A stretch of 64,000 bases of DNA from the NCBI RefSeq assembly GCF_000632225.1, contig NZ_JFYV01000012.1, positions 1-64,000 of the forward strand. Reading direction: 5' to 3'. Below are positions 1 to 64,000 of the stretch, in pieces (positions within the stretch are counted from its first letter, which is position 1; every line of letters begins with the position of its first letter). The notes beneath the pieces are model-generated. The model was not told the DNA's origin. It ran no database searches and was given only the letters and a program-made list of their open reading frames with translations. Position numbers and translations under genes: made by a program. This stretch comes from Sphingomonas sp. RIT328. GTDB taxonomy: Bacteria; Pseudomonadota; Alphaproteobacteria; Sphingomonadales; Sphingomonadaceae.

Positions 1-348
1 GGATGGAGGTGTGGGGGGGGCGTAGTCATGCAAGGCCACGCCCGCCTTCTTGCGTTCTCGGCCTTCAAGATCGAGATCTCGAATGCGCTCGGGACGCTCA
101 CATACAGGGGCCGTACCCCCGCGAAAGCGGGGTCCAGTTTTCTTGATGCGACGGCCGTTCATCTGCTTGGCCACTGGATTCCCGCCTGCGCGGGAATACT
201 GGCGATTTTGACGGCGCGCCTCCGGCAAAAGTCACGACTATCTTTTAAGGCCAGCCGGACGAAACATCATCGCCTTTGTCGCTGCCGAAGCCATTCGTCG
301 GCGTATCTAAGCTGCCGGGACGCCATCGCCCCGGCAGCTACACAATCG
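1..348. other. Intergenic stretch with two REP-like palindromes
   Basis: No convincing gene is visible here. It contains two short GC-rich palindromes in opposite orientation, at 117-137 (stem CCCCGC/GCGGGG followed by GTCCAG) and 174-197 (CTGG followed by stem ATTCCCGC/GCGGGAAT). This is the same arrangement as the larger cluster near 19.5 kb. The window edge may cut a gene on either strand in the first 30 bases, but nothing there can be assigned. Confidence 0.5.
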
Positions 349-594
349 TTACTTCGCCAGATACCGCTCGAGATCGTCACTCCCGCCGATCCGCTCGTCA
401 TCGATGAAGATCTGCGGCGTCGTCGCGACGTCATGCTCCGCCTTGAACGCGTCGACCTCCTCGCGCGAACGCAGGATGCGATCATCGACGGTGAAGCCTT
501 CGGATTGCAGGATCTGCTTGGCGCGGACGCCGAACGGGCAGGTGTGGTCGGGCAGGACCATGCGGTACAAGGTGGCGGTGCGGCTGTCGGCCAT
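349..594 (-). CDS. Glutaredoxin, monothiol type
   Basis: This 81-residue protein has the compact glutaredoxin fold signature. An N-terminal beta strand leads into a CPFG active site (about residues 19-22), then the conserved TTPQIFID segment with the cis-proline, and a GGSDDL motif that binds glutathione in the family. It holds only one cysteine, so it would act by a monothiol mechanism. The usual dithiol CPYC has its second cysteine replaced by glycine. The expected role is glutathione-dependent reduction of disulfides or deglutathionylation in the cytoplasm. The ATG start is supported by GAAGGA about 8 bases upstream. Confidence 0.85.
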   Translation of the reverse strand: MADSRTATLYRMVLPDHTCPFGVRAKQILQSEGFTVDDRILRSREEVDAFKAEHDVATTPQIFIDDERIGGSDDLERYLAK

Positions 595-653
595 CGATCG
601 ATCCTTCCAGAAGAAACTCGCCGCTACAGCGCGGCAGCGGCGCGGGCGTTCCG

Positions 654-1364
654 TCAGGCGGCCGGTTTGAGGCCGGCGGCGACCAGCGGGGTCAGCCGGT
701 CGGCGATGCGTGCGACGCCGGCGGCATTGGGATGGACGCGGTCCGCCTGCATCAGCGCCGGATCGCCGATTACCCCGTCGAGCACGAACGGATAGAGGCC
801 GGCGGAGTCGCGCTTGGCGAGATCCGGCCAGATGCCGTCGAACGCGGTGACATAGGCGCGGCCGAGATTGGGCGGCGCCTTCATCCCGGTCAGCACCACC
901 GGCAGCTTGCGGCGGTGCAACGCGTCGAGCATCGCGGTCATGTTGGCGCGAGTCTCCGCGGCGGGCAATTGCCGCAGCACGTCATTGCCGCCGAGCCCGA
1001 GCAGGACGAGGTCGGGCGGGCGCGGCAGATTGTCGAGCACGAAGCCGAGCCGCTGCCGCCCCGCGGCGGTGGTGTCGCCCGAGACGCCGGCGTTGACGAT
1101 CGTCGCGTTGATCCCCTGCCGCCGCAGCCGCGCCTCGATCGCGTCGGGCAGGCTTTGCCCGCGGTCGAGCCCGTAGCCGGCGTAAAGGCTGTCACCGAAG
1201 GCGAGGATCAGCCGTTCCGGACCGACCGGCCGCGCGACCGCGACGGGTGTGGCGGCGGGGCTCGGCGCCGGATCGGGCGCCGCCGCCTGCCGGTCGCAGC
1301 CGGCAAGGATCAGGGCTTGGCCGAGCAGCGTCGCTGCCGCATAGCGTTTTGTCCGCCCCTGCAA
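654..1364 (-). CDS. tesA: TesA-like GDSL/SGNH esterase lipoprotein
   Basis: This is a 236-residue SGNH hydrolase of the acyl-CoA thioesterase I / lysophospholipase L1 (TesA) family. The block I motif GDSLYAGYG supplies the catalytic serine, GGND the oxyanion asparagine, and DRVHPN near the C-terminus the Asp-His pair. The N-terminus is a lipoprotein signal ending in the lipobox LAGC, so it should be anchored in the periplasm. No ATG exists in frame. The start is TTG, with GGGAG about 8 bases upstream. It is divergent from the YbbA/YbbP-type exporter with only 17 bases between start codons, the same partnership as tesA-ybbAP in E. coli. Confidence 0.83.
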   Translation of the reverse strand: MQGRTKRYAAATLLGQALILAGCDRQAAAPDPAPSPAATPVAVARPVGPERLILAFGDSLYAGYGLDRGQSLPDAIEARLRRQGINATIVNAGVSGDTTAAGRQRLGFVLDNLPRPPDLVLLGLGGNDVLRQLPAAETRANMTAMLDALHRRKLPVVLTGMKAPPNLGRAYVTAFDGIWPDLAKRDSAGLYPFVLDGVIGDPALMQADRVHPNAAGVARIADRLTPLVAAGLKPAA

Positions 1365-1381
1365 GGCCTTGGTCTCCCGAT

Positions 1382-2044
1382 ATGAACATGACGTCTATGG
1401 TGATCGAGGCGCGCGATGTCACGCTTCGCCTCGGCGAGACCGCGATCCTGCGCGGCATCGACCTGTCGGTCGCCGCCGGCGAGAGCGTCGCGCTGCTCGG
1501 TGCGTCGGGCTCCGGCAAGTCGTCGCTGATGGCGGTGCTGGCGGGGCTCGAACGGGCGAGCGGCGGCAGCGTACGTGTCGCCGGGCAGGATTTCGGCACG
1601 CTCGACGAGGATGCGCTGGCGCGGGCGCGCCGCGGCCGGATCGGCATCGTCCTGCAGGCCTTCCACCTGCTGCCGACGATGACCGCGCGCGAGAATGTCG
1701 CGGTGCCGATGGAGCTGGCCGGCGTCGCCGGTGCCTGGCCGCGTGCCGCCGCCGAGCTGGAGGCGGTCGGCCTCGGCCACCGGCTCGACCATTATCCCGC
1801 GCAACTCTCCGGCGGCGAGCAGCAGCGCGTCGCCATCGCCCGCGCACTCGGGCCGCGGCCACCGTTGGTCTTCGCCGACGAACCGACCGGCAACCTCGAT
1901 ACGCAGACCGGCAGCGCGATCATGGACCTGCTGTTCGACCGGCGGGCCGTGCTCGGCGCGACGTTGGTGGTGATCACCCATGATCGCCGCCTCGCCGAAC
2001 GGTGCGACCGGATCGTCACGCTTGCCGACGGGCGGATCGGGTGA
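1382..2044 (+). CDS. ybbA: ABC transporter ATP-binding protein, YbbA/LolD type
   Basis: The 220-residue ATPase has a Walker A motif (GASGSGKSS, about residues 40-48), the signature LSGGEQQR, Walker B LVFADEPT and a switch histidine in the VITHD segment. It belongs to the MacB/LolD/YbbA group that energises FtsX-type permeases. Its stop codon overlaps the GTG start of the permease by four bases (GTGA), implying translational coupling. An alternative start lies at 1397; neither start has a clear ribosome-binding site. With the divergent TesA-like enzyme this matches the YbbA-YbbP-TesA arrangement, thought to move or process lipophilic compounds at the inner membrane. Confidence 0.88.
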   Translation: MNMTSMVIEARDVTLRLGETAILRGIDLSVAAGESVALLGASGSGKSSLMAVLAGLERASGGSVRVAGQDFGTLDEDALARARRGRIGIVLQAFHLLPTMTARENVAVPMELAGVAGAWPRAAAELEAVGLGHRLDHYPAQLSGGEQQRVAIARALGPRPPLVFADEPTGNLDTQTGSAIMDLLFDRRAVLGATLVVITHDRRLAERCDRIVTLADGRIG

Positions 2045-4539
2045 GCGGCTGGTCGCTCGCCTGGCGGCTGGCGCGGCGCGAGCTCGACTGGCGGTTCCGC
2101 GGATTGCGGCTCCTCGTCGTCTGCCTGCTGCTCGGTGTCGCCGCGCTCGCCGCGATCGGCGGGCTCGCCGATGCGGTGGCGCGCGAGCTCGCCGCGCGCG
2201 GCGCGGTGATCCTCGGCGGCGACGTCGAATTGTCCGTGTCGCAGCGCGAGGCCAGTGCCGCCGAGCGTGCCGCGCTGGCGCGGCTGGGCACCGTCTCGAC
2301 GACGGTGCGGATGCAGGCCAATGCGATCGCCGGCGACGCCTCGGCGCCGATCCAGCTCAAGGCGGTCGATGCCGCCTATCCGCTCTACGGCCGCGTTTCT
2401 CTCGCCGACGGCCGCCACGTCGCCACGCCGCCGCCGGGACAGGCGTGGATCGCCCCCGCGCTGGCCGAGCGCTTGCGGTTGCGTGCCGGCGCGATGCTGA
2501 CGATCGGTACGGCACGGTTTCGCGTCGGCGGTGTCATCGCCGACGAGCCCGATCGGCTCGGCGAGGGCTTCACGCTCGGCCCGGTGGTGCTGATCGCGCG
2601 CGTCGATCTGGGCAGGACCGGGCTGGTCCAGCCGGGCAGCCTGTACGAGACGCGCTATCGCCTGCGCCTGCCGGCGGGCGACGATCCGGCGCGGATTGCG
2701 ACGCAATTCACCAGCCGCTTCGCCACCGCGGGGTGGGAGAGTAAGACGCGCGAGCGTGCCGCGCCGGGAGCGTCGCGGTTCGTCGACCGGATGGGCGAGT
2801 TCCTCACCCTGGTCGGGCTCGCCGCGCTGGCGATCGCCGGGATCGGCGTCGGCAACGGCGTCGATTCGTTCCTCACCGCGCGGCGCGGCGCGATCGCGAC
2901 GCTCAAGGTGCTCGGTGCGACCCGCGCCGATGTCGCGCGCGTCTATGCCATCGAGGTCGGCGCCGCGGCGCTGGCCGGCATCGTCGCGGGGCTGGCGATC
3001 GGTAGCGCCGCGGTGCCGCTGCTCGGCCGCCTGCTCGCCGGCGCGCTGCCGGTGCTGCCGACGCTCAGCCCCGAGCCGTGGCCGCTGCTCCGCGCGGCGC
3101 TGTACGGCGCGCTGATCGCGCTCGCCTTCGCCGCGCCGCCGCTCGCCGCGGCGGGGGCGACGCCGGCGGCGGGATTGCTGCGCGGAGCGCTCGCGCCGAT
3201 GCGGGCGAGTTCGTGGCGGGGGCGGATCGTCGCGCTCGCCGCCGGTGGAGCGGCGCTCGCACTGGCGATCGGCACCGCGGCACAGCCCGGCATCGCCGCC
3301 GGCTTTCTCGCCGCGGTGGCGGCGGCGTTGCTGCTCTTGTTCGGGCTCGGCCGTCTGGTGCGCTTCGGCGCGATCCGGCTGCCGCGGCCGCGCCGTCCGC
3401 TGCTCCGCCTCGCCATCGCCGCGCTGCACCGGCCGGGGGCACGGACCGAGGCGCTGGTCGTCGCGCTCGGGCTCGGCCTGACGCTGTTCGTGCTGCTCGC
3501 CGCGATCCGCACGAGCATCGACGCCAATATCGCCACCAACGTGCCGCAGCGCGCGCCCGCCTTGTTCGCGCTCGACGTGCCCCGCCCGCGCGAGGCCGAG
3601 TTCCGCCGCATCGTCACCGCCGCGGTGCCGGCGGCGCAGATCCGCACCGTGCCGATCCTGCGCGGCACGATCACTGGCTATCGCAATATCCGCGTCGCCG
3701 ATCTCAAGACGCTGCCCGAGGGCGCCTGGGCGCTGCGCGGCGAGCGCGGCCTGACCTATGCGGAGACCATCCCCGAAGGCAGCACGCTCGCCGCCGGCCG
3801 CTGGTGGCCGCGCGACTATGCCGGGCCGCCGCTCGTCTCGATCGACGAGCGGCTGGCGCAGGCGCTCGACCTGCATGTCGGCGATCCGCTCACCGTCAGC
3901 CTGCTCGGCGTCGAGCGCACCGCGCGCATCGCCTCGCTGCGCCGCATCCAGTGGGACACGTTGGGGTTCAATTTCGTCCTCGTCTTCTCGCCCGATGCGC
4001 TCGCCGATGCGCCGCACAATCTCGCCGCGACGATCGACCTGCCGCGCGGCAGCGAGGGACGGGTGACACGCGCGCTGCTCGCGCCATTCCCCTCGGTGTC
4101 GGTGATCGAGGTGCGCGGCGTGCTCGGGCAGGTGCGCGACCTCGTCGGACAGGTCGCCGCGGCGATCGCGGCGGCGGCGGGAGTCGCGGTGGCGGCGGGG
4201 ATCGCGGTGCTGATCGGCGCGATCGCCGCCGCGCGCGAGGCGCGCACCTATGACGCGGTGATCCTGCGCACGCTCGGCGCGACGCGGGCGCAATTGCTCG
4301 CGGCGCAGGCGCTCGAATATGCTTTGCTCGGCGCGCTGGTGACCTTGGTCGCGCTGGCGCTCGGTCTCGGCGGGGCATGGTATGTCGTGGTGCGGATCTT
4401 CACCTTCGCCTGGTCGCCCGATCCGGTCGCGGTGGCGGTGACGTTGCTCGCCGGGCTGGGCGTGACGCTGGGTGTCGGGCTGGCAGGCGCGTGGCCGATC
4501 CTCAGCGTCCGGCCGGCGCGGGCGTTGCGGTCGGTGTGA
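2041..4539 (+). CDS. ybbP: ABC transporter permease, YbbP type (FtsX family)
   Basis: This 832-residue inner-membrane protein has the duplicated FtsX architecture of YbbP. An N-terminal helix is followed by a large periplasmic MacB_PCD-like domain (about residues 45-240), a first block of FtsX helices (about 260-420), a second periplasmic domain (about 480-690) and a C-terminal FtsX helix set ending in the characteristic RPARALRSV. The length agrees with E. coli YbbP (about 800). GTG at 2041 overlaps the ybbA stop codon. A longer in-frame extension would run inside ybbA and is unlikely. Confidence 0.87.
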   Translation: MSGWSLAWRLARRELDWRFRGLRLLVVCLLLGVAALAAIGGLADAVARELAARGAVILGGDVELSVSQREASAAERAALARLGTVSTTVRMQANAIAGDASAPIQLKAVDAAYPLYGRVSLADGRHVATPPPGQAWIAPALAERLRLRAGAMLTIGTARFRVGGVIADEPDRLGEGFTLGPVVLIARVDLGRTGLVQPGSLYETRYRLRLPAGDDPARIATQFTSRFATAGWESKTRERAAPGASRFVDRMGEFLTLVGLAALAIAGIGVGNGVDSFLTARRGAIATLKVLGATRADVARVYAIEVGAAALAGIVAGLAIGSAAVPLLGRLLAGALPVLPTLSPEPWPLLRAALYGALIALAFAAPPLAAAGATPAAGLLRGALAPMRASSWRGRIVALAAGGAALALAIGTAAQPGIAAGFLAAVAAALLLLFGLGRLVRFGAIRLPRPRRPLLRLAIAALHRPGARTEALVVALGLGLTLFVLLAAIRTSIDANIATNVPQRAPALFALDVPRPREAEFRRIVTAAVPAAQIRTVPILRGTITGYRNIRVADLKTLPEGAWALRGERGLTYAETIPEGSTLAAGRWWPRDYAGPPLVSIDERLAQALDLHVGDPLTVSLLGVERTARIASLRRIQWDTLGFNFVLVFSPDALADAPHNLAATIDLPRGSEGRVTRALLAPFPSVSVIEVRGVLGQVRDLVGQVAAAIAAAAGVAVAAGIAVLIGAIAAAREARTYDAVILRTLGATRAQLLAAQALEYALLGALVTLVALALGLGGAWYVVVRIFTFAWSPDPVAVAVTLLAGLGVTLGVGLAGAWPILSVRPARALRSV

Positions 4540-4737
4540 GCGGGGGCTCGATCGGGCAGTGCGCTTGCGGCAGCGCGTGTTTCGACAGGCTCAGCACGAA
4601 CGGGGAGGGGCGGAATCCCTCGTATCCGTCAGCCCTGAGCCTGTCGAAGGGCGGGACTGCCGCAGGTGCGCTGCTGTCGTTCGTCAGTCTACGATGACCG
4701 CATTTGCGCAGCCGCTGCGACCGCCGTTCCCGCCCTC
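4540..4737. repeat. Inverted repeat pair of the TTCGACAGGCTC family
   Basis: Between the convergent ends of ybbP and the radical SAM gene lie two inverted copies of a short element: TTCGACAGGCTCAGC at 4581-4595 and CCCTGAGCCTGTCGAAGGG at 4633-4651. A second pair occurs at 22664-22737. Together they could form a hairpin with arms about 17 bases long, possibly ending transcription from both sides. Confidence 0.7.
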
Positions 4738-5805
4738 TCATGTCCAGTACAGCACCCGCGCCTTAGGCAGCCATCGCGCAACCTCCGCGGTGAAGAAGCT
4801 GCGCAGCGCCGCCATCGTCGCCGCGTCATAGACATATTTGACCGAGCCGAACTTGGTCCGCTTCTCGACCCGCCCGGCGGCGCCCATGTCGAGCTTCGAT
4901 CCGGGATACCAGCTCTCCAGCACCGCCTTCGATCCCGGCGTATAGCGGTGGGTGATCAGCTCGATCGTGCAATCCTCGACGTCCGCCAGCGCCGCCCCCG
5001 CCTCGGCGAGCAACGTGCCATAGGCCTGTTCCCAGCCCGCCGCGGCGATGATCGGCGCGATCGTCAGCCCGACCGGATAGCCCGCCCGCGCCATCGCGGC
5101 GAGCGCGGCGAGCCGCGCGGCGACCGGGCTCGTGCCGCCTTCGAACCGCGCATAGGGCGCCGGGTTGATCGAGGCGCGCATCCGCGTCCGCCCCTGATGA
5201 TCGAGGTCGAGCAGCGGCGCGACCGCGTCGAACTTGGTGGTAAAGCGCAGCTGCACCGGCGCCTGCCAGCGCCCGAAGGCGGCGATCAGCGCCGACAGCG
5301 AGCCGGTGAGATGTTCGAGCGCGAGCGGATCGGTGTAGCAGCTCGCCTCATACGTCGTGCCCTCGTCGGCGCGGGCGCGCGAGCGCGAGGTGATCGTGCC
5401 CTCGCCGAGATAGCGCGGCAGCGCGGCGATGATATCGGGCAGATTGGCATAGGCACGGGTGATCGGCGGCCCCTTGAGCGACCCCGCGAGATAGCAATAG
5501 CTGCAATGCGCCGGGCAGCCTTCGGCGAGGTCGACGCGCCAGTCCGCCGAGGGCGCGATCGGCTGGAACCTGAGCTTGCCCGGCGGTGCGACCACCACCG
5601 CCAATGTCTTCTTCGCCGCGGCATAGGCGGCGGCGGGATCGTCGGGCAGGCCGAGCGCGAGCCGGTCGGCGGGCAGCCGCTCGACCGGGATGCCGAGCGC
5701 TTCGGCGCGCTCGGCGATGGCGCGGCCATGGTCGAACGCCAATGCCGAGCGGGTGACGATGACGCGGCGCGGCAGCCACGGCCGGGCGGGACGGGCGGCG
5801 CTCAT
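4738..5805 (-). CDS. Radical SAM protein, spore photoproduct lyase-like family
   Basis: This 355-residue protein carries the radical SAM cluster motif CxxxCxxC in the form GCPAHCSYCYL (about residues 95-105). The following TCYTDPL-like and C-terminal segments resemble SplB-type (SPL) radical SAM proteins. Spore photoproduct lyase repairs UV-made spore thymine dimers, but this organism type does not sporulate, so the substrate is unknown; a DNA or RNA repair role is only an inference. The start was set at 5805, where ATG overlaps the stop of the upstream gene (ATGA). The longer frame upstream merely runs through that gene. Confidence 0.75.
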   Translation of the reverse strand: MSAARPARPWLPRRVIVTRSALAFDHGRAIAERAEALGIPVERLPADRLALGLPDDPAAAYAAAKKTLAVVVAPPGKLRFQPIAPSADWRVDLAEGCPAHCSYCYLAGSLKGPPITRAYANLPDIIAALPRYLGEGTITSRSRARADEGTTYEASCYTDPLALEHLTGSLSALIAAFGRWQAPVQLRFTTKFDAVAPLLDLDHQGRTRMRASINPAPYARFEGGTSPVAARLAALAAMARAGYPVGLTIAPIIAAAGWEQAYGTLLAEAGAALADVEDCTIELITHRYTPGSKAVLESWYPGSKLDMGAAGRVEKRTKFGSVKYVYDAATMAALRSFFTAEVARWLPKARVLYWT

Positions 5806-6122
5806 GCCAGTGCCGCGAACCAGTCGGCATAGGGCGTGTTCTTCGCCATATGCCGGTTGAGATCGGGTGTCCCGTCGTGCCACCAGACCGGCCCGCGCTC
5901 GCCGAGTGCATGTTTGGCGGCATCGACCCCGGCATGCGCGGCCTGTTCCGCCTCGGCATCACCGGCGCGGCGCGCGCCGCCGACCGCGCGCCGCGCCTGC
6001 ATCAACGCGTGGACGAGCGCCTCGCGCCGTTCGGGCGGCAGCGACGGGTCGGCCCGGCGCCACAGGCGGCCGCGCACGACGATATAGCGGCCATCGGGAG
6101 TCGTCGGGGGAGGGGAGCGCAT
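5802..6122 (-). CDS. Conserved small protein upstream of the SPL-like gene
   Basis: This 106-residue hydrophilic protein was not assigned to a functional family. It starts with a Pro-rich stretch, then GRYIVVRGRLWRR, an Arg/Ala-rich helix and a C-terminal GPVWWHDGTPDLNRHMAKNTPY segment with conserved-looking Trp, His and Asp. There are no membrane segments or signal peptide. It overlaps the radical SAM gene by four bases, so the two are probably translated together and may act together. An in-frame ATG at 6137 is an alternative start; neither start has a clear Shine-Dalgarno sequence. Confidence 0.65.
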   Translation of the reverse strand: MRSPPPTTPDGRYIVVRGRLWRRADPSLPPERREALVHALMQARRAVGGARRAGDAEAEQAAHAGVDAAKHALGERGPVWWHDGTPDLNRHMAKNTPYADWFAALA

Positions 6123-6206
6123 TGCGGTGCAACGCATCAGATCGGGCAAGCGTCGCATCGCTTGCCTTTGCCCCGCGGCTCGGCGAAGCGATGCGGCGTG
6201 GATCGG

Positions 6207-6578
6207 ATGACGCTCTATTTCGACGGCGGGCTGCGCCCCGGCCCCGGCGGCATGGAGACCGCGGTGGTGGTCGGCGGCGAAGTGCATCTCCGCGACGATC
6301 TCGGCCCCGGCGACAGCTGCACCGCGGAATGGCTCGCGCTGCTCGCCGCCGCCGATCTCGCCCGTGCCGCGGGGGCGGACGAAGCGCTGTTCCTCGGCGA
6401 TTCGCGTACCGTCGTCGAACAGGCGCTCGGCCGCTGGCGATGCCGCAACGCAGCGATGCAGCCGCATCTCGCCGCCTTCCGCGCCGCCACCGCCGGGATC
6501 GGACGGGTCCACCTGCGCTACGTCCCCCGCGCCAAGAACCTCGCCGGGATCGCGCTCGCCCGCCGCCACCCGCGCTGA
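6207..6578 (+). CDS. RNase H-like (reverse transcriptase-like) protein
   Basis: This 123-residue RNase HI-fold protein has YFDGG at the N-terminus (first catalytic Asp), TAEWLAL (catalytic Glu) and LGDSRTVV (second Asp). The usual final Asp, expected in an N-x-x-A-D-x-L-A motif, is replaced: the sequence reads NLAGIALA. Activity is therefore uncertain; some RNase H-fold proteins retain function with three acidic residues. It is divergent from the SPL-like pair. Start at 6207 places the beta strand and FDGG motif at the very N-terminus, as in the family. Confidence 0.72.
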   Translation: MTLYFDGGLRPGPGGMETAVVVGGEVHLRDDLGPGDSCTAEWLALLAAADLARAAGADEALFLGDSRTVVEQALGRWRCRNAAMQPHLAAFRAATAGIGRVHLRYVPRAKNLAGIALARRHPR

Positions 6579-6598
6579 TCCGCCATGTTCGCGCCTGC

Positions 6599-6623
6599 GG
6601 AAACACTGCGATCGTTACGCGTT
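6599..6623 (+). promoter_or_regulatory. Candidate EcfG (general stress) promoter for csbD
   Basis: GGAAA at 6599-6603 and CGTT at 6620-6623 are separated by 16 bases, one mismatch from the alphaproteobacterial EcfG consensus GGAAC-N16/17-CGTT. Transcription would begin about 22 bases before the csbD start, leaving room for its GAGGAG ribosome-binding site. Confidence 0.5.
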
Positions 6624-6652
6624 GGGCATGATCATCAACGAGGAGTGAGACG

Positions 6653-6946
6653 ATGAACCAGGATCAGATCGAAGGCACCGCAGGCGACCTGACCGGCAAG
6701 CTCAAGGAAGGCTTCGGCAAGGCGACGGGCGATCAGGAGACGCAGGCCTCGGGCGTGGCCGACCAGCTGACCGGCTCGGTGCAGAAGACCTTCGGCGATG
6801 CCAAGGAAACCGTCGCCAAGACCGCGGCGCCGCTCGCCGACAAGGCGCGCAAGTTCGCCACCGAGCGTCCGTTCGCCGCCGCCGCACTTGCCGGTGTCGT
6901 CGGTCTGGCGATCCTCAACACGCTGCGCGGCAAGACGTCGGCCTGA
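6653..6946 (+). CDS. CsbD-family stress protein with a C-terminal membrane helix
   Basis: The 97-residue protein opens with the CsbD signature (MNQDQIEGTAGDLTGKLKEG) and has a second half resembling ElaB/DUF883 proteins. This consists of an amphipathic helix, then PFAAAALAGVVGLAIL (about residues 75-90), which could anchor it in the membrane. CsbD proteins are abundant general-stress proteins of unknown biochemical role. GAGGAG stands 6-11 bases before the ATG. The EcfG-like promoter just upstream fits stress induction. Confidence 0.85.
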   Translation: MNQDQIEGTAGDLTGKLKEGFGKATGDQETQASGVADQLTGSVQKTFGDAKETVAKTAAPLADKARKFATERPFAAAALAGVVGLAILNTLRGKTSA

Positions 6947-7030
6947 TACGCGCCACACCGCCCCGCTTCGGCTCCGTCCGGGGTCGGGTCGGATGTCGGC
7001 GGGACCGGTCATTGGGTCCTGGCGTTAGAC

Positions 7031-7060
7031 AAGGGGCGCCGGCTTCGGTCGGCGCCCCTT
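7031..7060. terminator. Bidirectional intrinsic terminator
   Basis: An 11-bp perfect stem (AAGGGGCGCCG / CGGCGCCCCTT) with an 8-base loop lies between the convergent csbD and DUF4142 genes. On the plus strand it is followed by TCTGTCGT, a modest U-rich tail. Confidence 0.75.
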
Positions 7061-7067
7061 TCTGTCG

Positions 7068-7661
7068 TCAGGCTTTGAGGCCCTTTGCCATGTTGAGGTG
7101 CGCCGCCACCGTCGGCACCAGGCCGGTCGCGAAGGTCTTGAGCGCCGCCACGTCTCCGGTCGCCGCATAGCCCTTCAGCGTGTCGAGCGTCTGCTGGTGC
7201 GCCGCCTGCTGCGCCTGGATATAGGCCGTATCGAACGCCGCGCCCTTCAGGCCCTTAAGCGAGTCGACCGTCGCCTGCTGCGCCGCGCTGAGCGTGGGAT
7301 CGGGGGTGAGCGCCGGGCTCAGCGACGCCGTCGTCGCCTTGAGCTTGTCGGTCGAGGCGGTGTGCGCCGAGATCATCTGGTTGGCGTATTTCTTGACCGC
7401 CGCGGACGCGCCATTGTCGAGCGCGAGCTTCGAGGTGGTGATCTCGAACGCGTCGCTCGCCGCCGCCATGTTGACGAACGCCTGGCTGCCGGTCACTGCC
7501 GCCGGTGTCGCCATTGCGGTGCTATTGGTGTCGGCGACGCCGGCATTGCCCGCGTCGAAGGTCGCGCTGTCATTGGCGACGGCGGTGTCGCTGGTCTTCT
7601 GACCGCAGGCCGCCAATGCCAGTGCCGACGCCGACACGATCATCAAGGCTGGTTTGAACAT
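7068..7661 (-). CDS. DUF4142 family lipoprotein
   Basis: This 197-residue protein has a lipoprotein signal (MFKPALMIVSASALALAAC, lipobox LAAC) and a DUF4142 domain. That domain is a ferritin-like four-helix bundle, seen as alternating Ala-rich amphipathic helices with conserved His and Gln-Gln-x-x-H motifs. Members sit in the periplasm and often respond to stress; no activity is established. GGGAG stands six bases before ATG 7661, which favours this start over in-frame ATG 7667. A strong EcfG-like promoter lies directly upstream. Confidence 0.83.
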   Translation of the reverse strand: MFKPALMIVSASALALAACGQKTSDTAVANDSATFDAGNAGVADTNSTAMATPAAVTGSQAFVNMAAASDAFEITTSKLALDNGASAAVKKYANQMISAHTASTDKLKATTASLSPALTPDPTLSAAQQATVDSLKGLKGAAFDTAYIQAQQAAHQQTLDTLKGYAATGDVAALKTFATGLVPTVAAHLNMAKGLKA

Positions 7662-7687
7662 CGTCATCTCCCATGTTGCCCGCCGCC

Positions 7688-7713
7688 AACGTATCGGCCT
7701 CCCGCGGCGTTCC
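7688..7713 (-). promoter_or_regulatory. Candidate EcfG promoter for the DUF4142 gene
   Basis: Read on the minus strand, GGAAC (7713-7709) and CGTT (7691-7688) are 17 bases apart, an exact match to the EcfG consensus. The predicted start of transcription is about 20 bases before ATG 7661, with the GGGAG site in between. Confidence 0.65.
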
Positions 7714-7795
7714 TTTGCGATCACGGAGCGGAAGCGGCGGCCGGCGCGTTCCCACCCCGAAATCCGTCTAGAAATCCATCTGAAGGAGACGTGCG

Positions 7796-8212
7796 ATGAG
7801 CATTTTCGGCAACATCATGGGCAAGATCTTCCACCACAAGAGCGAGGCGCCTGCGCCGCAGACCACGCAGGCCGAACCGACGCCGGCCCCAGCCCCCGCC
7901 GCCGCTCCCGACGCGCAGCCCGCGCCCGTCCCGACGCCGTCGCCCGCCGCCCAGCCGGTCGATGTCGGCGCGGTGCTGTCGGAGATGGCGTCGATGCGCA
8001 ATGGCGGCGGCAATTACCAGTCGTCGATCGTCGATCTGCTCAAGCTGCTCGACCTCGATTCGAGCCTCGCCGCGCGCAAGGAGCTGGCGCAGGAACTCGG
8101 CGTCCATGCCGGCGAGGACGGCAGCGCGGAGCAGAACATCGCCCTCCACCGCGCGGTGATGGCGAAGCTGGCAGAGAACGGCGGCATCGTCCCCGACAGC
8201 ATGCGCAACTGA
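7796..8212 (+). CDS. DUF3597 domain protein
   Basis: This 138-residue cytoplasmic protein begins MSIFGNIMGKIF, followed by a disordered Ala/Pro-rich linker (about residues 18-58) and the compact DUF3597 domain. The domain is marked by a VDLLKLLDLDSSLAARKELAQ helix and ends with a LAENGGIVPDSMR tail. Function is unknown; the domain is typical of alpha- and betaproteobacteria. The ATG has AAGGAG 9 bases upstream. It is divergent from the DUF4142 gene. Confidence 0.85.
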   Translation: MSIFGNIMGKIFHHKSEAPAPQTTQAEPTPAPAPAAAPDAQPAPVPTPSPAAQPVDVGAVLSEMASMRNGGGNYQSSIVDLLKLLDLDSSLAARKELAQELGVHAGEDGSAEQNIALHRAVMAKLAENGGIVPDSMRN

Positions 8213-8471
8213 GGCGCGGCGGCGGATACGGGTCCCGACCCGGGTCCGCCGCTGTTCGGGACGTCATGTGTGATGGCCCGAACTGCTCCCGCACAAGCGG
8301 GAGCCCAGCGGTCTCCTCACCAAGATCGCGCCGTCACACCGGACGTGTCCCGGAGTCCACCGTGTCGCAGAATCAGCGGCTTACGCTCTCGCGGGAGCGC
8401 GGATGCCGGAGCAGGTCCGGCATGTCGGAAGAGGCTCCGCAGCGGTCATGCCTGCGAAGCCCTGCCACCGT
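8213..8471. repeat. Intergenic region with GC-rich palindromic repeats
   Basis: There is no gene here. A palindrome CTCCCGC-acaa-GCGGGAG lies at about 8287-8304. A second palindromic sequence near 8401-8424 (GATGCCGG...CCGGCATG) belongs to the family also seen at about 31.3 kb and 35.8 kb. Confidence 0.55.
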
Positions 8472-11036
8472 TCAGCCCGCTACGCGCACTAGATGGCGGC
8501 GCGCCAGCACCGACGGCACGGTGTCCGACGGGCCGCTATGCCCGAACCAGAAACCCTGGCCGATGTCGCAGCCGAGCGCGAGCAGATGATGCGCCTGCGC
8601 CTCTGTCTCGATCCCTTCGGCGACGACGGTCATGCCGAGCCGGTGGCCGAGCGCGACCACCGCATCGACGATCGCCGCATCGCCGGCATCGCGATCGAGA
8701 TGGTTGATGAAGCTGCGGTCGATCTTGATCGTATCGACTGGAAACGCCTTGAGATGGGTGAGCGAGGCATAGCCGGTACCGAAATCGTCGAGCGCGATAT
8801 GCACTCCGGCCCGGTGGAAGGTCTCGAGCATCGTCGCGACGCATTCGGCGCCGCGCCCGACGAACACGGTCTCGGTCACCTCGAGTTCGAGCCGGTCGGC
8901 GGGCACGCCGGCGCGGGCCAGCCGGCCGAGGATGCGATCGGTCAGGTCGTCGCGGCGGAACTCGGCGGGCGACAAATTGAAGGCGATCCGGCCGAAATCG
9001 AGCCCGGCATCGAGCCAGCGCCGCATGTCACCGACGATCGCGCCGAGCATCCGTTCGCTCAGCCCCTGCGCCAGATCGTAATCCTCGAACGCGGCGGCGA
9101 TCGTCGCCGGCAGCTGCGCGCCATAGGTGGGATGGTGCCAGCGTAGCAGCGCCTCGAACCCGCAGACGGTGCCGGAGGCGAAGGCGATCTTGGGCTGGTA
9201 ATAGGGCAGGATGCGATCGTCGCGGATGATGTCGCGCGCGATGCTCAGCATCGACGAGCGGCGTTGCAGGTCGGCGCGCATCGGCGGTTCGAACATCAGC
9301 AACTCGCCGCGGCTGTTCGCCTTGGCGGCATAGAGCGCGATGTCCGCCGCCTTGAGCAATTCGGTCGCGGTCGCGCCATGCGCCGGGAACAGCGATCCGC
9401 CCGCGGTCGCCTGGCAATCGAGGATGCGGCCGTCATAGGACAATGGCTCGCGGACCGCGGCGAGCGCGGCGCGCACCCGTGCGACCTCCGCCGCCGCCTC
9501 GCCCGGACTCTCGATCACCGCGGCGAATTCGTCACCGCCGAGCCGCGCGACCATGCAGCCATCGCCCAGGACGCCATGTACCCGCTCGCCGAGCGCGCGG
9601 AGCACGGCGTCGCCCGCATCATGGCCGACCGTATCGTTGGTTTCCTTGAGGTGATCGACGTCGATCAACACCAGCGCGACGCCGCCGCCATGGTGCCGGC
9701 TGTTGGCGATTGCCGTTTCGAGCCGCTCGTTGAAGGTCGCGCGATTGGGCAGGCCGGTGAGCGAATCATGATGCGCGGCGAAGCGGATGCGCTCCTGTGC
9801 GGTGCGTTCCTCGGTCACGTCGCGGGTGGTGACGAGCACCCGGCTGAGCCGCCCCGACGGCGCCTCGATCCGCCAGCCGCCGGTCTTGATCCAGCGTTCG
9901 GCGCCGGTGTCGGCGCGCAGGATGCGCAGCGTCGTCTCGAACCGGTGATTGCCGTCGCCCGCCTCGACGGCGGCGATCAGGGCCTGCAGGCGGTGGCGGT
10001 CGGCGGGGACGACGCGGGCGAGCGCGAGCGCCACTGCCGCCGGCGTCTCCAGGGGCAGGCCGAGCATCGCCTTCAGCTCGTCCGACCATTCGCGCGTTCC
10101 GGTCAGAGCGTTATAGTCCCATATGCCGAGCCCGGCGGCATGGGCGGCAAGGCGGAAACGCTTCTCGCTGTCGCGCAGCGCGCGTTCGGCAAGCTTGCGA
10201 TCGTGAATGTCCTCGAGCGTCCCGTACCAGCGGATCGTCGCGCCTGCGGCATCGCAGCGCGCCGCCGCGCGACTGCGGAACCAGCGGAAATCGCCCTCGG
10301 GCGAGCGGAGGCGATATTCGATGTCGACCGGCGCGCCGCTGGCGATCGCCTTGCGCCACGCCGCCTCGGTCGGCGTGCGATCCTCGGGATGGAGCGCGAC
10401 CAACCAGCGCGCACCGAGCGCCTCGCTCGGCTTGCCGCCGGTCACCGTCTCCCAGCGCGAGCTGACCGATTCGATCTGGCCCCCCGGACCGGCGGTCCAG
10501 GTGATCTGCGGGTTCAGTTCGACGGTATGACGGTAATGCTCCTCGCTTTCGCGCATCCGCTCCTCGGCGGCTCGGCGGGCGGAAATGTCCTGCGCGATGG
10601 TGATCGTCGATACCGCGACGCCGGCGGCGTCGCAGACGAACGAGACGTTGATGTCGCACCACAGGCTGCTGCCGTCGGGGCGGACGAAGCGCGCCTCGAC
10701 CTCGAACGGCGTCGATCGTATCTGATGTCGGGCATAGAGGGCGGTGACCATCGACAGATCGTCGGGATGCAGCAACGCCTCGACCGCCAGCCCGGAGAGC
10801 GCCGCGGCATCCCGCCCCGCCAGTTCGCAGAAGCGATCGTTGACCGCGACGACGCGCCGCTGCCGGTCGCGATGCAACAGGCCGATCCGCGCCCGGCTGA
10901 GCACTGCGGCGAGCGGCAATTCGCGATCGAGCGCCAGCGCCTGCGCCACCGCGTTGCGGATCGCCTGCGTCTCTTCCGGCGTGTCGTCGACGTCCGCCGT
11001 GTCATGGCCGAAGTCGCCGTCCTCCCAACGCTCCAC
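8472..11036 (-). CDS. PAS-GGDEF-EAL cyclic-di-GMP protein
   Basis: This is an 854-residue cytoplasmic sensor. It has at least three PAS domains in series (about residues 40-150, 165-290 and 290-415, each with PAC-like ends), then a GGDEF domain with an intact RLGGDEF motif (about 500), and an EAL domain with an intact EALLRW motif (about 635) plus the DDFGTGY and Lys/Glu catalytic segments. Both synthesis and hydrolysis of cyclic-di-GMP therefore look possible, tuned by the PAS sensors. No transmembrane segment is present. GTG at 11036, preceded by AAAGGGG at a good distance, is preferred to a longer frame with no ribosome-binding site. Confidence 0.88.
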   Translation of the reverse strand: MERWEDGDFGHDTADVDDTPEETQAIRNAVAQALALDRELPLAAVLSRARIGLLHRDRQRRVVAVNDRFCELAGRDAAALSGLAVEALLHPDDLSMVTALYARHQIRSTPFEVEARFVRPDGSSLWCDINVSFVCDAAGVAVSTITIAQDISARRAAEERMRESEEHYRHTVELNPQITWTAGPGGQIESVSSRWETVTGGKPSEALGARWLVALHPEDRTPTEAAWRKAIASGAPVDIEYRLRSPEGDFRWFRSRAAARCDAAGATIRWYGTLEDIHDRKLAERALRDSEKRFRLAAHAAGLGIWDYNALTGTREWSDELKAMLGLPLETPAAVALALARVVPADRHRLQALIAAVEAGDGNHRFETTLRILRADTGAERWIKTGGWRIEAPSGRLSRVLVTTRDVTEERTAQERIRFAAHHDSLTGLPNRATFNERLETAIANSRHHGGGVALVLIDVDHLKETNDTVGHDAGDAVLRALGERVHGVLGDGCMVARLGGDEFAAVIESPGEAAAEVARVRAALAAVREPLSYDGRILDCQATAGGSLFPAHGATATELLKAADIALYAAKANSRGELLMFEPPMRADLQRRSSMLSIARDIIRDDRILPYYQPKIAFASGTVCGFEALLRWHHPTYGAQLPATIAAAFEDYDLAQGLSERMLGAIVGDMRRWLDAGLDFGRIAFNLSPAEFRRDDLTDRILGRLARAGVPADRLELEVTETVFVGRGAECVATMLETFHRAGVHIALDDFGTGYASLTHLKAFPVDTIKIDRSFINHLDRDAGDAAIVDAVVALGHRLGMTVVAEGIETEAQAHHLLALGCDIGQGFWFGHSGPSDTVPSVLARRHLVRVAG

Positions 11037-11331
11037 CTGCGTCCCCTTTCGTCGATCATGGCGAGGTGAGGGCGCACCGCTTAACGAACGGTAATTGAAC
11101 CGCTTTGGATTATTTGCCGCTACGCCAAATGTTGACGACAACAGCGCCTATATTGCGCCGGATGCAAGGGGACTTTCCCGTTCGTATACGGTCTATGTCC
11201 TCGATGCAGACCTATCTATAACCTTTGATTGGCTGCGCAGGCATTTGGGAAAAGCCGCAAGACTGCCGGCGAAGGCTGGACAGGAGCGGCTGGCGGGGGC
11301 GGCGTGGTCGATGCGAAACGACGGGAGCCCT

Positions 11332-12801
11332 TCAGCCCAGCGCCGGCATCGCCGCTGCCGCCGCCGCATAGCCGCGTCGCATCTGCCGCAGTGCGCCGGC
11401 GACGCGATCGGCGTCGAGCGCATCGACGATCGGGTCGTAGCCGCTCGGCACGATGCCCTGGCCGAGCAGCACCGCCACCCAGCTCGGCACGGTGAACAAT
11501 TCGTCGTCGTAGCGGAAGATGCGGCCCTTTTCGCGGAACAGCGCGAGCTTGCGGATCAGCGTCTCGGGCAGCGCCATCGTGCCGACATGCCGCCAGAACG
11601 GCGTATCGTCGCGGCGCGTCGCGGCATAATGGAGGATGATGAAGTCGCGGATCGCGGCATATTGATCGCCCATGAGCCGGTTATATTCGTCCCGCTCGAC
11701 CGTGCCGAAGCCCTGGTCCGGGAAAAGCGCGAACAGCTTCGAAATTCCGTCCTGGATCAGGTGGATGCTGGTCGATTCGAGCGGCTCGAGGAACCCGCCG
11801 GCCAGTCCGAGCGCAACGACGTTGCCCGCCCACAATTTTGTCCGCCGGCCGGCGCGGAACGACAGGCGGCGCGGTTCGGCGGTCGGCGCGGCGTCGAGGT
11901 TCGCCATCAGCACCCGCTCGGCGGTTTCGTCGTCGGTGAAGGCGCTGGCATAGACATGGCCGTTGCCGGTGCGGTGCTGCAAGGGGATGCGCCACTGCCA
12001 GCCGGCATCATGCGCTGTCGCCCGCGTGTAGGGGAGGAGCGGCCCCTGCCGCGCGGTCGGCAGCGCGATGGCGCGATCGCAGGGCAGCCAGTGCGACCAA
12101 TCCTCGAAGGCGACGCCCATCGTCTCGCCGAGCAGCAGGCTGCGGAAGCCGGTGCAGTCGAGGAACAGCTCGCCCGCGACGCGGCGGTCGCCCTCCAGCC
12201 GCACGGCGGCGACATGGCCGCGCGCGTCGCGCTCGACGCCGGTGATCCGGCCCTCGATCCGCGTCACCCCTTGCGCCTCGGCATGACCGCGCAGCAGCGC
12301 GGCATAGAGGCCGGCGTCGAAATGATAGGCGTAATCGAGCTGCCCGGTCGGCGAACGCGGATCGCCGGCGGGAGGCGCGAAGCGTCCGGCCCGCGCCGCC
12401 ACCGCGGCGATCGCATAATCGCCGTAGCTGCCGATCTCCGCCCGGTCGCGCAGGCGCAGCCACAATTGATGGAAGTTGAGCCCCTCGATCTCATGGCCGA
12501 CGGTGCCGAAGGGGTGCATGTAGCGCTCGTCCAGAGCGCCCCAGCCGACGAACTCGATGCCGAGCTTCGGCGTGCCGCCGGTCGCGCGCAGGAAGCTCGC
12601 CTCGTCGAGGCCGATCCGCGCGTTGAAGCCGCGGATCGGCGGGATCGTCGCCTCGCCGACGCCGACCGTGCCGATCGCCTCCGATTCGATCAGGGTGATC
12701 GTCCGCTGCCCGTCGTTGAGGAAGCGGGCCGCCGCCGCGGCGGCCATCCAGCCGGCGGTGCCGCCGCCGACGATCACGACGCTGCGGATCGGCGGGTTCA
12801 T
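11332..12801 (-). CDS. Tryptophan halogenase-family flavoprotein (third gene of the triad)
   Basis: The 489-residue protein has the FAD-binding GGGTAGWM motif (residues 12-19), a lysine at residue 79 in TPKLGIEF at the position of the catalytic Lys79 of PrnA, and the family motif WxWxIP (WQWRIP). It could halogenate an aromatic substrate using a flavin reductase partner that is not nearby. Relatives in Caulobacter and sphingomonads often sit in carbohydrate-uptake loci with no proven halogenation. ATG 12801 overlaps the stop of the middle gene (ATGA). No membrane or export signal is seen. Confidence 0.87.
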   Translation of the reverse strand: MNPPIRSVVIVGGGTAGWMAAAAAARFLNDGQRTITLIESEAIGTVGVGEATIPPIRGFNARIGLDEASFLRATGGTPKLGIEFVGWGALDERYMHPFGTVGHEIEGLNFHQLWLRLRDRAEIGSYGDYAIAAVAARAGRFAPPAGDPRSPTGQLDYAYHFDAGLYAALLRGHAEAQGVTRIEGRITGVERDARGHVAAVRLEGDRRVAGELFLDCTGFRSLLLGETMGVAFEDWSHWLPCDRAIALPTARQGPLLPYTRATAHDAGWQWRIPLQHRTGNGHVYASAFTDDETAERVLMANLDAAPTAEPRRLSFRAGRRTKLWAGNVVALGLAGGFLEPLESTSIHLIQDGISKLFALFPDQGFGTVERDEYNRLMGDQYAAIRDFIILHYAATRRDDTPFWRHVGTMALPETLIRKLALFREKGRIFRYDDELFTVPSWVAVLLGQGIVPSGYDPIVDALDADRVAGALRQMRRGYAAAAAAMPALG

Positions 12802-14249
12802 CGGCTGCGCGCACCGCCGGCCTGCGCCAGCCAGGCGGGATAGGGGGGCAGTTGCGCGGGCAGCGCGGCGATCGCGGTCCGCAGCTGCGTCATCGCCGCG
12901 ATGGCGCTGACCCGCGGCACCGACAGCGCGACCGGATCGCGCCGCTGCGGCGATACGCCCAGTCCGATCAGCGCCTGCCACCATTGCGCCGGCGCGACCA
13001 TCTCCTCCTCGACCGGCGGCAGCGTGCCGCGCTGGCCGAATTGCGCGAGCGCGGTGGCGAGCTCGGCGGGCGGCTCGGCCTTGCGTGCGGCATGCCAGAA
13101 GCCGCCGCGCCTTGCCGTTCCCGCGAGGTAGAAAGCGGCGGCATAGGCGTGCAGGCGCTCGGCGCGCAATGTCGCGCGGCGGTTGTATTCCGCGATCAGC
13201 AAGGGTTCGGGCGTGCGCGCCGGCATCAGCGACAGCGCGAGTTCGAGCTGCGCGAGCGCCAGCGTATAGCCGGGCCAGCCGAGCGGCCCGAGCGCCGCGG
13301 CGGCATCGCCGATCGCCAGCACCGTGCCGGCGAACGGCGCGACCTGCCGTCGCGGATGGAGCGCGATCCGCTCCGCCGGGCCGGGCAGTTCCTTGGCGGC
13401 GCGCGCGTCGTTGGTCGTCTCGCGCGCATAGGCGAAGCCGACGAGCGTCCGCCGCGCCAGCGGCCAGCGCGCGCCCCAGCCATGGCTGCCCGCCTCATAG
13501 CGGTCGAGCGGCGAGGGCCTGGCCGCGGCGGCGGCGAGCAGCAGCCGGTCGACGGGGAGGGTCGCGCGCCAGTCGACCCAGGCCGCATCCTCGGCCGCGA
13601 GCAACGCCGCCGGTCCGCTCGCGTCGATGAACAGATCCGCGGTCAGCCGCGTGCCACCGTCGACCAGCAGGGCGACGGTCTGCCCCGCCTGCCGCTCGAC
13701 CGACAGCGAGGTCGGCGCGATCAGTCGCACCCTGGCTGCGCGCATCGCGGCGAGCAGCGCCGGGGTCAGCGCCTCAGGGTCGAGCCGCAGCGTGTAATTG
13801 AGCGACGACAGCAGCGATGCGCGATCCTCCGCGGGTGGCGCGAACCGCTCCGCCTGCGCGAGCACCGCCGCCGGCACCAGCGTTTCGAACGCGCCCTCGC
13901 CATGCGCGCGCCACAGCTGGTGCGGCGGTGCCCCGGCGAGATTGGCGACGCCGTCGCCTTCGCCGACCGTGAACGCCGGCTCGCCCCAGGCGAACCGTTC
14001 GCCCAGCCGGTGCGTCGCGACGCCGCCCGCGACCAGCGCCGCCTCGTCGAGGCCGAGCGTCTCGAACATTTCGGCGACCGCGGGGGTCACCGCCGGCAAC
14101 CGGTCGGCGAGCGCCGCCGGATCGGCTTTGGTCGCGACGAGGCTGACGGTCGCGCGCGGCAAGGCGCGGGCGAAGGCGATGGCGGCGGTCAGCGCGACGA
14201 TCCCGCCGCCGACGACGACGATGTCGTGCAGCGCTTCGCGCCGATTCAC
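12798..14249 (-). CDS. Divergent halogenase-family flavoprotein, probably non-halogenating
   Basis: This 483-residue protein lies between two clear halogenase-family genes and aligns with them along its length, but key residues have changed. The GGGTAGWM motif is GGGIVALT, the PrnA Lys79 position is occupied by Arg in THRLGERF, and WxWxIP is reduced to a region reading ARWPL. FAD binding (VVVGGG and a C-terminal AIGDAAA segment) still seems possible. It may be a flavoprotein partner or an enzyme with changed chemistry. Both ends overlap its neighbours by four bases (GTGA at 14249, ATGA at 12801), so the three genes form one tightly coupled unit. Confidence 0.75.
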   Translation of the reverse strand: MNRREALHDIVVVGGGIVALTAAIAFARALPRATVSLVATKADPAALADRLPAVTPAVAEMFETLGLDEAALVAGGVATHRLGERFAWGEPAFTVGEGDGVANLAGAPPHQLWRAHGEGAFETLVPAAVLAQAERFAPPAEDRASLLSSLNYTLRLDPEALTPALLAAMRAARVRLIAPTSLSVERQAGQTVALLVDGGTRLTADLFIDASGPAALLAAEDAAWVDWRATLPVDRLLLAAAAARPSPLDRYEAGSHGWGARWPLARRTLVGFAYARETTNDARAAKELPGPAERIALHPRRQVAPFAGTVLAIGDAAAALGPLGWPGYTLALAQLELALSLMPARTPEPLLIAEYNRRATLRAERLHAYAAAFYLAGTARRGGFWHAARKAEPPAELATALAQFGQRGTLPPVEEEMVAPAQWWQALIGLGVSPQRRDPVALSVPRVSAIAAMTQLRTAIAALPAQLPPYPAWLAQAGGARSR

Positions 14250-15742
14250 GCCGCGGTTCCGAGATAGGCGGCATGATCGGGCATCGCCGCGACCGCACCG
14301 GCGATGCCGCCACGTAGCGCGGCTAGCGCCCGGTCGAGCGACGCGCCGTCGGGCAGGTCGGCGCGCGGGTCCCAGCCCTCGGGAACGATGTTCTGACCGA
14401 GATAGACCGCGATCCAGCTCGGTTCGAGGAACAGGCCGTGGGTGTAGCGCGCGACCTGCCCGGTCTGCCGCCACAGGGTCATGGCGGCGGTGAGGCTGTC
14501 GGGGATCGTCATCGTGCGGACATGATCCCAGAACGGCGAATCGTCGCGCGTCGTCGCGTGATAATGAAGGATCAGGAAGTCGCGCAGCCGGTCGTATTCC
14601 GCATCGACCAATGTGTTGAAGCCGTCGCGATCGGCGGCGCAGACCCGCGCCGCCGGGAAATGCTCGATCAACTGGGTGATCGCCATCTGCACCAGATAGA
14701 TGCTGGTCGATTCGAGCGGTTCGAGAAAGCCCGAGGCGAGCCCGATCGACACGACGTTGCCGACCCAGCTGCGCCGCCGCCGCCCGGCGCGGAAGCGCAG
14801 GTGGCGCGGCTCGGCGAGCGGCGGGCTCTCCATCGCGGCGACCAAAGCATCGGTCGCCGCGCCTTCGCTCAGATACTCGCTCGCATAGACATAGCCGTTG
14901 CCGATGCGGTGGGTGAGGGGGATGCGCCAGCGCCATCCCGCCGCCATCGCGGTGGCGCGGGTATAGGGCTCGATCCCGCCTTCGGGCGAGGCGCAGGGCG
15001 CGGCGACCGCACGATCGCACGGCAGCCAGTGCGACCAGTCCTCCCACGCCTCGTCGAGCGTCCCGCCGATCAGCAATGCGCGAAAGCCCGAACAGTCGAT
15101 GAACAGGTCGCCCGCGATCCGTGTGCCGTCGGCGAGCGTCACCGCGGCGATGTCGCCACTCTCGCCGTCGCGTTCGACCGAGACGACGCGGCCCTCGGTG
15201 CGCTTCGCGCCGCGCGCCTCGGCATGGCTGCGCAGGAAGGGGCCGAACAGCGTCGCGTCGAACTGATAGGCATAGCCATAGGCATTGGCGAGATCGTGCG
15301 GATCGGCACCCGGCCGGGTGAAGCGCAGCGCCGCCGCCGCGGCCACCGCGGTCGAATAGTCGCCGATCGGCGGCACCGTGCCGGCATGATGGCGGCGCAG
15401 CCAGTAATGGTGGAAGCCGACCCCGTCGAGCGCCCGGCCATAGCTGCCGAACGGGTGGATATAGGCATCGCCGATCGCGCCGAAGTCGCGGAATTCGATG
15501 CCGAGCTTGAACGTCGCATGGGTCGCCGCCATGAACGCCGCCTCGTCGATGCCGAGCCGGGTGACGAAGGCGCGCAGGTGCGGCAGCGTCGCCTCGCCGA
15601 CACCGACGATGCCGATTTCCGCCGATTCGATCAGGTGGACCTCGGCGGCGCCGGGCGCCAGCGTCGCAAGCGCCGCGGCGGTCATCCAGCCGGCGGTGCC
15701 GCCCCCGACGATCACCACCCTGATCCGCTCCTCGCCCGCCAC
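14246..15742 (-). CDS. Tryptophan halogenase-family flavoprotein (first gene of the triad)
   Basis: The 498-residue protein carries GGGTAGWM (residues 13-20), a lysine at residue 79 (TFKLGIEF) matching the PrnA catalytic lysine, and the WRWRIP form of the WxWxIP halogenase motif. GTG at 15742 is chosen because AGGGGAGG lies immediately upstream; the longer frame would run into the divergent promoter region. It is first in the triad operon and divergent from the GH3 gene, sharing a control region with a perfect 16-bp palindrome. Substrate and true halogenation activity are unknown. Confidence 0.86.
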   Translation of the reverse strand: MAGEERIRVVIVGGGTAGWMTAAALATLAPGAAEVHLIESAEIGIVGVGEATLPHLRAFVTRLGIDEAAFMAATHATFKLGIEFRDFGAIGDAYIHPFGSYGRALDGVGFHHYWLRRHHAGTVPPIGDYSTAVAAAAALRFTRPGADPHDLANAYGYAYQFDATLFGPFLRSHAEARGAKRTEGRVVSVERDGESGDIAAVTLADGTRIAGDLFIDCSGFRALLIGGTLDEAWEDWSHWLPCDRAVAAPCASPEGGIEPYTRATAMAAGWRWRIPLTHRIGNGYVYASEYLSEGAATDALVAAMESPPLAEPRHLRFRAGRRRRSWVGNVVSIGLASGFLEPLESTSIYLVQMAITQLIEHFPAARVCAADRDGFNTLVDAEYDRLRDFLILHYHATTRDDSPFWDHVRTMTIPDSLTAAMTLWRQTGQVARYTHGLFLEPSWIAVYLGQNIVPEGWDPRADLPDGASLDRALAALRGGIAGAVAAMPDHAAYLGTAA

Positions 15743-15921
15743 CTGTCCTCCCCTTGCGTTCCCGCGCCGTCGGCGGCGCGTCTGATACCGCTGCCTTATG
15801 CCCGTTCGGGTCCTGATCTCCATCGGGAAATTCGCGCTTGGTGGCAGATGGTGGACAGGGTTCGGACGAAGAACAGGCCGAGGGTGGCGGGAGGCGGCCA
15901 CACGCTCACCCGCCACGGACA

Positions 15922-15937
15922 TTGTCAACGTTGACAA
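15922..15937. promoter_or_regulatory. Perfect palindrome, candidate LacI-type operator
   Basis: TTGTCAACGTTGACAA is a perfect 16-bp inverted repeat centred on CG, as in LacI/GalR operators. It lies in the region between the divergent halogenase triad and the GH3 gene, about 60 bases before the GH3 start. No LacI-family gene is present in this window. Confidence 0.6.
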
Positions 15938-15997
15938 GGGCGTCCCGGCACGGTCTTGGTTCCGCTGTCAAAAAGGCGTGCGCGCAGGGAGAGAATG

Positions 15998-18456
<2,459 letters not shown>

Positions 18457-18460
<4 letters not shown>

Positions 18461-19434
18461 GCGGCGCCGACTGGTCGCGGCGCGGGCTGATCGGCGGCGC
18501 AACGCTGCTGACGCTCGCCGCCGCGAGCGGAGCGGGCGCGCAGACCGCGGCGGGCGAGGAGGTCGTGCCGCTGTGGCCGGGGCGTATTCCGGGCGCGCGC
18601 GGCACCGCGATCACCCGCAAGATCGAGCAACGCTCGAAGACCGCGGGCTTCGACGACCGCTGGGTGACCGGGATCGACGCGCCCGCATTGGTCGTCAAAC
18701 GCCCGGCGCGCGCCACCGGCGCGGCGGTGCTGCTGGTGCCGGGCGGCGGCTATGGCTTCCTCTCCTACGACAATGAGGGCGTCGAGCAGGCACGCTGGCT
18801 CAATGCGCTGGGCGTCACCTGCTTCATCCTGCTCTATCGCCTGCCGGGCGAGGGCTGGAACGACCGCCGGCTGGTGCCGCTGCAGGACGCGCAGCGCGCG
18901 ATGCGGCTAATCCGCAGCCGCGCGGCGAGCTTCGGCGTCGATCCCACGCGCGTCGCGGTGCTCGGCTTTTCGGCGGGCGGTCATCTCGCGGGTTCGCTGG
19001 CGACTCGGCATGGCGAGGCGACCTATGCCCCGATCGATGCCGCCGACCGTCTGTCGGCGCGCCCCGATCTCGCCGGGCTGATCTATCCGGTGATCAGCAT
19101 GGACGCGGCGATCACCCACCGCGGCTCGCGCGACAATCTGCTCGGGCCGACGCCGGATGCGGCGACCGTCGCGGCCGCCTCGGTCGAGCGGCGCATCACG
19201 GCGGAGACGCCACCGGTCTTCCTCGTCCACGCCAGCGACGACGACACGGTGCCGATCGCCAACAGCCTCAACATGTATGCCGCGCTGCTCGCCGCGAAGC
19301 GGCCGGCCGAGTTGCACGTGTTCGACGAAGGTGGCCATGGCTTCGGCACCCGCCTCGCCAAGACGATGCCCGCCGCGGCCTGGCCGACGCTGTTCGCGGC
19401 CTATGCGCGGCGCAAGGGGGTGTTCGCGGGGTAG
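18457..19434 (+). CDS. Tat-exported alpha/beta-hydrolase, probable carbohydrate acetylesterase
   Basis: This 325-residue protein has a twin-arginine signal (SRRGLIGG, then a hydrophobic stretch to about residue 30). Its alpha/beta-hydrolase core includes PGGGYGFLS (oxyanion loop), LGFSAGGH with nucleophile Ser172, a DDDTVP aspartate and a GGHGFG histidine. The pattern fits acetyl-xylan esterase-like or BD-FAE-like esterases that remove acetyl groups from plant polysaccharides. GTG overlaps the GH3 stop by four bases. Co-translation with GH3 suggests that it deacetylates the same substrate. Confidence 0.84.
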
Positions 19435-19765
19435 CGGGCAGGCCGTCGGTCGGCCGTCGGTTATCTCGTCCAGCATTCCCGCGGTCACGATGCGTCTTCG
19501 AAAATCCGTCCGGCTCAAATCAGGCCCACCCCGGCGGAGGCCGGGGTCCAGTTGGATGAAGGTCGGCAACAGTATCCGACGGTCTGCCCATCTGGATCCC
19601 GGCCTTCGCCGGGATGGTCGAAAAAGCCGCTAAGTATTCCCGCGAAGGCGGGAATCCAGTGGCCAAGCAGAGCGCCCGCTTGTGGCGGAAGACACTGGGC
19701 TCCCGCCTACGCGGGAGCTCAGATCACCTGCGAAACGCTCTTCGCCTCCGAGCGGGCAGGGCGAC
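19435..19765. repeat. Cluster of four alternating REP-like palindromes (BIME-like)
   Basis: There is no gene here. Four GC-rich stem-loops lie at 19529-19551, 19592-19615, 19636-19659 and 19695-19718. Each has a short stem and a conserved tail reading TCCAG or CTGG. Tail position alternates right, left, right, left, so the copies make two inverted pairs, as in bacterial interspersed mosaic elements. The cluster separates the convergent esterase and GH31 genes. Confidence 0.75.
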
Positions 19766-22624
19766 TTACTTCATCCGGATCGTCATCGGCTTGCCGCTAT
19801 ACGTCACCTGCGTCGTGCCATTCTCGGTGAAGTCGACCGGCTCGGCCTTGCCCGGCGTGTGGAAGCGTACCGACATCGCGCGGGTCGCGGGCATGCCCGG
19901 ATAGTCCCCGGTGCGCGCGCCGATCGTCAGCGTGCGGCTTGCCTCGTTCCACGCCACCGGCACGCGCGCGTACTTGCCCTTGGCATAGCCCTGCGAGACA
20001 CCGTCGTCCTCGTACAGCGAGAAGGCGCCGTCCTTGCCGGTGAAGACGTGGAGGACGATCGGCCCGCCCGGCTGTTCGCGCGCATATTGCACCGCCGGCC
20101 CGGTCGGCAGGATCGCGCCGGCGCGAACGAACAGCGGCATCCGTTCATAGGGTGCCGCCGCGGTGATCGCCTGACCGCCGGCATAATGCTGGCCGGTGGC
20201 GAAATCGTACCAGTCGGCCCCGGCAGGCAGATACACCGCACGCGAGCGCGCCTTGAACGCGGTCACCGGCGCGACGAGGAGATCGCGGCCGAACAGATAT
20301 TCGTCGTCGACGTTCCACGCCTTGCGGTCGGCGGCATAGTCCATGACCAGCCCGCGCATGATGCTGCCGTCCTTGAAGAACGTATCCGCCGCGGTCGTGT
20401 AGATATAGGGCATCAGCCGGTAGCGGAGCTGGTCGTACCAGAGCATCGATGCCGCCATCGCCGGATCGCTCGCGCTCAGTTCGTAGATTTCGCGCTTCGG
20501 CGTCTCGCCATGGCTGCGGAACAGCGGGCTCAACGCGCCGAACTGGAACCAGCGCAGGTTGAGCTCGCGCCATTCGGGCAGTGCGGCCGGCTCGGCGTTG
20601 GTATAGCGATCCTCGACCGCGAAGCCGCCGATGTCGTGCGTCCAGTTGGGCACGCCCGACATCGACAGATTGACGCCCGCCGAGATCTGGTCGCGCAGAT
20701 CGTCCCATCGTGCGGCGACATCGCCAGACCAGAGCGCCGCGCTGGCGCGCTGCAAGCCGGCGAAGCCCGAGCGGGTGAGGATGAACGGCCGCGTATCCGG
20801 ATTGGTCTCGCGCAGCCCCTCGGCGAAGCCGGCGGCATGGACCAGCGGGAAGCTGTTGAAATAGGCGCCGCCCGGCCCGAGCGCATTGGGACCCATGACG
20901 TATTTGCGCTCGTCGATCGACAGGTTGGAATGGATGTCGGGCTCGGTCGCGTCCATCCACCAGGCGTCGATGCCGAGCTTGACGAGATTGTCGCGCACCT
21001 GGCGGTAGTAGATCTTGCGCGCCTCCGGGTAATAGGGATCATAGTCGGTGTTGAGATAACCCGGCCCGACCCAGTCCTTGTTCTTCAGCTTGAGGTTGCC
21101 CTGATACAGGAAGCCCTTGGCGGCGAGTTCCTTGGCATTGTCGGTATTGGGATAGAATTTCGGCCAGACCGAGATCATCAGCTGCGCGTTGAGCTTGTGC
21201 ACCTCGTCGACCATCCCCTTAGGGTCGGGGAAGCGGGTCTTGTCGAACTGGTGGCTGCCCCATTGATCCTGCGGCCAGTAGAACCAATCCTCGACGATAT
21301 TGTCGAGCGGGATCTGCCGCTTGCGATATTCGCGCACGACGCCGACCAATTGCTCCTGCGTCTCGTAGCGCTGGCGGCTCTGCCAGAAGCCATAGGCCCA
21401 TTGCGGCATCATCGGCGCCTTGCCGGTCAGCCCGCGATAGCCGGCGACGACATCGTCCATATCCTTGCCCGCGACGACATAATAGTCGACCGCCTTGCCC
21501 GCCTCCGACGACAGCCACAGCGAATGACGATCCGCCTGGGGCAGCGGATCATTGTGGAAGAACGCCATGTAACCGGCGTTGGGCTCCCATTCGATGCGGA
21601 TCGCCACCGGCTTGCCGGCGGTCATCGGCAGGTCGATATTATGGTACCAGGGGTTCCAGTTCTGCCGCCAGCGGTCGAGCACCAGTTTGCCGTCGGCATA
21701 GACCTTGAAATAGCTCGAGCCATAGACGCGGAATTTGTGCGTGCCGGTGATCGTCGGATCGACCGTGCCGGTCCACACGACGCGCTGCTTGCCGACCACC
21801 TTGCCGGCGGTATTCTGGCCGCTGTCGGCGGAGGCGACGGTCTGCGCCTTGGCCTCGGCCGGCCAGCGCGCCTGATCCTTGATATATTGATAGTTGATCG
21901 TCGCTTCCTGCCGCGTCGCCGCCAGCCGGTCGCCGAGATAATATTGCGCGGTCCAGCCCGGCTTGCCGTTGCTCGCCACCTTCAGCCCGTCGCCGACCAA
22001 GGCATAAGGCTTGGGATTACCGAAGCGGGTGATCGAATTATTGTCCCACAGCAGCCCGTAATTGCGCGTCGAGACGACGAACGGGATGGCGATGTCCATA
22101 TTGTGCTGGGCGAGTTCGACGTCCTCGCCGTTGTAGTTCATCTGCCGGTTCTGATGCTGGCCGAGGCCGTAGAAGCCTTCGTCGCTGGCGCGGTTGAACT
22201 GCTGCTGCGTCGCCAGATAAGTTTTGCCCTCGACGCTGGTGCCGAACGCGGCGCGGGGCGCCTCGTCGAGCAGCACCTTGCCCGCGGCGTCGCGAACGGT
22301 GAGGTGACCGTCGGACAGGCGGATCTCGGCGCTCGCCTTGGCGAGGCGCAGCGTCACCGCGCCGGCGCTCTCGCTGATCTGCGGCGCGCCATGCGGCTTG
22401 GCGACGACCATCAGGCTGTCGGGCAGCGCGAGGTCGGTGCCGGGAACGGCGGTGACGCGGAAACTGTCATCGCCATAAGCGACGACGCGGACGCGCTTGG
22501 CCGGACCGCTGTCGGGCGTGACGACGACGCCCTGGTCGATGCGCTGCACCTCGGCGGCGAGCGCCGCTCCGGAGACGGAGACGGCAAGACCCGCGACGGC
22601 GCGGGCGAGGAAACGGAAGGTCAT
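19766..22624 (-). CDS. Exported GH31 alpha-xylosidase with inserted PA14 domain
   Basis: The 952-residue protein has a signal peptide (cleavage near ALAA), the GH31 N-terminal beta-sandwich, an inserted PA14 domain (about residues 225-370, starting GWTAQYYLGD), a TIM-barrel catalytic domain and C-terminal beta domains. The nucleophile is the Asp in WWMDATEPD (about residue 555), a form typical of alpha-xylosidases. A PA14 insert is known from Cellvibrio japonicus Xyl31A, where it favours longer xyloglucan oligosaccharides. It should remove alpha-1,6-xylose from the non-reducing end. It lies 133 bases downstream of the GH35 gene on the same strand. Confidence 0.9.
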   Translation of the reverse strand: MTFRFLARAVAGLAVSVSGAALAAEVQRIDQGVVVTPDSGPAKRVRVVAYGDDSFRVTAVPGTDLALPDSLMVVAKPHGAPQISESAGAVTLRLAKASAEIRLSDGHLTVRDAAGKVLLDEAPRAAFGTSVEGKTYLATQQQFNRASDEGFYGLGQHQNRQMNYNGEDVELAQHNMDIAIPFVVSTRNYGLLWDNNSITRFGNPKPYALVGDGLKVASNGKPGWTAQYYLGDRLAATRQEATINYQYIKDQARWPAEAKAQTVASADSGQNTAGKVVGKQRVVWTGTVDPTITGTHKFRVYGSSYFKVYADGKLVLDRWRQNWNPWYHNIDLPMTAGKPVAIRIEWEPNAGYMAFFHNDPLPQADRHSLWLSSEAGKAVDYYVVAGKDMDDVVAGYRGLTGKAPMMPQWAYGFWQSRQRYETQEQLVGVVREYRKRQIPLDNIVEDWFYWPQDQWGSHQFDKTRFPDPKGMVDEVHKLNAQLMISVWPKFYPNTDNAKELAAKGFLYQGNLKLKNKDWVGPGYLNTDYDPYYPEARKIYYRQVRDNLVKLGIDAWWMDATEPDIHSNLSIDERKYVMGPNALGPGGAYFNSFPLVHAAGFAEGLRETNPDTRPFILTRSGFAGLQRASAALWSGDVAARWDDLRDQISAGVNLSMSGVPNWTHDIGGFAVEDRYTNAEPAALPEWRELNLRWFQFGALSPLFRSHGETPKREIYELSASDPAMAASMLWYDQLRYRLMPYIYTTAADTFFKDGSIMRGLVMDYAADRKAWNVDDEYLFGRDLLVAPVTAFKARSRAVYLPAGADWYDFATGQHYAGGQAITAAAPYERMPLFVRAGAILPTGPAVQYAREQPGGPIVLHVFTGKDGAFSLYEDDGVSQGYAKGKYARVPVAWNEASRTLTIGARTGDYPGMPATRAMSVRFHTPGKAEPVDFTENGTTQVTYSGKPMTIRMK

Positions 22625-22757
22625 CGGTCTGATCCTGATCGGCAGGGAAGAGAAATCCGTCCGCCTGGAGCCTGTCGAAGGGCAGGGCCACCGGCGCGGG
22701 GTCGCCGGTGGATGGCGGGGCTTCGACAGGCTCGGCCCGGACGGAACATCGGGGAGG
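22625..22757. repeat. Inverted repeat pair between the GH35 and GH31 genes
   Basis: Copies of the element seen at 4.6 kb occur here: CCTGGAGCCTGTCGAAGGGC at 22664-22683 and its inverse GCTTCGACAGGCTCGG at 22720-22735. They could fold into a hairpin between two genes transcribed in the same direction, which might lower or process read-through from GH35 into GH31. Confidence 0.65.
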
Positions 22758-24395
22758 CTAGCGATAGGTGCCGAGCGTCACGCGCAGCAGCGTAGGCTTG
22801 GTCAGGTTGAGGCCGTAATCCGTCTGGTCGCCGTTCCAGACGCGCAAGGTCGTCCACGTCCCGGCGGCATCGAGGCTGCCTTCCTCGACGCTGAGATACT
22901 GGCTGTTCTCGCCCTTGACCGCACTCGCCCGGTCGAATTTGACGCGGACGTCGGAGCCGGCGAGCAGGAACTGGTCCGGCCCGAGCTGCGCCACCGCGAC
23001 GCCGCCGACCGGCTGGTCGCGGGTCGGATTGGGATCGGACTTGAGCCATTGCGAATCGCGGTCGCCGAACTGCCACTGGCCATATTGCGCGGTGATCGTC
23101 CAGCGGCCCATCGTGCCGGTCTCGTCGCTCGCGTCGGCGGGCTTGGCGCTGCCCCAGGTCGGATGCGCCAGCGACATCTTCGCCCAGCCGCGCGCGTTCG
23201 GCGCCATCAGCGCGAACTTGTCGCCGAAGGCGGCGACCGTCGCCGCGTCGATCACCTTGCTGCCGAGCGGATAATTGACATAGCCGGTATCGTCGAAGCC
23301 GAACGGCGAGAAACCGATGCCGCCATGGCCGAGCACCGGCCACAGATAGCGCGCATAGGCGACGGCATTGCCCGTCTCCGGGATCATCAGCGCATTGTCG
23401 GGGCGGCCGTAGAGCTTGAGGAAGGCGGCATAGGTCTTGGGATCGGCATTGTAGAGATCGGGCGCGACGACATCGAGATGCGGGGCGGCGGCCTTCCACA
23501 CGTCGATGATCGTCCAGTTCGGCCCGCCGCTCGCGCCGCCGTCCTCGCCGGGCGTCGCGAACGGGCTGCCGACCGCGGCATTGGCGTACATCGGCAGGTC
23601 GAGCACCGCGCGTCCCGCCGCGGCGATCTCGTCGACATAGCGCGCGACGTACCAGCCGTTGAACGCCGCCTCGGCGAGCTTGCCATAGACCGTCGTCCAG
23701 TCGCCGCGCTTGCCGGTCGTCTTGGCGAGGGCCGCCGGCACCGGCTGGCGGAACAGCGCCTGCGCCGTGGGCGACAGGTCGCGGTTCTGGCCATAGACGC
23801 CGGTCTCGTTCTCGACCTGCACCATGATGACGCGGTGGTCGGGATCGTTCGCCTTGAGATGCTGCATCAGCGCCACGAAAGCGCGCTTGTCCGCCTCCAG
23901 CGTGGTGCGCGCATGCGGGGTGAAGGTCGGGTGGGTCGAGCCGTCCGCCTTGCGCATCCGCGGGAAGCGCCTGGGATCGCTCTTGACCCAGGCGGGGGTA
24001 TAGCTCGGCCCGGTGTTCTTCCAGGTGCCGAACCAGAGCAGCACCAGCCGCGTGTCATGCGTCCGCGCGCCGGCGAGCAGGGCGTCGACATAGGAGAAGT
24101 CGAACTGCCCCTCGACCGGCTCGACCTGTTCCCAGGCGACCGGGATTTCGAGCGTATTGGCGTGGATCCGCTCGACCATCGGCCAGACCTTGGGCAGCAT
24201 GCCGGCGTAATTGCTGCTGTTGTTCGCCTGGATGCCGAGCATCAGGAAGGGTGCGCCGTCGACGAGCAGCGCGTGGCGGCCATCGCGCGCGATGATCTTG
24301 GGCAGCGGCGCGGCGGTCTGCGCCGCGACCGGTTGTCCAGCCAGCATCGTCGCCAGCAAAGGCGCAGCGAGCCACCGCGCAGTCCTGCCCATCAT
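22758..24395 (-). CDS. Exported GH35 beta-galactosidase with DUF5597-type C-terminus
   Basis: This 545-residue protein has a signal peptide ending near PVAAQ and a GH35 TIM barrel. The candidate acid/base Glu is in VQVENETG (about residue 193) and the candidate nucleophile Glu in MIPETG (about 339). A C-terminal beta-sandwich of DUF5597 type follows (about 390-545). It should remove terminal beta-galactose, for example from galactosylated xyloglucan side chains before alpha-xylosidase acts. ATG 24395 is preferred because GGGAGG lies six bases upstream; ATG 24401 and 24392 are possible. A LacI-type palindrome lies about 50 bases upstream. Confidence 0.87.
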   Translation of the reverse strand: MMGRTARWLAAPLLATMLAGQPVAAQTAAPLPKIIARDGRHALLVDGAPFLMLGIQANNSSNYAGMLPKVWPMVERIHANTLEIPVAWEQVEPVEGQFDFSYVDALLAGARTHDTRLVLLWFGTWKNTGPSYTPAWVKSDPRRFPRMRKADGSTHPTFTPHARTTLEADKRAFVALMQHLKANDPDHRVIMVQVENETGVYGQNRDLSPTAQALFRQPVPAALAKTTGKRGDWTTVYGKLAEAAFNGWYVARYVDEIAAAGRAVLDLPMYANAAVGSPFATPGEDGGASGGPNWTIIDVWKAAAPHLDVVAPDLYNADPKTYAAFLKLYGRPDNALMIPETGNAVAYARYLWPVLGHGGIGFSPFGFDDTGYVNYPLGSKVIDAATVAAFGDKFALMAPNARGWAKMSLAHPTWGSAKPADASDETGTMGRWTITAQYGQWQFGDRDSQWLKSDPNPTRDQPVGGVAVAQLGPDQFLLAGSDVRVKFDRASAVKGENSQYLSVEEGSLDAAGTWTTLRVWNGDQTDYGLNLTKPTLLRVTLGTYR

Positions 24396-24768
24396 CGTCA
24401 TCCTCCCGGTTCGCGTCGGCCGCCGCGGCGTCCGTCTGTTATGGTGGCGCTACCAAAGCGCGGCCGGAATGTCGATAAGTAAGACATAAGGTCATGGTCG
24501 TAGATGCGCGGGCAGGGGATCGGAAGGCGTTGATATGCCGTGTTTATGACTGCGGTCGCGGTGTTGCTGCCGTTTGTCGCGACGGCTCGCGCGAGTTGCT
24601 CGGACCAGCACAGATGTCGGACGATTGCTGCTTCGTGATTTTATGTGGCCAAGTGGCAGGAAGAACGCACCGCCGCGATCATGCCGGTGCCGCGATCGCT
24701 GCTCTGTCGCTACCGTGCCTTGCAATCCCCCAGTCCCGCGCGGCCGCCGCTGCTGCTATACCGCTGCC
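24396..24768. other. Divergent control region between the GH35 and ogt genes
   Basis: No gene is seen. The half nearest GH35 holds the LacI-type palindrome at 24442-24455. The rest (24480-24768) has no recognisable structure and would contain the ogt promoter. Confidence 0.5.
24442..24455. promoter_or_regulatory. Candidate LacI-type operator upstream of GH35
   Basis: TGGTGGCGCTACCA is a 14-bp inverted repeat with one mismatched pair and a central CG. It closely resembles TGGTAGCGCTAACA, the xyl-box bound by a LacI-family repressor in Xanthomonas plant-polysaccharide loci. Its position 47 bases before the GH35 start suits repression of the GH35-GH31 unit. Confidence 0.6.
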
Positions 24769-25266
24769 ATGCCGCTCGCCACCGCTTCGCTCGAATCGCC
24801 CGTCGGCACGCTGACGCTGGTCGCGAGCGACGTCGGGCTGGTTGCGGTGCTGTGGCCCGATGACGATCCGCGAAGGGTCGCGCTCGAGCCGGCGACGGCG
24901 GCAGCGGATCACCCGATCCTCGTCGCCACGGCGGGGCAGTTGCGCAGCTATTTCGATGGCGGCCGCAGGACGTTCGACCTGCCGCTCGACTGGCGCGGCA
25001 CGGCGTTCCAGCGCGAGGTGTGGGCGGCGCTGCTGACCATCCCTTATGGCGAGACGCGCAGTTACGGCGCGCTGGCCCGCGCGATCGGACGACCCGCGGC
25101 ATCACGGGCGGTCGGCGCCGCGAACGGACGCAACCCGCTGTCGATCATCGCACCCTGCCACCGCGTCGTCGGCAGCACCGGCCAGCTTACCGGCTTCGCC
25201 GGCGGGCTGAAGGCGAAGGCGACGCTGCTCGCGCTGGAGCGCCGGGCGGGCGAGTTGCCGCTGTAA
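24769..25266 (+). CDS. ogt: Methylated-DNA--protein-cysteine methyltransferase
   Basis: This 165-residue suicide DNA-repair protein transfers alkyl groups from O6-alkylguanine to the Cys of its IAPCHRVV motif (Cys130). It has the N-terminal ribonuclease-like domain and the C-terminal DNA-binding domain with YGETRSYG and the GxANxxNP segment (GAANGRNP). Length suits the stand-alone Ogt/MGMT form. ATG 24769 is chosen because the domain begins there; the longer frame upstream looks non-coding. Confidence 0.92.
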   Translation: MPLATASLESPVGTLTLVASDVGLVAVLWPDDDPRRVALEPATAAADHPILVATAGQLRSYFDGGRRTFDLPLDWRGTAFQREVWAALLTIPYGETRSYGALARAIGRPAASRAVGAANGRNPLSIIAPCHRVVGSTGQLTGFAGGLKAKATLLALERRAGELPL

Positions 25267-25361
25267 CGCAGCGCTGTGCAACTTTCGGCACACATTCGCC
25301 GCGACGCTCCCCGACCATCGCGCCACCTGTCGCCGCGGTGATCACTAAGTCACTGTAATGC

Positions 25362-25377
25362 AATGATTTTAATCATT
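25362..25377. promoter_or_regulatory. AT-rich palindrome upstream of dctA
   Basis: AATGATT-TT-AATCATT is a perfect inverted repeat in an otherwise very GC-rich genome, about 105 bases before the dctA start. It is a good candidate binding site for a regulator of dctA and the following porin-like gene. The protein that would bind it is not identified. Confidence 0.45.
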
Positions 25378-25481
25378 CGCGGTGGTCATTGCCTGCGGCG
25401 GGCGGGACACGGCATTCTCCTGCGACGCTCCACGGCCAGCAAGAGCCGGTACGCGCCGTTACAGAGGATGAAAGGCATCTC

Positions 25482-26831
25482 ATGAGCATCACCGTCGCCG
25501 CGACGCCGTCCGGAGGTCCCGTCGCACCGCCCGCCGCCAGGCCGTGGTACAAGCAGCTGTACCTGCAGGTGCTGATCGCGATCGTCGCCGGCGTGCTGCT
25601 CGGCCATTTCGCGCCGCAGACCGGCGAGGCGATGAAGCCGATCGGCGATGCCTTCATCAAACTGGTCAAGATGGTGATCGCGCCGGTGATCTTCCTCACC
25701 ATCGTCACCGGCATCGCGGGGATGCGCGATCTCGGCGCGGTCGGCCGCGTCGCAGGCAAGGCGTTCCTCTATTTCCTGTTCTTCTCGACGCTGGCGCTGA
25801 TCGTCGGCCTGATCGTCGCCAATGTCGTCCGGCCCGGCGCGGGGCTCAATATCGATCCCGCCAGCCTCGACACGAGCAAGGTCGCCGAATTCGCCGAGAA
25901 GGCGCATGAATCGACGATCACCGGCTTCCTCACCGGCATCATCCCCGACACCTTCCTGTCGTCGCTGACCGAGGGCAATATCCTCCAGACGCTGTTCGTC
26001 TCGATCCTGTTCGGCATCGCGCTGGCGCTGATCGGTGATCGCGGCACCAAGGTGCTGCACGTGCTGGAGGATATCTCGCTCGCCTTCTTCAAGGTGGTCA
26101 GCATCGTCATGAAGGCGGCGCCGATCGGGGCGTTCGGCGCGATGGCCTTCACCATCGGCAAATATGGCGTCGGCACGCTCGCCAATCTCGCGCTGCTGGT
26201 CGGCACCTTCTACTTCACCTCCCTGCTGTTCGTGCTGGTGGTGCTCGGGGCGATGAGCCGGCTGTGCGGCTTTTCGATCCTGCGGCTGATCACCTACCTC
26301 AAGGCGGAGCTGCTGCTGGTGCTCGGCACCTCCTCGTCGGAAAGCGCGCTGCCGGCGTTGATCGAGAAGATGGAACGCGCCGGCTGCCCCAAGTCGATCG
26401 TCGGGCTGGTCGTGCCGACCGGCTATTCGTTCAACCTCGACGGCACCAACATCTACATGACCTTGGCGGCGCTGTTCATCGCGCAGGCCTGCAACGTCGA
26501 CCTGACGCTCGGCCAGCAATTGCTGCTGCTCGGCGTCGCGATGCTGTCGTCGAAGGGCGCGGCGGGGGTGACCGGGGCGGGCTTCATCACGCTCGCCGCG
26601 ACCCTGTCGATCGTGCCGAGCGTACCGGTCGCCGGCATGGCGCTGATCCTCGGCGTCGACCGCTTCATGAGCGAATGCCGCAGCCTGACCAATTTCATCG
26701 GCAATGCGGTGGCGACGGTGGTCGTCTCGCGCTGGGAGGGGCGGCTCGACCACGCCCAGCTCGACGCCGCGCTGCACGGCCGCGCGTTGCGCGTCGATCA
26801 GCTTCCCGCCGACGCCGTTCCCGCCGCCTAA
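25482..26831 (+). CDS. dctA: C4-dicarboxylate:cation symporter DctA
   Basis: The 449-residue inner-membrane transporter of the DAACS/SLC1 family has about eight transmembrane helices and two re-entrant hairpins. Diagnostic motifs are the serine-rich [10 protein letters not shown] hairpin and [15 protein letters not shown] in TM7. It imports succinate, fumarate or malate with protons or sodium. ATG 25482 has AAAGG upstream. The outer-membrane barrel gene follows after nine bases, so the two probably form one operon for organic-acid uptake. Confidence 0.9.
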
Positions 26832-26840
26832 GGACCGATC

Positions 26841-28334
26841 ATGATCTACCGCAGCTGCGCCCTCGCCGGCGCCACCGCCTCGCTCGTCCTCGCGACCGGC
26901 GCGATCGCCCAGACGAACGTCCCGCCGAGCGAAGCGGGGCAGACGCGCAATCCGGCGACGCCGACCGTCACCAGCTACCCTTCGGCCGCGGCCGGCGACG
27001 GCGCCACCACCAACGGCTTCAACCTGTCGCGCTGGGCGGAGGATTGGAGCAGCTATCGCGATCCGGCCAAGCGCCATGATATCCTCGACCGGCTCAAATT
27101 CCTGCCGATCGATGCCGATGGCGACGTCTATCTGACGCTGTCGGGCGAGGCGCGGCTGCGGGTGAACCACACCACCAACCCCAATCTGCGCGATTCGCGC
27201 GCGCAGCGGCAGGACATCAACCGGCTGGTGGGAGGTGCCGATCTCCACGTCGGTCCGCATTTCCGCGCCTTTGCCGAGATCGCACATGGCGGCATCTCCG
27301 GCGTCGAACTCGGCGTGCCCGCCGCGACGTTGCGCAACGACCTCGTCGTCCAGCAGGCGTTCGTCGAGGGGGATGCCGAGGTTTCCGGCGTCGCGATCGG
27401 CGCGCGCTACGGCCGGCAGGAATTCACCGACGGCGCCAATCTGCTCGTCTCGCAGCGCGACAACAATACCATCCGCTACACGCTCAACGGCATCCGTGCC
27501 TGGGCCCGCGGCCGCCGCGTGCGCGTCGACCTGTTCGACCTCAAGCCGACGCAATATGGCGATCTCGGTGCCGAGGACGACATCAGCGATCCCGCCCGGC
27601 GCTTCTCCGGCGTGACCTTCGGCTTTGCCGCGCCGACGCACTGGTTCGGCGGCTCGAAACTCTATGTCGATCCGTTCTTCTGGCGGCGGCGCAACAGCGT
27701 CGGCGCGTGGGGCGGGCGGATCGGGCCGGCGACGCGTTATTACGCCGGGACGCGTCTTTATGGCGATGCCGGGCCGTTGACGATCGACTGGACGGTCAAC
27801 CACCAGTCCGGCCGCTATATCGATCAGGATATCGACGCCTGGCAGGTCTTCCTCGCGCAGACCTATCGCCTCGGCAAGCCGGCGACCGCGCCGCGCATCG
27901 GCATCCACTTCGATTATGCGAGCGGCGGTGGCGGCTATGGCAACGGCAAGCTGCGCGACGCCTATGCGCCCTTCGGCAACAACATCTATTACAGTTACGG
28001 CCTGTTCCTCACCGCATCGAACCTGATCGCGGTCGCGCCGAACGTCACCGTCTCGCCGCTCAAACGGGTGCGCGTCACCGCCGAATATCAGCTCGCCTGG
28101 CGCGACAGCGTCACCGACGCGGTCTATCGCGCCAACGGCCAGCCGTTCGCGGGGACGCAGCGCATCGGCGATGCCAAGATCGGCGACGTCATGCGCCTGC
28201 AGGCGATCTGGGCGATCAGCCCGCGGCTGTCATTCACCGGCCGCTACGAGCATCTCGCCGCCGGCCCGTCGCTGAGCAAGGCCGGGTTCAAGAGCTCCGA
28301 CTTCATGGCCGGCTGGCTCAGCTTCCGCTTCTGA
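26841..28334 (+). CDS. Alginate export (AlgE-like) family outer-membrane protein
   Basis: This 497-residue protein has a signal peptide (MIYRSCALAGATASLVLATGAIAQ). It continues with alternating amphipathic beta strands typical of the alginate_exp family, ending in a strand with terminal Phe (WLSFRF), the usual outer-membrane insertion signal. Outside alginate producers, family members are thought to be substrate-specific channels. Its place directly after dctA suggests an outer-membrane pore for the organic acid taken up by DctA. No alginate synthesis genes are nearby. Confidence 0.8.
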   Translation: MIYRSCALAGATASLVLATGAIAQTNVPPSEAGQTRNPATPTVTSYPSAAAGDGATTNGFNLSRWAEDWSSYRDPAKRHDILDRLKFLPIDADGDVYLTLSGEARLRVNHTTNPNLRDSRAQRQDINRLVGGADLHVGPHFRAFAEIAHGGISGVELGVPAATLRNDLVVQQAFVEGDAEVSGVAIGARYGRQEFTDGANLLVSQRDNNTIRYTLNGIRAWARGRRVRVDLFDLKPTQYGDLGAEDDISDPARRFSGVTFGFAAPTHWFGGSKLYVDPFFWRRRNSVGAWGGRIGPATRYYAGTRLYGDAGPLTIDWTVNHQSGRYIDQDIDAWQVFLAQTYRLGKPATAPRIGIHFDYASGGGGYGNGKLRDAYAPFGNNIYYSYGLFLTASNLIAVAPNVTVSPLKRVRVTAEYQLAWRDSVTDAVYRANGQPFAGTQRIGDAKIGDVMRLQAIWAISPRLSFTGRYEHLAAGPSLSKAGFKSSDFMAGWLSFRF

Positions 28335-28394
28335 CCGTTCGGGATGGACGTTGCCGCGGTCACGCGCCAAGACGCGCGGCAAAAGGAGAGCCCG

Positions 28395-29171
28395 ATGTCC
28401 GACTATGCCACCATCCTCGTCGAACGGCGCGAGCGCGTCACGCTGATCACGCTCAACCGGCCGGAGGCGCTCAATGCGCTTAACGCACGGGTACTGGACG
28501 ATCTGCTCGCCGCGCTCGCCGACTTCGACGCCGACGACGGGCAGGGCTGCGCGGTGCTCACCGGCAGCGCCAAGGCCTTTGCCGCGGGGGCGGACATCAA
28601 GGAGATGCAGCCGCTCGACTTCGCCGCCGTCTATGGCCGCAACCACTTTTCGGGCTACGAACGGCTCACCGCGACGCGCAAGCCGATCATCGCCGCGGTC
28701 GCCGGCTATGCGCTCGGCGGCGGCTGCGAGCTGGCGATGATGTGCGATTTCATCCTCGCCGCGGAGACCGCCAAATTCGGCCAGCCCGAGATCAAGCTCG
28801 CGGTCAGCCCCGGCATGGGTGGGTCGCAACGGCTGGCGCGCGCAGTCGGCAAGGCCAAGGCGATGGAGATGTGCCTGACCGGCCGGATGATGGACGCCGC
28901 CGAGGCGGAGCGCGCCGGGCTGGTCAGCCGCATCGTTCCCGCCGCCGATCTGGTCGAGGAGGCGGTGAAGACCGCCGCGACGATCGCGGCGATGGCGCCG
29001 CTCGCGGTGCTCGCCAACAAGGAGATGGTCAACGCCGCGTTCGAGACGACGCTGGCGCAGGGCGTCCAGTTCGAACGGCGGCTGTTCCACGCCCTGTTCG
29101 CCACCGCCGACAAGCAGGAAGGCATGGCCGCCTTCGTCGAGAAGCGTCCGGGTGCCTGGACCGGCCGCTAG
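28395..29171 (+). CDS. Enoyl-CoA hydratase
   Basis: The 258-residue crotonase-fold protein hydrates trans-2-enoyl-CoA in fatty-acid beta-oxidation. Both catalytic glutamates are visible, in GGGCELA and in [15 protein letters not shown], together with the oxyanion-hole segment [11 protein letters not shown]. Start 28395 is preceded by AAAGGAG. Its stop codon overlaps the stop of the convergent tmk gene by four bases, so there is no room for a terminator between them. Confidence 0.92.
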
Positions 29172-29812
29172 CCGGCGCGCGCGAGAAAGCGTTCGGCGGC
29201 GGCGAGCGCCTGCGCCTGGACCGCGCCGGGCGCGCCGCTCGCGTCGATCACCGCATGGCGATCGGGCGCGGCGTTCGCCTGGGTAAGGAACGCCTCGCGG
29301 ATGCGCTGATGGAAGGCGAGGTCGAGGCTCTCGAACCGCCCTTCGTCGATCGCCCCGTCGCTCAGGCGCTTGCGGCTGCGCGTCAGGCCGATCGTCGGAT
29401 CGACGTCGAGCACCAGCGTCAGGTCGGGCCAGAGATCGTCGGTGACCGCGGCATGAAGGTCGCGGATCAGCGCCTCCGACATGCCGCGCCCCGCGCCCTG
29501 ATAGGCGAGCGTCGAGCCGACGTAGCGATCCGAGACAACGACGCGTCCGGCGCTGACCGCGGGCAGCACGACGCGCGCGACATGCTGGACGCGCGCCGCG
29601 GTCATCAGCAGCAGCTCCGCGCGCGGGTCCCAGGTCGCGTCCTCGCCGGCGAGCAGCAGGCTGCGCAGCGCCTCCCCCTGCGGCGTGCCGCCCGGTTCGC
29701 GCGTGCCGACCACGTCATGGCCGCGCGCCTGCAATCCGGCGACGAGCCGGCGGACGACGCCGGTCTTGCCGGACCCGTCGACGCCTTCGACCGCGATGAA
29801 CACGCCCGCCAT
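29168..29812 (-). CDS. tmk: Thymidylate kinase
   Basis: The 214-residue enzyme phosphorylates dTMP to dTDP. It shows the P-loop GVDGSGKT, the TREPGGT substrate motif and the DRY motif (VVSDRYVGS), followed by a lid region rich in Arg and a C-terminal Ala-rich helix. Length is normal for the family. The gene stands alone, convergent with the enoyl-CoA hydratase gene and 98 bases from the chorismate mutase gene. Confidence 0.93.
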
Positions 29813-29910
29813 CAGCCGCGGCTCCCGGCGGGACCGGGGCGGGGGCAGGGGGCGCGGCCCGGCAAGGGGCGGAGAGGATTGGACAGGGCTGGCACGGGAT
29901 CGTGGTGCGC

Positions 29911-30189
29911 TCAGCCGGCCAGTTGCTGGTGGTGGCGGATCACCTCGTCGATGATGAAGCGCAGGAACTTCTCGCTGAACTCAGGGTCGAGCTCCGCCTC
30001 TTCGGCGAGCCGGCGCAGCCGGGCGATCTGCCGCTCCTCACGGCCGGGATCGGCGGCGGGCAGGCCGCTCGTCGCCTTGTGGCGGCCGACCGCCTGCGTC
30101 ACCTTGAACCGCTCGGCGAGCAGATGGACGAGCGCCGCGTCGATATTGTCGATGCTCTTGCGATACCCCTGCAACACGTCGTCGCTCAC
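29911..30189 (-). CDS. Chorismate mutase, AroQ class
   Basis: This 92-residue all-helical protein matches monofunctional AroQ chorismate mutases, which convert chorismate to prephenate for phenylalanine and tyrosine synthesis. Visible features are [20 protein letters not shown] (helix 1 with the active-site Arg region), the VGRHKA lysine and the [15 protein letters not shown] helix. GTG at 30189 is preferred because AGGAG stands six bases upstream; an ATG 33 bases earlier lacks such a site. Confidence 0.87.
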
Positions 30190-30288
30190 GCCTGGCTCCT
30201 CCGGTCGGCCCGTCGCCTCCATGGTATGTGTTGCGTCTGCGAGCAAGGCTTGCGTTCGCCTCGCGCACCCGGCAGAGCGCGGGGCGAG

Positions 30289-31299
30289 ATGACCGCCACC
30301 ATCCACCGCCTCGACAACCGCACGCCGTCGCTCGAGCCCCTGCTCCAGCTCGTCGCCGGGGACATGAACGCCGTCAACACGGTGATCCTCGATCGCATGC
30401 AGTCGCAAATTCCGCTGATACCGGAACTTGCCGGCCATCTGATCGCCGGCGGCGGCAAGCGGATGCGACCGATGCTGACGCTGAGCAGCGCGCGGCTGAT
30501 CGGTTATACCGGCACGCGCCACCACCGGCTCGCCGCCTCGGTCGAATTCATCCACACCGCGACGTTGTTGCACGACGACGTGGTCGACGGCTCCGACCTG
30601 CGCCGTGGCAAGCGTACCGCCAACATCATCTGGGGCAATCCGGCGAGCGTGCTGGTCGGCGACTTCCTGTTCAGCCGCAGCTTCGAGCTGATGGTCGAGG
30701 ACGGCAGCCTCAAGGTCCTGAAGATCCTGTCGAACGCCAGCGCGGTGATCGCCGAGGGCGAGGTCAACCAGCTCACCGCGGCGCGGCGCGTCGACCTGGG
30801 CGAGGATCGCTATCTCGACATCATCAACGCCAAGACCGCGGCCCTGTTCGCCGCGGCCTGCCGCATCGCCGCGGTGGTCGCCGAACGACCCGAAGGCGAG
30901 GAACTGGCGCTCGACGCCTACGGCCGCAATCTCGGCATCGCCTTCCAGCTCGTCGACGACGCGATCGATTACGTGTCGGACGCCGGAACGATGGGCAAGG
31001 ACGCCGGCGACGACTTCCGCGAAGGCAAGATGACGCTGCCGGTGATCCTCGCTTATGCCCGCGGCGATGCCGACGACCGCAAGTTCTGGAAGGACGCGAT
31101 CGAGGGCCGGCGCCAGTCGGACGAGGATTTCGCGCGGGCGATCGATCTGGTCCGCCGCACCCGCTCGGTCGACGATACGCTGGCGCGTGCCCGCCACTAC
31201 GGCCAGCGCGCGATCGACGCGATCGGCAGCTTCGCCAACAGCAAGGCGAAGGACGCGATGATCGAAGCGGTCGAATTCGCGGTGGCGCGGGCCTATTGA
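30289..31299 (+). CDS. ispB: Polyprenyl diphosphate synthase (quinone side chain)
   Basis: The 336-residue trans-prenyltransferase has both aspartate-rich motifs, DDVVD (in LLHDDVVDGSDLRRG) and DDAID (in LVDDAIDY). It also has GGGKRMRP for pyrophosphate binding. Small residues before the first motif agree with a long-chain (octa- to decaprenyl) product for ubiquinone. ATG 30289 fits the N-terminus of the family. It is divergent from chorismate mutase with about 100 bases between starts. Confidence 0.9.
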   Translation: MTATIHRLDNRTPSLEPLLQLVAGDMNAVNTVILDRMQSQIPLIPELAGHLIAGGGKRMRPMLTLSSARLIGYTGTRHHRLAASVEFIHTATLLHDDVVDGSDLRRGKRTANIIWGNPASVLVGDFLFSRSFELMVEDGSLKVLKILSNASAVIAEGEVNQLTAARRVDLGEDRYLDIINAKTAALFAAACRIAAVVAERPEGEELALDAYGRNLGIAFQLVDDAIDYVSDAGTMGKDAGDDFREGKMTLPVILAYARGDADDRKFWKDAIEGRRQSDEDFARAIDLVRRTRSVDDTLARARHYGQRAIDAIGSFANSKAKDAMIEAVEFAVARAY

Positions 31300-31320
31300 A
31301 GGGAGGGGCGCTCTCCCTTC
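31298..31320 (+). terminator. Hairpin at the end of ispB
   Basis: GAAGGGAG (31298-31305) and CTCCCTTC (31313-31320) form a perfect 8-bp stem around a 7-base loop that begins inside the stop codon. No U-run follows, so it may act with Rho or stabilise the mRNA end. A further palindromic repeat (GCCGGACTTGCTCCGGC) follows at about 31328-31344. Confidence 0.45.
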
Positions 31321-31484
31321 CGTCACGCCGGACTTGCTCCGGCATCCACGGCTCCGCAGGAGCATAAGCCGTTCGTTTTGCGGTATAGTGGCCCGGAACA
31401 GGTCCGGGGTAAGGGCGGCGCAAAGATTTTTGCAGAGGTTTCGCCGGCGCGGGGATTATGACGTCGGAGGCGACTGTCACCCCC

Positions 31485-32435
31485 TCAGCACGCCGCGCAC
31501 TCGCCGCCCATCTCCACCTGCAACGTCGCATGCCCGATCGCGAATCGCTCCCGCAGCATCGTGCGCGCCGCGACGAGGAAGCCGTCGCCCGGATGCCCCT
31601 CCGGCATCACCAGATGCGCGGTCAGCACCGGTTCGGTGGTCGACATCGGCCAAATGTGCAGATCGTGCACCCGCGCCACGCCGGGCAGCGCCTCCAGCGC
31701 CTCGGTCACCGCGTCATAGTCGATCGCGCGCGGCACCGCGGCGAGCGACATCTCGACCGTCTCGCGCAACAGGCCCCAGGTCTGCCAGAAGATCAGCGCG
31801 GCGATGACGAGGCTGACCAGCGGATCGATCCAGCCGAACCCCGTCGCCCAGATCGCGATGCCGGCCACGACCACGCCTGCCGAGACCAGGGCATCGCTCA
31901 GCATATGCAGATAGGCGCCGCGGATATTGATATCGCCCTTGCGCCCGCGCGCGAACAGCCACGCGGTGAAGGCGTTGATCGCAATGCCGATTCCCGCGAC
32001 CAGCGAGACGGTGAGCCCGGTCACCGCCGGCGGATTGCCGAGCCGCTGCACCGCCTCGGTGACGATCGCGCCGAGCGCGACGAGCAGGAACACCGCATTG
32101 GCGAGCGCGGCGAGGATCGTCGATCCCTTCAGCCCGTAGGTGAAGCGCTTGGTCGGCGCGCTCCGCGCCAGCGCCGCGCCGCCCCAGGCGACGGCGAGGC
32201 CGAGCACGTCGGACAGATTGTGCCCGGCATCGGCGAGCAGCGCGACCGATCCGGTCCACAGGCCCGCGCCGCTTTCGGCGACGACATAGGCGATGTTGAG
32301 CGCGATGCCGATCGCGAAGGCGCGGTCGAACGATGCCGGCGCGTGGCTGTGGCCGTGGCCATGCCCGTGGCTATGGCCCTTATGGTCGTGTCCGTGATGA
32401 TGACCGTGCGAATGGTCGTGCGCATGTCCGCTCAA
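31485..32435 (-). CDS. Cation diffusion facilitator (zinc exporter, ZitB/CzcD type)
   Basis: The 316-residue protein has a His-rich N-terminus (17 His within the first 35 residues, likely metal binding), six transmembrane helices and a cytoplasmic C-terminal domain. The two HxxxD metal sites are present, in DAGHNLSD (TM2) and HMLSDALV (TM5). The C-terminus ends in a Cys pair (GGECAAC). It should export Zn2+, or Co2+/Cd2+, against protons. No adjacent regulator gene is seen. Confidence 0.9.
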   Translation of the reverse strand: MSGHAHDHSHGHHHGHDHKGHSHGHGHGHSHAPASFDRAFAIGIALNIAYVVAESGAGLWTGSVALLADAGHNLSDVLGLAVAWGGAALARSAPTKRFTYGLKGSTILAALANAVFLLVALGAIVTEAVQRLGNPPAVTGLTVSLVAGIGIAINAFTAWLFARGRKGDINIRGAYLHMLSDALVSAGVVVAGIAIWATGFGWIDPLVSLVIAALIFWQTWGLLRETVEMSLAAVPRAIDYDAVTEALEALPGVARVHDLHIWPMSTTEPVLTAHLVMPEGHPGDGFLVAARTMLRERFAIGHATLQVEMGGECAAC

Positions 32436-32526
32436 TGATCGTGCCTCGCTGCCCGCGGCTGCTTACCATCGCGCGGGCAGGAGATACTAGGACGCGCGCG
32501 ATCGCCATTCCGGCGTGACGCCGGGA

Positions 32527-32847
32527 TCAGGCCTTGCCGAACAGCCCGCCGAGCATGCTGCCGAGGCCGCCCGAGCCATCGGCGCCTTCTGCCCCGCCGA
32601 GCAACGCGCCGAGGCGACCGAGCGCGCCTTCGCCGCCGAGATGCGCCAGGATCTGCTGCAGGACGTCCGGCGATAGACCGGTCGAGTCCGCCGCGCCCGC
32701 GACGGTGTCGCCGGGCTGGGTATGCGCCGCGCCGAGCGCCGCGATCGCCGCCGTCACCTGTTCGGGCGACAGGCCGATGCGTTCGGCGAGATTGGCGATT
32801 TCCGGATTGCCGGCCACCTGGCCGAGGATGCCGTCCAACAGACCCAT
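32527..32847 (-). CDS. YidB-like (DUF937) family protein
   Basis: This 106-residue protein begins MGLLDGILGQVAGN and has the Gly- and Leu-rich helices of the YidB/DUF937 family, ending GLGSMLGGLFGKA. The function of the family is not established. AAGGAG six bases before ATG 32847 supports this start over ATG 32862. It is divergent from hrpB. Confidence 0.78.
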   Translation of the reverse strand: MGLLDGILGQVAGNPEIANLAERIGLSPEQVTAAIAALGAAHTQPGDTVAGAADSTGLSPDVLQQILAHLGGEGALGRLGALLGGAEGADGSGGLGSMLGGLFGKA

Positions 32848-32932
32848 AACCGTCTCCTTCATGCTTGCGTCCCGGCCGTAGCAGACGGCGGATGTCGCGT
32901 CGCGGGGCGATCCATGCCATGGCGGCGCGATC

Positions 32933-35371
32933 GTGACCGACCTGCCGATCCTCGCCGTCCTGCCCGATCTGCTTGCCGCGCTGCGGGCCGGCGCCAACGC
33001 CGTGCTGGTCGCGCCGCCCGGCGCGGGCAAGACGACGGCGGTGGCGCCCGCGCTGCTCGCCGAGCCGTGGTGCGACGGCGAGATCCTGCTGCTGTCGCCG
33101 CGCCGGCTCGCCGCGCGTGCCGCGGCGGAGCGGATGGCGGCGCTTGGCGGAGAGGCGGTCGGCGGCACCTATGGCTATGCGACGCGGATGGACAGCCGTC
33201 GCTCGACGGCGACGCGGGTGACCGTGGTGACCGAGGGCATCTTCGTCGCGCGCATCCAGGCCGATCCCGAACTCGCCGGCGTCGCCGCGGTGCTGTTCGA
33301 CGAGGTGCACGAGCGCAGCCTCGACGGCGACTTCGGCCTCGCGCTCGCGCTCGATGCGCAGGCGGCGCTGCGCCCCGATCTGCGCATCGTCGCCATGTCG
33401 GCGACGCTCGACGGCGCCCGCTTCGCGGCGTTGCTCGGCGATGCGCCGGTGATCGAGAGCGAAGGGCGCAGCCATCCGCTCGCCCTCCGCCATCTCGGCC
33501 GCAGCGGCGACGCACGGATCGAGGACGTGATGGCCTCGGCGATCCGCCGCGCGCTCGCCGAGGCGGAGGGCGGGCTGCTCGCCTTCCTGCCCGGCGTCGC
33601 CGAGATCGAGCGCACCGCCGAGCGACTCGCCGACCTGCCCGACGCCATCGTCCTGCATCAGTTGCATGGCAGCCTCGATCCCGCCGCGCAGCGGGCCGCG
33701 ATCCGGCCCGAACCCGACGGCCGGCGCAAGCTGGTGCTCGCCACCTCGATCGCCGAGACCAGCCTGACGCTTGACGGGATTCGCATCGTCGTCGATTCGG
33801 GGCTGGCCCGCCGGCCGCGTTACGACCGCGCGGCGGGGATGACCCGGCTCGTCACCGAGCGTGCCAGTCAGGCGGCGGTGACGCAGCGTGCCGGTCGCGC
33901 CGCGCGGCTCGGCCCCGGCGTCGCCTATCGTCTGTGGGAAGAGGCGGGGACGGGCGGCCTGCCGCGCTTCGATCCGCCGGAGATCCTGGAGGCCGATCTG
34001 TCGGGGCTGGTGCTCGCCGCGGCCTTGTGGGGCGTCAATGATCCGCGCGATCTCGCCTTCCTCGATCCGCCGCCCGCCGCTGCGGTGGCGGAGGCGCGCG
34101 AGCGGCTCACCGCGCTGGAGGCGATCGACGCCGATGGCCGCCCGACCGCACATGGCCGCCGCATCGCCACGCTGCCGATGCCGCCACGGCTCGCGCATAT
34201 GCTGCTGCGCGCCGGTGACATGGGGCAGGGGCGGATTGCCGCCGAGGTCGCGGTGCTGCTCAGCGAGCGCGGACTTGGCGGCAGCGACGCCGATCTCGAA
34301 TCGCGACTGCGCCGCTGGCGGGGCGAGCGCGGCACCAAGGCGCAGGCGGCGCGCCAGCTCGCCACGCGCTGGGCGAAGCTGGTCGGCGGGGGCGAGGGCA
34401 GCGACGAGGCGATCGAGGTGCCGATCGCGCTGGCCTTCCCCGACCGGATTGCCCGCGCCCGCGACGCGAGCGGCGAACATTGGGCGTCGGCCGGCGGGCG
34501 CGGCTTCCGCCTCGATCCGACCAGCGCGCTGGCGCGACACGCATGGCTGGCGGTGGCGGAGACGCAGGGCGCCGCCTCGGGCGCGCGCATCCTCGCGGCG
34601 GCGCCGATCACGCTGGCGACGATCGAGCGCTTGTTCGGCGCGCGGATCGAGACGCGGCGCACCGTCGACTTCGATCCCGCGACCGGCGGCGTGACGACGC
34701 TGCGCGAGCGACGGCTCGGCGCGCTGCGACTGTCGTCCGGAGCCGATTCGCAGGCCGATCCCGCCGCGATCGCCGATGCGCTGCTCGACGGGGTGCGGAC
34801 GCATGGGCTCGACCTGCTGCCGTGGCGCGAGGGCGGCGAGGCGCTCAAGGCGCGCGCGCGTTATGCCGGCATCGACATCGACGCGTTGCTCGTCGAGCGG
34901 CTCGACGAATGGCTGCCGCCGCTGCTCGCCGGGCGCCGGCGGCTTGACGCGATCCCGGGCGGCGCGCTGACCGATGCGCTGCGCGCGCTGATCGGCTGGG
35001 ACGGGATGCGGCAGGTCGACCGGCTTGCCCCCGCCGATTTCACCAGCCCGGCGGGCAGCACGCACGCCATCGACTATGCGGCCGAGGGCGGGCCGAAGGT
35101 CGAGCTGCGCGTCCAGGCGCTGTTCGGTCTGGCCGAGCATCCGAGCATCGGGTCGCAGCGCGTGCCGCTGGTGCTCAGCCTGACCTCGCCCGCCGGCCGG
35201 CCGATCCAGACGACGCGCGATCTGCCCGGCTTCTGGGCGGGCAGCTGGAACGCCGTCGCCAAGGAGATGCGCGGTCGCTACCCCAAACATCCCTGGCCCG
35301 ACGATCCCGCCGCGGCGGCGGCGACGCTGCGCACCAAAAAGGCGGATGCACGCAGCCTCGGGACACGCTAA
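32933..35371 (+). CDS. hrpB: ATP-dependent helicase HrpB
   Basis: This 812-residue DEAH-box helicase shows the N-terminal RecA domain with APPGAGKTT (Walker A) and DEVHERS (DEAH-type motif II). The SAT motif is in AMSATLDG, the QRAGRAAR motif VI is present, and the HrpB-specific C-terminal domain ends near KHPWPDDP. Its biological role in RNA metabolism is not firmly established. Length is typical. Translation starts at GTG 32933. Confidence 0.92.
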   Translation: MTDLPILAVLPDLLAALRAGANAVLVAPPGAGKTTAVAPALLAEPWCDGEILLLSPRRLAARAAAERMAALGGEAVGGTYGYATRMDSRRSTATRVTVVTEGIFVARIQADPELAGVAAVLFDEVHERSLDGDFGLALALDAQAALRPDLRIVAMSATLDGARFAALLGDAPVIESEGRSHPLALRHLGRSGDARIEDVMASAIRRALAEAEGGLLAFLPGVAEIERTAERLADLPDAIVLHQLHGSLDPAAQRAAIRPEPDGRRKLVLATSIAETSLTLDGIRIVVDSGLARRPRYDRAAGMTRLVTERASQAAVTQRAGRAARLGPGVAYRLWEEAGTGGLPRFDPPEILEADLSGLVLAAALWGVNDPRDLAFLDPPPAAAVAEARERLTALEAIDADGRPTAHGRRIATLPMPPRLAHMLLRAGDMGQGRIAAEVAVLLSERGLGGSDADLESRLRRWRGERGTKAQAARQLATRWAKLVGGGEGSDEAIEVPIALAFPDRIARARDASGEHWASAGGRGFRLDPTSALARHAWLAVAETQGAASGARILAAAPITLATIERLFGARIETRRTVDFDPATGGVTTLRERRLGALRLSSGADSQADPAAIADALLDGVRTHGLDLLPWREGGEALKARARYAGIDIDALLVERLDEWLPPLLAGRRRLDAIPGGALTDALRALIGWDGMRQVDRLAPADFTSPAGSTHAIDYAAEGGPKVELRVQALFGLAEHPSIGSQRVPLVLSLTSPAGRPIQTTRDLPGFWAGSWNAVAKEMRGRYPKHPWPDDPAAAAATLRTKKADARSLGTR

Positions 35372-35380
35372 GGAACCGCC

Positions 35381-35662
35381 ATGCCTACCGCCCGTATCTT
35401 CCAGCGCCCCAAGAATGCGATGCAGTCCGGCAAAGCCCGGACGATGACGTGGAGCCTCGAATTCGAGCCCGCCGAACCCAAGCGTCCCGATCCGCTCACC
35501 GGCTGGGCCGGCAGCGGCGACACGCGCGAGCAGGTACGGCTGAGCTTCCCGACGCAGGAGGCGGCGATCGCCTATTGCGAGGCGCAGGGCTTCGACTACG
35601 AGCTGATCCCGGCGCCGGAGCGCAAGCTGAAGCTGCAGGCCTACGCGGACAATTTCCGGTAA
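35381..35662 (+). CDS. NDUFS4-like complex I accessory subunit
   Basis: The 93-residue protein matches the alphaproteobacterial homolog of the mitochondrial 18-kDa NADH dehydrogenase subunit NDUFS4. Markers are MPTARIFQRPKNAMQSG, then GWAGSGDTREQVRLSFPTQEAAIAYCE. It is an accessory part of the peripheral arm of respiratory complex I. It begins nine bases after hrpB, so it is probably cotranscribed, although there is no functional link. Confidence 0.88.
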   Translation: MPTARIFQRPKNAMQSGKARTMTWSLEFEPAEPKRPDPLTGWAGSGDTREQVRLSFPTQEAAIAYCEAQGFDYELIPAPERKLKLQAYADNFR

Positions 35663-36036
35663 GGTTGGGCGCGCAAGCCGGCGGATAACGGCCGCTCCCG
35701 TACTTCTGCGCAGGCAGGAGTCCAGGGTTCCAGGAACAAAGAGCCGTTGCTCTGCCTGCCCGGTGATCCCCGCTCTTGCGGAACCTCTGCAAACCTTCGC
35801 CGTCCTGCCGGACGTGGTCCGGCATCCGCAGTCCCGCACGAGCGTAGGCCGGATATTTCGCGGCACGGTGGACCTCGGAACGCGTCCGGGATGACGACGC
35901 GTCTCCGGCCAACTCCGAGACTTCGCAAAGGTCTCGCCGGCATGGGTATCTCGGGTTGCTTGCCAGAACGACCTAGGCAGAGTTCCCGCTTTCGGCCGTA
36001 TTCATGAAGACTGGCGCCATGCGCGCCATCCCCGCG
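35663..36036. repeat. Intergenic region with palindromic repeats
   Basis: No gene is supported between the convergent NDUFS4-like and Nudix genes. A palindrome GCCGGACGTGGTCCGGC lies at about 35808-35824, of the same family as those at about 8.4 kb and 31.3 kb. Weaker relatives surround it. The region may end transcription from both sides. Confidence 0.5.
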
Positions 36037-36567
36037 CTACCGCCCGATCACCTCATCCATCAGCCCGCTGCCGAGCAGCAGCAGCATCTTCGCGTCGATC
36101 GCGACGCCCTCGCGCCGTCTCGCCGCGACGAAACCCGCCACCGATTCCGGCGCGACCCGGTGAACGGTGATATTCTCCTGCGCATCGCCGCCGCCGTCAC
36201 CGGTGCGGGTCAGTCCGGTCGCCAGCACCAAGGTGAAGCTTTCCGACGTCATCCCCGGCGACGAGTAGAATTCACCGCGTTCCTCGACGACGGCGGCGTG
36301 ATAGCCGGTCTCCTCCTCGAGCTCGCGCCGGGCCGCGTCGGCGACGCTTTCGCCCGCGCTCTCGTCGCCGACCAGTCCGGCGGGCAGTTCGAGGCAAGTC
36401 CGCCCGAGCGGCACGCGATGCTGTTCGACGAGCAGCACTTGTCCGTCGCCGTCGATCGCGACGATCACCGCCGCGGCGATCGCGCCGACGCGCTCGGCAT
36501 ATTCCCAGGTCCCGGCCTTTTTGACCGAGAGATATTTGCCCGTCCAGACGGTGGAATCGGTGGTCAT
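36037..36567 (-). CDS. Nudix hydrolase, ADP-ribose pyrophosphatase-like
   Basis: This 176-residue protein contains a full Nudix box: GDESAGE, seven residues, then REELxEExG in the form RRELEEETGY (about residues 65-90). The N-terminal beta strands and VLLVEQHRVPLG segment resemble ADP-ribose or NADH pyrophosphatases. Probable activity is hydrolysis of a nucleoside diphosphate derivative in the cytoplasm. ATG overlaps the stop of the upstream TPM gene by four bases, so it is the last gene of the lemA-TPM-TPM-Nudix run. Confidence 0.85.
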   Translation of the reverse strand: MTTDSTVWTGKYLSVKKAGTWEYAERVGAIAAAVIVAIDGDGQVLLVEQHRVPLGRTCLELPAGLVGDESAGESVADAARRELEEETGYHAAVVEERGEFYSSPGMTSESFTLVLATGLTRTGDGGGDAQENITVHRVAPESVAGFVAARRREGVAIDAKMLLLLGSGLMDEVIGR

Positions 36568-37235
36568 AGCTCGATCAATCGATCCGGCAGTTCGTTGGTG
36601 TCGTCGGAACGCGGCGGGAATTGCTCGGCGAGGACGAGGCCGATCTGGCGCACCGCCTCGGCCATGCCGTCGCCGGGGCGGCCGTCACGGGTCGCCGCGA
36701 TCAGTGCCGCCATCGCCGCGCCCCAGATGTCGGGCGCGACGCGCTTGTGAATGGAATGATCGGCGATGATCTCTGCGCGATGTTCGTCGAGCGAGAGGTA
36801 GACGAGCACGCCCGTCGCCTCGAGCGTGCGGGCCTCGGCGGCGGTGCGGAACAGCATCCGGGCACGCTCGTGCACGCGGCGGGCGGCGGTGCTGCCCGGC
36901 GTCAGCGCCAGCCGCAGCGGCATCCAGGCGAGCGCCAGCCGCACGACGAGGAAGGTGACGGCGAGCAGCACCAGCGCGACGGTGAACAGGCTCCCCGCGC
37001 TCGGCGCGCCCTCCCACGGGTCGGCAACCAGCCCGTGCAGCCACACCGCCGCGGTCGGGACCAGCGCGAGCAGCGCCAGCACGAGCAGCATGGCGAGCAC
37101 CGCCCAGTGCAGGGCGACGTCATGATATTTGTCGCTGCGTCGCGCGACGATCGTGACGATCTCGCCGGCGGTGCTGCGCTCGGCCAGCGCTACGGCGGCG
37201 GCGACGCGCGCGCGATCATCGTCGGTCAGTTCCAT
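36564..37235 (-). CDS. TPM-domain membrane protein
   Basis: The 223-residue protein starts with a short TPM-like segment (ERSTAGEIVTIVARRSDKY), then two transmembrane helices (about residues 42-62 and 80-103). The rest of the TPM domain follows (LEATGVLVYLSLDEHRAEIIAD). The TPM fold occurs in acidic phosphatases of plant thylakoids and in bacterial proteins linked to membrane repair. It starts one base after the stop of the preceding TPM gene, so the two are coupled. Confidence 0.8.
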   Translation of the reverse strand: MELTDDDRARVAAAVALAERSTAGEIVTIVARRSDKYHDVALHWAVLAMLLVLALLALVPTAAVWLHGLVADPWEGAPSAGSLFTVALVLLAVTFLVVRLALAWMPLRLALTPGSTAARRVHERARMLFRTAAEARTLEATGVLVYLSLDEHRAEIIADHSIHKRVAPDIWGAAMAALIAATRDGRPGDGMAEAVRQIGLVLAEQFPPRSDDTNELPDRLIEL

Positions 37236-37236
37236 C

Positions 37237-38142
37237 CTACCAACTCCCAGACGCGCCGCCGCCGCCGAAATCGCCGCCGCCGCCGCCGGTGAAGCCGCCG
37301 CCGCCCCAGCTGCCGTCGCCGTCGCCGCCTGATCCGCCGCCACCGCCGCTGCTCCAGCCACCGCCCTGCGACGAACGGCCGATCTCATTAGCGAGACCCC
37401 ACAGCACGATCGGCAGCGCACTGCCGCCATCATGGTCATAGCGTCGGCCCCACGGGCCGGCACGTTTCCGGCCGCGCAACAGTGGCACCAGCACGAACAG
37501 CAGAATGATTCCCCAGATGATCACGCCGAACGGCACGCCGCCGCCGCTCTGGCTGGTGCGGCTACGCCGATGCGTGGCATCATATTGCTTGGCCGCGGCG
37601 TCGAGTCTCGACCGGGCCTCTTCGGGACTTGCCTGCATTTGACGCGCAAGCTCGTCGACGCCTGCGCTGATCGCTCCGGGAATGTCGCCGGCCCGAAGTT
37701 TGGGGATCATAGTCTGGTTGATGATGACACTGCTTAGAGCGTCGGTGATGATCGGCTCCATTCCTCGGCCGACTTCAACCCGCACGCCCCGTTGCCCGGC
37801 GGCGCCGTTCGGTGCCACGATCAGAATCGCACCATTGTTGACGTCGCGAAGACCAACCCCCCAATTCCGCCCCAGTCGATAGCCGTAATCCGCTATCGGA
37901 TACCCCTGAAGGTCCGGGATCGTCGCGACCACCAGCTGCCGGTGCGTCTGCTTCTGCAACGCCTCCAGCTTGGCGGTCAGCGCCGCTTCCTGATCGGGCG
38001 GCAGCACGTCGGCGGCGTCGACGACGAGGCCGGTGAACTTGGGGAAGGTCTGCGCCGCCGCCGGCGTGACGATCAGCCACGCCAGCAGCATCAGCAGCGC
38101 TGCCCGCCACAGCGTCGCGGTCCGGGCGAGGGGGGCGGGCAC
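37237..38142 (-). CDS. TPM-domain protein, YgcG type
   Basis: The 301-residue protein has a signal peptide (cleavage near PAAAQ) and an extracytoplasmic TPM domain (about residues 38-165, with VVDAADVLPPDQEAAL and VEVGRGMEPII). One transmembrane helix follows (about 205-222), then a Gly/Ser/Trp-rich low-complexity C-terminus (about 255-301). This is the common YgcG layout beside lemA. It starts at GTG 38142, two bases after the lemA stop. Confidence 0.88.
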   Translation of the reverse strand: MPAPLARTATLWRAALLMLLAWLIVTPAAAQTFPKFTGLVVDAADVLPPDQEAALTAKLEALQKQTHRQLVVATIPDLQGYPIADYGYRLGRNWGVGLRDVNNGAILIVAPNGAAGQRGVRVEVGRGMEPIITDALSSVIINQTMIPKLRAGDIPGAISAGVDELARQMQASPEEARSRLDAAAKQYDATHRRSRTSQSGGGVPFGVIIWGIILLFVLVPLLRGRKRAGPWGRRYDHDGGSALPIVLWGLANEIGRSSQGGGWSSGGGGGSGGDGDGSWGGGGFTGGGGGDFGGGGASGSW

Positions 38143-38144
38143 CC

Positions 38145-38744
38145 TCAGCTCGCATTCCCGAAGTTGACGGTGGGCGCGTTCTGGGCATTCGGCGCGGTCG
38201 CGGCGAACGGCGTCAGCGGCTTGGCACCGTAGAAGATCTTCGCGCCGACCGCATCGGGGAAGGTGCGGATGCGCGTGTTATAGGCCTGCACCGCATTGTT
38301 GTAATCCTGCCGCGCGATGGTGATGCGGTTCTCGGTACCTTCGAGCTGGCTCATCAGCGTGGTGTAATTGCCCTGCGACTTGAGCTCGGGATAGGCTTCC
38401 TGCAGCCGCTGCAACGACATCGTCACGTTGTTCTGCGCGCGTTCGAACTGCTGCACCTTGGCGGGATCGGTCAGCTGATCGCCCGACAGTTTGACCTGAT
38501 TGGCGCTGGCGCGCGCCTGGGTCACCTGGACCAGGATATCCTTCTCCTGCGCGCCGGCCGCCTTGACCGTGGCGACGAGGTTCGGGATCAGATCGGCGCG
38601 GCGCTGATATTGGTTCTGGACATCGGCCCAGCGCGCCTTGGCGTTTTCCTCCGCCGTCGGCACCGAGTTGATGCCGCAGCCGGCCAGCGACACCGAGGCG
38701 GTGGCGGCCAGGGCGAAAGCGGCAACGGGTCGAAGCGACGACAT
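38145..38744 (-). CDS. lemA: LemA family lipoprotein
   Basis: The 199-residue protein has a lipoprotein signal with lipobox LAGC. It continues with the LemA helical bundle: NQYQRRADLIPNLVATVKAAGAQEKDIL and a C-terminal FPDAVGAKIFYGAKP motif. LemA proteins work with TPM/YgcG proteins at the envelope, but their biochemical role is unknown. ATG 38744 is chosen because GAGGAGG lies seven bases upstream. It is the first gene of the lemA-TPM-TPM-Nudix operon. Confidence 0.9.
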   Translation of the reverse strand: MSSLRPVAAFALAATASVSLAGCGINSVPTAEENAKARWADVQNQYQRRADLIPNLVATVKAAGAQEKDILVQVTQARASANQVKLSGDQLTDPAKVQQFERAQNNVTMSLQRLQEAYPELKSQGNYTTLMSQLEGTENRITIARQDYNNAVQAYNTRIRTFPDAVGAKIFYGAKPLTPFAATAPNAQNAPTVNFGNAS

Positions 38745-38860
38745 GAACATCCTCCTCAAGTATCTGTGCTAGGCATATAGGACAGCGGACGGGCTTGGCG
38801 AAGGGGAAATCGCCGCCTAGTCTCGCTCCCTCTGGGATGGCTGACGAGGGACGCGGGATC

Positions 38861-39295
38861 ATGCTCAAGGAGTTCAAGACGTTCATCGCGCGCGGCAACG
38901 TGCTCGATCTGGCGGTGGCGGTGATCATCGGCGCGGCGTTCGGCCGGATCGTCACCTCGCTGACCGAGGACGTGATCATGCCGGTGATCGGCAAGATTTT
39001 CGGTGGACTCGACTTTTCCGGATATTTCCTTCGCATGGGGCCGGTACCGGCGAATTACGCCGGATCGCTCAGCGACTATGCCGCGCTCAAGAAGGCGGGC
39101 GTGCCGCTGCTCGGCTATGGCGCGTTCATCACCCAGGCGGCCAATTTCCTGATCGTCGCCTTCATCATCTTCCTGATCGTCCGGGCGGTGAACCGGCTGA
39201 TCCCCAAGCCTGCCGCGCCGGCGCCGGCCGAGCCCGCCGATGTCACGCTGCTGCGCGAGATCCGCGACGAGCTGAAGGCACGGCCGCGCGTCTGA
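38861..39295 (+). CDS. mscL: Large-conductance mechanosensitive channel MscL
   Basis: The 144-residue protein has the MscL signature in TM1 ([21 protein letters not shown]), a periplasmic loop and TM2 ([21 protein letters not shown]), ending in the cytoplasmic helix [11 protein letters not shown]. It forms a homopentameric pore that opens on hypo-osmotic shock. It is divergent from lemA and convergent with the Rrf2 gene, with seven bases between stops. Confidence 0.95.
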
Positions 39296-39302
39296 CGCGC
39301 GG

Positions 39303-39734
39303 TCAGGCCGCGACGAGGTGCTCGGCGGTCGCGTCGGCGAGGCTGGTGCCGTCGAGGATGCGTGCGGTTTCGTCACGGACGCGCATCATCGCATGGCGGA
39401 TCGCGCAATCCGCCTCGCTGACGCAGTCCTTGCACGGCCGATAGGCGGTGCGGCTGACGCAGGGGACGAGCGCGAGCGGCCCTTCGATGACGCGGATCAC
39501 CTCGCCGAGCGAAATCAACTGCGCGGGACGGGACAGGACATAGCCGCCCATCTTGCCGCGCGTGCTGGTGAGCAGCCCGGCATCGCGCAGGTCGGCGAGG
39601 ATCAGTTCGAGGAATTTACGCGGGACGTTGGCGGCGATCGCGATCCGGCCCATCGGAATCGGCGGGCTCGCCACCGGCGCCTGGGCGAGGAACAGCATCG
39701 CGCGCAACGCGTAGCGGGAACGCTGGGTCAACAT
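39303..39734 (-). CDS. Rrf2 family transcriptional regulator
   Basis: This 143-residue protein has the Rrf2 winged helix (MLTQRSRYALRAMLFLAQ, then KFLELILADLRDAGLLTSTRGKMGGY). A cysteine-rich segment (CVSRTAYRPCKDC, then a further Cys) could bind an iron-sulfur cluster as in IscR, NsrR or RirA. It probably senses iron, redox or NO; its targets are not shown. Start ATG 39734. Its upstream region adjoins the tmRNA promoter. Confidence 0.87.
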   Translation of the reverse strand: MLTQRSRYALRAMLFLAQAPVASPPIPMGRIAIAANVPRKFLELILADLRDAGLLTSTRGKMGGYVLSRPAQLISLGEVIRVIEGPLALVPCVSRTAYRPCKDCVSEADCAIRHAMMRVRDETARILDGTSLADATAEHLVAA

Positions 39735-39812
39735 GATGCGCGCCCTATGGCGTGATAATGTGGCGAGTGAAAGGCGCGGATTGCGGCGGCGGCGCGTTGC
39801 ACCTATATGACG

Positions 39813-40165
39813 GTTGCCGGCTTCCAGCCGGCTATGGCGATAAACGGTGGCGTTGAATAGACGCAGCGGACCCGGGGGCAGTACCCGGCGGCTCCACCAC
39901 CGCAGTTGAGCGATCAGCCGCGATGACGGGGCCGAACTAGGATCGACGTGTGTTGAAGGGCGCTGTCTTTCGCTCGGAATGGGACCACCGCAACGGCCCA
40001 TTACACAAGTGCCAACGATAACGAAGCACTCGCGATTGCGGCGTAACTGAGGGCCTCACGGCCTAAGGTTACTCCAAAATAGCGCGGTTGGACCCCACCG
40101 GGCAACAGAAGGGGAATCCAGCGGTACGGGGAGCACCGGGCAACAGAAGCTCCCCACCCTATCTT
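39813..40165 (+). ncRNA. ssrA: Transfer-messenger RNA, permuted two-piece form
   Basis: The acceptor piece comes first, running from about 39813 to the encoded CCA at 39897-39899. It contains the diagnostic GACCCGGGGGCAGTACCCGG arm and acceptor strand CGGCTCC. After an intervening segment the coding piece starts at 39928 with GGGGCCG, which pairs with CGGCTCC with one G-U pair. The tag frame from 40011 encodes ANDNEALAIAA, with stop TAA at 40044-40046. Two GGGCAACAGAAG boxes mark the pseudoknots. The outer ends are approximate. A weak promoter (TTGCGG and CTATAT, 16 bases apart) precedes it at 39781-39808. The product rescues stalled ribosomes with SmpB. Confidence 0.9.
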
Positions 40166-40189
40166 CCCATCCTATCAGCCGTGCCGGGT

Positions 40190-40209
40190 GATCGCCTTTG
40201 TAGGCGATC
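40190..40209 (+). terminator. Hairpin downstream of tmRNA
   Basis: GATCGCC-TTTGTA-GGCGATC forms a perfect 7-bp stem with a 6-base loop shortly after the tmRNA coding piece. It has no U-run after it, so it is a weak candidate for ending or processing the ssrA transcript. Confidence 0.35.
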
Positions 40210-40374
40210 CGCGACCTCATGGCGATTGCGCCGGCCATCCCGCGCGCGTCCGAGCCGGACGCCCTCTCGTGCAGCAGCATCACGGCCATATCCGATCGTC
40301 AGGCCGGCAAGGCGTCGCAGGTCGAGCCGAATCATCGCGGGGGAGGCCCTCGGGCTTCGGCAGGACATCGTAAC

Positions 40375-40399
40375 GGAACCGTGCGCGGCGCGGCCGGTT
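40375..40399 (+). promoter_or_regulatory. Candidate EcfG promoter for the first YihY gene
   Basis: GGAAC (40375-40379) and GGTT (40396-40399) are 16 bases apart and match GGAAC-N16-(C/G)GTT. Predicted transcription would start about 41 bases before ATG 40448. Confidence 0.6.
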
Positions 40400-40447
40400 C
40401 GACCCTGGTACGGCCTGAGCGCCGATCGGACACCGGGGGAATAAAGC

Positions 40448-41650
40448 ATGGACAACCGCCAGCAACGGGCGCTCAGCCCCTGGTCCCTGCCGGCTGGGGG
40501 CTGGAAGGCGGTGCTCAAGCGCACCTGGGACGAAACCGGCCGCGACAATGTCGGATTGATCGCAGCGGGGGTCGCCTTCTACGGCTTCCTTGCGCTGGTG
40601 CCGCTGCTCGGCGTCACGGTGCTGAGCTATGGCCTGATCGCCGATACGCAGACGGTGATCGACGACGTCAACCGGCTCGCCGCGGTGATGCCGGCGGATG
40701 CCGCCCGGCTGGTCGGCGAGCAATTGCTCAGCGTCGTGCAATCCTCTGACGGCAAGAAGGGCTTCGGCCTGTTGATCGCGCTGGCGCTGGCACTGTTCGG
40801 CGCGCGCAATGGCGCGGGGGCGGTGATCACCGCGCTCAACATCGCTTATGAGGAGGAGGAGAAGCGCGGGCTGATCAAGGTCAATCTGCTCGCGCTCGGC
40901 ATCACCGCCGCTTCGGTGGTGGTGGCGTTGGTCGCCGCACTGGCGATCGCCGCGCTCGCCAAGCTCGAGGCGCTGCTGCCCGGCGCGCCGGGCGTGGTGC
41001 TCGTCGGTGGCAAGCTCGCTTCCTATCTGCTGCTGCTGCTCGCCGGCTCGTCGGCGGCGGCGGCGCTCTACCGGTTCGGGCCGTCGCGGACGCAGGCGCG
41101 CTGGCGCTGGCTGACTCCCGGGTCGCTGTTCAGCGCGGCGGGCTGGCTGCTGCTCAGCCTCGGCTTCGGCCTCTACGTCGCGAATTTCGGCAACTATAAT
41201 GCGACCTACGGCTCGCTCAGCGCGGTCGTCGTGATGCTGACCTGGATGTATCTGTCCGCCTACATTCTGATCGTCGGTGCCGAGCTCAACGCCGAATTCG
41301 AGCATCAGGTCGCCGCCGATACCACCACCGGCACGCCGCAGCCGCTCGGTACGCGTGGCTCCTGGGTCGCCGACCATGTCGCCGGTGACGGTGCCAAGCG
41401 GGGCGAACGCCACGAGGATGCGGCGGCGGCGGCACCCGTCAGCGCGGCGGAGGAGTTCGGCGCGAGCCGGGCGATGGCCCGCGCCGGGCAGGTCGCCGGC
41501 ATCGGCAAGGCGGGGCTGGTGACCAGCGCGGCGGCGACGCTCGGCCTGCGCCTGATCCGCAAGCGCGGCCAGGCGCGCACCGGTATCGCCGTGCTCGGCG
41601 CCACCGCGTTCGCCGCTTGGCTCGGTCGCGAGCGAGCGTCGGGGAGCTAG
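40448..41650 (+). CDS. YihY/BrkB family membrane protein
   Basis: The 400-residue inner-membrane protein has a YihY/virulence factor BrkB domain with about six transmembrane helices (residues 35-275). Motifs are GVAFYGFLALVPLLG, ALFGARNGAGAVITALNIAYEEEEKRG and a final YGSLSAVVVMLTWMYLSAYILIVGAELNAE. A hydrophilic cytoplasmic tail follows (about 285-400). The family is not RNase BN despite old names, and its function is uncertain. A second, shorter family member lies at 52.6-53.5 kb. Confidence 0.88.
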   Translation: MDNRQQRALSPWSLPAGGWKAVLKRTWDETGRDNVGLIAAGVAFYGFLALVPLLGVTVLSYGLIADTQTVIDDVNRLAAVMPADAARLVGEQLLSVVQSSDGKKGFGLLIALALALFGARNGAGAVITALNIAYEEEEKRGLIKVNLLALGITAASVVVALVAALAIAALAKLEALLPGAPGVVLVGGKLASYLLLLLAGSSAAAALYRFGPSRTQARWRWLTPGSLFSAAGWLLLSLGFGLYVANFGNYNATYGSLSAVVVMLTWMYLSAYILIVGAELNAEFEHQVAADTTTGTPQPLGTRGSWVADHVAGDGAKRGERHEDAAAAAPVSAAEEFGASRAMARAGQVAGIGKAGLVTSAAATLGLRLIRKRGQARTGIAVLGATAFAAWLGRERASGS

Positions 41651-41657
41651 TATCTTA

Positions 41658-41698
41658 CCCTCCAATCTGCTATAGATTCGCAATAGCAGATTGGAGGG
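41658..41698. repeat. Perfect 16-bp inverted repeat after the YihY gene
   Basis: CCCTCCAATCTGCTAT (41658-41673) and ATAGCAGATTGGAGGG (41683-41698) are perfect inverses around the 9-base loop AGATTCGCA. The stem starts seven bases after the YihY stop codon and ends just before the truncated methyltransferase. It is much less GC-rich than its surroundings and has no U-run. It could be a terminator, a mobile-element end or a recombination scar. Confidence 0.75.
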
Positions 41699-41703
41699 CG
41701 GCT

Positions 41704-42018
41704 GATGCATGTGAGACCGGTCGATACGGGCGCAACTGGAGTCCGGGGCTGGAGTTGCGCGAGGGGCATCGGCTCGTCACCGGCGGCGTCTACGCGCTGT
41801 GGCGGCATCCGATGTACGTCAGCATCTGGCTGGCGGCCTTCTGCCAGCCGTTGCTGGTCCACAATCTCATCGCCGGGCTGCTCGTCGTTCCGGCCTTTGC
41901 CGCCATGTGGTGGCTGCGGGTGCCGCAGGAGGAGGCGATGATGCGTCACCAGTTCGGCGAGCATTATGCGCGCTACTGCGTGCGGGTCGGTCGGCTCTGG
42001 CCGAGGCTGGGGCGATGA
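41704..42018 (+). pseudogene. Truncated isoprenylcysteine methyltransferase-family gene
   Basis: The frame encodes only the C-terminal part of an ICMT-family membrane methyltransferase: GRNWSP, LREGHRLVTGGVYALWRHPMY (SAM-binding region), two hydrophobic helices and EEAMMRHQFGEHYARYC. The N-terminal helices expected in this family of about 170-200 residues are absent. There is no good start codon; the nearest in-frame one is a TTG inside the YihY gene. The break lies right at the perfect palindrome. It is probably a remnant. Its stop overlaps the next gene (ATGA). Confidence 0.7.
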
Positions 42019-42368
42019 CGATGCCGCCCGCCGTCATCGCCCGCGCCGCGCGCTGCTGGCGCCGCACGCGCGACGAGCGTGGTCCGGTCCAGCAGCGGCT
42101 GCACGCGCTGCTCGCACCGTTGGGCTATGACATGCTCGCACCGGTGATCGACAGCGTGATGACGCTGGGCGAAGCCTGTCTCGGCCGGCCGCTGTGCCGC
42201 GGCTGCCCGTTCGGCCCTGACGGCGACGAGGCCCTGCTGTGTCAGCTGATCGCCGATCCGGATCAGCTCGCACGCCTTGCGCCGTGCCGGGTAAAGGGCT
42301 GCCCGGCCGCGCGGCGGCTGTTCGCGGGAGCGCTCGCCTCGACATCGGTGATGATGGCGATGGCCTGA
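42015..42368 (+). CDS. Small cysteine-rich protein, family unknown
   Basis: This 117-residue protein was not recognised. After an Arg-rich N-terminus it has CLGRPLCRGCPFG, then LLCQL and APCRVKGCPAARR, giving several Cys pairs that could bind zinc. The C-terminus is hydrophobic but short. ATG 42015 overlaps the stop of the truncated methyltransferase; ATG 42021 is an alternative. It was probably cotranscribed with the methyltransferase when that gene was intact. Confidence 0.55.
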   Translation: MTMPPAVIARAARCWRRTRDERGPVQQRLHALLAPLGYDMLAPVIDSVMTLGEACLGRPLCRGCPFGPDGDEALLCQLIADPDQLARLAPCRVKGCPAARRLFAGALASTSVMMAMA

Positions 42369-42892
42369 TGGCCGCGCGGTCATCGGCCGCGCCAACGGTT
42401 CCGCAGCGTCCCTGGTGAGCCGCGCGATACACGCTGCCTGGACGGACAGGGCGATTGCCGTGTCGAACACCTGCCCGTCAGGCGTCACGGACTTGGATCG
42501 GGGCGTGGAGAGGGTGTTCGAAACCCCCTTCGGCAGCGGGGCGGGAGGTGTCTCGTGGTAGCATCCATGCCGTTCGATCGGTTCGATGGGCGCGGCGGAT
42601 CGCCTATGTCGGATTCGAGGCTCGATCAGCGCCAGACGTCACGGCGCGATCGGCGATCGGACCGGGTTCGGAGCGGTGTCGATGCCTCGAAGTCGCCTGC
42701 GCGCCGGTCGATCCGGAGGATCGTCATGCCCCATGATGCAGGACGAATGGGACGCCATGGAGCCGTTCCGCCTCCATCGTCATACCGGTGCCTGCCATGT
42801 CTCGCTGACCCGGATGGATCGTGCTAGGCGTCTTATAAGCTTGGAATCAGACGGTGATCGCCTCGGGGGCTTTCGCACTGGCACGGGGGACC
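42369..42892. other. Intergenic region, nothing clear
   Basis: No gene is supported in these 524 bases; the short frames on both strands have compositions unlike those of neighbouring genes. A TATA-like stretch (CTTATAAGC, about 42832-42840) could belong to the kinase promoter. No EcfG-type site was found for the kinase. Confidence 0.4.
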
Positions 42893-45136
42893 ATGAGCGA
42901 AAACAGCAGCACCTATGATGGTGAACGACGCCGTCTGGCGACCCTGACCGATTATGATGTCCTGGCTGGAAAGACCGAACAGGGCCTCGATGACATAACC
43001 CGTATCGCGGCGCAGGTCGCCGGAACGCCGATTGCCTTCATATCGCTGGTCGATGACCAGCGGACGTGGTTCAAGGCGCCGATCGGTTTGGATCTGGCCG
43101 ACATCCCCCGTGCGTGGTCGATCAGCTCCCATGCCATCGAACAGGATGGCGTGTTCGAGATTCCCGATCTGAACAACGACGACCGGTTTGCCCGTGATCC
43201 GCTCGTCACCGGAGAGGCCGGTTTCCGGTCCTATGCCGGTGCGCCGCTGGTCGCATCCGATGGCGAGAAGCTCGGCGCCCTTGCCGTCGTCGATTATGAA
43301 CCACGCCAGCTCAACGCAGACCAGCGGCAGGCGTTGTTGGCGTTGTCGCGCCAGGTGATGGCCCTGTTGACCGCACGCAAGCAGCTGGCCGAGCGCCGGC
43401 AGGTCGATCAGCGACACGGCTTCATCCTCGACAGTGCGGTGGATTATGCGATCGTGTCGATGCGCCTCGACGGCACGGTGACGAGCTGGAACGAGGGCGC
43501 GGCGCGGATCATGGGCTGGACCGAGCAGGAGATGTGCGGTTTGCCGTGCCATCGCTTCTTCACCCCGGAAGACTGCGACGACGGCATCCCCGAAAAGGAA
43601 ATGGGCGCCGCCCTGGCGCAGGGGCGCGGCAAGGACGAGCGCTGGCATCTGCGCAAGGGCGGCGAACGCTTCTGGGCCAATGGCGAGATGATGCCGCTGA
43701 CCGATGAAGCGGATCGTCCGATCGGCTTCATCAAGATCCTGCGCGACCGCACCGAGCAGCGGCTGGAATATGAGCGGCTGAAGGCGATCGAGGAGCGGTT
43801 CAAGATCGCCCTCGAAGCGGCGGGCTTCGTCGGTTCGTGGGACTGGGACAGTCGGACCGATACGCTGCGCGCCGACAGCAAATTCTGCGCCTTCTATTCT
43901 GTCGATCCGGAGCTCGGCGAAAGCGGGGTGCCACTGGCGACCTTCGTCGCCGGCATCCATCCCGACGATCGCGAGCGGGTGGCCGAGGCGATCCGCCAGT
44001 GTATCGCGGAAACCGGGGAGTTTGCCGAAGAATATCGGGTCCTCCGCCACGATGGGGCGGTGCGCTGGGTCATGGCGCAGGGGCGCTGCGCGTATGACGG
44101 CAGCGGCAAGGCGACCCACTTTCCCGGCGTCGCGATCGATACCACCGACCGCAAGCTGGCCGAGCTGGCGCTGGCGGACAGCGAAACCCGGATGCGCCTG
44201 GCGCTGGAGGCGGGTGAGCTCGGCACATGGGAGTCGACGCTCGAGCTCGGCAACCTGCAATGGGATGCCCGCACGCGGGAGTTGCTCGGTCATACGCCCG
44301 ACGAGCCGCTCGATTTCCAGCACTCCTTCATCCGTCAGGTCCATCCCGATGACAGGGAGCGGGTCAACGCGGTCGTCCGCGAGGCGGTGACGACGGACGG
44401 TATGCTCGACGTCGGGTTCCGGACGATCGACGCGGCGGGGCGTCAACGCCATGTCCATGCCATCGGGGCGGTGGTCGTCGGCATGGCCAAACGCTTTCTG
44501 GGAACGGTGCGAGACGTCACCGAGCTGCGGGCCGCCGAGGACCATCGGGCGCTGCTCAACAACGAGCTTCAGCATCGCATCAAGAACACCTTGTCGATCG
44601 TCCAGGCGATCGTCAGCCAGTCGCTGCGCAACGCATCGACGCCGGCCGAGGCGCGCGACACGATCGGCAATCGCCTCCAGGTGCTGAGCGAAGCGCACGA
44701 TCTGCTCACGCGGACGAGCTGGTCCGCCGCGCCGATCGATACGATCGTCGACGGTGCGATCCGGCTCCAGGGCGGTCGCTCGCGGCGTATCCGCGTATCC
44801 GGCCCGCAGGTCCGGTTCCGTGCACGCGCCGCTCTTGCCCTGGCGATGGCGCTTCACGAACTCGGCACTAACGCGACCAAATATGGCGCCCTGTCGGTTC
44901 CGGAGGGTCATGTCGATTTGCGGTGGACCGTGATCCAGGAGCCCGAACCGGTGTTCGAGCTGGTCTGGAAGGAGCATGGCGGACCCGTCGTCACGGAGCC
45001 GACGCGGGTCGGCTTCGGGACACGATTGATGCAGAGCCTCGGCCGCGATCTCGGTGGCAAGGCGGTCATCGACTATGAACCGAGCGGTGTCCGATGGACG
45101 GTGCGCTCATCGCTGGCAGCGATCGTCGAGAGTTAG
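42893..45136 (+). CDS. GAF-PAS HWE-family sensor histidine kinase
   Basis: This 747-residue soluble kinase has an N-terminal GAF domain (about residues 15-160) and three PAS/PAC domains (about 175-290, 300-425 and 430-545). A C-terminal HWE/HisKA_2 kinase module follows, with phospho-acceptor His561 in LQHRIKN, the N-box HELGTNATKYGAL and the WKEHGG segment containing the family W-x-E. Such kinases feed the general stress response or light and redox signalling in alphaproteobacteria. ATG 42893 has a GGGGGA run upstream. A lone receiver gene follows 44 bases later. Confidence 0.9.
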   Translation: MSENSSTYDGERRRLATLTDYDVLAGKTEQGLDDITRIAAQVAGTPIAFISLVDDQRTWFKAPIGLDLADIPRAWSISSHAIEQDGVFEIPDLNNDDRFARDPLVTGEAGFRSYAGAPLVASDGEKLGALAVVDYEPRQLNADQRQALLALSRQVMALLTARKQLAERRQVDQRHGFILDSAVDYAIVSMRLDGTVTSWNEGAARIMGWTEQEMCGLPCHRFFTPEDCDDGIPEKEMGAALAQGRGKDERWHLRKGGERFWANGEMMPLTDEADRPIGFIKILRDRTEQRLEYERLKAIEERFKIALEAAGFVGSWDWDSRTDTLRADSKFCAFYSVDPELGESGVPLATFVAGIHPDDRERVAEAIRQCIAETGEFAEEYRVLRHDGAVRWVMAQGRCAYDGSGKATHFPGVAIDTTDRKLAELALADSETRMRLALEAGELGTWESTLELGNLQWDARTRELLGHTPDEPLDFQHSFIRQVHPDDRERVNAVVREAVTTDGMLDVGFRTIDAAGRQRHVHAIGAVVVGMAKRFLGTVRDVTELRAAEDHRALLNNELQHRIKNTLSIVQAIVSQSLRNASTPAEARDTIGNRLQVLSEAHDLLTRTSWSAAPIDTIVDGAIRLQGGRSRRIRVSGPQVRFRARAALALAMALHELGTNATKYGALSVPEGHVDLRWTVIQEPEPVFELVWKEHGGPVVTEPTRVGFGTRLMQSLGRDLGGKAVIDYEPSGVRWTVRSSLAAIVES

Positions 45137-45149
45137 GTCGCTCCGATCC

Positions 45150-45175
45150 GGAACGTATCGTACGCGCGGCATGTT
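45150..45175 (+). promoter_or_regulatory. Candidate EcfG promoter for the receiver gene
   Basis: GGAAC (45150-45154) and TGTT (45172-45175) are 17 bases apart. The predicted transcription start is at about 45181-45183, at or just inside the first ATG, so the mRNA would be nearly leaderless. Confidence 0.5.
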
Positions 45176-45180
45176 GGCCC

Positions 45181-45579
45181 ATGATGGATAGTCCCCACCC
45201 ATCGGCCGTCGTCCTCGTCGTCGATGATGAGACACTGATCCGCATGTATGCCGTCGATGTTCTCGAAGATGTCGGGTTCACGGTGATCGAAGCCGACGGC
45301 GGCGAAGACGCATTGTGTACGCTCGACCAGCATCCGGAGATCACCGTGCTGTTCACAGACATTCATATGCCTGGCCCATTCGACGGGTTGGTATTGGCGA
45401 GGAAGGTGCACGAGCGTCGGCCTGACATCCAGCTCATCATCGCGTCCGGCAGGGGCCGTCCGAACAGGTCAGAGCTGCCGGGTGACGGGGTATTTTTCAC
45501 CAAGCCTTACGACGGTATGGCCGTTGCCCGGTTGATCGAAGCGACGGAGCGGCTGTCCTGCAAGACGTCGACGCCATAG
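45181..45579 (+). CDS. Single-domain response regulator
   Basis: The 132-residue protein is a receiver domain alone. Acidic pocket residues are in VVDDE, the phospho-acceptor is Asp60 (VLFTDIHMPG), the Ser is in IIASGRG and the Lys is in FFTKPYDG (Lys108). It lacks the FATGUY motif of SdrG-type regulators. It probably receives phosphate from the HWE kinase 44 bases upstream. Start ATG 45181 or ATG 45184; no ribosome-binding site is present, which agrees with the nearly leaderless transcript predicted from the EcfG-like promoter. Confidence 0.87.
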   Translation: MMDSPHPSAVVLVVDDETLIRMYAVDVLEDVGFTVIEADGGEDALCTLDQHPEITVLFTDIHMPGPFDGLVLARKVHERRPDIQLIIASGRGRPNRSELPGDGVFFTKPYDGMAVARLIEATERLSCKTSTP

Positions 45580-45670
45580 TATGTTGCGTGCGCTACGTGG
45601 GCTGCTGATCCGGCATTGGGCGCACCGTCTCGCTCGAAGATCATCAGTCGCTTCCCGGAAGGGGCTCGCC

Positions 45671-45696
45671 GGAACCGGGGGATTGGCTCTTTGGTT
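45671..45696 (+). promoter_or_regulatory. Candidate EcfG promoter for the DUF2254 leader
   Basis: GGAAC (45671-45675) and GGTT (45693-45696) are 17 bases apart. A transcript from here would have a leader of about 360 bases before the DUF2254 start. Confidence 0.45.
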
Positions 45697-46015
45697 GTTC
45701 TAGGCCGGATCGCGGGCTCGGTGCGCCGGGGCGAGCGTCTCGCCCTTATTCTCGGGAGTCGACCCATGACGGATAGTATCGCGGTCGGCGTCTTCCTGCC
45801 GCTCTACCGTTGAGCCATTGTGGGAAAGGCCCGTCCGGCAGGCGCACCGATCGCGTCAGGAATTCCGACGACGCTCGGTCCGATAACGTGCGTGACAGGG
45901 GCGGGGCCCGTGCCGATGCGGTCAGGGCGGCAGATAAGGACGAGGCCACGATGCGGCAGGAGCGACGCGACGCGATCGTCGCCGACCAGGCCGCCGCTCT
46001 TCTTTGGGCCCCTCA

Positions 46016-46045
46016 GACCCGGCAGACCGAATAGGCCGGGTCTTT
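46016..46045 (+). terminator. Terminator-like hairpin just before the DUF2254 start
   Basis: GACCCGGC (46016-46023) and GCCGGGTC (46035-46042) form a perfect 8-bp stem with an 11-base loop, followed by TTT. It ends about 17 bases before ATG 46062. It could attenuate expression or end a small RNA made from the upstream EcfG-like promoter. Confidence 0.55.
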
Positions 46046-46061
46046 CCGAAAGGTACTGCCG

Positions 46062-47468
46062 ATGAAAGCCGGCCTGCTTCGTCTCGCCGACTATCTCGGC
46101 TCCAGCTATTGGTTCGTGCCGACGATCATGGCGATCGGCGCGGTGCTGCTCGCCATCGGCATGGTGACGCTCGATGCGACGCTCGGATCGTCGTGGATGG
46201 GCGGATATGCCTGGGTCTATGCCTCGCACCCCGACGGGGCGCGGCAGGTGCTGTCGTCGGTCGGCGGATCGATGATCACCGTGGCCGGCACCGTCTTTTC
46301 GGTGACGATCGCGGCGGTGGTCTATGCTTCGGGCCAATACGGCCCGCGACTGCTGACCAATTTCATGCGCGACCGCGGCAATCAGGTGACGCTCGGCACC
46401 TTCATCGCGACGTTCCTCTACTGCCTGCTGGTGCTGCGCACGATCCGCTCGGCCGAGGAATCCGGCGGCTATGGTTTCGTGCCCAATCTGGCGCTGCTCG
46501 TCGGTGTCCTGCTGGCACTCTGCTCGATCGCGGTGCTGATCTACTTCATCCATCACGTCCCGTCGAAGATCCACATCAACAGCGTCATCGAAGATGTCGG
46601 CGACCGGCTGCTGCGCGGCATCGACGATCGCTTCCCCCGTTTCATCGGCGAGGCGCCCGGCGATCATGACTCGACCGCAGAGAAGCTGCCTGCCACCTTC
46701 CGTGATACTGCCGATGCCGCGGTGGGCGCGGATCGCTTCGTCGTGACGGCGAAGGACACCGGCTATATCCAGTTTCTCGACGACGAGACGGTGATGCGGG
46801 TCGCTCGGGAGAACGGGCTGGTGCTGAGGCTGCAATATCAGCCCGGCGACTTCGTCCATATCGGCCGGGCGCTGGTGGAAGCGTGGCCGCCGGGACGATG
46901 CGACGACAAATGCGCCGACGCGCTCCGCGATGCCGTCGCGATCGGATCGCGCCGTTCCGCCTTGCAGGATCTGCGCTTTCTGGTCGACGAGCTGGTCGAG
47001 ATCGCCGCGCGCGCCCTCTCGCCCGGCGTCAACGATCCCTTCACCGCCGTGACCTGCCTCGACTGGCTGAGCGCGGCGCTTTCCGATCTCGCCGGCCGGT
47101 CGCTGCCGTCGCACCTGCGTGTCGACGACGACGGTGCGCTGCGAGTGATCGCCCATCCGGTCACCTTCGCCTCGCTGATGGATCGTTCGTTCGGCGCGCT
47201 CGCGCAATATTGCGCAGCCGACATGGTCGCGGCGCTGCGCTATCTCAATGCGCTCGGCGAGGTGTCGCTCGACTGCGACGAGCCCGATCGGCTCGCGACG
47301 ATCCGCGCTTATGCCGACAAGCTCGAAGAGCTGGCGAATGACGGATTGAAGGGTTTCAACCTGCGCCGGGTCCGGCACCGGGCCGACGAGCTGCGCGCGG
47401 CGCTGGCCGAGCCCGATTACAAGCGGCGTTTGCGTGACGGCACCGCCTGGCTCGCCGGTACAGCCTGA
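46062..47468 (+). CDS. DUF2254 membrane protein
   Basis: The 468-residue inner-membrane protein has about four transmembrane helices in the first 180 residues (FVPTIMAIGAVLLAIGMV, SMITVAGTVFSVTIAAVVYASGQYGPR, LGTFIATFLYCLLVL, LALLVGVLLALCSIAVLIYFIHH). A large cytoplasmic part follows. The motif FSVTIAAVVYASGQYGPRLL is characteristic of DUF2254. Function is unknown; such proteins are often near stress genes. AAAGG lies nine bases before the start. Confidence 0.87.
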   Translation: MKAGLLRLADYLGSSYWFVPTIMAIGAVLLAIGMVTLDATLGSSWMGGYAWVYASHPDGARQVLSSVGGSMITVAGTVFSVTIAAVVYASGQYGPRLLTNFMRDRGNQVTLGTFIATFLYCLLVLRTIRSAEESGGYGFVPNLALLVGVLLALCSIAVLIYFIHHVPSKIHINSVIEDVGDRLLRGIDDRFPRFIGEAPGDHDSTAEKLPATFRDTADAAVGADRFVVTAKDTGYIQFLDDETVMRVARENGLVLRLQYQPGDFVHIGRALVEAWPPGRCDDKCADALRDAVAIGSRRSALQDLRFLVDELVEIAARALSPGVNDPFTAVTCLDWLSAALSDLAGRSLPSHLRVDDDGALRVIAHPVTFASLMDRSFGALAQYCAADMVAALRYLNALGEVSLDCDEPDRLATIRAYADKLEELANDGLKGFNLRRVRHRADELRAALAEPDYKRRLRDGTAWLAGTA

Positions 47469-47541
47469 CCAGCGATCGGAGGCGCCATCGGCCGGGGTTT
47501 GTCCGTCCCTTTTTCGGGCCGGACGCGATGAGGTAAATAAA

Positions 47542-47570
47542 GAGGGCGTCGCCGATGATCGGCCGCCCTC
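47542..47570. terminator. Bidirectional terminator between the DUF2254 and DUF2171 genes
   Basis: GAGGGCG (47542-47548) pairs with CGCCCTC (47564-47570), and an inner stem GCCGA/TCGGC extends it. On the minus strand the hairpin is followed by TTTATTTACC, a good U-rich tail for the DUF2171 gene. Confidence 0.65.
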
Positions 47571-47627
47571 GTCTTCGCGGTCAGGGTAGCGCCACCAAGC
47601 CCTTGGGGCTCGTGGCGCCCCTGGACG

Positions 47628-47852
47628 TCAGGCCTTCGCTGCCTGCGCCTCTGCCTTGGTGACCTTCAGGTAGATGCGATTGTCCTCGATCCGGTCGACC
47701 ATGTCGAACGGCAGCGTGTGATGCTGATGGTCGGACGAATCGGTCTTGGTCAGCTTGATCGTCTCGCCCTCGACCTTGTCGACGGTGCCGACGTGCTCGC
47801 CGTCCGAACCGGCGATCTCCATATGCTCCTTGATCCGCAGCTTCTCGAACAT
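47628..47852 (-). CDS. DUF2171 family protein
   Basis: This 74-residue beta-rich protein of the PRC-barrel-like DUF2171 family begins MFEKLRIKEHMEIAGSDGEHVGTVDKVEG and has the DHQHHTLPFDMVDRIEDNRIYL core. It is cytoplasmic and of unknown function. AGGAGG lies five bases before ATG 47852, a strong ribosome-binding site. An EcfG-like promoter with one mismatch lies just upstream. Confidence 0.85.
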   Translation of the reverse strand: MFEKLRIKEHMEIAGSDGEHVGTVDKVEGETIKLTKTDSSDHQHHTLPFDMVDRIEDNRIYLKVTKAEAQAAKA

Positions 47853-47877
47853 GGTACCTCCTTGTTGACGCCGTACG

Positions 47878-47903
47878 AACGTCGCGGACGGTGTCTGGGT
47901 TCA
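47878..47903 (-). promoter_or_regulatory. Weak EcfG-like promoter for DUF2171
   Basis: Read on the minus strand, TGAAC (47903-47899) and CGTT (47881-47878) are 17 bases apart, one mismatch from consensus. The distance to ATG 47852 leaves room for the AGGAGG site. Confidence 0.4.
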
Positions 47904-48021
47904 TGCTTTTCGACAAACGGATGCATCAAAGCATTGGACGGGCAGGGCGCTGCCCGTCGATATCGTCGGGTGGCGGGGGCGATCGGTCCGCCTCACGTTG
48001 ATGACGCCGTAGCGGACCAGA

Positions 48022-49843
48022 ATGGGAGGGGATGTGTTCGACGTCATCGCATCAGCGCTCCAAGCGCATCAGCCGGTGATCGGTCTGCTATTCGTCATTG
48101 CGCTGTTCGCCGCTTTCGCGAGCGAACGCTTTCCGCCGGTCACGATCGCAATTGTCGGAGCCGGCGCGATGATTGTTGGCGGTTGGCTGACCCCCGCCCT
48201 GGTCACGGCCGCCTTCGCCAATCCGGCGCCGATCACGATCGCCGCCTTCTTCGTCCTGTCGGGTGCATTGGTCCGCACCGGCACGATCGAGGCGCTTGCC
48301 AGTGTCGTCGTCCGCCGCGCGTCAGCAGCACCGCGGCGGACCGTCGCCGAAATGCTCGCCGGGGCCGCGACCGCCCCGGCCTTCATCAACAACACGCCGG
48401 TCGTCATCGTCCTCATCCCGCTGGTGCGCCGACTGGCGAAGACCGTCGGCATTCCGGCGACCCGGCTGCTGATTCCTCTGTCCTACCTCTCGATCCTCGG
48501 CGGGACGCTGACGCTGATCGGCACCTCGACCAACCTGCTGGTGGACGGCGTCGCGCACGCGAACGGACAGGCGCCATTCGGCATCTTCGAGATCACCGGC
48601 GTCGGCCTCGTCGCTATGGCGGCCGGGATCGCCACCATGCTGGTGCTCGGACCGAAGCGGCTGCCCTCGCGGCCGGACAATGACATCGCGGACCGCCATC
48701 AGCTGCGCTACCTGACCGAGCTGACGCTGTCGGAGGAGGAAGCGGCGAAGCGCCCGACCCTTGCGGACCTGTCCTTCCTCAAGCGTGATGCCGTCCGCCT
48801 TGTCGCGATCAGGCGCGGCAGCGAATTGCTGCGCGAGCCGCCCCCCCGACCTGCGGATCACCCGCGATGATCGCCTGGTGGTGGCCAGTTCGGCCGACGA
48901 ACTGGACGGGCTCGCCCGCAGCCGGGGCGTGATCGTCGGCCTCCAGAATGTCGGTCGTCCGATACGCCTCGCCGAGGATGAGCGGGCCGACGACGTGCGC
49001 CTGATCGGCCTCACGATCGCGCCGTCGCATCCCGCACTGGGGCGTGAGCTACGCGACATCCCCTTCCTGTCCAACCTGCCTGCCCGCGTGCTCGGGATCG
49101 GGCGCGCCCGGCATCTGCCCGGACCCGACCTCGGCAGCGTGCGCCTGCGCGCGGCCGACAGTCTGCTCGTCGCCGCCGATGCCGGCGCTCTTGCGGCATT
49201 GCACGAGAACACGAACCTCATCGCGGAGGATACCAGCCACGTCCGCCGCTTCCGCCGGCGTCGTGCCCCGATCGCGATCGGAACGCTCGCCGGCGTGATC
49301 GCGCTCGCGGCGCTCGGTGCGATGCCGGTCGTTCTCCTCGCCCTGATCGGCGTGGGCATCGTGCTTGTCACCGGCTGCATCGATCCCGAAGAGGCGTGGC
49401 GATCGATCGACGGCAGCGTCCTCGTCCTCATCTTTGCGATGCTCGGCATCGGCAGCGGGCTGGAGGCGATCGGCACGGTGAAGCTCGTCGTCGATACGAT
49501 CGCACCCTGGATCGGTGGACTGTCCCCGCTGCTCGTGATCGTGGTCCTGTATTTCCTGACATCGCTGTTGACCGAGACGGTCACGAACAACGCCGTCGCC
49601 GTCATCATGACGCCGGTCGCGATCGGCCTCGCCCAGGCGAGCGGCAATGATCCCCGTGCGCTGATCGTCACGGTCATGTTCGCGGCATCGGCCAGTTTCG
49701 CGACGCCGATCGGCTATCAGACCAACACCATGGTCTATGCAGCGGCCGACTATCGTTTCGCCGATTTCGTCAAGATCGGCCTGCCGATGAACATCGTCGT
49801 CGGCGCGGCGACCTGTTTCGCGATCGCATGGCTTGTTCCGTGA
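48022..49843 (+). pseudogene. SLC13-type permease with TrkA-C region, frameshifted
   Basis: Two adjacent frames together encode one SLC13/CitT-like permease of about 600 residues. The first (48022-48870) gives N-terminal helices and the INNTPVVIVLIPLV motif. The second, open to 49843, gives the TrkA-C-like cytoplasmic part and the C-terminal helices with TETVTNNAVAVIMTP. The frame changes by one base at a run of seven C (48841-48847); six would restore it. It may be a disrupted gene, a phase-variable switch or a sequencing error. The first frame would stop at 48870 after 282 residues. Confidence 0.8.
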
Positions 49844-49862
49844 GGCCAGCCGTATCGCTTGC

Positions 49863-49887
49863 GGAACAACGATTTTGACACCCCGTT
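49863..49887 (+). promoter_or_regulatory. Candidate EcfG promoter for the MscS-type gene
   Basis: GGAAC (49863-49867) and CGTT (49884-49887) are 16 bases apart, an exact consensus match. The predicted transcription start is about 49894, two bases before the ATG, so the mRNA would be nearly leaderless. Confidence 0.65.
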
Positions 49888-49895
49888 CTGCAACG

Positions 49896-50879
49896 ATGCA
49901 GTCCGTCACACCGCCGCCGGCGAGAAACCCGATCGACCTGATTACGGCGAAGCTGCACGTCGCATCGAACGACTTCTTCCTGCAATTGCCCAATATCGTC
50001 GGCGGCATCGTCTTCGTCATCATCGCCTGGTTCGCCGGCAAGCTGATCGCAAACGGCGTTCGGCGGGCTTTCCACCACAAGGGGCTGGTCGACCTCGGCG
50101 GGGTCCTCGCCTCGCTGACCTTTGGTCTGATCGTGGCCGCGGCCGTGCTGATCGCCTGTGTTATCGTGTTCCCGAGCGTGAAGCCTGCGACGATCATCTC
50201 CAGCCTCGGTATCGGCTCGGTCGCGATCGGCTTTGCGTTCAAGGACATCCTCCAGAACCTGCTGGCCGGCATCCTGCTGCTCATCAACCGCCCCTATCGG
50301 CGCGGCGACCAGATCGTGGTCAAGGATTTCGAAGGTACCGTCGAGCATATCCAGAGCCGTGCGACCCTTATCAAGACCTATGACGGTCGCCGGGTCATCA
50401 TCCCCAATTCGGACGTCTACACCTCGCCCGTGATGGTCAACACGGCGTTTCCGGTGCGCCGTGACCAGTTCGACATCGGCATCGGCTATGGCGACAAGCC
50501 CGATCGCGCGATGACGGTCTTCGCCGAAGCCATCGCCAAGGTCGACGGCGTCGAGGCGGACCCGGCGCCGGAGGTACTGCCATGGGGACTGGACGCCAGC
50601 TCGGTGACGCTGCGGGCGCGCTGGTGGTCGGATTCCAAGCGGACCAACCTCGTCCACCTGCGCGCGCGCGTCATCCTGGCGATCTGGCAGGCCGCGGCGG
50701 ACAATGGCATCGACCTGCCGTTCCCGACGCAGCAGATCCTCTTCCACGACCAGACCGAAGAGACAGACGGCGACCGGACGCGGCAGCGGGAAGGCTGGCC
50801 CGCCGGCGCCAATCCGCCCCGCGCACGGCCTGTCGGACGTGCGGACACCGCGGACCGGACGGCGGATGAACATGGCTGA
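49896..50879 (+). CDS. Small-conductance mechanosensitive channel, MscS family
   Basis: This 327-residue protein has three transmembrane helices, with the pore helix ATIISSLGIGSVAIGFAFKDILQNLLAGILLL (about residues 92-123). The MscS beta domain follows (RRGDQIVVKDFEGTVEHIQ), then IIPNSDVYTSPVMVNTAF and a cytoplasmic alpha/beta domain ending in a charged tail. It should release osmolytes on hypo-osmotic shock. ATG 49896 has no ribosome-binding site, in line with the EcfG-like promoter just upstream. Confidence 0.88.
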   Translation: MQSVTPPPARNPIDLITAKLHVASNDFFLQLPNIVGGIVFVIIAWFAGKLIANGVRRAFHHKGLVDLGGVLASLTFGLIVAAAVLIACVIVFPSVKPATIISSLGIGSVAIGFAFKDILQNLLAGILLLINRPYRRGDQIVVKDFEGTVEHIQSRATLIKTYDGRRVIIPNSDVYTSPVMVNTAFPVRRDQFDIGIGYGDKPDRAMTVFAEAIAKVDGVEADPAPEVLPWGLDASSVTLRARWWSDSKRTNLVHLRARVILAIWQAAADNGIDLPFPTQQILFHDQTEETDGDRTRQREGWPAGANPPRARPVGRADTADRTADEHG

Positions 50880-51390
50880 AGGGCATGAATGACGCCGCTG
50901 CCGGCCACCTGCTCCGACGCCGCACCGGCGTTGCCGCTGACGGCGTGACGGTCGCCCGAGTCCAGGACCGCATGATCGCCCCGGTCTCGCCGGTGCCGCA
51001 CGCCACCCTCGCCATCGGCCGGATAAAGGCGCCCCGTGGACGCATATGGGCGAACGGCGGGGGTGTGCGCATCGCTCCGCCGCGAGCCTGTCGGCCGGTC
51101 ATCGCCGCTGCGGATACCATGGCAACGCTGGATCAGCCGGCGCATGCAGCCGGCGCCACGTCGATCCGGATTCCCGAGCGCCGGGAACGGGAGGGCAGTG
51201 GGCGTGGCCGGCCTGCCGGTCGCCGCCACCGCCGAACGACCGGGTTGTTCGCAGTGGCGTGCAGGCGCGATCGCCGTGCTGCTGTGGACGGCCGCGACCG
51301 ACCGGGTGCCGCTGCGGGCGGTCGCGGGGCGTTGCATTCTGACGCCCGGCTCGGACGAGACACTACGACCGCATTGCCCGAGGGCGTCGC
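50880..51390. other. Intergenic region, nothing clear
   Basis: Short frames exist on both strands across these 511 bases, but none has a plausible protein composition. No terminator or promoter stands out. GAGGG at about 51380 serves as ribosome-binding site for the next gene. Confidence 0.4.
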
Positions 51391-52599
51391 ATGATCGTCG
51401 CCGTCGCGCTGGGCGTTGCCCTGATCGTCACGCTCGCACTGACCGTCAGCCCGTTCGCGCGCAGCGATGGCTGGCGTGCGACGGTGACGCCGCTCGCCTC
51501 GATCATCGGGTCGGGCTTTCTGATCTGCGGGCCGCTGCTCGCCCGCGAGTTCGGCAGTGCCGCCATCCTTGCCATGGGCCTTCTGTTGGCCATCGCCTAT
51601 GCGGCGGGTTGGGCGATCCGGTTCAACATCGTCCATGTCGAAAACCACCTTGCCGAGGCGCGCTTCAACGATCCGATCGCCTGGGTCGCGCGTCTGACCC
51701 AAGCCGTCCTCGCGCTCGCCTATGCCGTCTCGGTCGCTTATTATCTGAAGCTGCTGGCCGAGTTCACGCTCAAGCCGGTTGCCATCGACCCGGCGTGGCA
51801 GCCGGTTGCCGCCAATAGCATCGTGACGGTCATCATCGTGCTGATGACGCTGCTGGCGCTGGGCGGGAGCCTGCGCAAGGTCGAGCATCTCGCGCATGGG
51901 ACGGTGTCGATCAAGATCGGCATCATCGCCGGCATGCTGGTCGCGCTCGGCATCGCCTGGGCCAGGGGCGGCATGACCGAACCGCTGCCGCCGGCGCGCA
52001 TCTCCTGGGCGAGCATCCCGATGCTGCTCGGCCTGATCATCACCGTGCAGGGGTTCGAGACGTCCCGCTATCTTGGGCATGACTATGCCGCCGCCTTGCG
52101 GATCAAGACGATGCATCACGCGCAGTGGATCGCGTCCGCCATCTACCTCGCCTTCATCACGCTGCTGACGCCGTTCCTCGCGCGCGCCGCGGCGACCGAG
52201 GGGGTGGCCGGTATCCTCGACATCATGGAATTCATCGCGCCCGCGCTCGGCATCTTCGTTCTGGCCGGCGCCGTCTCCAGCCAGCTCAGCGCCGCCGTTG
52301 CGGACTCGATCGGCTCGGGCGGGCTGGTCAATGAAGTGTCGCGGCGCAAGATCAGCGTGCCGCTCGCCTTCACCCTGGCCGGGGCGCTCGCGGTGCTGGT
52401 GGTCTGGCTGACCGACCCGTTCCAGGTCGTGGCGCTGTCTTCGCGCGCTTTTGCGCTCTTCTATGCGATGCAATGCGTGCTGGCGTTGCTGGTCTCGGCC
52501 CGGAGCAAGGCAGGATCGATGCTGCATCGCATCGGCTTCGTCGCCGTCGGCATCCTCTGTCTGGTCGCGGTATTCGTCGGTGCACCGGCGGAAGGCTAG
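51391..52599 (+). CDS. APC-superfamily-like permease
   Basis: The 402-residue protein has about 10-11 transmembrane helices. The first contains IIGSGFLICGPLLAREFGS, which recalls the unwound TM1 of APC-fold transporters. Other features are a GLIITVQGFETSRYLG segment and a C-terminal pair of helices. The exact substrate cannot be named. GAGGG lies seven bases before the ATG. The following YihY gene overlaps its 3-prime end. Confidence 0.65.
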   Translation: MIVAVALGVALIVTLALTVSPFARSDGWRATVTPLASIIGSGFLICGPLLAREFGSAAILAMGLLLAIAYAAGWAIRFNIVHVENHLAEARFNDPIAWVARLTQAVLALAYAVSVAYYLKLLAEFTLKPVAIDPAWQPVAANSIVTVIIVLMTLLALGGSLRKVEHLAHGTVSIKIGIIAGMLVALGIAWARGGMTEPLPPARISWASIPMLLGLIITVQGFETSRYLGHDYAAALRIKTMHHAQWIASAIYLAFITLLTPFLARAAATEGVAGILDIMEFIAPALGIFVLAGAVSSQLSAAVADSIGSGGLVNEVSRRKISVPLAFTLAGALAVLVVWLTDPFQVVALSSRAFALFYAMQCVLALLVSARSKAGSMLHRIGFVAVGILCLVAVFVGAPAEG

Positions 52600-53521
52600 G
52601 GCCGCCGCCGCGGCGATCAGCGCGTCGCTGCGGCAGCTCGCATCGCCTCGCCATCTGCAACGCCGGCTGGGGTCCGGCGGCAAGTGGGTCGCGCTGTCGG
52701 TCCGCGCCGTGCGCAGCGGCCTCCGGGACGATTTCGGCATCGCGGCCAGCTCGATCGCCTTCGCCGCCTTTCTCGCCCTCGTCCCGCTCGTCGGCCTGAT
52801 CGCCGGAGCCTATGGCCTGTTCGTCCCCGGCGCGACGGTGGCCCGCAATCTTGCGACGCTGACGGCGATCCTGCCGCGCGACGCGCAACACATCGTGGCG
52901 GGCGGATTGCGCGATACGCTGTCCGGCCATTCCGCCGGCGTGACGGTCATCGTCTCGCTGGGCATCGCGCTGTTCAGCGCGCGGCGGGCGGGACGCTCGC
53001 TGCTCCACGGCATCAACCTCGCCTTCCGCATCGAGCGCGAGCGCCGGGGACTCCGCCGGCAGATCACGGCGATGCTGCTGGTGCTGGGATGTGCGGGGCT
53101 GGTGCTGACCGCCCTGATCTCGCTGTCGGTGCTCGCCTTCCTGCAAAGCTATGTTCCGGACGGGCTGCCCGGCGCACGGCTCGCCTCGACCATCATCCTG
53201 TTCGGATCGCTGACGCTGGGGGCCGGCCTCGGCCTGATGCTGGTCTATCGCTATGCGCCGGCGAGCGAGGCGGCCATACCGTGGCGATCGGTCCTGCCCG
53301 GAACGGTCGCGGGCGTCGCGATGTGGGTGGGGGCGACCCTCGTGTTCCGCCTCTACGTCACGCATCTCGCGCGGTTCGATGACACATATGGATCGTTGTC
53401 CGCAGCGGTCATCCTGATGCTCTGGCTGATGGTGTCCGCCTGGGCGTTGCTGCTCGGCGGCCGCCTCAACGCCGAAGCGATGGATCAGGCAGGCATCATT
53501 ATCGAGGAACGCGACGCATGA
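52580..53521 (+). CDS. YihY/BrkB family membrane protein (second copy)
   Basis: This is a 313-residue protein when started at GTG 52580, which overlaps the permease gene by 20 bases. It has the YihY core: IAASSIAFAAFLALVPLVGLIAG, ALFSARRAGRSLLHGINLAFRIERERRGLRR and DTYGSLSAAVILMLWLMVSAWALLLGGRLNAE. It lacks the long hydrophilic tail of the first copy. The start is uncertain because no ribosome-binding site is visible. Its stop overlaps the ATG of the AI-2E family gene (ATGA). Confidence 0.82.
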   Translation: MHRRKARAAAAAISASLRQLASPRHLQRRLGSGGKWVALSVRAVRSGLRDDFGIAASSIAFAAFLALVPLVGLIAGAYGLFVPGATVARNLATLTAILPRDAQHIVAGGLRDTLSGHSAGVTVIVSLGIALFSARRAGRSLLHGINLAFRIERERRGLRRQITAMLLVLGCAGLVLTALISLSVLAFLQSYVPDGLPGARLASTIILFGSLTLGAGLGLMLVYRYAPASEAAIPWRSVLPGTVAGVAMWVGATLVFRLYVTHLARFDDTYGSLSAAVILMLWLMVSAWALLLGGRLNAEAMDQAGIIIEERDA

Positions 53522-54531
53522 GCGACGGTCAGGCCGAACATCGGTATCGCAATCGACTGATGACGCTCATCGCGGCCGTCGTGTTGATCGGGGCATTGAA
53601 GGCGGCCTTTGCGGTCGCGATGCCGATCGCTTTCGCCGCGATCATCGTCGCGGCCTTGTGGCCGCTCAAGCGCAGGCTGGCGCGGCACATGCCGTCATGG
53701 CTGGCCTATACGCTGACGCTGCTGTCGCTGATCGCGATCCTCGGCGCCTTTGCCGCAGCGGTCTATCTGTCGATCGGCCAGGTCCTCGCCGCACTCACGA
53801 CGAACTGGGCGAGCCTTGAGCAGGGATATAGCCGGCTTGCCGGATGGGCTGCCGAGCATGGCGTGCCGATCGCGGGAACCATCAACCGCCAACGGATCAT
53901 GGCGCTGCTCCAGCTGCTGGCGGGCGGGGTTTATGGGTTCGTCACCTATGTCGGGTTCATCGGCATCATCGTGATGCTCGGCCTGCCCGAAGTGCCACGG
54001 CTCAAGCGTCGCTTGTACGAGATGACGGAAAGCGGCGACCGCCGCGACATGCTGGCCGCCGGCGAGGACATCTCGGCGCAGGTCCGTCGCTATCTCGGCA
54101 CGACGCTGGCCACCAGCATCCTCACCGGCGTCGCCTCGGCCCTGTGGTCGTGGATGACCGGGCTCGAGCTGGCGTTGGTCTGGGGCATCCTCAACTTCCT
54201 GCTCAATTTCGTCCCGGTGATCGGCAACATCGTCGGAATCGTGCCGCCGGTGCTCTTCGCCTTCGTCCAATTCGGGGGATGGCAGATGCCCGCGCTCGTC
54301 TTCGTCGGCTTCGTCATCCTGCAACTGACCATCAGCAACGTCGTCTATCCGCTGTTGCAGGGCAAGCAGCTCAGCCTGTCGCCGCTGGCGATCATCGTCG
54401 CCATGACCTTCTGGAGCTGGGTCTGGGGTATCGCGGGCGCGCTGATCGCGGTGCCGCTGACCGCCGCGATCGTCATCATCTGCGGGCAGTTCGAACGCAG
54501 CCGCTGGATCTGCAAGCTTCTGTCGGCCTGA
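53518..54531 (+). CDS. AI-2E family transporter
   Basis: The 337-residue inner-membrane protein has eight transmembrane helices in the AI-2E/PerM pattern. Two N-terminal helices precede a cytoplasmic region with VRRYLGTTLATSILTGV, followed by NFVPVIGNIVGIVPPVLFA and a final WSWVWGIAGALIAVPL segment. Family members include exporters and Na+/H+ antiporters, and few transport autoinducer-2. It is translationally coupled to the YihY gene by a four-base overlap. Confidence 0.86.
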   Translation: MSDGQAEHRYRNRLMTLIAAVVLIGALKAAFAVAMPIAFAAIIVAALWPLKRRLARHMPSWLAYTLTLLSLIAILGAFAAAVYLSIGQVLAALTTNWASLEQGYSRLAGWAAEHGVPIAGTINRQRIMALLQLLAGGVYGFVTYVGFIGIIVMLGLPEVPRLKRRLYEMTESGDRRDMLAAGEDISAQVRRYLGTTLATSILTGVASALWSWMTGLELALVWGILNFLLNFVPVIGNIVGIVPPVLFAFVQFGGWQMPALVFVGFVILQLTISNVVYPLLQGKQLSLSPLAIIVAMTFWSWVWGIAGALIAVPLTAAIVIICGQFERSRWICKLLSA

Positions 54532-54553
54532 CCGAGACTGGCCGATTGTGGGC

Positions 54554-54576
54554 GAACGATCCTCTTTAGGTCGTTC
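54554..54576 (+). terminator. Hairpin after the AI-2E family gene
   Basis: GAACGA (54554-54559) and TCGTTC (54571-54576) pair, and CCT/AGG continues the stem with one bulged base. The hairpin stands 23 bases after the stop codon, without a clear U-run. Confidence 0.4.
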
Positions 54577-54645
54577 ACGAGAAGGATCGAGGCTCGCTTG
54601 CCAGGGTCGGTGAGGCGCAGGAGGGACGTCGTTCGTTGGCCTTGC

Positions 54646-56088
54646 ATGAAGACACCGATGTTTTGCGTATGGCTCGGCGCGATCGCGCTTATCCCCGTGT
54701 TCCCGGCGATGGCACAGACCCCATCGGGGGAGCAGGCCGCACTCGTTTCACCATCGGAGTGGCAAAGCCTCTGGAGCGGGGCGAACCGTGCCGCCCTGAG
54801 ACAGGCGCTGGCGGATCGTGCCCGCCACGGTCTCGATCATCTGACGTTCCTGCCGCGCGATATCGACGATCAGCCAGCAGCCGAGGCGGCCGAGGCCTAT
54901 ACCAAGGCTGCGATGCGGTACGCCGATGCCTTGGCGCAGGGCTTGGTGGATCCGTCATCGCTCCACGACGTCTACACGATCGCGCGGCCCATGCCCGTCC
55001 AGGCCGGAGCATTGCGCGATGCCCTCCGTCAGAACCGCCTTGCCCAATGGCTGGATGGACTGGCTCCCGCCGACCCGGAATACAGGATGTTGTCCCAGGC
55101 CTATCTCGAAGCGAACCGGCAGACCGGCGTCCCGACGCCCGGTCTCGCGCTGGCGCAGAGCATCCACGTCGGCGACGTCCATCCGCAGGTGGCGGAGATC
55201 GCCGACCAGCTGGCGGACGATGGCTATCTGACGGTTCGACCGTCTGCGGCGCCGGCGGACCTGTACACCCAAGACATCGCGGATGCGGTGAAGGCCCTGC
55301 AACGGGATTATGGCATCCGCGCGGACGGGATCGTCGGCCCCGATACGCTGGGGGTCCTGACGCTCCGGCCTGGCGACCGTGCCCGCACCCTCGCCGTCGC
55401 CTTGGAGCGGCGACGCTGGCTGTCGCGAACGCCGCCGGCCACGCGCATCGACGTCAACTCAGCGGCCGCCGAGCTGCAATATTATCGCGATGGGCAGCTG
55501 ATCGATCGCCGCAAGGTCATCGTCGGAGAGCCTGACCGGGAAACCCCGCCACTCGGTTCGCCGATCTATCGCCTCGTCGCCAACCCGACGTGGACGGTGC
55601 CGAAGTCGATCCCGGTTTCCCGGGCGACGGTCCGGGCCAAGGCCATGCACCGCATCAACGGCTATTGGGTACAGCCCTCGGGGCCGGACAATGCGCTGGG
55701 TCTGGTCAAGTTCGACATGAAGAACGATCAGGCGATCTACCTGCACGACACGGCCGCCCCCGAATTGTTCGGGCGCAGCCAGCGGCATCTGAGCCATGGC
55801 TGCGTCCGGGTCTCGGATGCCCTGGGCTTTGCGGCGATGCTGGCCGATCAGGAAGGGGTCGGCGACACCTGGGCCAAGGCACAGGCCTCCGGCACGTACG
55901 AGATCGTCGATCTGCCTCGCGAGATCCCGGTGCGGCTCCTCTACCATAACGCCTTCGTCGCCGACGATGGCACGGTCGCGTTCCGCACCGATCCCTATGG
56001 CTGGAACGATGCGGTTGCCGTGCAACTCGGATTCGCCGATGCGAAGTCCCGCCAGGCCAAGGCAGAGGCGATCGACATCGGGCCGTGA
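54646..56088 (+). CDS. Periplasmic L,D-transpeptidase, YcbB-like
   Basis: This 480-residue protein has a signal peptide (cleavage near AMAQ) and an N-terminal scaffold domain. A peptidoglycan-binding segment follows (AVKALQRDYGIRADGIVGPDTLGVL, about residues 210-235), then a C-terminal YkuD catalytic domain with SHGCVRV containing Cys386. It should form 3-3 cross-links in peptidoglycan, as LdtD (YcbB) does in E. coli, often under envelope stress. Start 54646 was chosen for the signal peptide. Confidence 0.9.
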   Translation: MKTPMFCVWLGAIALIPVFPAMAQTPSGEQAALVSPSEWQSLWSGANRAALRQALADRARHGLDHLTFLPRDIDDQPAAEAAEAYTKAAMRYADALAQGLVDPSSLHDVYTIARPMPVQAGALRDALRQNRLAQWLDGLAPADPEYRMLSQAYLEANRQTGVPTPGLALAQSIHVGDVHPQVAEIADQLADDGYLTVRPSAAPADLYTQDIADAVKALQRDYGIRADGIVGPDTLGVLTLRPGDRARTLAVALERRRWLSRTPPATRIDVNSAAAELQYYRDGQLIDRRKVIVGEPDRETPPLGSPIYRLVANPTWTVPKSIPVSRATVRAKAMHRINGYWVQPSGPDNALGLVKFDMKNDQAIYLHDTAAPELFGRSQRHLSHGCVRVSDALGFAAMLADQEGVGDTWAKAQASGTYEIVDLPREIPVRLLYHNAFVADDGTVAFRTDPYGWNDAVAVQLGFADAKSRQAKAEAIDIGP

Positions 56089-56209
56089 GGCGCCCGACGC
56101 ATTCCTCGACAGGGCTTTAACCCAAGGCCCGGCACCTTCGGTGCCCAGACTGCTGCAAAGCAATGGCCTGAGCGTGAACGGCAGGACGCAAAATACAAAT
56201 GTGGGAAAG

Positions 56210-56285
56210 TGGTGCCCGGGGACGGATTCGAACCGCCGACACTGCGATTTTCAGTCGCATGCTCTACCAACTGAGCTACCCGGGC
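56210..56285 (-). tRNA. tRNA-Phe (anticodon GAA)
   Basis: Read on the minus strand, a complete cloverleaf of 76 bases begins GCCCGGGTAGCTCAG. The anticodon loop is CTGAAAA (GAA), the T arm contains GGTTCGAATCC, and the acceptor ends CCCGGGC-A with an encoded CCA. All four stems pair fully. No integrase or att-like duplication is visible beside it. Confidence 0.97.
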
Positions 56286-56325
56286 AGGGTGGAAGCGAGC
56301 ATGCTCGCGTTCGGAAGCGCGGCCT

Positions 56326-56496
56326 TTAGTCAGCCGAATCGATGCTGTCCAGCCCGTTCTCATCGTCTTTGACCGGAATACGATAACCATCGCCCAGCCA
56401 TTGCAGCAGATCACGGTCGCGGCAGCCGCGCGAACAGAAGGGCGCGTGCTCGGCAGAGGTCGGCGTATCGCAGAGGGGGCAGGTCGATCGGGTCAT
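56326..56496 (-). CDS. yacG: DNA gyrase inhibitor YacG
   Basis: The 56-residue zinc protein has two Cys pairs, CPLC and CSRGC, followed by RDRDLLQWLGDGYRIP, the YacG pattern. In E. coli it binds GyrB and lowers gyrase activity. It overlaps the RNase E/G-like gene by four bases (ATGA) and is the last gene of the infA-maf-RNase-yacG run. Confidence 0.87.
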   Translation of the reverse strand: MTRSTCPLCDTPTSAEHAPFCSRGCRDRDLLQWLGDGYRIPVKDDENGLDSIDSAD

Positions 56497-57434
56497 ACGC
56501 TGTCCAGAATATGGGTAACGCCGGTGCGGCGGGCAAGCGCGTCGCGCCAGTCGGGGCGGCTCATCAGCCGGGCGTGGATCGCCGGGGGCAGCCGGTGCCG
56601 CAACGGACTGCCCGGCGGCTCGCGTTCGAGCCGGCGCAGCAGCGCGCGCGTCGCCGCGCCGACCGGATCGTCGCGCAGCAGCTCTGGCAGCGACGCCCGC
56701 GGGCGCGGGCGGACGATCTGGAGGAAGCCGAAGCCGTTGACCGCAGTGCGCTCGAACGGCTGGGGCAGCGCGGCGTCGATCGCCTCGGCGACCGCGGCGC
56801 GTGCCGCCTTGTTGGCGAGCGTCGGAAAGTCGATGCCGATCGATCCGCCGATGCCGTGACGGCGGATCGCCAGCGCGACCGCACGCGCCGCGGCGAGCGC
56901 GAGCGGCTCGAGCGGCGGCGGTCCGTCGACGTCGAACAGGGTCATCGCCGGTGTCGGCGACAGCCGCAGGCAGCCGAGCGGGAAGACGATCGCGCCGCTG
57001 ATCGCCTCGTCGAGCAATTCGGACCAGCCGGCGGCTTCGAGCGCATCGGGTTCGTGCGCGCGCAGGATGCGGACGGGCCATCCGCTGGCGGTCAGGCGGT
57101 CGAGCAGGGTGGGGCCGGGGGCAGGGGCGTCGTCGCTGGCGACGGCGCGTGGCGGCTTGGCGCGGCCGGGTTCGGGGATCGCCTCACGGCTGATCCGCAC
57201 GGTCAGGCTGGCGCCCTTGGTGACGCCGGGCGGGATGCGGGCGATCACCGCCTCGCTGCCGCCGATGTCGAGCCGGCCCATACCGCCGCCGGTCAGCTCG
57301 ATCAGCCGGGCGCGGGCGACGGTGTCGAGCGGCAGCGGGTCGGGCAGGGCGATGGCGGCTTCGAGGATGCGGCCGTCGGCGACCAGCGCGGCGCGCGCCT
57401 CGCCGATCCCGTCCTCATACAGCCATTCAGGCAA
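56493..57434 (-). CDS. RNase E/G-like protein, short form
   Basis: This 313-residue protein matches the catalytic region of RNase E/G. Segments include the S1-like LTGGGMGRLDIGG, DGPPPLEPLALAAARAVALAIRRHGIGGSIGIDFPTL (metal-binding Asp region) and the ending NGFGFLQIVRPR. It lacks the full length of RNase G (about 490) and the scaffold of RNase E, as is common in sphingomonads. It may process RNA ends, but catalytic capacity is uncertain. It overlaps maf by eight bases and yacG by four. Confidence 0.8.
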   Translation of the reverse strand: MPEWLYEDGIGEARAALVADGRILEAAIALPDPLPLDTVARARLIELTGGGMGRLDIGGSEAVIARIPPGVTKGASLTVRISREAIPEPGRAKPPRAVASDDAPAPGPTLLDRLTASGWPVRILRAHEPDALEAAGWSELLDEAISGAIVFPLGCLRLSPTPAMTLFDVDGPPPLEPLALAAARAVALAIRRHGIGGSIGIDFPTLANKAARAAVAEAIDAALPQPFERTAVNGFGFLQIVRPRPRASLPELLRDDPVGAATRALLRRLEREPPGSPLRHRLPPAIHARLMSRPDWRDALARRTGVTHILDSV

Positions 57435-57996
57435 GCGGCAGGCCGGCGGTACGCAGCAGCGCGCGCGTTTCCATCAGCGGCAGCCCGACGACACCGGAAT
57501 GGCTGCCATGAATGAAGCGGACGAACGCCTCGGCGCGGCCCTGGATGGCATAGCCGCCCGCCTTGCCCTCGCCCTCGCCGCTGGCGACATAGGCGTCGAT
57601 CTCGTCGCCACCGAGCGGCCGGAAGGCGACGATCGTGTCGGACAGGCGGTGGCGCAACGTCCCGCCCGCGTCGATCACCGCGACGGCGGAGAGGCAATGG
57701 TGGCGCCGCCCCGACAGCAGGGTCAGCATCGCGCGCAGATCGGCGGCGTCGGCGGGCTTGCCGAGGATGCGGCGACCGACGGCGATCGTGGTATCGCCGG
57801 CGAGGATCACCTCATTCGGTGCGCGCGGCACGGCCGTCGCCTTGGCGCAGGCGATGCGCAGCACATAATCGCGCGGGCGCTCGGCGGGCAGCGGCGCCTC
57901 GTCGATCTCGGGCGCGGCGATGCGATCGGCGACGAGGCCGAGCCGGCCGAGCAATTCGCGTCGGCGCGGGGAGGAGGAGGCGAGTACCAGCGACAC
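57427..57996 (-). CDS. maf: Maf family nucleoside triphosphate pyrophosphatase
   Basis: The 189-residue Maf protein has the N-terminal LASSSPRRRELL motif. The KA segment (RIACAKA), GDTT (ILAGDTTIAV) and GGYAIQGRAEAFV also match the family. It hydrolyses modified or canonical NTPs (dTTP/UTP or m7GTP, depending on subtype), keeping them out of nucleic acids. The ATG start gives the standard length. Confidence 0.92.
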   Translation of the reverse strand: MSLVLASSSPRRRELLGRLGLVADRIAAPEIDEAPLPAERPRDYVLRIACAKATAVPRAPNEVILAGDTTIAVGRRILGKPADAADLRAMLTLLSGRRHHCLSAVAVIDAGGTLRHRLSDTIVAFRPLGGDEIDAYVASGEGEGKAGGYAIQGRAEAFVRFIHGSHSGVVGLPLMETRALLRTAGLPLA

Positions 57997-58011
57997 GCAG
58001 GCCGCCGCCGC

Positions 58012-58257
58012 TTATTGCGGGCCGGGGCCGCCGCGACCGGGCATGAAGCGATAGGTGATCCGCCCCTTGGTCAGGTCATAAGGGGTCAGTTCGACCAGCA
58101 CCTCGTCGCCGACCAGCACGCGGATGCGGTTCTTGCGCATCTTGCCGGCGGTGTGCCCGAGGATTTCGTGGTCGTTTTCGAGCTGGACACGGAACATCGC
58201 GTTGGGGAGCAACTCCACCACGCGGCCGCGCATCTCGAGCAATTCTTCCTTGGCCAA
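58012..58257 (-). CDS. infA: Translation initiation factor IF-1
   Basis: The 81-residue OB-fold protein reads [27 protein letters not shown] and ends in a short Gly/Pro tail (GRGGPGPQ). It binds the ribosomal A site during initiation. The start codon is TTG at 58257, with AGAGG eight to nine bases upstream; no ATG is available in frame at the expected position. The infA-maf-RNase-yacG order is common in alphaproteobacteria. Confidence 0.95.
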
Positions 58258-58427
58258 AAATCAACCTCTGTTCGCGTAACGTCGGCGCGCCCTTAGCGCA
58301 GCCTGCCGAAAAAGGGAAGCAAGCGGCACATGACGCGCGGGCGCCCGCTGTGCGCGCCGCGTCGTGGTTCGTCTGCTACCAATATGTGGGATGCGCGGTC
58401 GCCAATGGCAAGGCCGAGGCCGGCGAC

Positions 58428-58943
58428 TCAGTGCCGCGTGTCCGCGATGACGGGAATGCGGATCTGGTCGCGCTGCTCCCCGAAGGGCCGGACGAGAAGC
58501 GCGTCGATCGTCGCCTCGGCATCGCCGTGGCTCCACCCATGGTTGCGGACGACGGCGATGGCATGGCCATCGCGGTCGAGATGGTCCATCAGGCTGCGCG
58601 CCAGCGCCAGGAAGGCGAGGATGTCGCCGGGCCGTACGGAACAGCACATCGTCCCAGCCACGAAGACGCCATTGTTGTCGAACGCCGCGATCGATGGTGC
58701 CGCCGCGCCGCCGATCAGATGGAGCAGCAGGTCGTGGTTGATCGCGAAGCGCGCGGCGACCGTCGCGGCGTCGGCCAGCGTCCGATCGTCGAAGATCGCG
58801 CCGCGTGCCGCTCCGTCGACGTGCCAGATGCGGCGCGACCAATCGTCCCAGCGACAGGCAGCCGTCGGTGCGGCGTGCAGCCAGCCGACCAGCGCCGGTC
58901 GCGCGATCGACACCTTGAGAAAACCAGCTTCGGCTCCGATCAT
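58428..58943 (-). CDS. Unknown protein, paralog of the adjacent upstream gene
   Basis: This 171-residue protein was not recognised. It shares with its neighbour (58969-59628) the start AxFLKVSIAR, a WDDWS motif near residue 30, an Ala-rich FAINHDLLLHL helix region, an IAAFDNNGVFVAGT motif and a late RNHGWSHGD segment. It has no signal peptide or membrane helix. It lies 25 bases after the paralog and is probably cotranscribed. The paired, diverged layout is like that seen in some immunity protein families, but this is only an analogy. Confidence 0.65.
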   Translation of the reverse strand: MIGAEAGFLKVSIARPALVGWLHAAPTAACRWDDWSRRIWHVDGAARGAIFDDRTLADAATVAARFAINHDLLLHLIGGAAAPSIAAFDNNGVFVAGTMCCSVRPGDILAFLALARSLMDHLDRDGHAIAVVRNHGWSHGDAEATIDALLVRPFGEQRDQIRIPVIADTRH

Positions 58944-58968
58944 GATGCCGTGTCCCGGAACGAGCGGA

Positions 58969-59628
58969 TCAGTTCGCCGTCGGCGCGGTGCCGCCGATCC
59001 GGTGGCGTTGCAACGCGGGTTCGAGCCGGATCGGATAGGTCTCCGGCAGGCGGTGATCGAGCATGGCATCGACCACCGGCTGGAAGCCGGCGACGACTCC
59101 GGGCCAGGCGTCGGGCGGCAGCAGCCGACTCTTGCCCGCCGCGCCGATGTCGAGCGCGGCGGCGGTCGCGTCGCGGCCATCTCCGCCCCAGATGTAATTG
59201 TGGATGACGGCGGTGCCGCGCTCGCCCGGCGCGAGATAGTCGGCGACGCCGCGCATCAGCGTCAGGCAGGCGATGATCTCGCCGAGGTTTTCCGACCAGG
59301 TCAGCGTCCCCGCGAGGAAATGACTGTCCGTCGTGTCATAGGCCGCGATATGCAGGCCCTCGTCGCACCCGAGGTTGGCGAAGAAGCACAGGAGGGCCCG
59401 CGCATTGGTCGCAAAGCGGGCGAGATCCTTGCTGGCCTCGTCGAGGATGCCGGCGAGCGTTTCGTCACGCATCTCCGGCAGCGTCGTGCCCCCGTCGCTG
59501 CGCCAGCGCATGCCGATCGTCCGCCAGTCATCCCACTGCTGCGCCACGGGCGGCTTGGCTGCGAGCCAGCGGTCGAACCCGGCGCGGGCGATCGTGACCT
59601 TCAGATAGGCGGACGGCGGTTCGGACAT
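58969..59628 (-). CDS. Unknown protein, first of a tandem paralogous pair
   Basis: This 219-residue protein was not assigned to a family. Features shared with the next gene are YLKVTIARAGFDRWL, QQWDDWRTIGMRW, FATNARALLCFFANLG, IAAYDTTDSHFLAGTLTWSE and VIHNYIWGGDG. It has an extra C-terminal region (about 50 residues) ending GGTAPTAN. It appears soluble. ATG 59628 fits the shared N-terminus. It lies 72 bases after another unknown gene on the same strand, so the three may form one operon. Confidence 0.68.
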   Translation of the reverse strand: MSEPPSAYLKVTIARAGFDRWLAAKPPVAQQWDDWRTIGMRWRSDGGTTLPEMRDETLAGILDEASKDLARFATNARALLCFFANLGCDEGLHIAAYDTTDSHFLAGTLTWSENLGEIIACLTLMRGVADYLAPGERGTAVIHNYIWGGDGRDATAAALDIGAAGKSRLLPPDAWPGVVAGFQPVVDAMLDHRLPETYPIRLEPALQRHRIGGTAPTAN

Positions 59629-59700
59629 GCGCGATCGTCTTTTCGAGCGCGGATGCCGCTGCATGCGGGCGACCGGACCGCGCGCCGTCGCCTGAACTCC

Positions 59701-60192
59701 TTATAGAGGGTGGTCACCCGCTTCGATCCAAACCCGGCGCGGACCGTAATCCTTGAGCAAGACGACCGGTGCGAGCGGAGCCGGCCATACGTCGACCCGA
59801 TAGTGATCGCCGCCTTCGATGCCAAAAGCGTCGATCGTGCCCAGCCCCCCGAAACAGGCCCTGACACGATAGGGGCCGGGCGTCACGCGCCAGCGATCGA
59901 TCGAGCCGCCGGTACATTCATGGCATTCAAGGATTCCGGACGGCACCGCGAGGCTCGCCTCCACGACATGGTCCCACGCGTCGAACGGCTCGGCGGAAGG
60001 CCGGTCGAGCAAGCGGATCTCGACCGGTACGGTCATGTTGCGATCCGGCTGGATGGCGATGACATGCGCGGCCACCGCGACCCGCCTCAGGCAATCCTCT
60101 TCGGTGAAGTCGATCAGCGTATTGCTGCCGTGGCGCTGATCCCAAAGGTAGAATTGATGGTAATCGGCGAAGATCCGATATTGGCCGCGCAT
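59701..60192 (-). CDS. Unknown soluble protein of 163 residues
   Basis: This protein was not recognised. It has YRIFADYHQFYLWDQRH near the N-terminus, a beta-rich middle (MTVPVEIRLLDRPS, VVEASLAVPSGILECHECTGG) and a C-terminal VDVWPAPLAPVVLLKDYG. Aromatic and acidic residues dominate, and no export signal is present. The form recalls small ComJ-like or immunity proteins, but this is a weak impression. It is first in a run of three unknown genes. Confidence 0.65.
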   Translation of the reverse strand: MRGQYRIFADYHQFYLWDQRHGSNTLIDFTEEDCLRRVAVAAHVIAIQPDRNMTVPVEIRLLDRPSAEPFDAWDHVVEASLAVPSGILECHECTGGSIDRWRVTPGPYRVRACFGGLGTIDAFGIEGGDHYRVDVWPAPLAPVVLLKDYGPRRVWIEAGDHPL

Positions 60193-60243
60193 TCCATCCT
60201 CCCCGAACGCCGCTTCTCCTTATAGCGCGAGGGACGCGGAGGC

Positions 60244-62412
60244 TTACCCGCCACCCGCCGCCAGCGCGGCGAGCAGCAGCAGCGCGACGATATTGGTGAT
60301 CTTGATCATCGGATTGACCGCCGGGCCGGCGGTGTCCTTGTACGGATCGCCGACGGTGTCGCCGGTCACCGCGGCCTTGTGCGCCTCCGATCCCTTGCCG
60401 CCGTAATTGCCGTCCTCGATATATTTCTTGGCATTGTCCCAGGCCCCGCCGCCGCTGGTCATCGAGATGGCGACGAACAGGCCGGAGACGATCACGCCGA
60501 GCAGCATCGCGCCGAGCGCCGCGAAGCCCTGCGCCCGCCCCGCCACCGCGGTGATGACGAAATAGAGGACGATCGGGCTCGCCACCGGCAGCAGCGACGG
60601 CACGATCATCTCGCGGATCGCGGCGCGGGTGACGAGATCGACGGTGCGGCCGTAATTGGGGCGGCTGGTGCCCTGCATGATGCCGGGATTGTCGCGGAAC
60701 TGGCCGCGCACCTCCTCGACCACCGCGCCCGCCGCGCGGCCGACCGCGGTCATGCCGAACGCGCCGAACAGATAGGGGAGCAAGGCGCCGAGTAGCAGGC
60801 CGACGATGACATAGGGGTTGGACAGGCTGAAATCGACGCTGACGTCGGGGAAATAGGTCTGCAGGTCGGTGGTATAGGCGCCGAACAGGACGAGCGCGGC
60901 GAGCCCCGCCGAACCGATCGCATAGCCCTTGGTCACCGCCTTCGTCGTGTTCCCGACCGCGTCGAGCGCATCGGTCCGTTGGCGCACGTCGTCGGGCAGG
61001 CCTGCCATCTCGGCGATGCCGCCGGCATTGTCGGTGACCGGGCCATAGGCATCGAGCGCCACCACCATCCCGGCGAGCGCAAGCATCGCGGTCGCGGCGA
61101 AGGCGATGCCGATGATCCCGGCGAGCTGATAGGTGGCGATCACCGCGACGACGATGACCAGGGTCGGCAGCGCGGTCGATTCGAGGCTGATCGCCAGCCC
61201 CTGGATGACGTTGGTGCCATGGCCGGTCTGGCTGGCGGCGGCGATCGACTTGACCGGGCGGTAATTGGTGCCGGTGTAATATTCGGTGATCCAGACGATC
61301 AGCCCGGTGACCGCCAGGCCGATCACCATGCACCAGAACAGGTCCATGCCGGTGAAGCCGGGGATCGCCGCGCTCGCCGCGGCCGGCCGGTCGAAGCCGG
61401 TGGTGAGATCGTCCGACACCGCATCGAGGAAGCCGGCGCTGCCGATCGTGCGATGGAGGTCGCCGAGCACGTAGCGCGTCGCCAGATAGATCGCCGGGAT
61501 CGACAGCAGCGCCGAGGTCCAGAAGCCCTTGTAGAGCGCGCCCATGATGCTGCCCTTGCCGAGCCGTACCGCATAGGTGCCGATGATCGAGGTGACGATG
61601 CACACCCCGCCGACGAGCAGCGGCAGGCTCATCAGACGCATCAGTTCGGCGGCATCGGCGCGGATCAGCAGCGCGATCGAGATCATCGTCACGCCGAGCG
61701 TCACGACATAGGTTTCGAACAGGTCGGCGGCCATGCCGGCGCAGTCGCCGACATTGTCGCCGACGTTGTCGGCGATCACCGCCGGATTGCGCGGATCGTC
61801 CTCCGGGATGCCGGCCTCGACCTTGCCGACGAGGTCGGCGCCGACGTCCGCCGCCTTGGTGAAGATACCGCCGCCGAGCCGCGCGAAGATCGAGATGAGC
61901 GACGCGCCGAAGGCGAGCGCGGTCAGCGCCTCGACGATGATCCGGTCGCCCGGGGCATGGCCGGCGGGGCCGGTGAGATACCAGAAGAAGCCGGCGATCG
62001 CGAGCAGGCCGAGCCCGGCGACGAGCATGCCGGTGACCGCGCCCGAGCGGAACGCCATGGTCAGGCCGCCCTGCAACGAATGCCGCGCCGCCTCCGCGGT
62101 GCGGACGTTGGCGCGCACCGAGATGTTCATGCCGACATAGCCGGCGACGCCCGAGAGTACCGCACCGATGACGAAACCGATCGTCGAGATGATGCCGAGC
62201 GACACGAACAGCACCACGGCGACGACGATGCCGACGATGGCGATGGTGGTATATTGGCGGCCGAGATAGGCCTTGGCGCCTTCCTGGATGGCGGCGGCGA
62301 TGTCCTGCATCCGGGCGTCGCCCGGCGGCGCGCGCAGCACCTGTTGGCTGGTGACGAAGCCATAGACCACGGCGAGCACGCCGCAGAGGATGGCGATGGT
62401 GACCGTGGTCAT
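60244..62412 (-). CDS. hppA: Membrane H+-translocating pyrophosphatase, K+-independent
   Basis: This 722-residue protein has about 16 transmembrane helices. The substrate-binding [23 protein letters not shown] loop and NVGDNVGD repeats are intact. It pumps protons using pyrophosphate hydrolysis. The key residue in [10 protein letters not shown] is Lys (Lys491), which marks the K+-independent class; K+-dependent enzymes have Ala there. Length and start are standard. It stands 51 bases from the unknown gene downstream. Confidence 0.95.
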
Positions 62413-62580
62413 TCTCGCATCTCCTTCTCCTGTTGACGCACGGCCGATGTCCCCCGGTCTCGTGACGTGCCGGCGAGGCTATGGCGCGTGCCGGACCAGC
62501 GCAAGCGGCTTCGCCCCGCAACGAATCATTGATGCTGATTCGCAATAGCGATAACTGCCACCCCATCAACAGGGGGGTAT

Positions 62581-64000
62581 ATGCGTTCCACTCTACTTTC
62601 AGCAGGCGCGGCGCTGGCCGCGCTGATCCCGTCGTCGATCCGTGCTGAAACGGGTCAGCATCATGCCGATGCGGCCGCGCAGCAGTCGACGCCGGCGGGC
62701 GACCAAAGGGAAGCGTCCGACGATATCCTCGTCGAGGGGCGGCGCGACGACACCTATGCCGGCACCAAGACGGCGACGCCGATCCTGCAGGTGCCGCAGC
62801 CGCTCACCGTCATCACCGATGGCCTGTACCGGGCACAGGGTGCGATCAACATCGCCGACACGGTCCGCTATGCCGCCGGGGTCAGTGCGGGCAGCTATGG
62901 CCGCGACACCCGCGTCGACAGCTTCAAGATCCGCGGCGTCGATGCGCTGCAATTCCGCGACGGCATGCGCGACATCGCCGCGGTCTATGCCAGCATCACC
63001 GCCGATCCCTATAATTTTTCGCGCGTGGAGATCGTCCGCGGCCCCGCCTCGGTCCTGTTCGGACAGGGGGCGATCGGCGGCATCATCAACCTGGTGTCGA
63101 AGACCCCCAACTTCGCCGACGCCGGCGAGGTCGGCGTGACCTATGGCAGTTACGGCCGCAAGGAGGTGCTCGCCGATCTCAACGGCGTCGCCGGCAGCAC
63201 CGTCGCCGGGCGGATCGTCGCGCGCGTGCGGGAGGCGGGCACCTATGTCGCGCATGTGCCCGACGACCGGGTGCTGCTCGCCCCGTCGCTGACCTGGCGG
63301 CCATCGTCCCGCACCGAGGTGACGCTGATCGGCCTGTACCAGAAAGACGATAGCGGCTCGACGAGCAACTTCCTGCCGATCGTCGGCACGCTGCGCGCCA
63401 ATCGCGACAATCCGCCGCTGCCGCGCTATCTGTTCCTCGGCAAGCCCGGGTACGACCGCTACGCCGGCCGGCTGCTGCAAGGCGGGGCCGCGGTTACGCA
63501 TCATGTCAGCGATGCCGTCACGCTGAGCCTCAAGGCACGCTACATCGACAGCCACCTCGACTATTTCACTCATTATACCAACAGCTACAGCAATCCCGCC
63601 GATCCCTATCTGCCGGGCAGCAACGGCCGTCGCATCGGCCTGTACGCCAGTTCGGTGGTGGCGCGGATGGCGGTCTTCTCCACCGACAACACGCTTCAGG
63701 CCCGCTTCCATACCGGCGAGGCGATCGAACATCGGTTGCTCGCCGGCGTCGATTACAGCTGGAACCGGGTCGGCAAGAGCAGCAACCTCGCACGGCAGGT
63801 GATCGATCTCTATGCGATCGATCGCGCCGCGATCATCGAACCGCCGCTCGTCGCGCCGTTCAGCCGCAGCGAGCAGACGCAGCTCGGCCTCTATCTCCAG
63901 GATCAGATCCGCCTGTGGAACCGCATCTCGGTGGTGCTCGGCACGCGCCACGACCGGGTACGCGGCGCGACGCTGCAACGGGCTTCGGGCGAGACGGAGC
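62581..64000 (+). CDS. TonB-dependent siderophore receptor (5-prime part)
   Basis: The open frame runs from ATG 62581 through the end of the window (473 complete codons). It has a signal peptide (cleavage near SIRAE), a TonB-box-like SDDILVEG, and a plug domain with VPQPLTVITD, the ADTVRYAAGV motif, FKIRGVD and VEIVRGPASVLFGQGAIGGIINLVSKTP. Barrel strands follow. This matches FhuA/FpvA-type receptors for ferric siderophores. AGGGG precedes the start by about five bases. The remaining barrel, probably another 240 residues or so, lies outside. Confidence 0.88.
   Translation, partial: MRSTLLSAGAALAALIPSSIRAETGQHHADAAAQQSTPAGDQREASDDILVEGRRDDTYAGTKTATPILQVPQPLTVITDGLYRAQGAINIADTVRYAAGVSAGSYGRDTRVDSFKIRGVDALQFRDGMRDIAAVYASITADPYNFSRVEIVRGPASVLFGQGAIGGIINLVSKTPNFADAGEVGVTYGSYGRKEVLADLNGVAGSTVAGRIVARVREAGTYVAHVPDDRVLLAPSLTWRPSSRTEVTLIGLYQKDDSGSTSNFLPIVGTLRANRDNPPLPRYLFLGKPGYDRYAGRLLQGGAAVTHHVSDAVTLSLKARYIDSHLDYFTHYTNSYSNPADPYLPGSNGRRIGLYASSVVARMAVFSTDNTLQARFHTGEAIEHRLLAGVDYSWNRVGKSSNLARQVIDLYAIDRAAIIEPPLVAPFSRSEQTQLGLYLQDQIRLWNRISVVLGTRHDRVRGATLQRASGETE

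Follow-up and report, generated by a model that had tools for sequence, protein, structure and literature searches.

Two genes in the window (the 64,000-nt stretch of Sphingomonas sp. RIT328 DNA that was analysed), mscS and a receiver gene, are probably members of the EcfG regulon, with transcription starts predicted at or near the AUG and hence a leaderless stress transcript. The architecture of both genes is well supported by comparison of related sequences, the 5' ends being predicted.

Promoters and start codons of mscS and the receiver gene

The mscS gene (49896..50879, + strand) encodes an MscS-family mechanosensitive channel of 327 aa (Pfam MS_channel_2nd, 7.7e-19) and starts with the ATG at 49896. 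Read directly from the window sequence, the EcfG-type promoter ahead of it (49863..49887, + strand) matches the consensus exactly in -35 box, spacer and -10 box: GGAAC at 49863-49867, N16, and CGTT at 49884-49887. Eight nucleotides (49888..49895) separate the -10 box from the ATG. The receiver gene (45184..45579, + strand) encodes a single-domain response-regulator receiver of 131 aa (Pfam Response_reg, 8.4e-14). Its promoter (45150..45175, + strand) consists of GGAAC at 45150-45154, N17, and TGTT at 45172-45175, the -10 box being one letter off CGTT. The distance from this box is 5 nt to an ATG at 45181 and 8 nt to the ATG at 45184, the first ATG lying inside the 8-nt stretch (45176..45183). 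The sequence-only reading, which had proposed two EcfG-like promoters nearly abutting start codons, was thus correct for both genes.

Each of the two genes has a same-strand gene close upstream. An SLC13 gene adjoins mscS with a 52-nt gap, and a GAF/PAS HWE histidine kinase gene (42854..45136, + strand, start predicted; Pfam HWE_HK 8.1e-23, PAS, GAF) directly precedes the receiver gene with a 47-nt gap. Read-through from the upstream genes would add longer mRNAs as well.

The -10 box of an ECF promoter ends about 9 nt before +1, and the EcfG promoters here would place the transcription start at, or 1-2 bases from, the A of the AUG (49896 in mscS, 45184 in the receiver gene). The stress transcript would be leaderless, and the ribosome would presumably bind via the 5'-terminal AUG. 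The 20 nt upstream of each start were paired with ACCUCCUU, which we take to be the 16S tail. The pairing energies were +0.7 kcal/mol for mscS and -1.7 kcal/mol for the receiver, versus -12.2 kcal/mol for the neighbouring DUF2171 gene; random 20-mers from the window had a mean of -2.9 kcal/mol, with 22% at -5 or lower. No Shine-Dalgarno sequence was found in the 20 nt upstream of the mscS or receiver start, as had been claimed from the sequence alone. The DUF2171 gene (5.7e-28) provides a contrast, in that its EcfG-like promoter (TGAAC-N17-CGTT, 47878..47903, - strand) is followed by a 25-nt gap to the ATG with an AAGGAGG Shine-Dalgarno sequence.

Conservation among relatives

Of 80 mscS homologue loci, 17 were looked at (L141-L156 and L212), the remainder being at most 57% identical; together with the window, G008 and L033 they gave a set of 20 sequences. 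The MscS of Sphingomonas abaci is 94% identical. GGAAC, an NGTT -10 box and the 8-nt gap were present in 15 of the 20, namely in each of the 14 sequences with at least 75% identity (the window among them) and in L153 (68%). Among these 15, the -10 box was CGTT in 14 and GGTT in one, the spacer was 16 nt in nine and 17 nt in six, and the start codon was always ATG. Every one of the 8 positions before the ATG varied, the length remaining fixed, and three of the 15 reached -5.0 kcal/mol in Shine-Dalgarno pairing. L155 was off-pattern, with GCAAC-N16-CGTT and then 9 nt; no such promoter was detected in L154, L156, L033 or L212, nor in a scan of the start regions of more distant homologues (<50% identity). 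We regard this conservation, and not motif counts, as the decisive sequence evidence that the architecture is real. The 5' end is predicted at the AUG because the 8-nt gap is constant. The gap would be maintained by selection, since lengthening it would add a short leader of no use and shortening it would remove the AUG from the transcript.

Across 295 genus genomes the receiver had a single close orthologue (L281, 89% identical), which is also preceded by the kinase (90% identical over residues 278-759). GGAAC-N17-TGTT-8-ATG is retained there, 14 of the 17 spacer positions are identical, the ATG matching 45181 is absent, and an in-frame TAG lies just upstream. The absence of that ATG and the in-frame stop indicate that the receiver starts at the second ATG, 45184, which settles the choice between 45181 and 45184 left by the sequence-only reading. 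With one close orthologue and a spacer still identical at 14/17, conservation of the receiver promoter is weaker evidence, and the proposal of nearly leaderless mRNAs from EcfG-like promoters therefore has firm support in mscS and less firm support in the receiver. In a wider set of 30 receivers, 12 (the window's own included) had GGAAC-N16/17-NGTT with a start 8-10 nt downstream and 18 did not; 9 nt was the most frequent gap among the fitting homologues, and in one distant receiver (L061) the start would be GTG.

The prevalence of 9-nt gaps among the receivers is in keeping with a second reading, that transcription begins slightly ahead of the AUG and leaves a leader of 1-5 nt, so that the message is not truly leaderless; gaps of 9 and 10 nt also recur to some extent in the genus (22 and 18 of 149 typed rows among the matches listed). 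We consider this a possible but distinctly less likely outcome. The gap is identical in 15/15 fitting mscS sequences, and a leader of 1-5 nt would still be without a Shine-Dalgarno sequence and would hardly alter the functional meaning.

The close spacing to same-strand upstream genes would suit a third reading. In it the EcfG promoters do exist, yet the mRNA that is translated originates upstream, by read-through from the kinase or SLC13 gene or from a housekeeping promoter, and its translation is coupled to that of the preceding gene. An SLC13 gene was identified by similarity upstream of mscS in L141, L142, L143, L147 and L148, and weakly in L146. No SLC13 gene was found within the up to 2.5 kb inspected in L144, L145 and L149-L153, and there the promoter and 8-nt gap nevertheless persist. 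Exact conservation of the gap would also hardly be expected if the leaderless transcript were unimportant, and we consider translation from an upstream mRNA unlikely.

It is highly improbable that translation starts elsewhere, at an upstream TTG or an internal start, so that the promoter would lie within the true leader or at a distance from it: the mscS frame does stay open farther upstream and contains TTG codons at 49875 and 49833, but the residues there are not conserved and conservation begins at Met 49896, in-frame stops lie 6 and 3 nt upstream of the ATG in L145 and L147, respectively, and L146, L148 and L149 have no alternative in-frame start as far as the upstream stop. Alternative starts, chance and a coding-phase artefact were all rejected for mscS.

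The 8-nt gap in the genome, genus and family

The core motif GGAAC-N16/17-CGTT occurred twice in the window (1.16 expected) and 29 times in the genome versus 47 for the reversed pattern. It is not enriched, so a single match proves little, and bare motif counting was dropped as proof. The longer pattern GGAAC-N16/17-NGTT-N8-ATG was found five times in the 4.34-Mb genome, including both mscS and the receiver, versus 1.6 expected by base composition (P about 0.03) and none for the reversed control. Across 59 genera of the family, CGTT-N8-ATG occurred 77 times and CGTT-N5-ATG 20 times, with 13 and 23 in the respective reversed controls. A gene-like frame was opened at 13 of 30 family gap-8 loci and at none of the other 17, so that chance accounts for a substantial share of the single matches. 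That the mscS and receiver motifs are themselves chance matches beside start codons would fit these 17 loci, the unenriched core motif and the mismatch in the receiver box, but is very hard to reconcile with their conservation in the receiver orthologue and in 14/14 mscS sequences with at least 75% identity, or with the family excess of 77 over 20 and 13.

In the genus, a gap of 8 nt accounted for 33 of the 149 typed rows among the matches listed (spanning 30 of 61 genomes, with one nested G016 row omitted), and the same-phase gaps of 5 and 11 nt for 12 and 11. Gene-like ORFs followed 27 of 40 gap-8/9 sites (the 32 other gap-8 rows plus eight of the 22 gap-9 rows) versus 4 of 20 off-peak sites hand-picked from the remaining rows (P 6e-4), and many of the genes opened by the gap-8/9 sites were of stress type. 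Scoring of Shine-Dalgarno cores covered 69 of the 70 chosen sites; GGAG, GAGG or AGGA was upstream of none of the 42 gene-like gap-8/9 sites, and in five of the 42, including OmpA, hemerythrin and own-genome YqcI genes, a Shine-Dalgarno-like core lay ahead of a later in-frame start. Sites with the TGTT -10 box did not by themselves peak sharply at gap 8: among 101 typed rows in the matches listed, gaps of 8, 9, 10 and 4 nt had 13, 17, 14 and 13.

Longer leaders were commoner. Among the genus matches listed, from 7 of 21 genomes, an ATG lay 21-30 nt behind the motif in 82 and 8-9 nt behind it in 18. This count omits most nested rows, whose ATGs enter with the longer string, and takes one G017 site in shorter form; it also shares genomes with the 149 rows, so that the two counts are not independent. 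A Shine-Dalgarno-like core was present in 66 of the 82. The mscS and receiver genes of the window differ from this larger class in that 8 nt separate the -10 box from the AUG. The putative leaderless set is a minority, and because the 21-30 nt class outnumbers the 8-9 nt class, leaderless translation is no general rule of the stress response. If leadered promoters prefer A at +1, this could account for some of the excess at gap 8. For the class as a whole, 115 genomes were sampled, and 47 of the rows listed, from five genomes, were counted, with 9 at gap 8 and 7 at gap 4. The sample was too mixed to read, and the claim is confined to the family.

The EcfG regulon and leaderless messages

NepR, PhyR and a HisKA_2/HWE kinase near PhyR were found in the genome, which on these is taken to carry the PhyR-NepR-EcfG system. 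The general-stress promoters of EcfG (sigma EcfG / RpoE2 / SigT) in Alphaproteobacteria have the same GGAAC-N16/17-CGTT as seen here, with known TGTT flexibility at -10 and a GCAAC variant at -35. In the portions of PMC7083833 drawn on here, TGTT and GCAAC are frequent variants in the Sphingopyxis granuli EcfG regulon, and both were tried by transcription in vitro. For S. melonis Fr1 and S. granuli, the relevant parts of PMC6599016 and PMC7083833 describe a dependence of MscS genes on EcfG, which the window mscS would share. Table 1 of PMC6599016, covering the 50 top EcfG-dependent genes, gives the distance between a putative motif and the start codon as 8-10 nt in three and 24-35 nt in 14, with none at 11-23 nt.

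Leaderless mRNAs and EcfG regulons are each already known. According to sections of the respective papers, there are 171 leaderless mRNAs in Sinorhizobium meliloti (PMC3616915) and 119 in Zymomonas mobilis (PMC7566282), and 320 within 0-10 nt in Bradyrhizobium (PMC4842269). As here, these form a genome-wide minority class with AUG starts; in those sections no tie to the EcfG regulon is drawn, whereas the class proposed here is defined by the promoter of one stress sigma factor. None of the papers searched was found to describe a leaderless branch conserved within the EcfG regulon. In the MazF model of E. coli, as cited in part of PMC3616915, leaderless messages are favoured under stress; there an RNase makes them, whereas here the promoter itself would.

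A bolder possibility, less likely than not, is that the EcfG regulon of Sphingomonadaceae is divided from the outset into two classes of translation: most of its genes would be leadered, and a smaller leaderless group (MscS, ExoD, photolyase, trehalose phosphatase, MsrB and a receiver) would be set by the 8-nt gap. One sigma factor might thereby send part of its output to 5'-AUG initiation and so keep up its translation while stress lowers canonical initiation. The sequence-only reading had likewise suggested that stress proteins could take a leaderless route at times of limited normal initiation. Should the 5' ends be confirmed, a single stress sigma factor would control both the choice of transcription and, via promoter-to-AUG spacing, the translation mode of a subset of its genes. 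The old question of leaderless messages in stress survival could then be tested in one regulon with both kinds of message. An EcfG -10 box followed by 8 nt may also serve as a simple rule for checking start codons in the family.

Promoters at the starts of mscS and the receiver gene

Direct reading confirmed the EcfG-like promoters that a sequence-only reading had placed close to the start codons of two forward-strand genes. At mscS (Pfam MS_channel_2nd), GGAAC (49863-49867) and CGTT (49884-49887) are separated by a 16-nt spacer, and the ATG at 49896 lies 8 nt after the -10 box. At the gene for a single-domain receiver (Pfam Response_reg), GGAAC (45150-45154) is followed after 17 nt by TGTT (45172-45175), with candidate ATGs at 45181 and 45184, 5 and 8 nt past the -10 box. 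The claim that neither gene has a ribosome-binding site also held: the 20 nt 5' of the start paired poorly with the anti-Shine-Dalgarno tail of the 16S rRNA (+0.7 kcal/mol for mscS and -1.7 kcal/mol for the receiver). The same measure gave -12.2 kcal/mol for a DUF2171 gene located between them.

The DUF2171 gene has TGAAC-N17-CGTT (47903-47878, minus strand), a 25-nt gap to its ATG and AAGGAGG, and so reads as a leadered, EcfG-like promoter flanked by the two predicted leaderless ones. An exact GGAAC-N17-CGTT at 7713-7688 (minus strand), 26 nt 5' of an ATG at 7661 (minus strand) with a Shine-Dalgarno-like GGGAG, is a candidate ordinary leadered EcfG promoter. Six genus genomes (G001, G003, G005, G009, G016 and G017) have an EcfG promoter and a similar leader ending about TCGGA-AGCGACCTTATG, which contains no classic Shine-Dalgarno.

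EcfG promoters are well known, and PhyR releases EcfG from NepR under stress. Genes for NepR, PhyR and a HisKA_2/HWE kinase share one 3-kb stretch of the genome, and these proteins form the core of the general stress response in Alphaproteobacteria.

Conservation of promoter, gap and start

The nearest named relatives of the window MscS are mostly Sphingomonas (S. abaci at 94% identity). Homologue locus L141 (MscS 94%, SLC13 92-94% identical) is titled Arthrobacter sp. TPD3018 and is probably a mislabelled sphingomonad. Close mscS homologues were patchy in the genus: among 61 genomes, matches above 49% occurred only in the own genome, G008 (90%), G003 (68%) and G011 (59%). More homologues came from a scan of named genomes, from which L141-L156 and L212 were inspected, and the final set of 20 comprised the window, G008, L033 (from G011) and these loci; the G003 copy (L032) appears identical to L155. 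The promoter arrangement fitted in 15 of the 20, namely all 14 at 75% identity or above (window counted) and L153 at 68%. All 15 keep GGAAC and an 8-nt gap to ATG, with CGTT as the -10 box in 14 and GGTT in one; the spacer is 16 nt in nine and 17 nt in six, and every one of the eight gap positions varies among them. Records titled Croceibacterium and Sphingobium are among them. Among the non-fitting sequences, L155 has GCAAC-N16-CGTT with a 9-nt gap, and no such promoter was found at mscS of L154, L156, L212 or L033.

In-frame stops lie 3 nt (L147) and 6 nt (L145) 5' of the mscS ATG, and L146, L148 and L149 have no alternative in-frame start. Across 13 MscS N-termini, conservation begins at the Met equivalent to ATG 49896, with the pattern MQ[SP] then [VL][TA]PPP (MQVQNVTPPP in L152); residues 5' of it are unconserved, except within the close group of L141, L143 and the window. 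An SLC13-type transporter gene precedes mscS in L141, L142 (where the contig ends at this gene), L143, L147 and L148, with a weak match in L146, and was not found there in L144, L145 or L149-L153. Because the arrangement is kept with or without this neighbour, promoter, gap and start move as one unit irrespective of what lies upstream. The window SLC13/CitMHS gene (48022-49843) is in two frames, with a break near a C run at about 48840, and L141, L143 and L148 hold single-frame copies; the split may reflect either a genuine lesion or an error in sequencing.

Among 295 genus genomes the receiver has a single close orthologue, L281 (89%; next best 58%), which keeps both GGAAC-N17-TGTT and the 8-nt gap to ATG. 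In L281 the codon matching ATG 45181 reads ATA, and a TAG in the receiver frame lies 9 nt 5' of the start, so the start is 45184 and the alternative previously allowed at 45181 is dropped. This pair is weaker evidence than mscS, since the two spacers are identical at 14 of 17 positions. GGAAC-N16/17-NGTT with a start 8-10 nt downstream was present in 12 of 30 receivers, own included (nine with TGTT as the -10 box, three with AGTT or GGTT; one begins with GTG), and absent at the start in 18; some of the compared receivers are probably paralogues. L065 and, by eye, L068 are further receivers of this arrangement. In the available text on the Sphingopyxis granuli EcfG regulon, TGTT is among the frequent -10 boxes and is weaker than CGTT on exchange (PMC7083833).

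Chance matches and the distribution of gaps

The bare motif is no more frequent than chance, with 2 matches in the window versus 1.16 expected and 29 in the 4.34 Mb genome versus 47 for the reversed pattern. Together with its gap it exceeds chance: GGAAC-N16/17-NGTT-N8-ATG occurs five times genome-wide and never in reverse, more than the 1.6 that base composition would give (P about 0.03). The receiver and mscS are two of the five, and the others are at a YqcI/YcgG-family gene and two frames of 57 and 6 codons.

In a first genus draw (GGAAC-N16/17-CGTT then ATG, gap limit 30 nt), the matches listed, covering 7 of 21 genomes, had gap peaks at 8-9 nt and, broadly, at ~20-30 nt, with 18 ATGs at gaps 8-9, none at gap 7 and one at gap 10. 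Among these listed matches, a Shine-Dalgarno-like core lay between -10 box and ATG in 66/82 at gaps 21-30 and 1/22 at gaps 6-11, where there is scant room. The 149 rows among the matches listed from a larger draw (30 of 61 genomes) included 33 at gap 8 and 22 at gap 9; of the gaps in phase with 8, gap 5 had 12 and gap 11 had 11 (gap 8 against these, P about 8e-5). Across 59 family genera, gap 8 gave 77 matches versus 13 reversed, and gap 5 gave 20 versus 23. Gene-like frames were found at 27 of 40 gap-8/9 sites in the genus versus 4 of 20 sites off the peak. Only 13 of 30 family gap-8 loci opened such a frame, so many of the single matches are due to chance. At the 42 gene-like sites of genus and family, no Shine-Dalgarno core precedes the ATG, and 37 have no Shine-Dalgarno-preceded in-frame start within the next 20 codons. 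The EcfG-promoter-at-AUG arrangement is a class rather than two odd cases.

Table 1 of the Sphingomonas melonis Fr1 regulon paper gives putative motif-to-predicted-start distances for 50 strongly EcfG-dependent genes; two are at 2 nt, three at 8-10 nt (#0072, #1765 and #2534) and 14 at 24-35 nt, while the range 11-23 nt is empty, and the available text has no remark on leaderless mRNA (PMC6599016). EcfG-dependent MscS genes, which may be orthologues of the window mscS, appear in the available parts of PMC6599016 and PMC7083833.

Leaderless transcripts and the genes concerned

The constant gap suggests that EcfG polymerase would initiate at the A of AUG, 9 nt beyond the -10 box; from this start position the mRNA would be leaderless and bound via its 5' AUG. 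We consider it likely, as the best explanation of the whole, that the EcfG promoters of mscS and the receiver yield leaderless stress mRNAs, a confidence lowered slightly because 15 of the 20 examined mscS sequences fit. Three purposes would be compatible with this: insulation from leader structure, an output held at a low level, and protein synthesis while canonical initiation is restricted. Leaderless mRNAs are already known in Alphaproteobacteria, according to the available text of PMC3616915, PMC7566282 and PMC4842269. What would be new, beside these and the known EcfG promoters, is the proposed leaderless branch of the EcfG regulon, of which no description was found in the open-access literature on alphaproteobacterial leaderless mRNA and stress sigma factors, where the one paper found to mention both leaderless messages and EcfG has EcfG only among its references; nor did that literature yield papers that join leaderless mRNA with transcription starts in Sphingomonas or Novosphingobium.

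Genes at gap-8/9 sites encode ExoD in three genomes (gap 8 in two, gap 9 in one), ribose-5-phosphate isomerase A in two genomes, a second MscS-type protein, trehalose phosphatase, MsrB (SelR) and glutathione S-transferase. Family gap-8 sites include DNA photolyase in two genera, protein isoaspartate methyltransferase and an Fpg-type glycosylase. Fpg requires its N-terminal proline, and the match runs from residue 1 (MPELPE), so translation must begin at its gap-8 ATG. A later start is possible for OmpA/glycine-zipper (two genomes by sequence), hemerythrin and the own-genome YqcI. Several gap-8/9 proteins have no Pfam match, including the small proteins of L255, L232 and L339. Two small proteins recur behind gap-8/9 EcfG promoters (L255, L260; L232, L339): one of 121 aa in two genomes, beginning MTQKSKPKGKSKRGYKPDHH, and a 106-aa pair with the start MAA..A.KGL.
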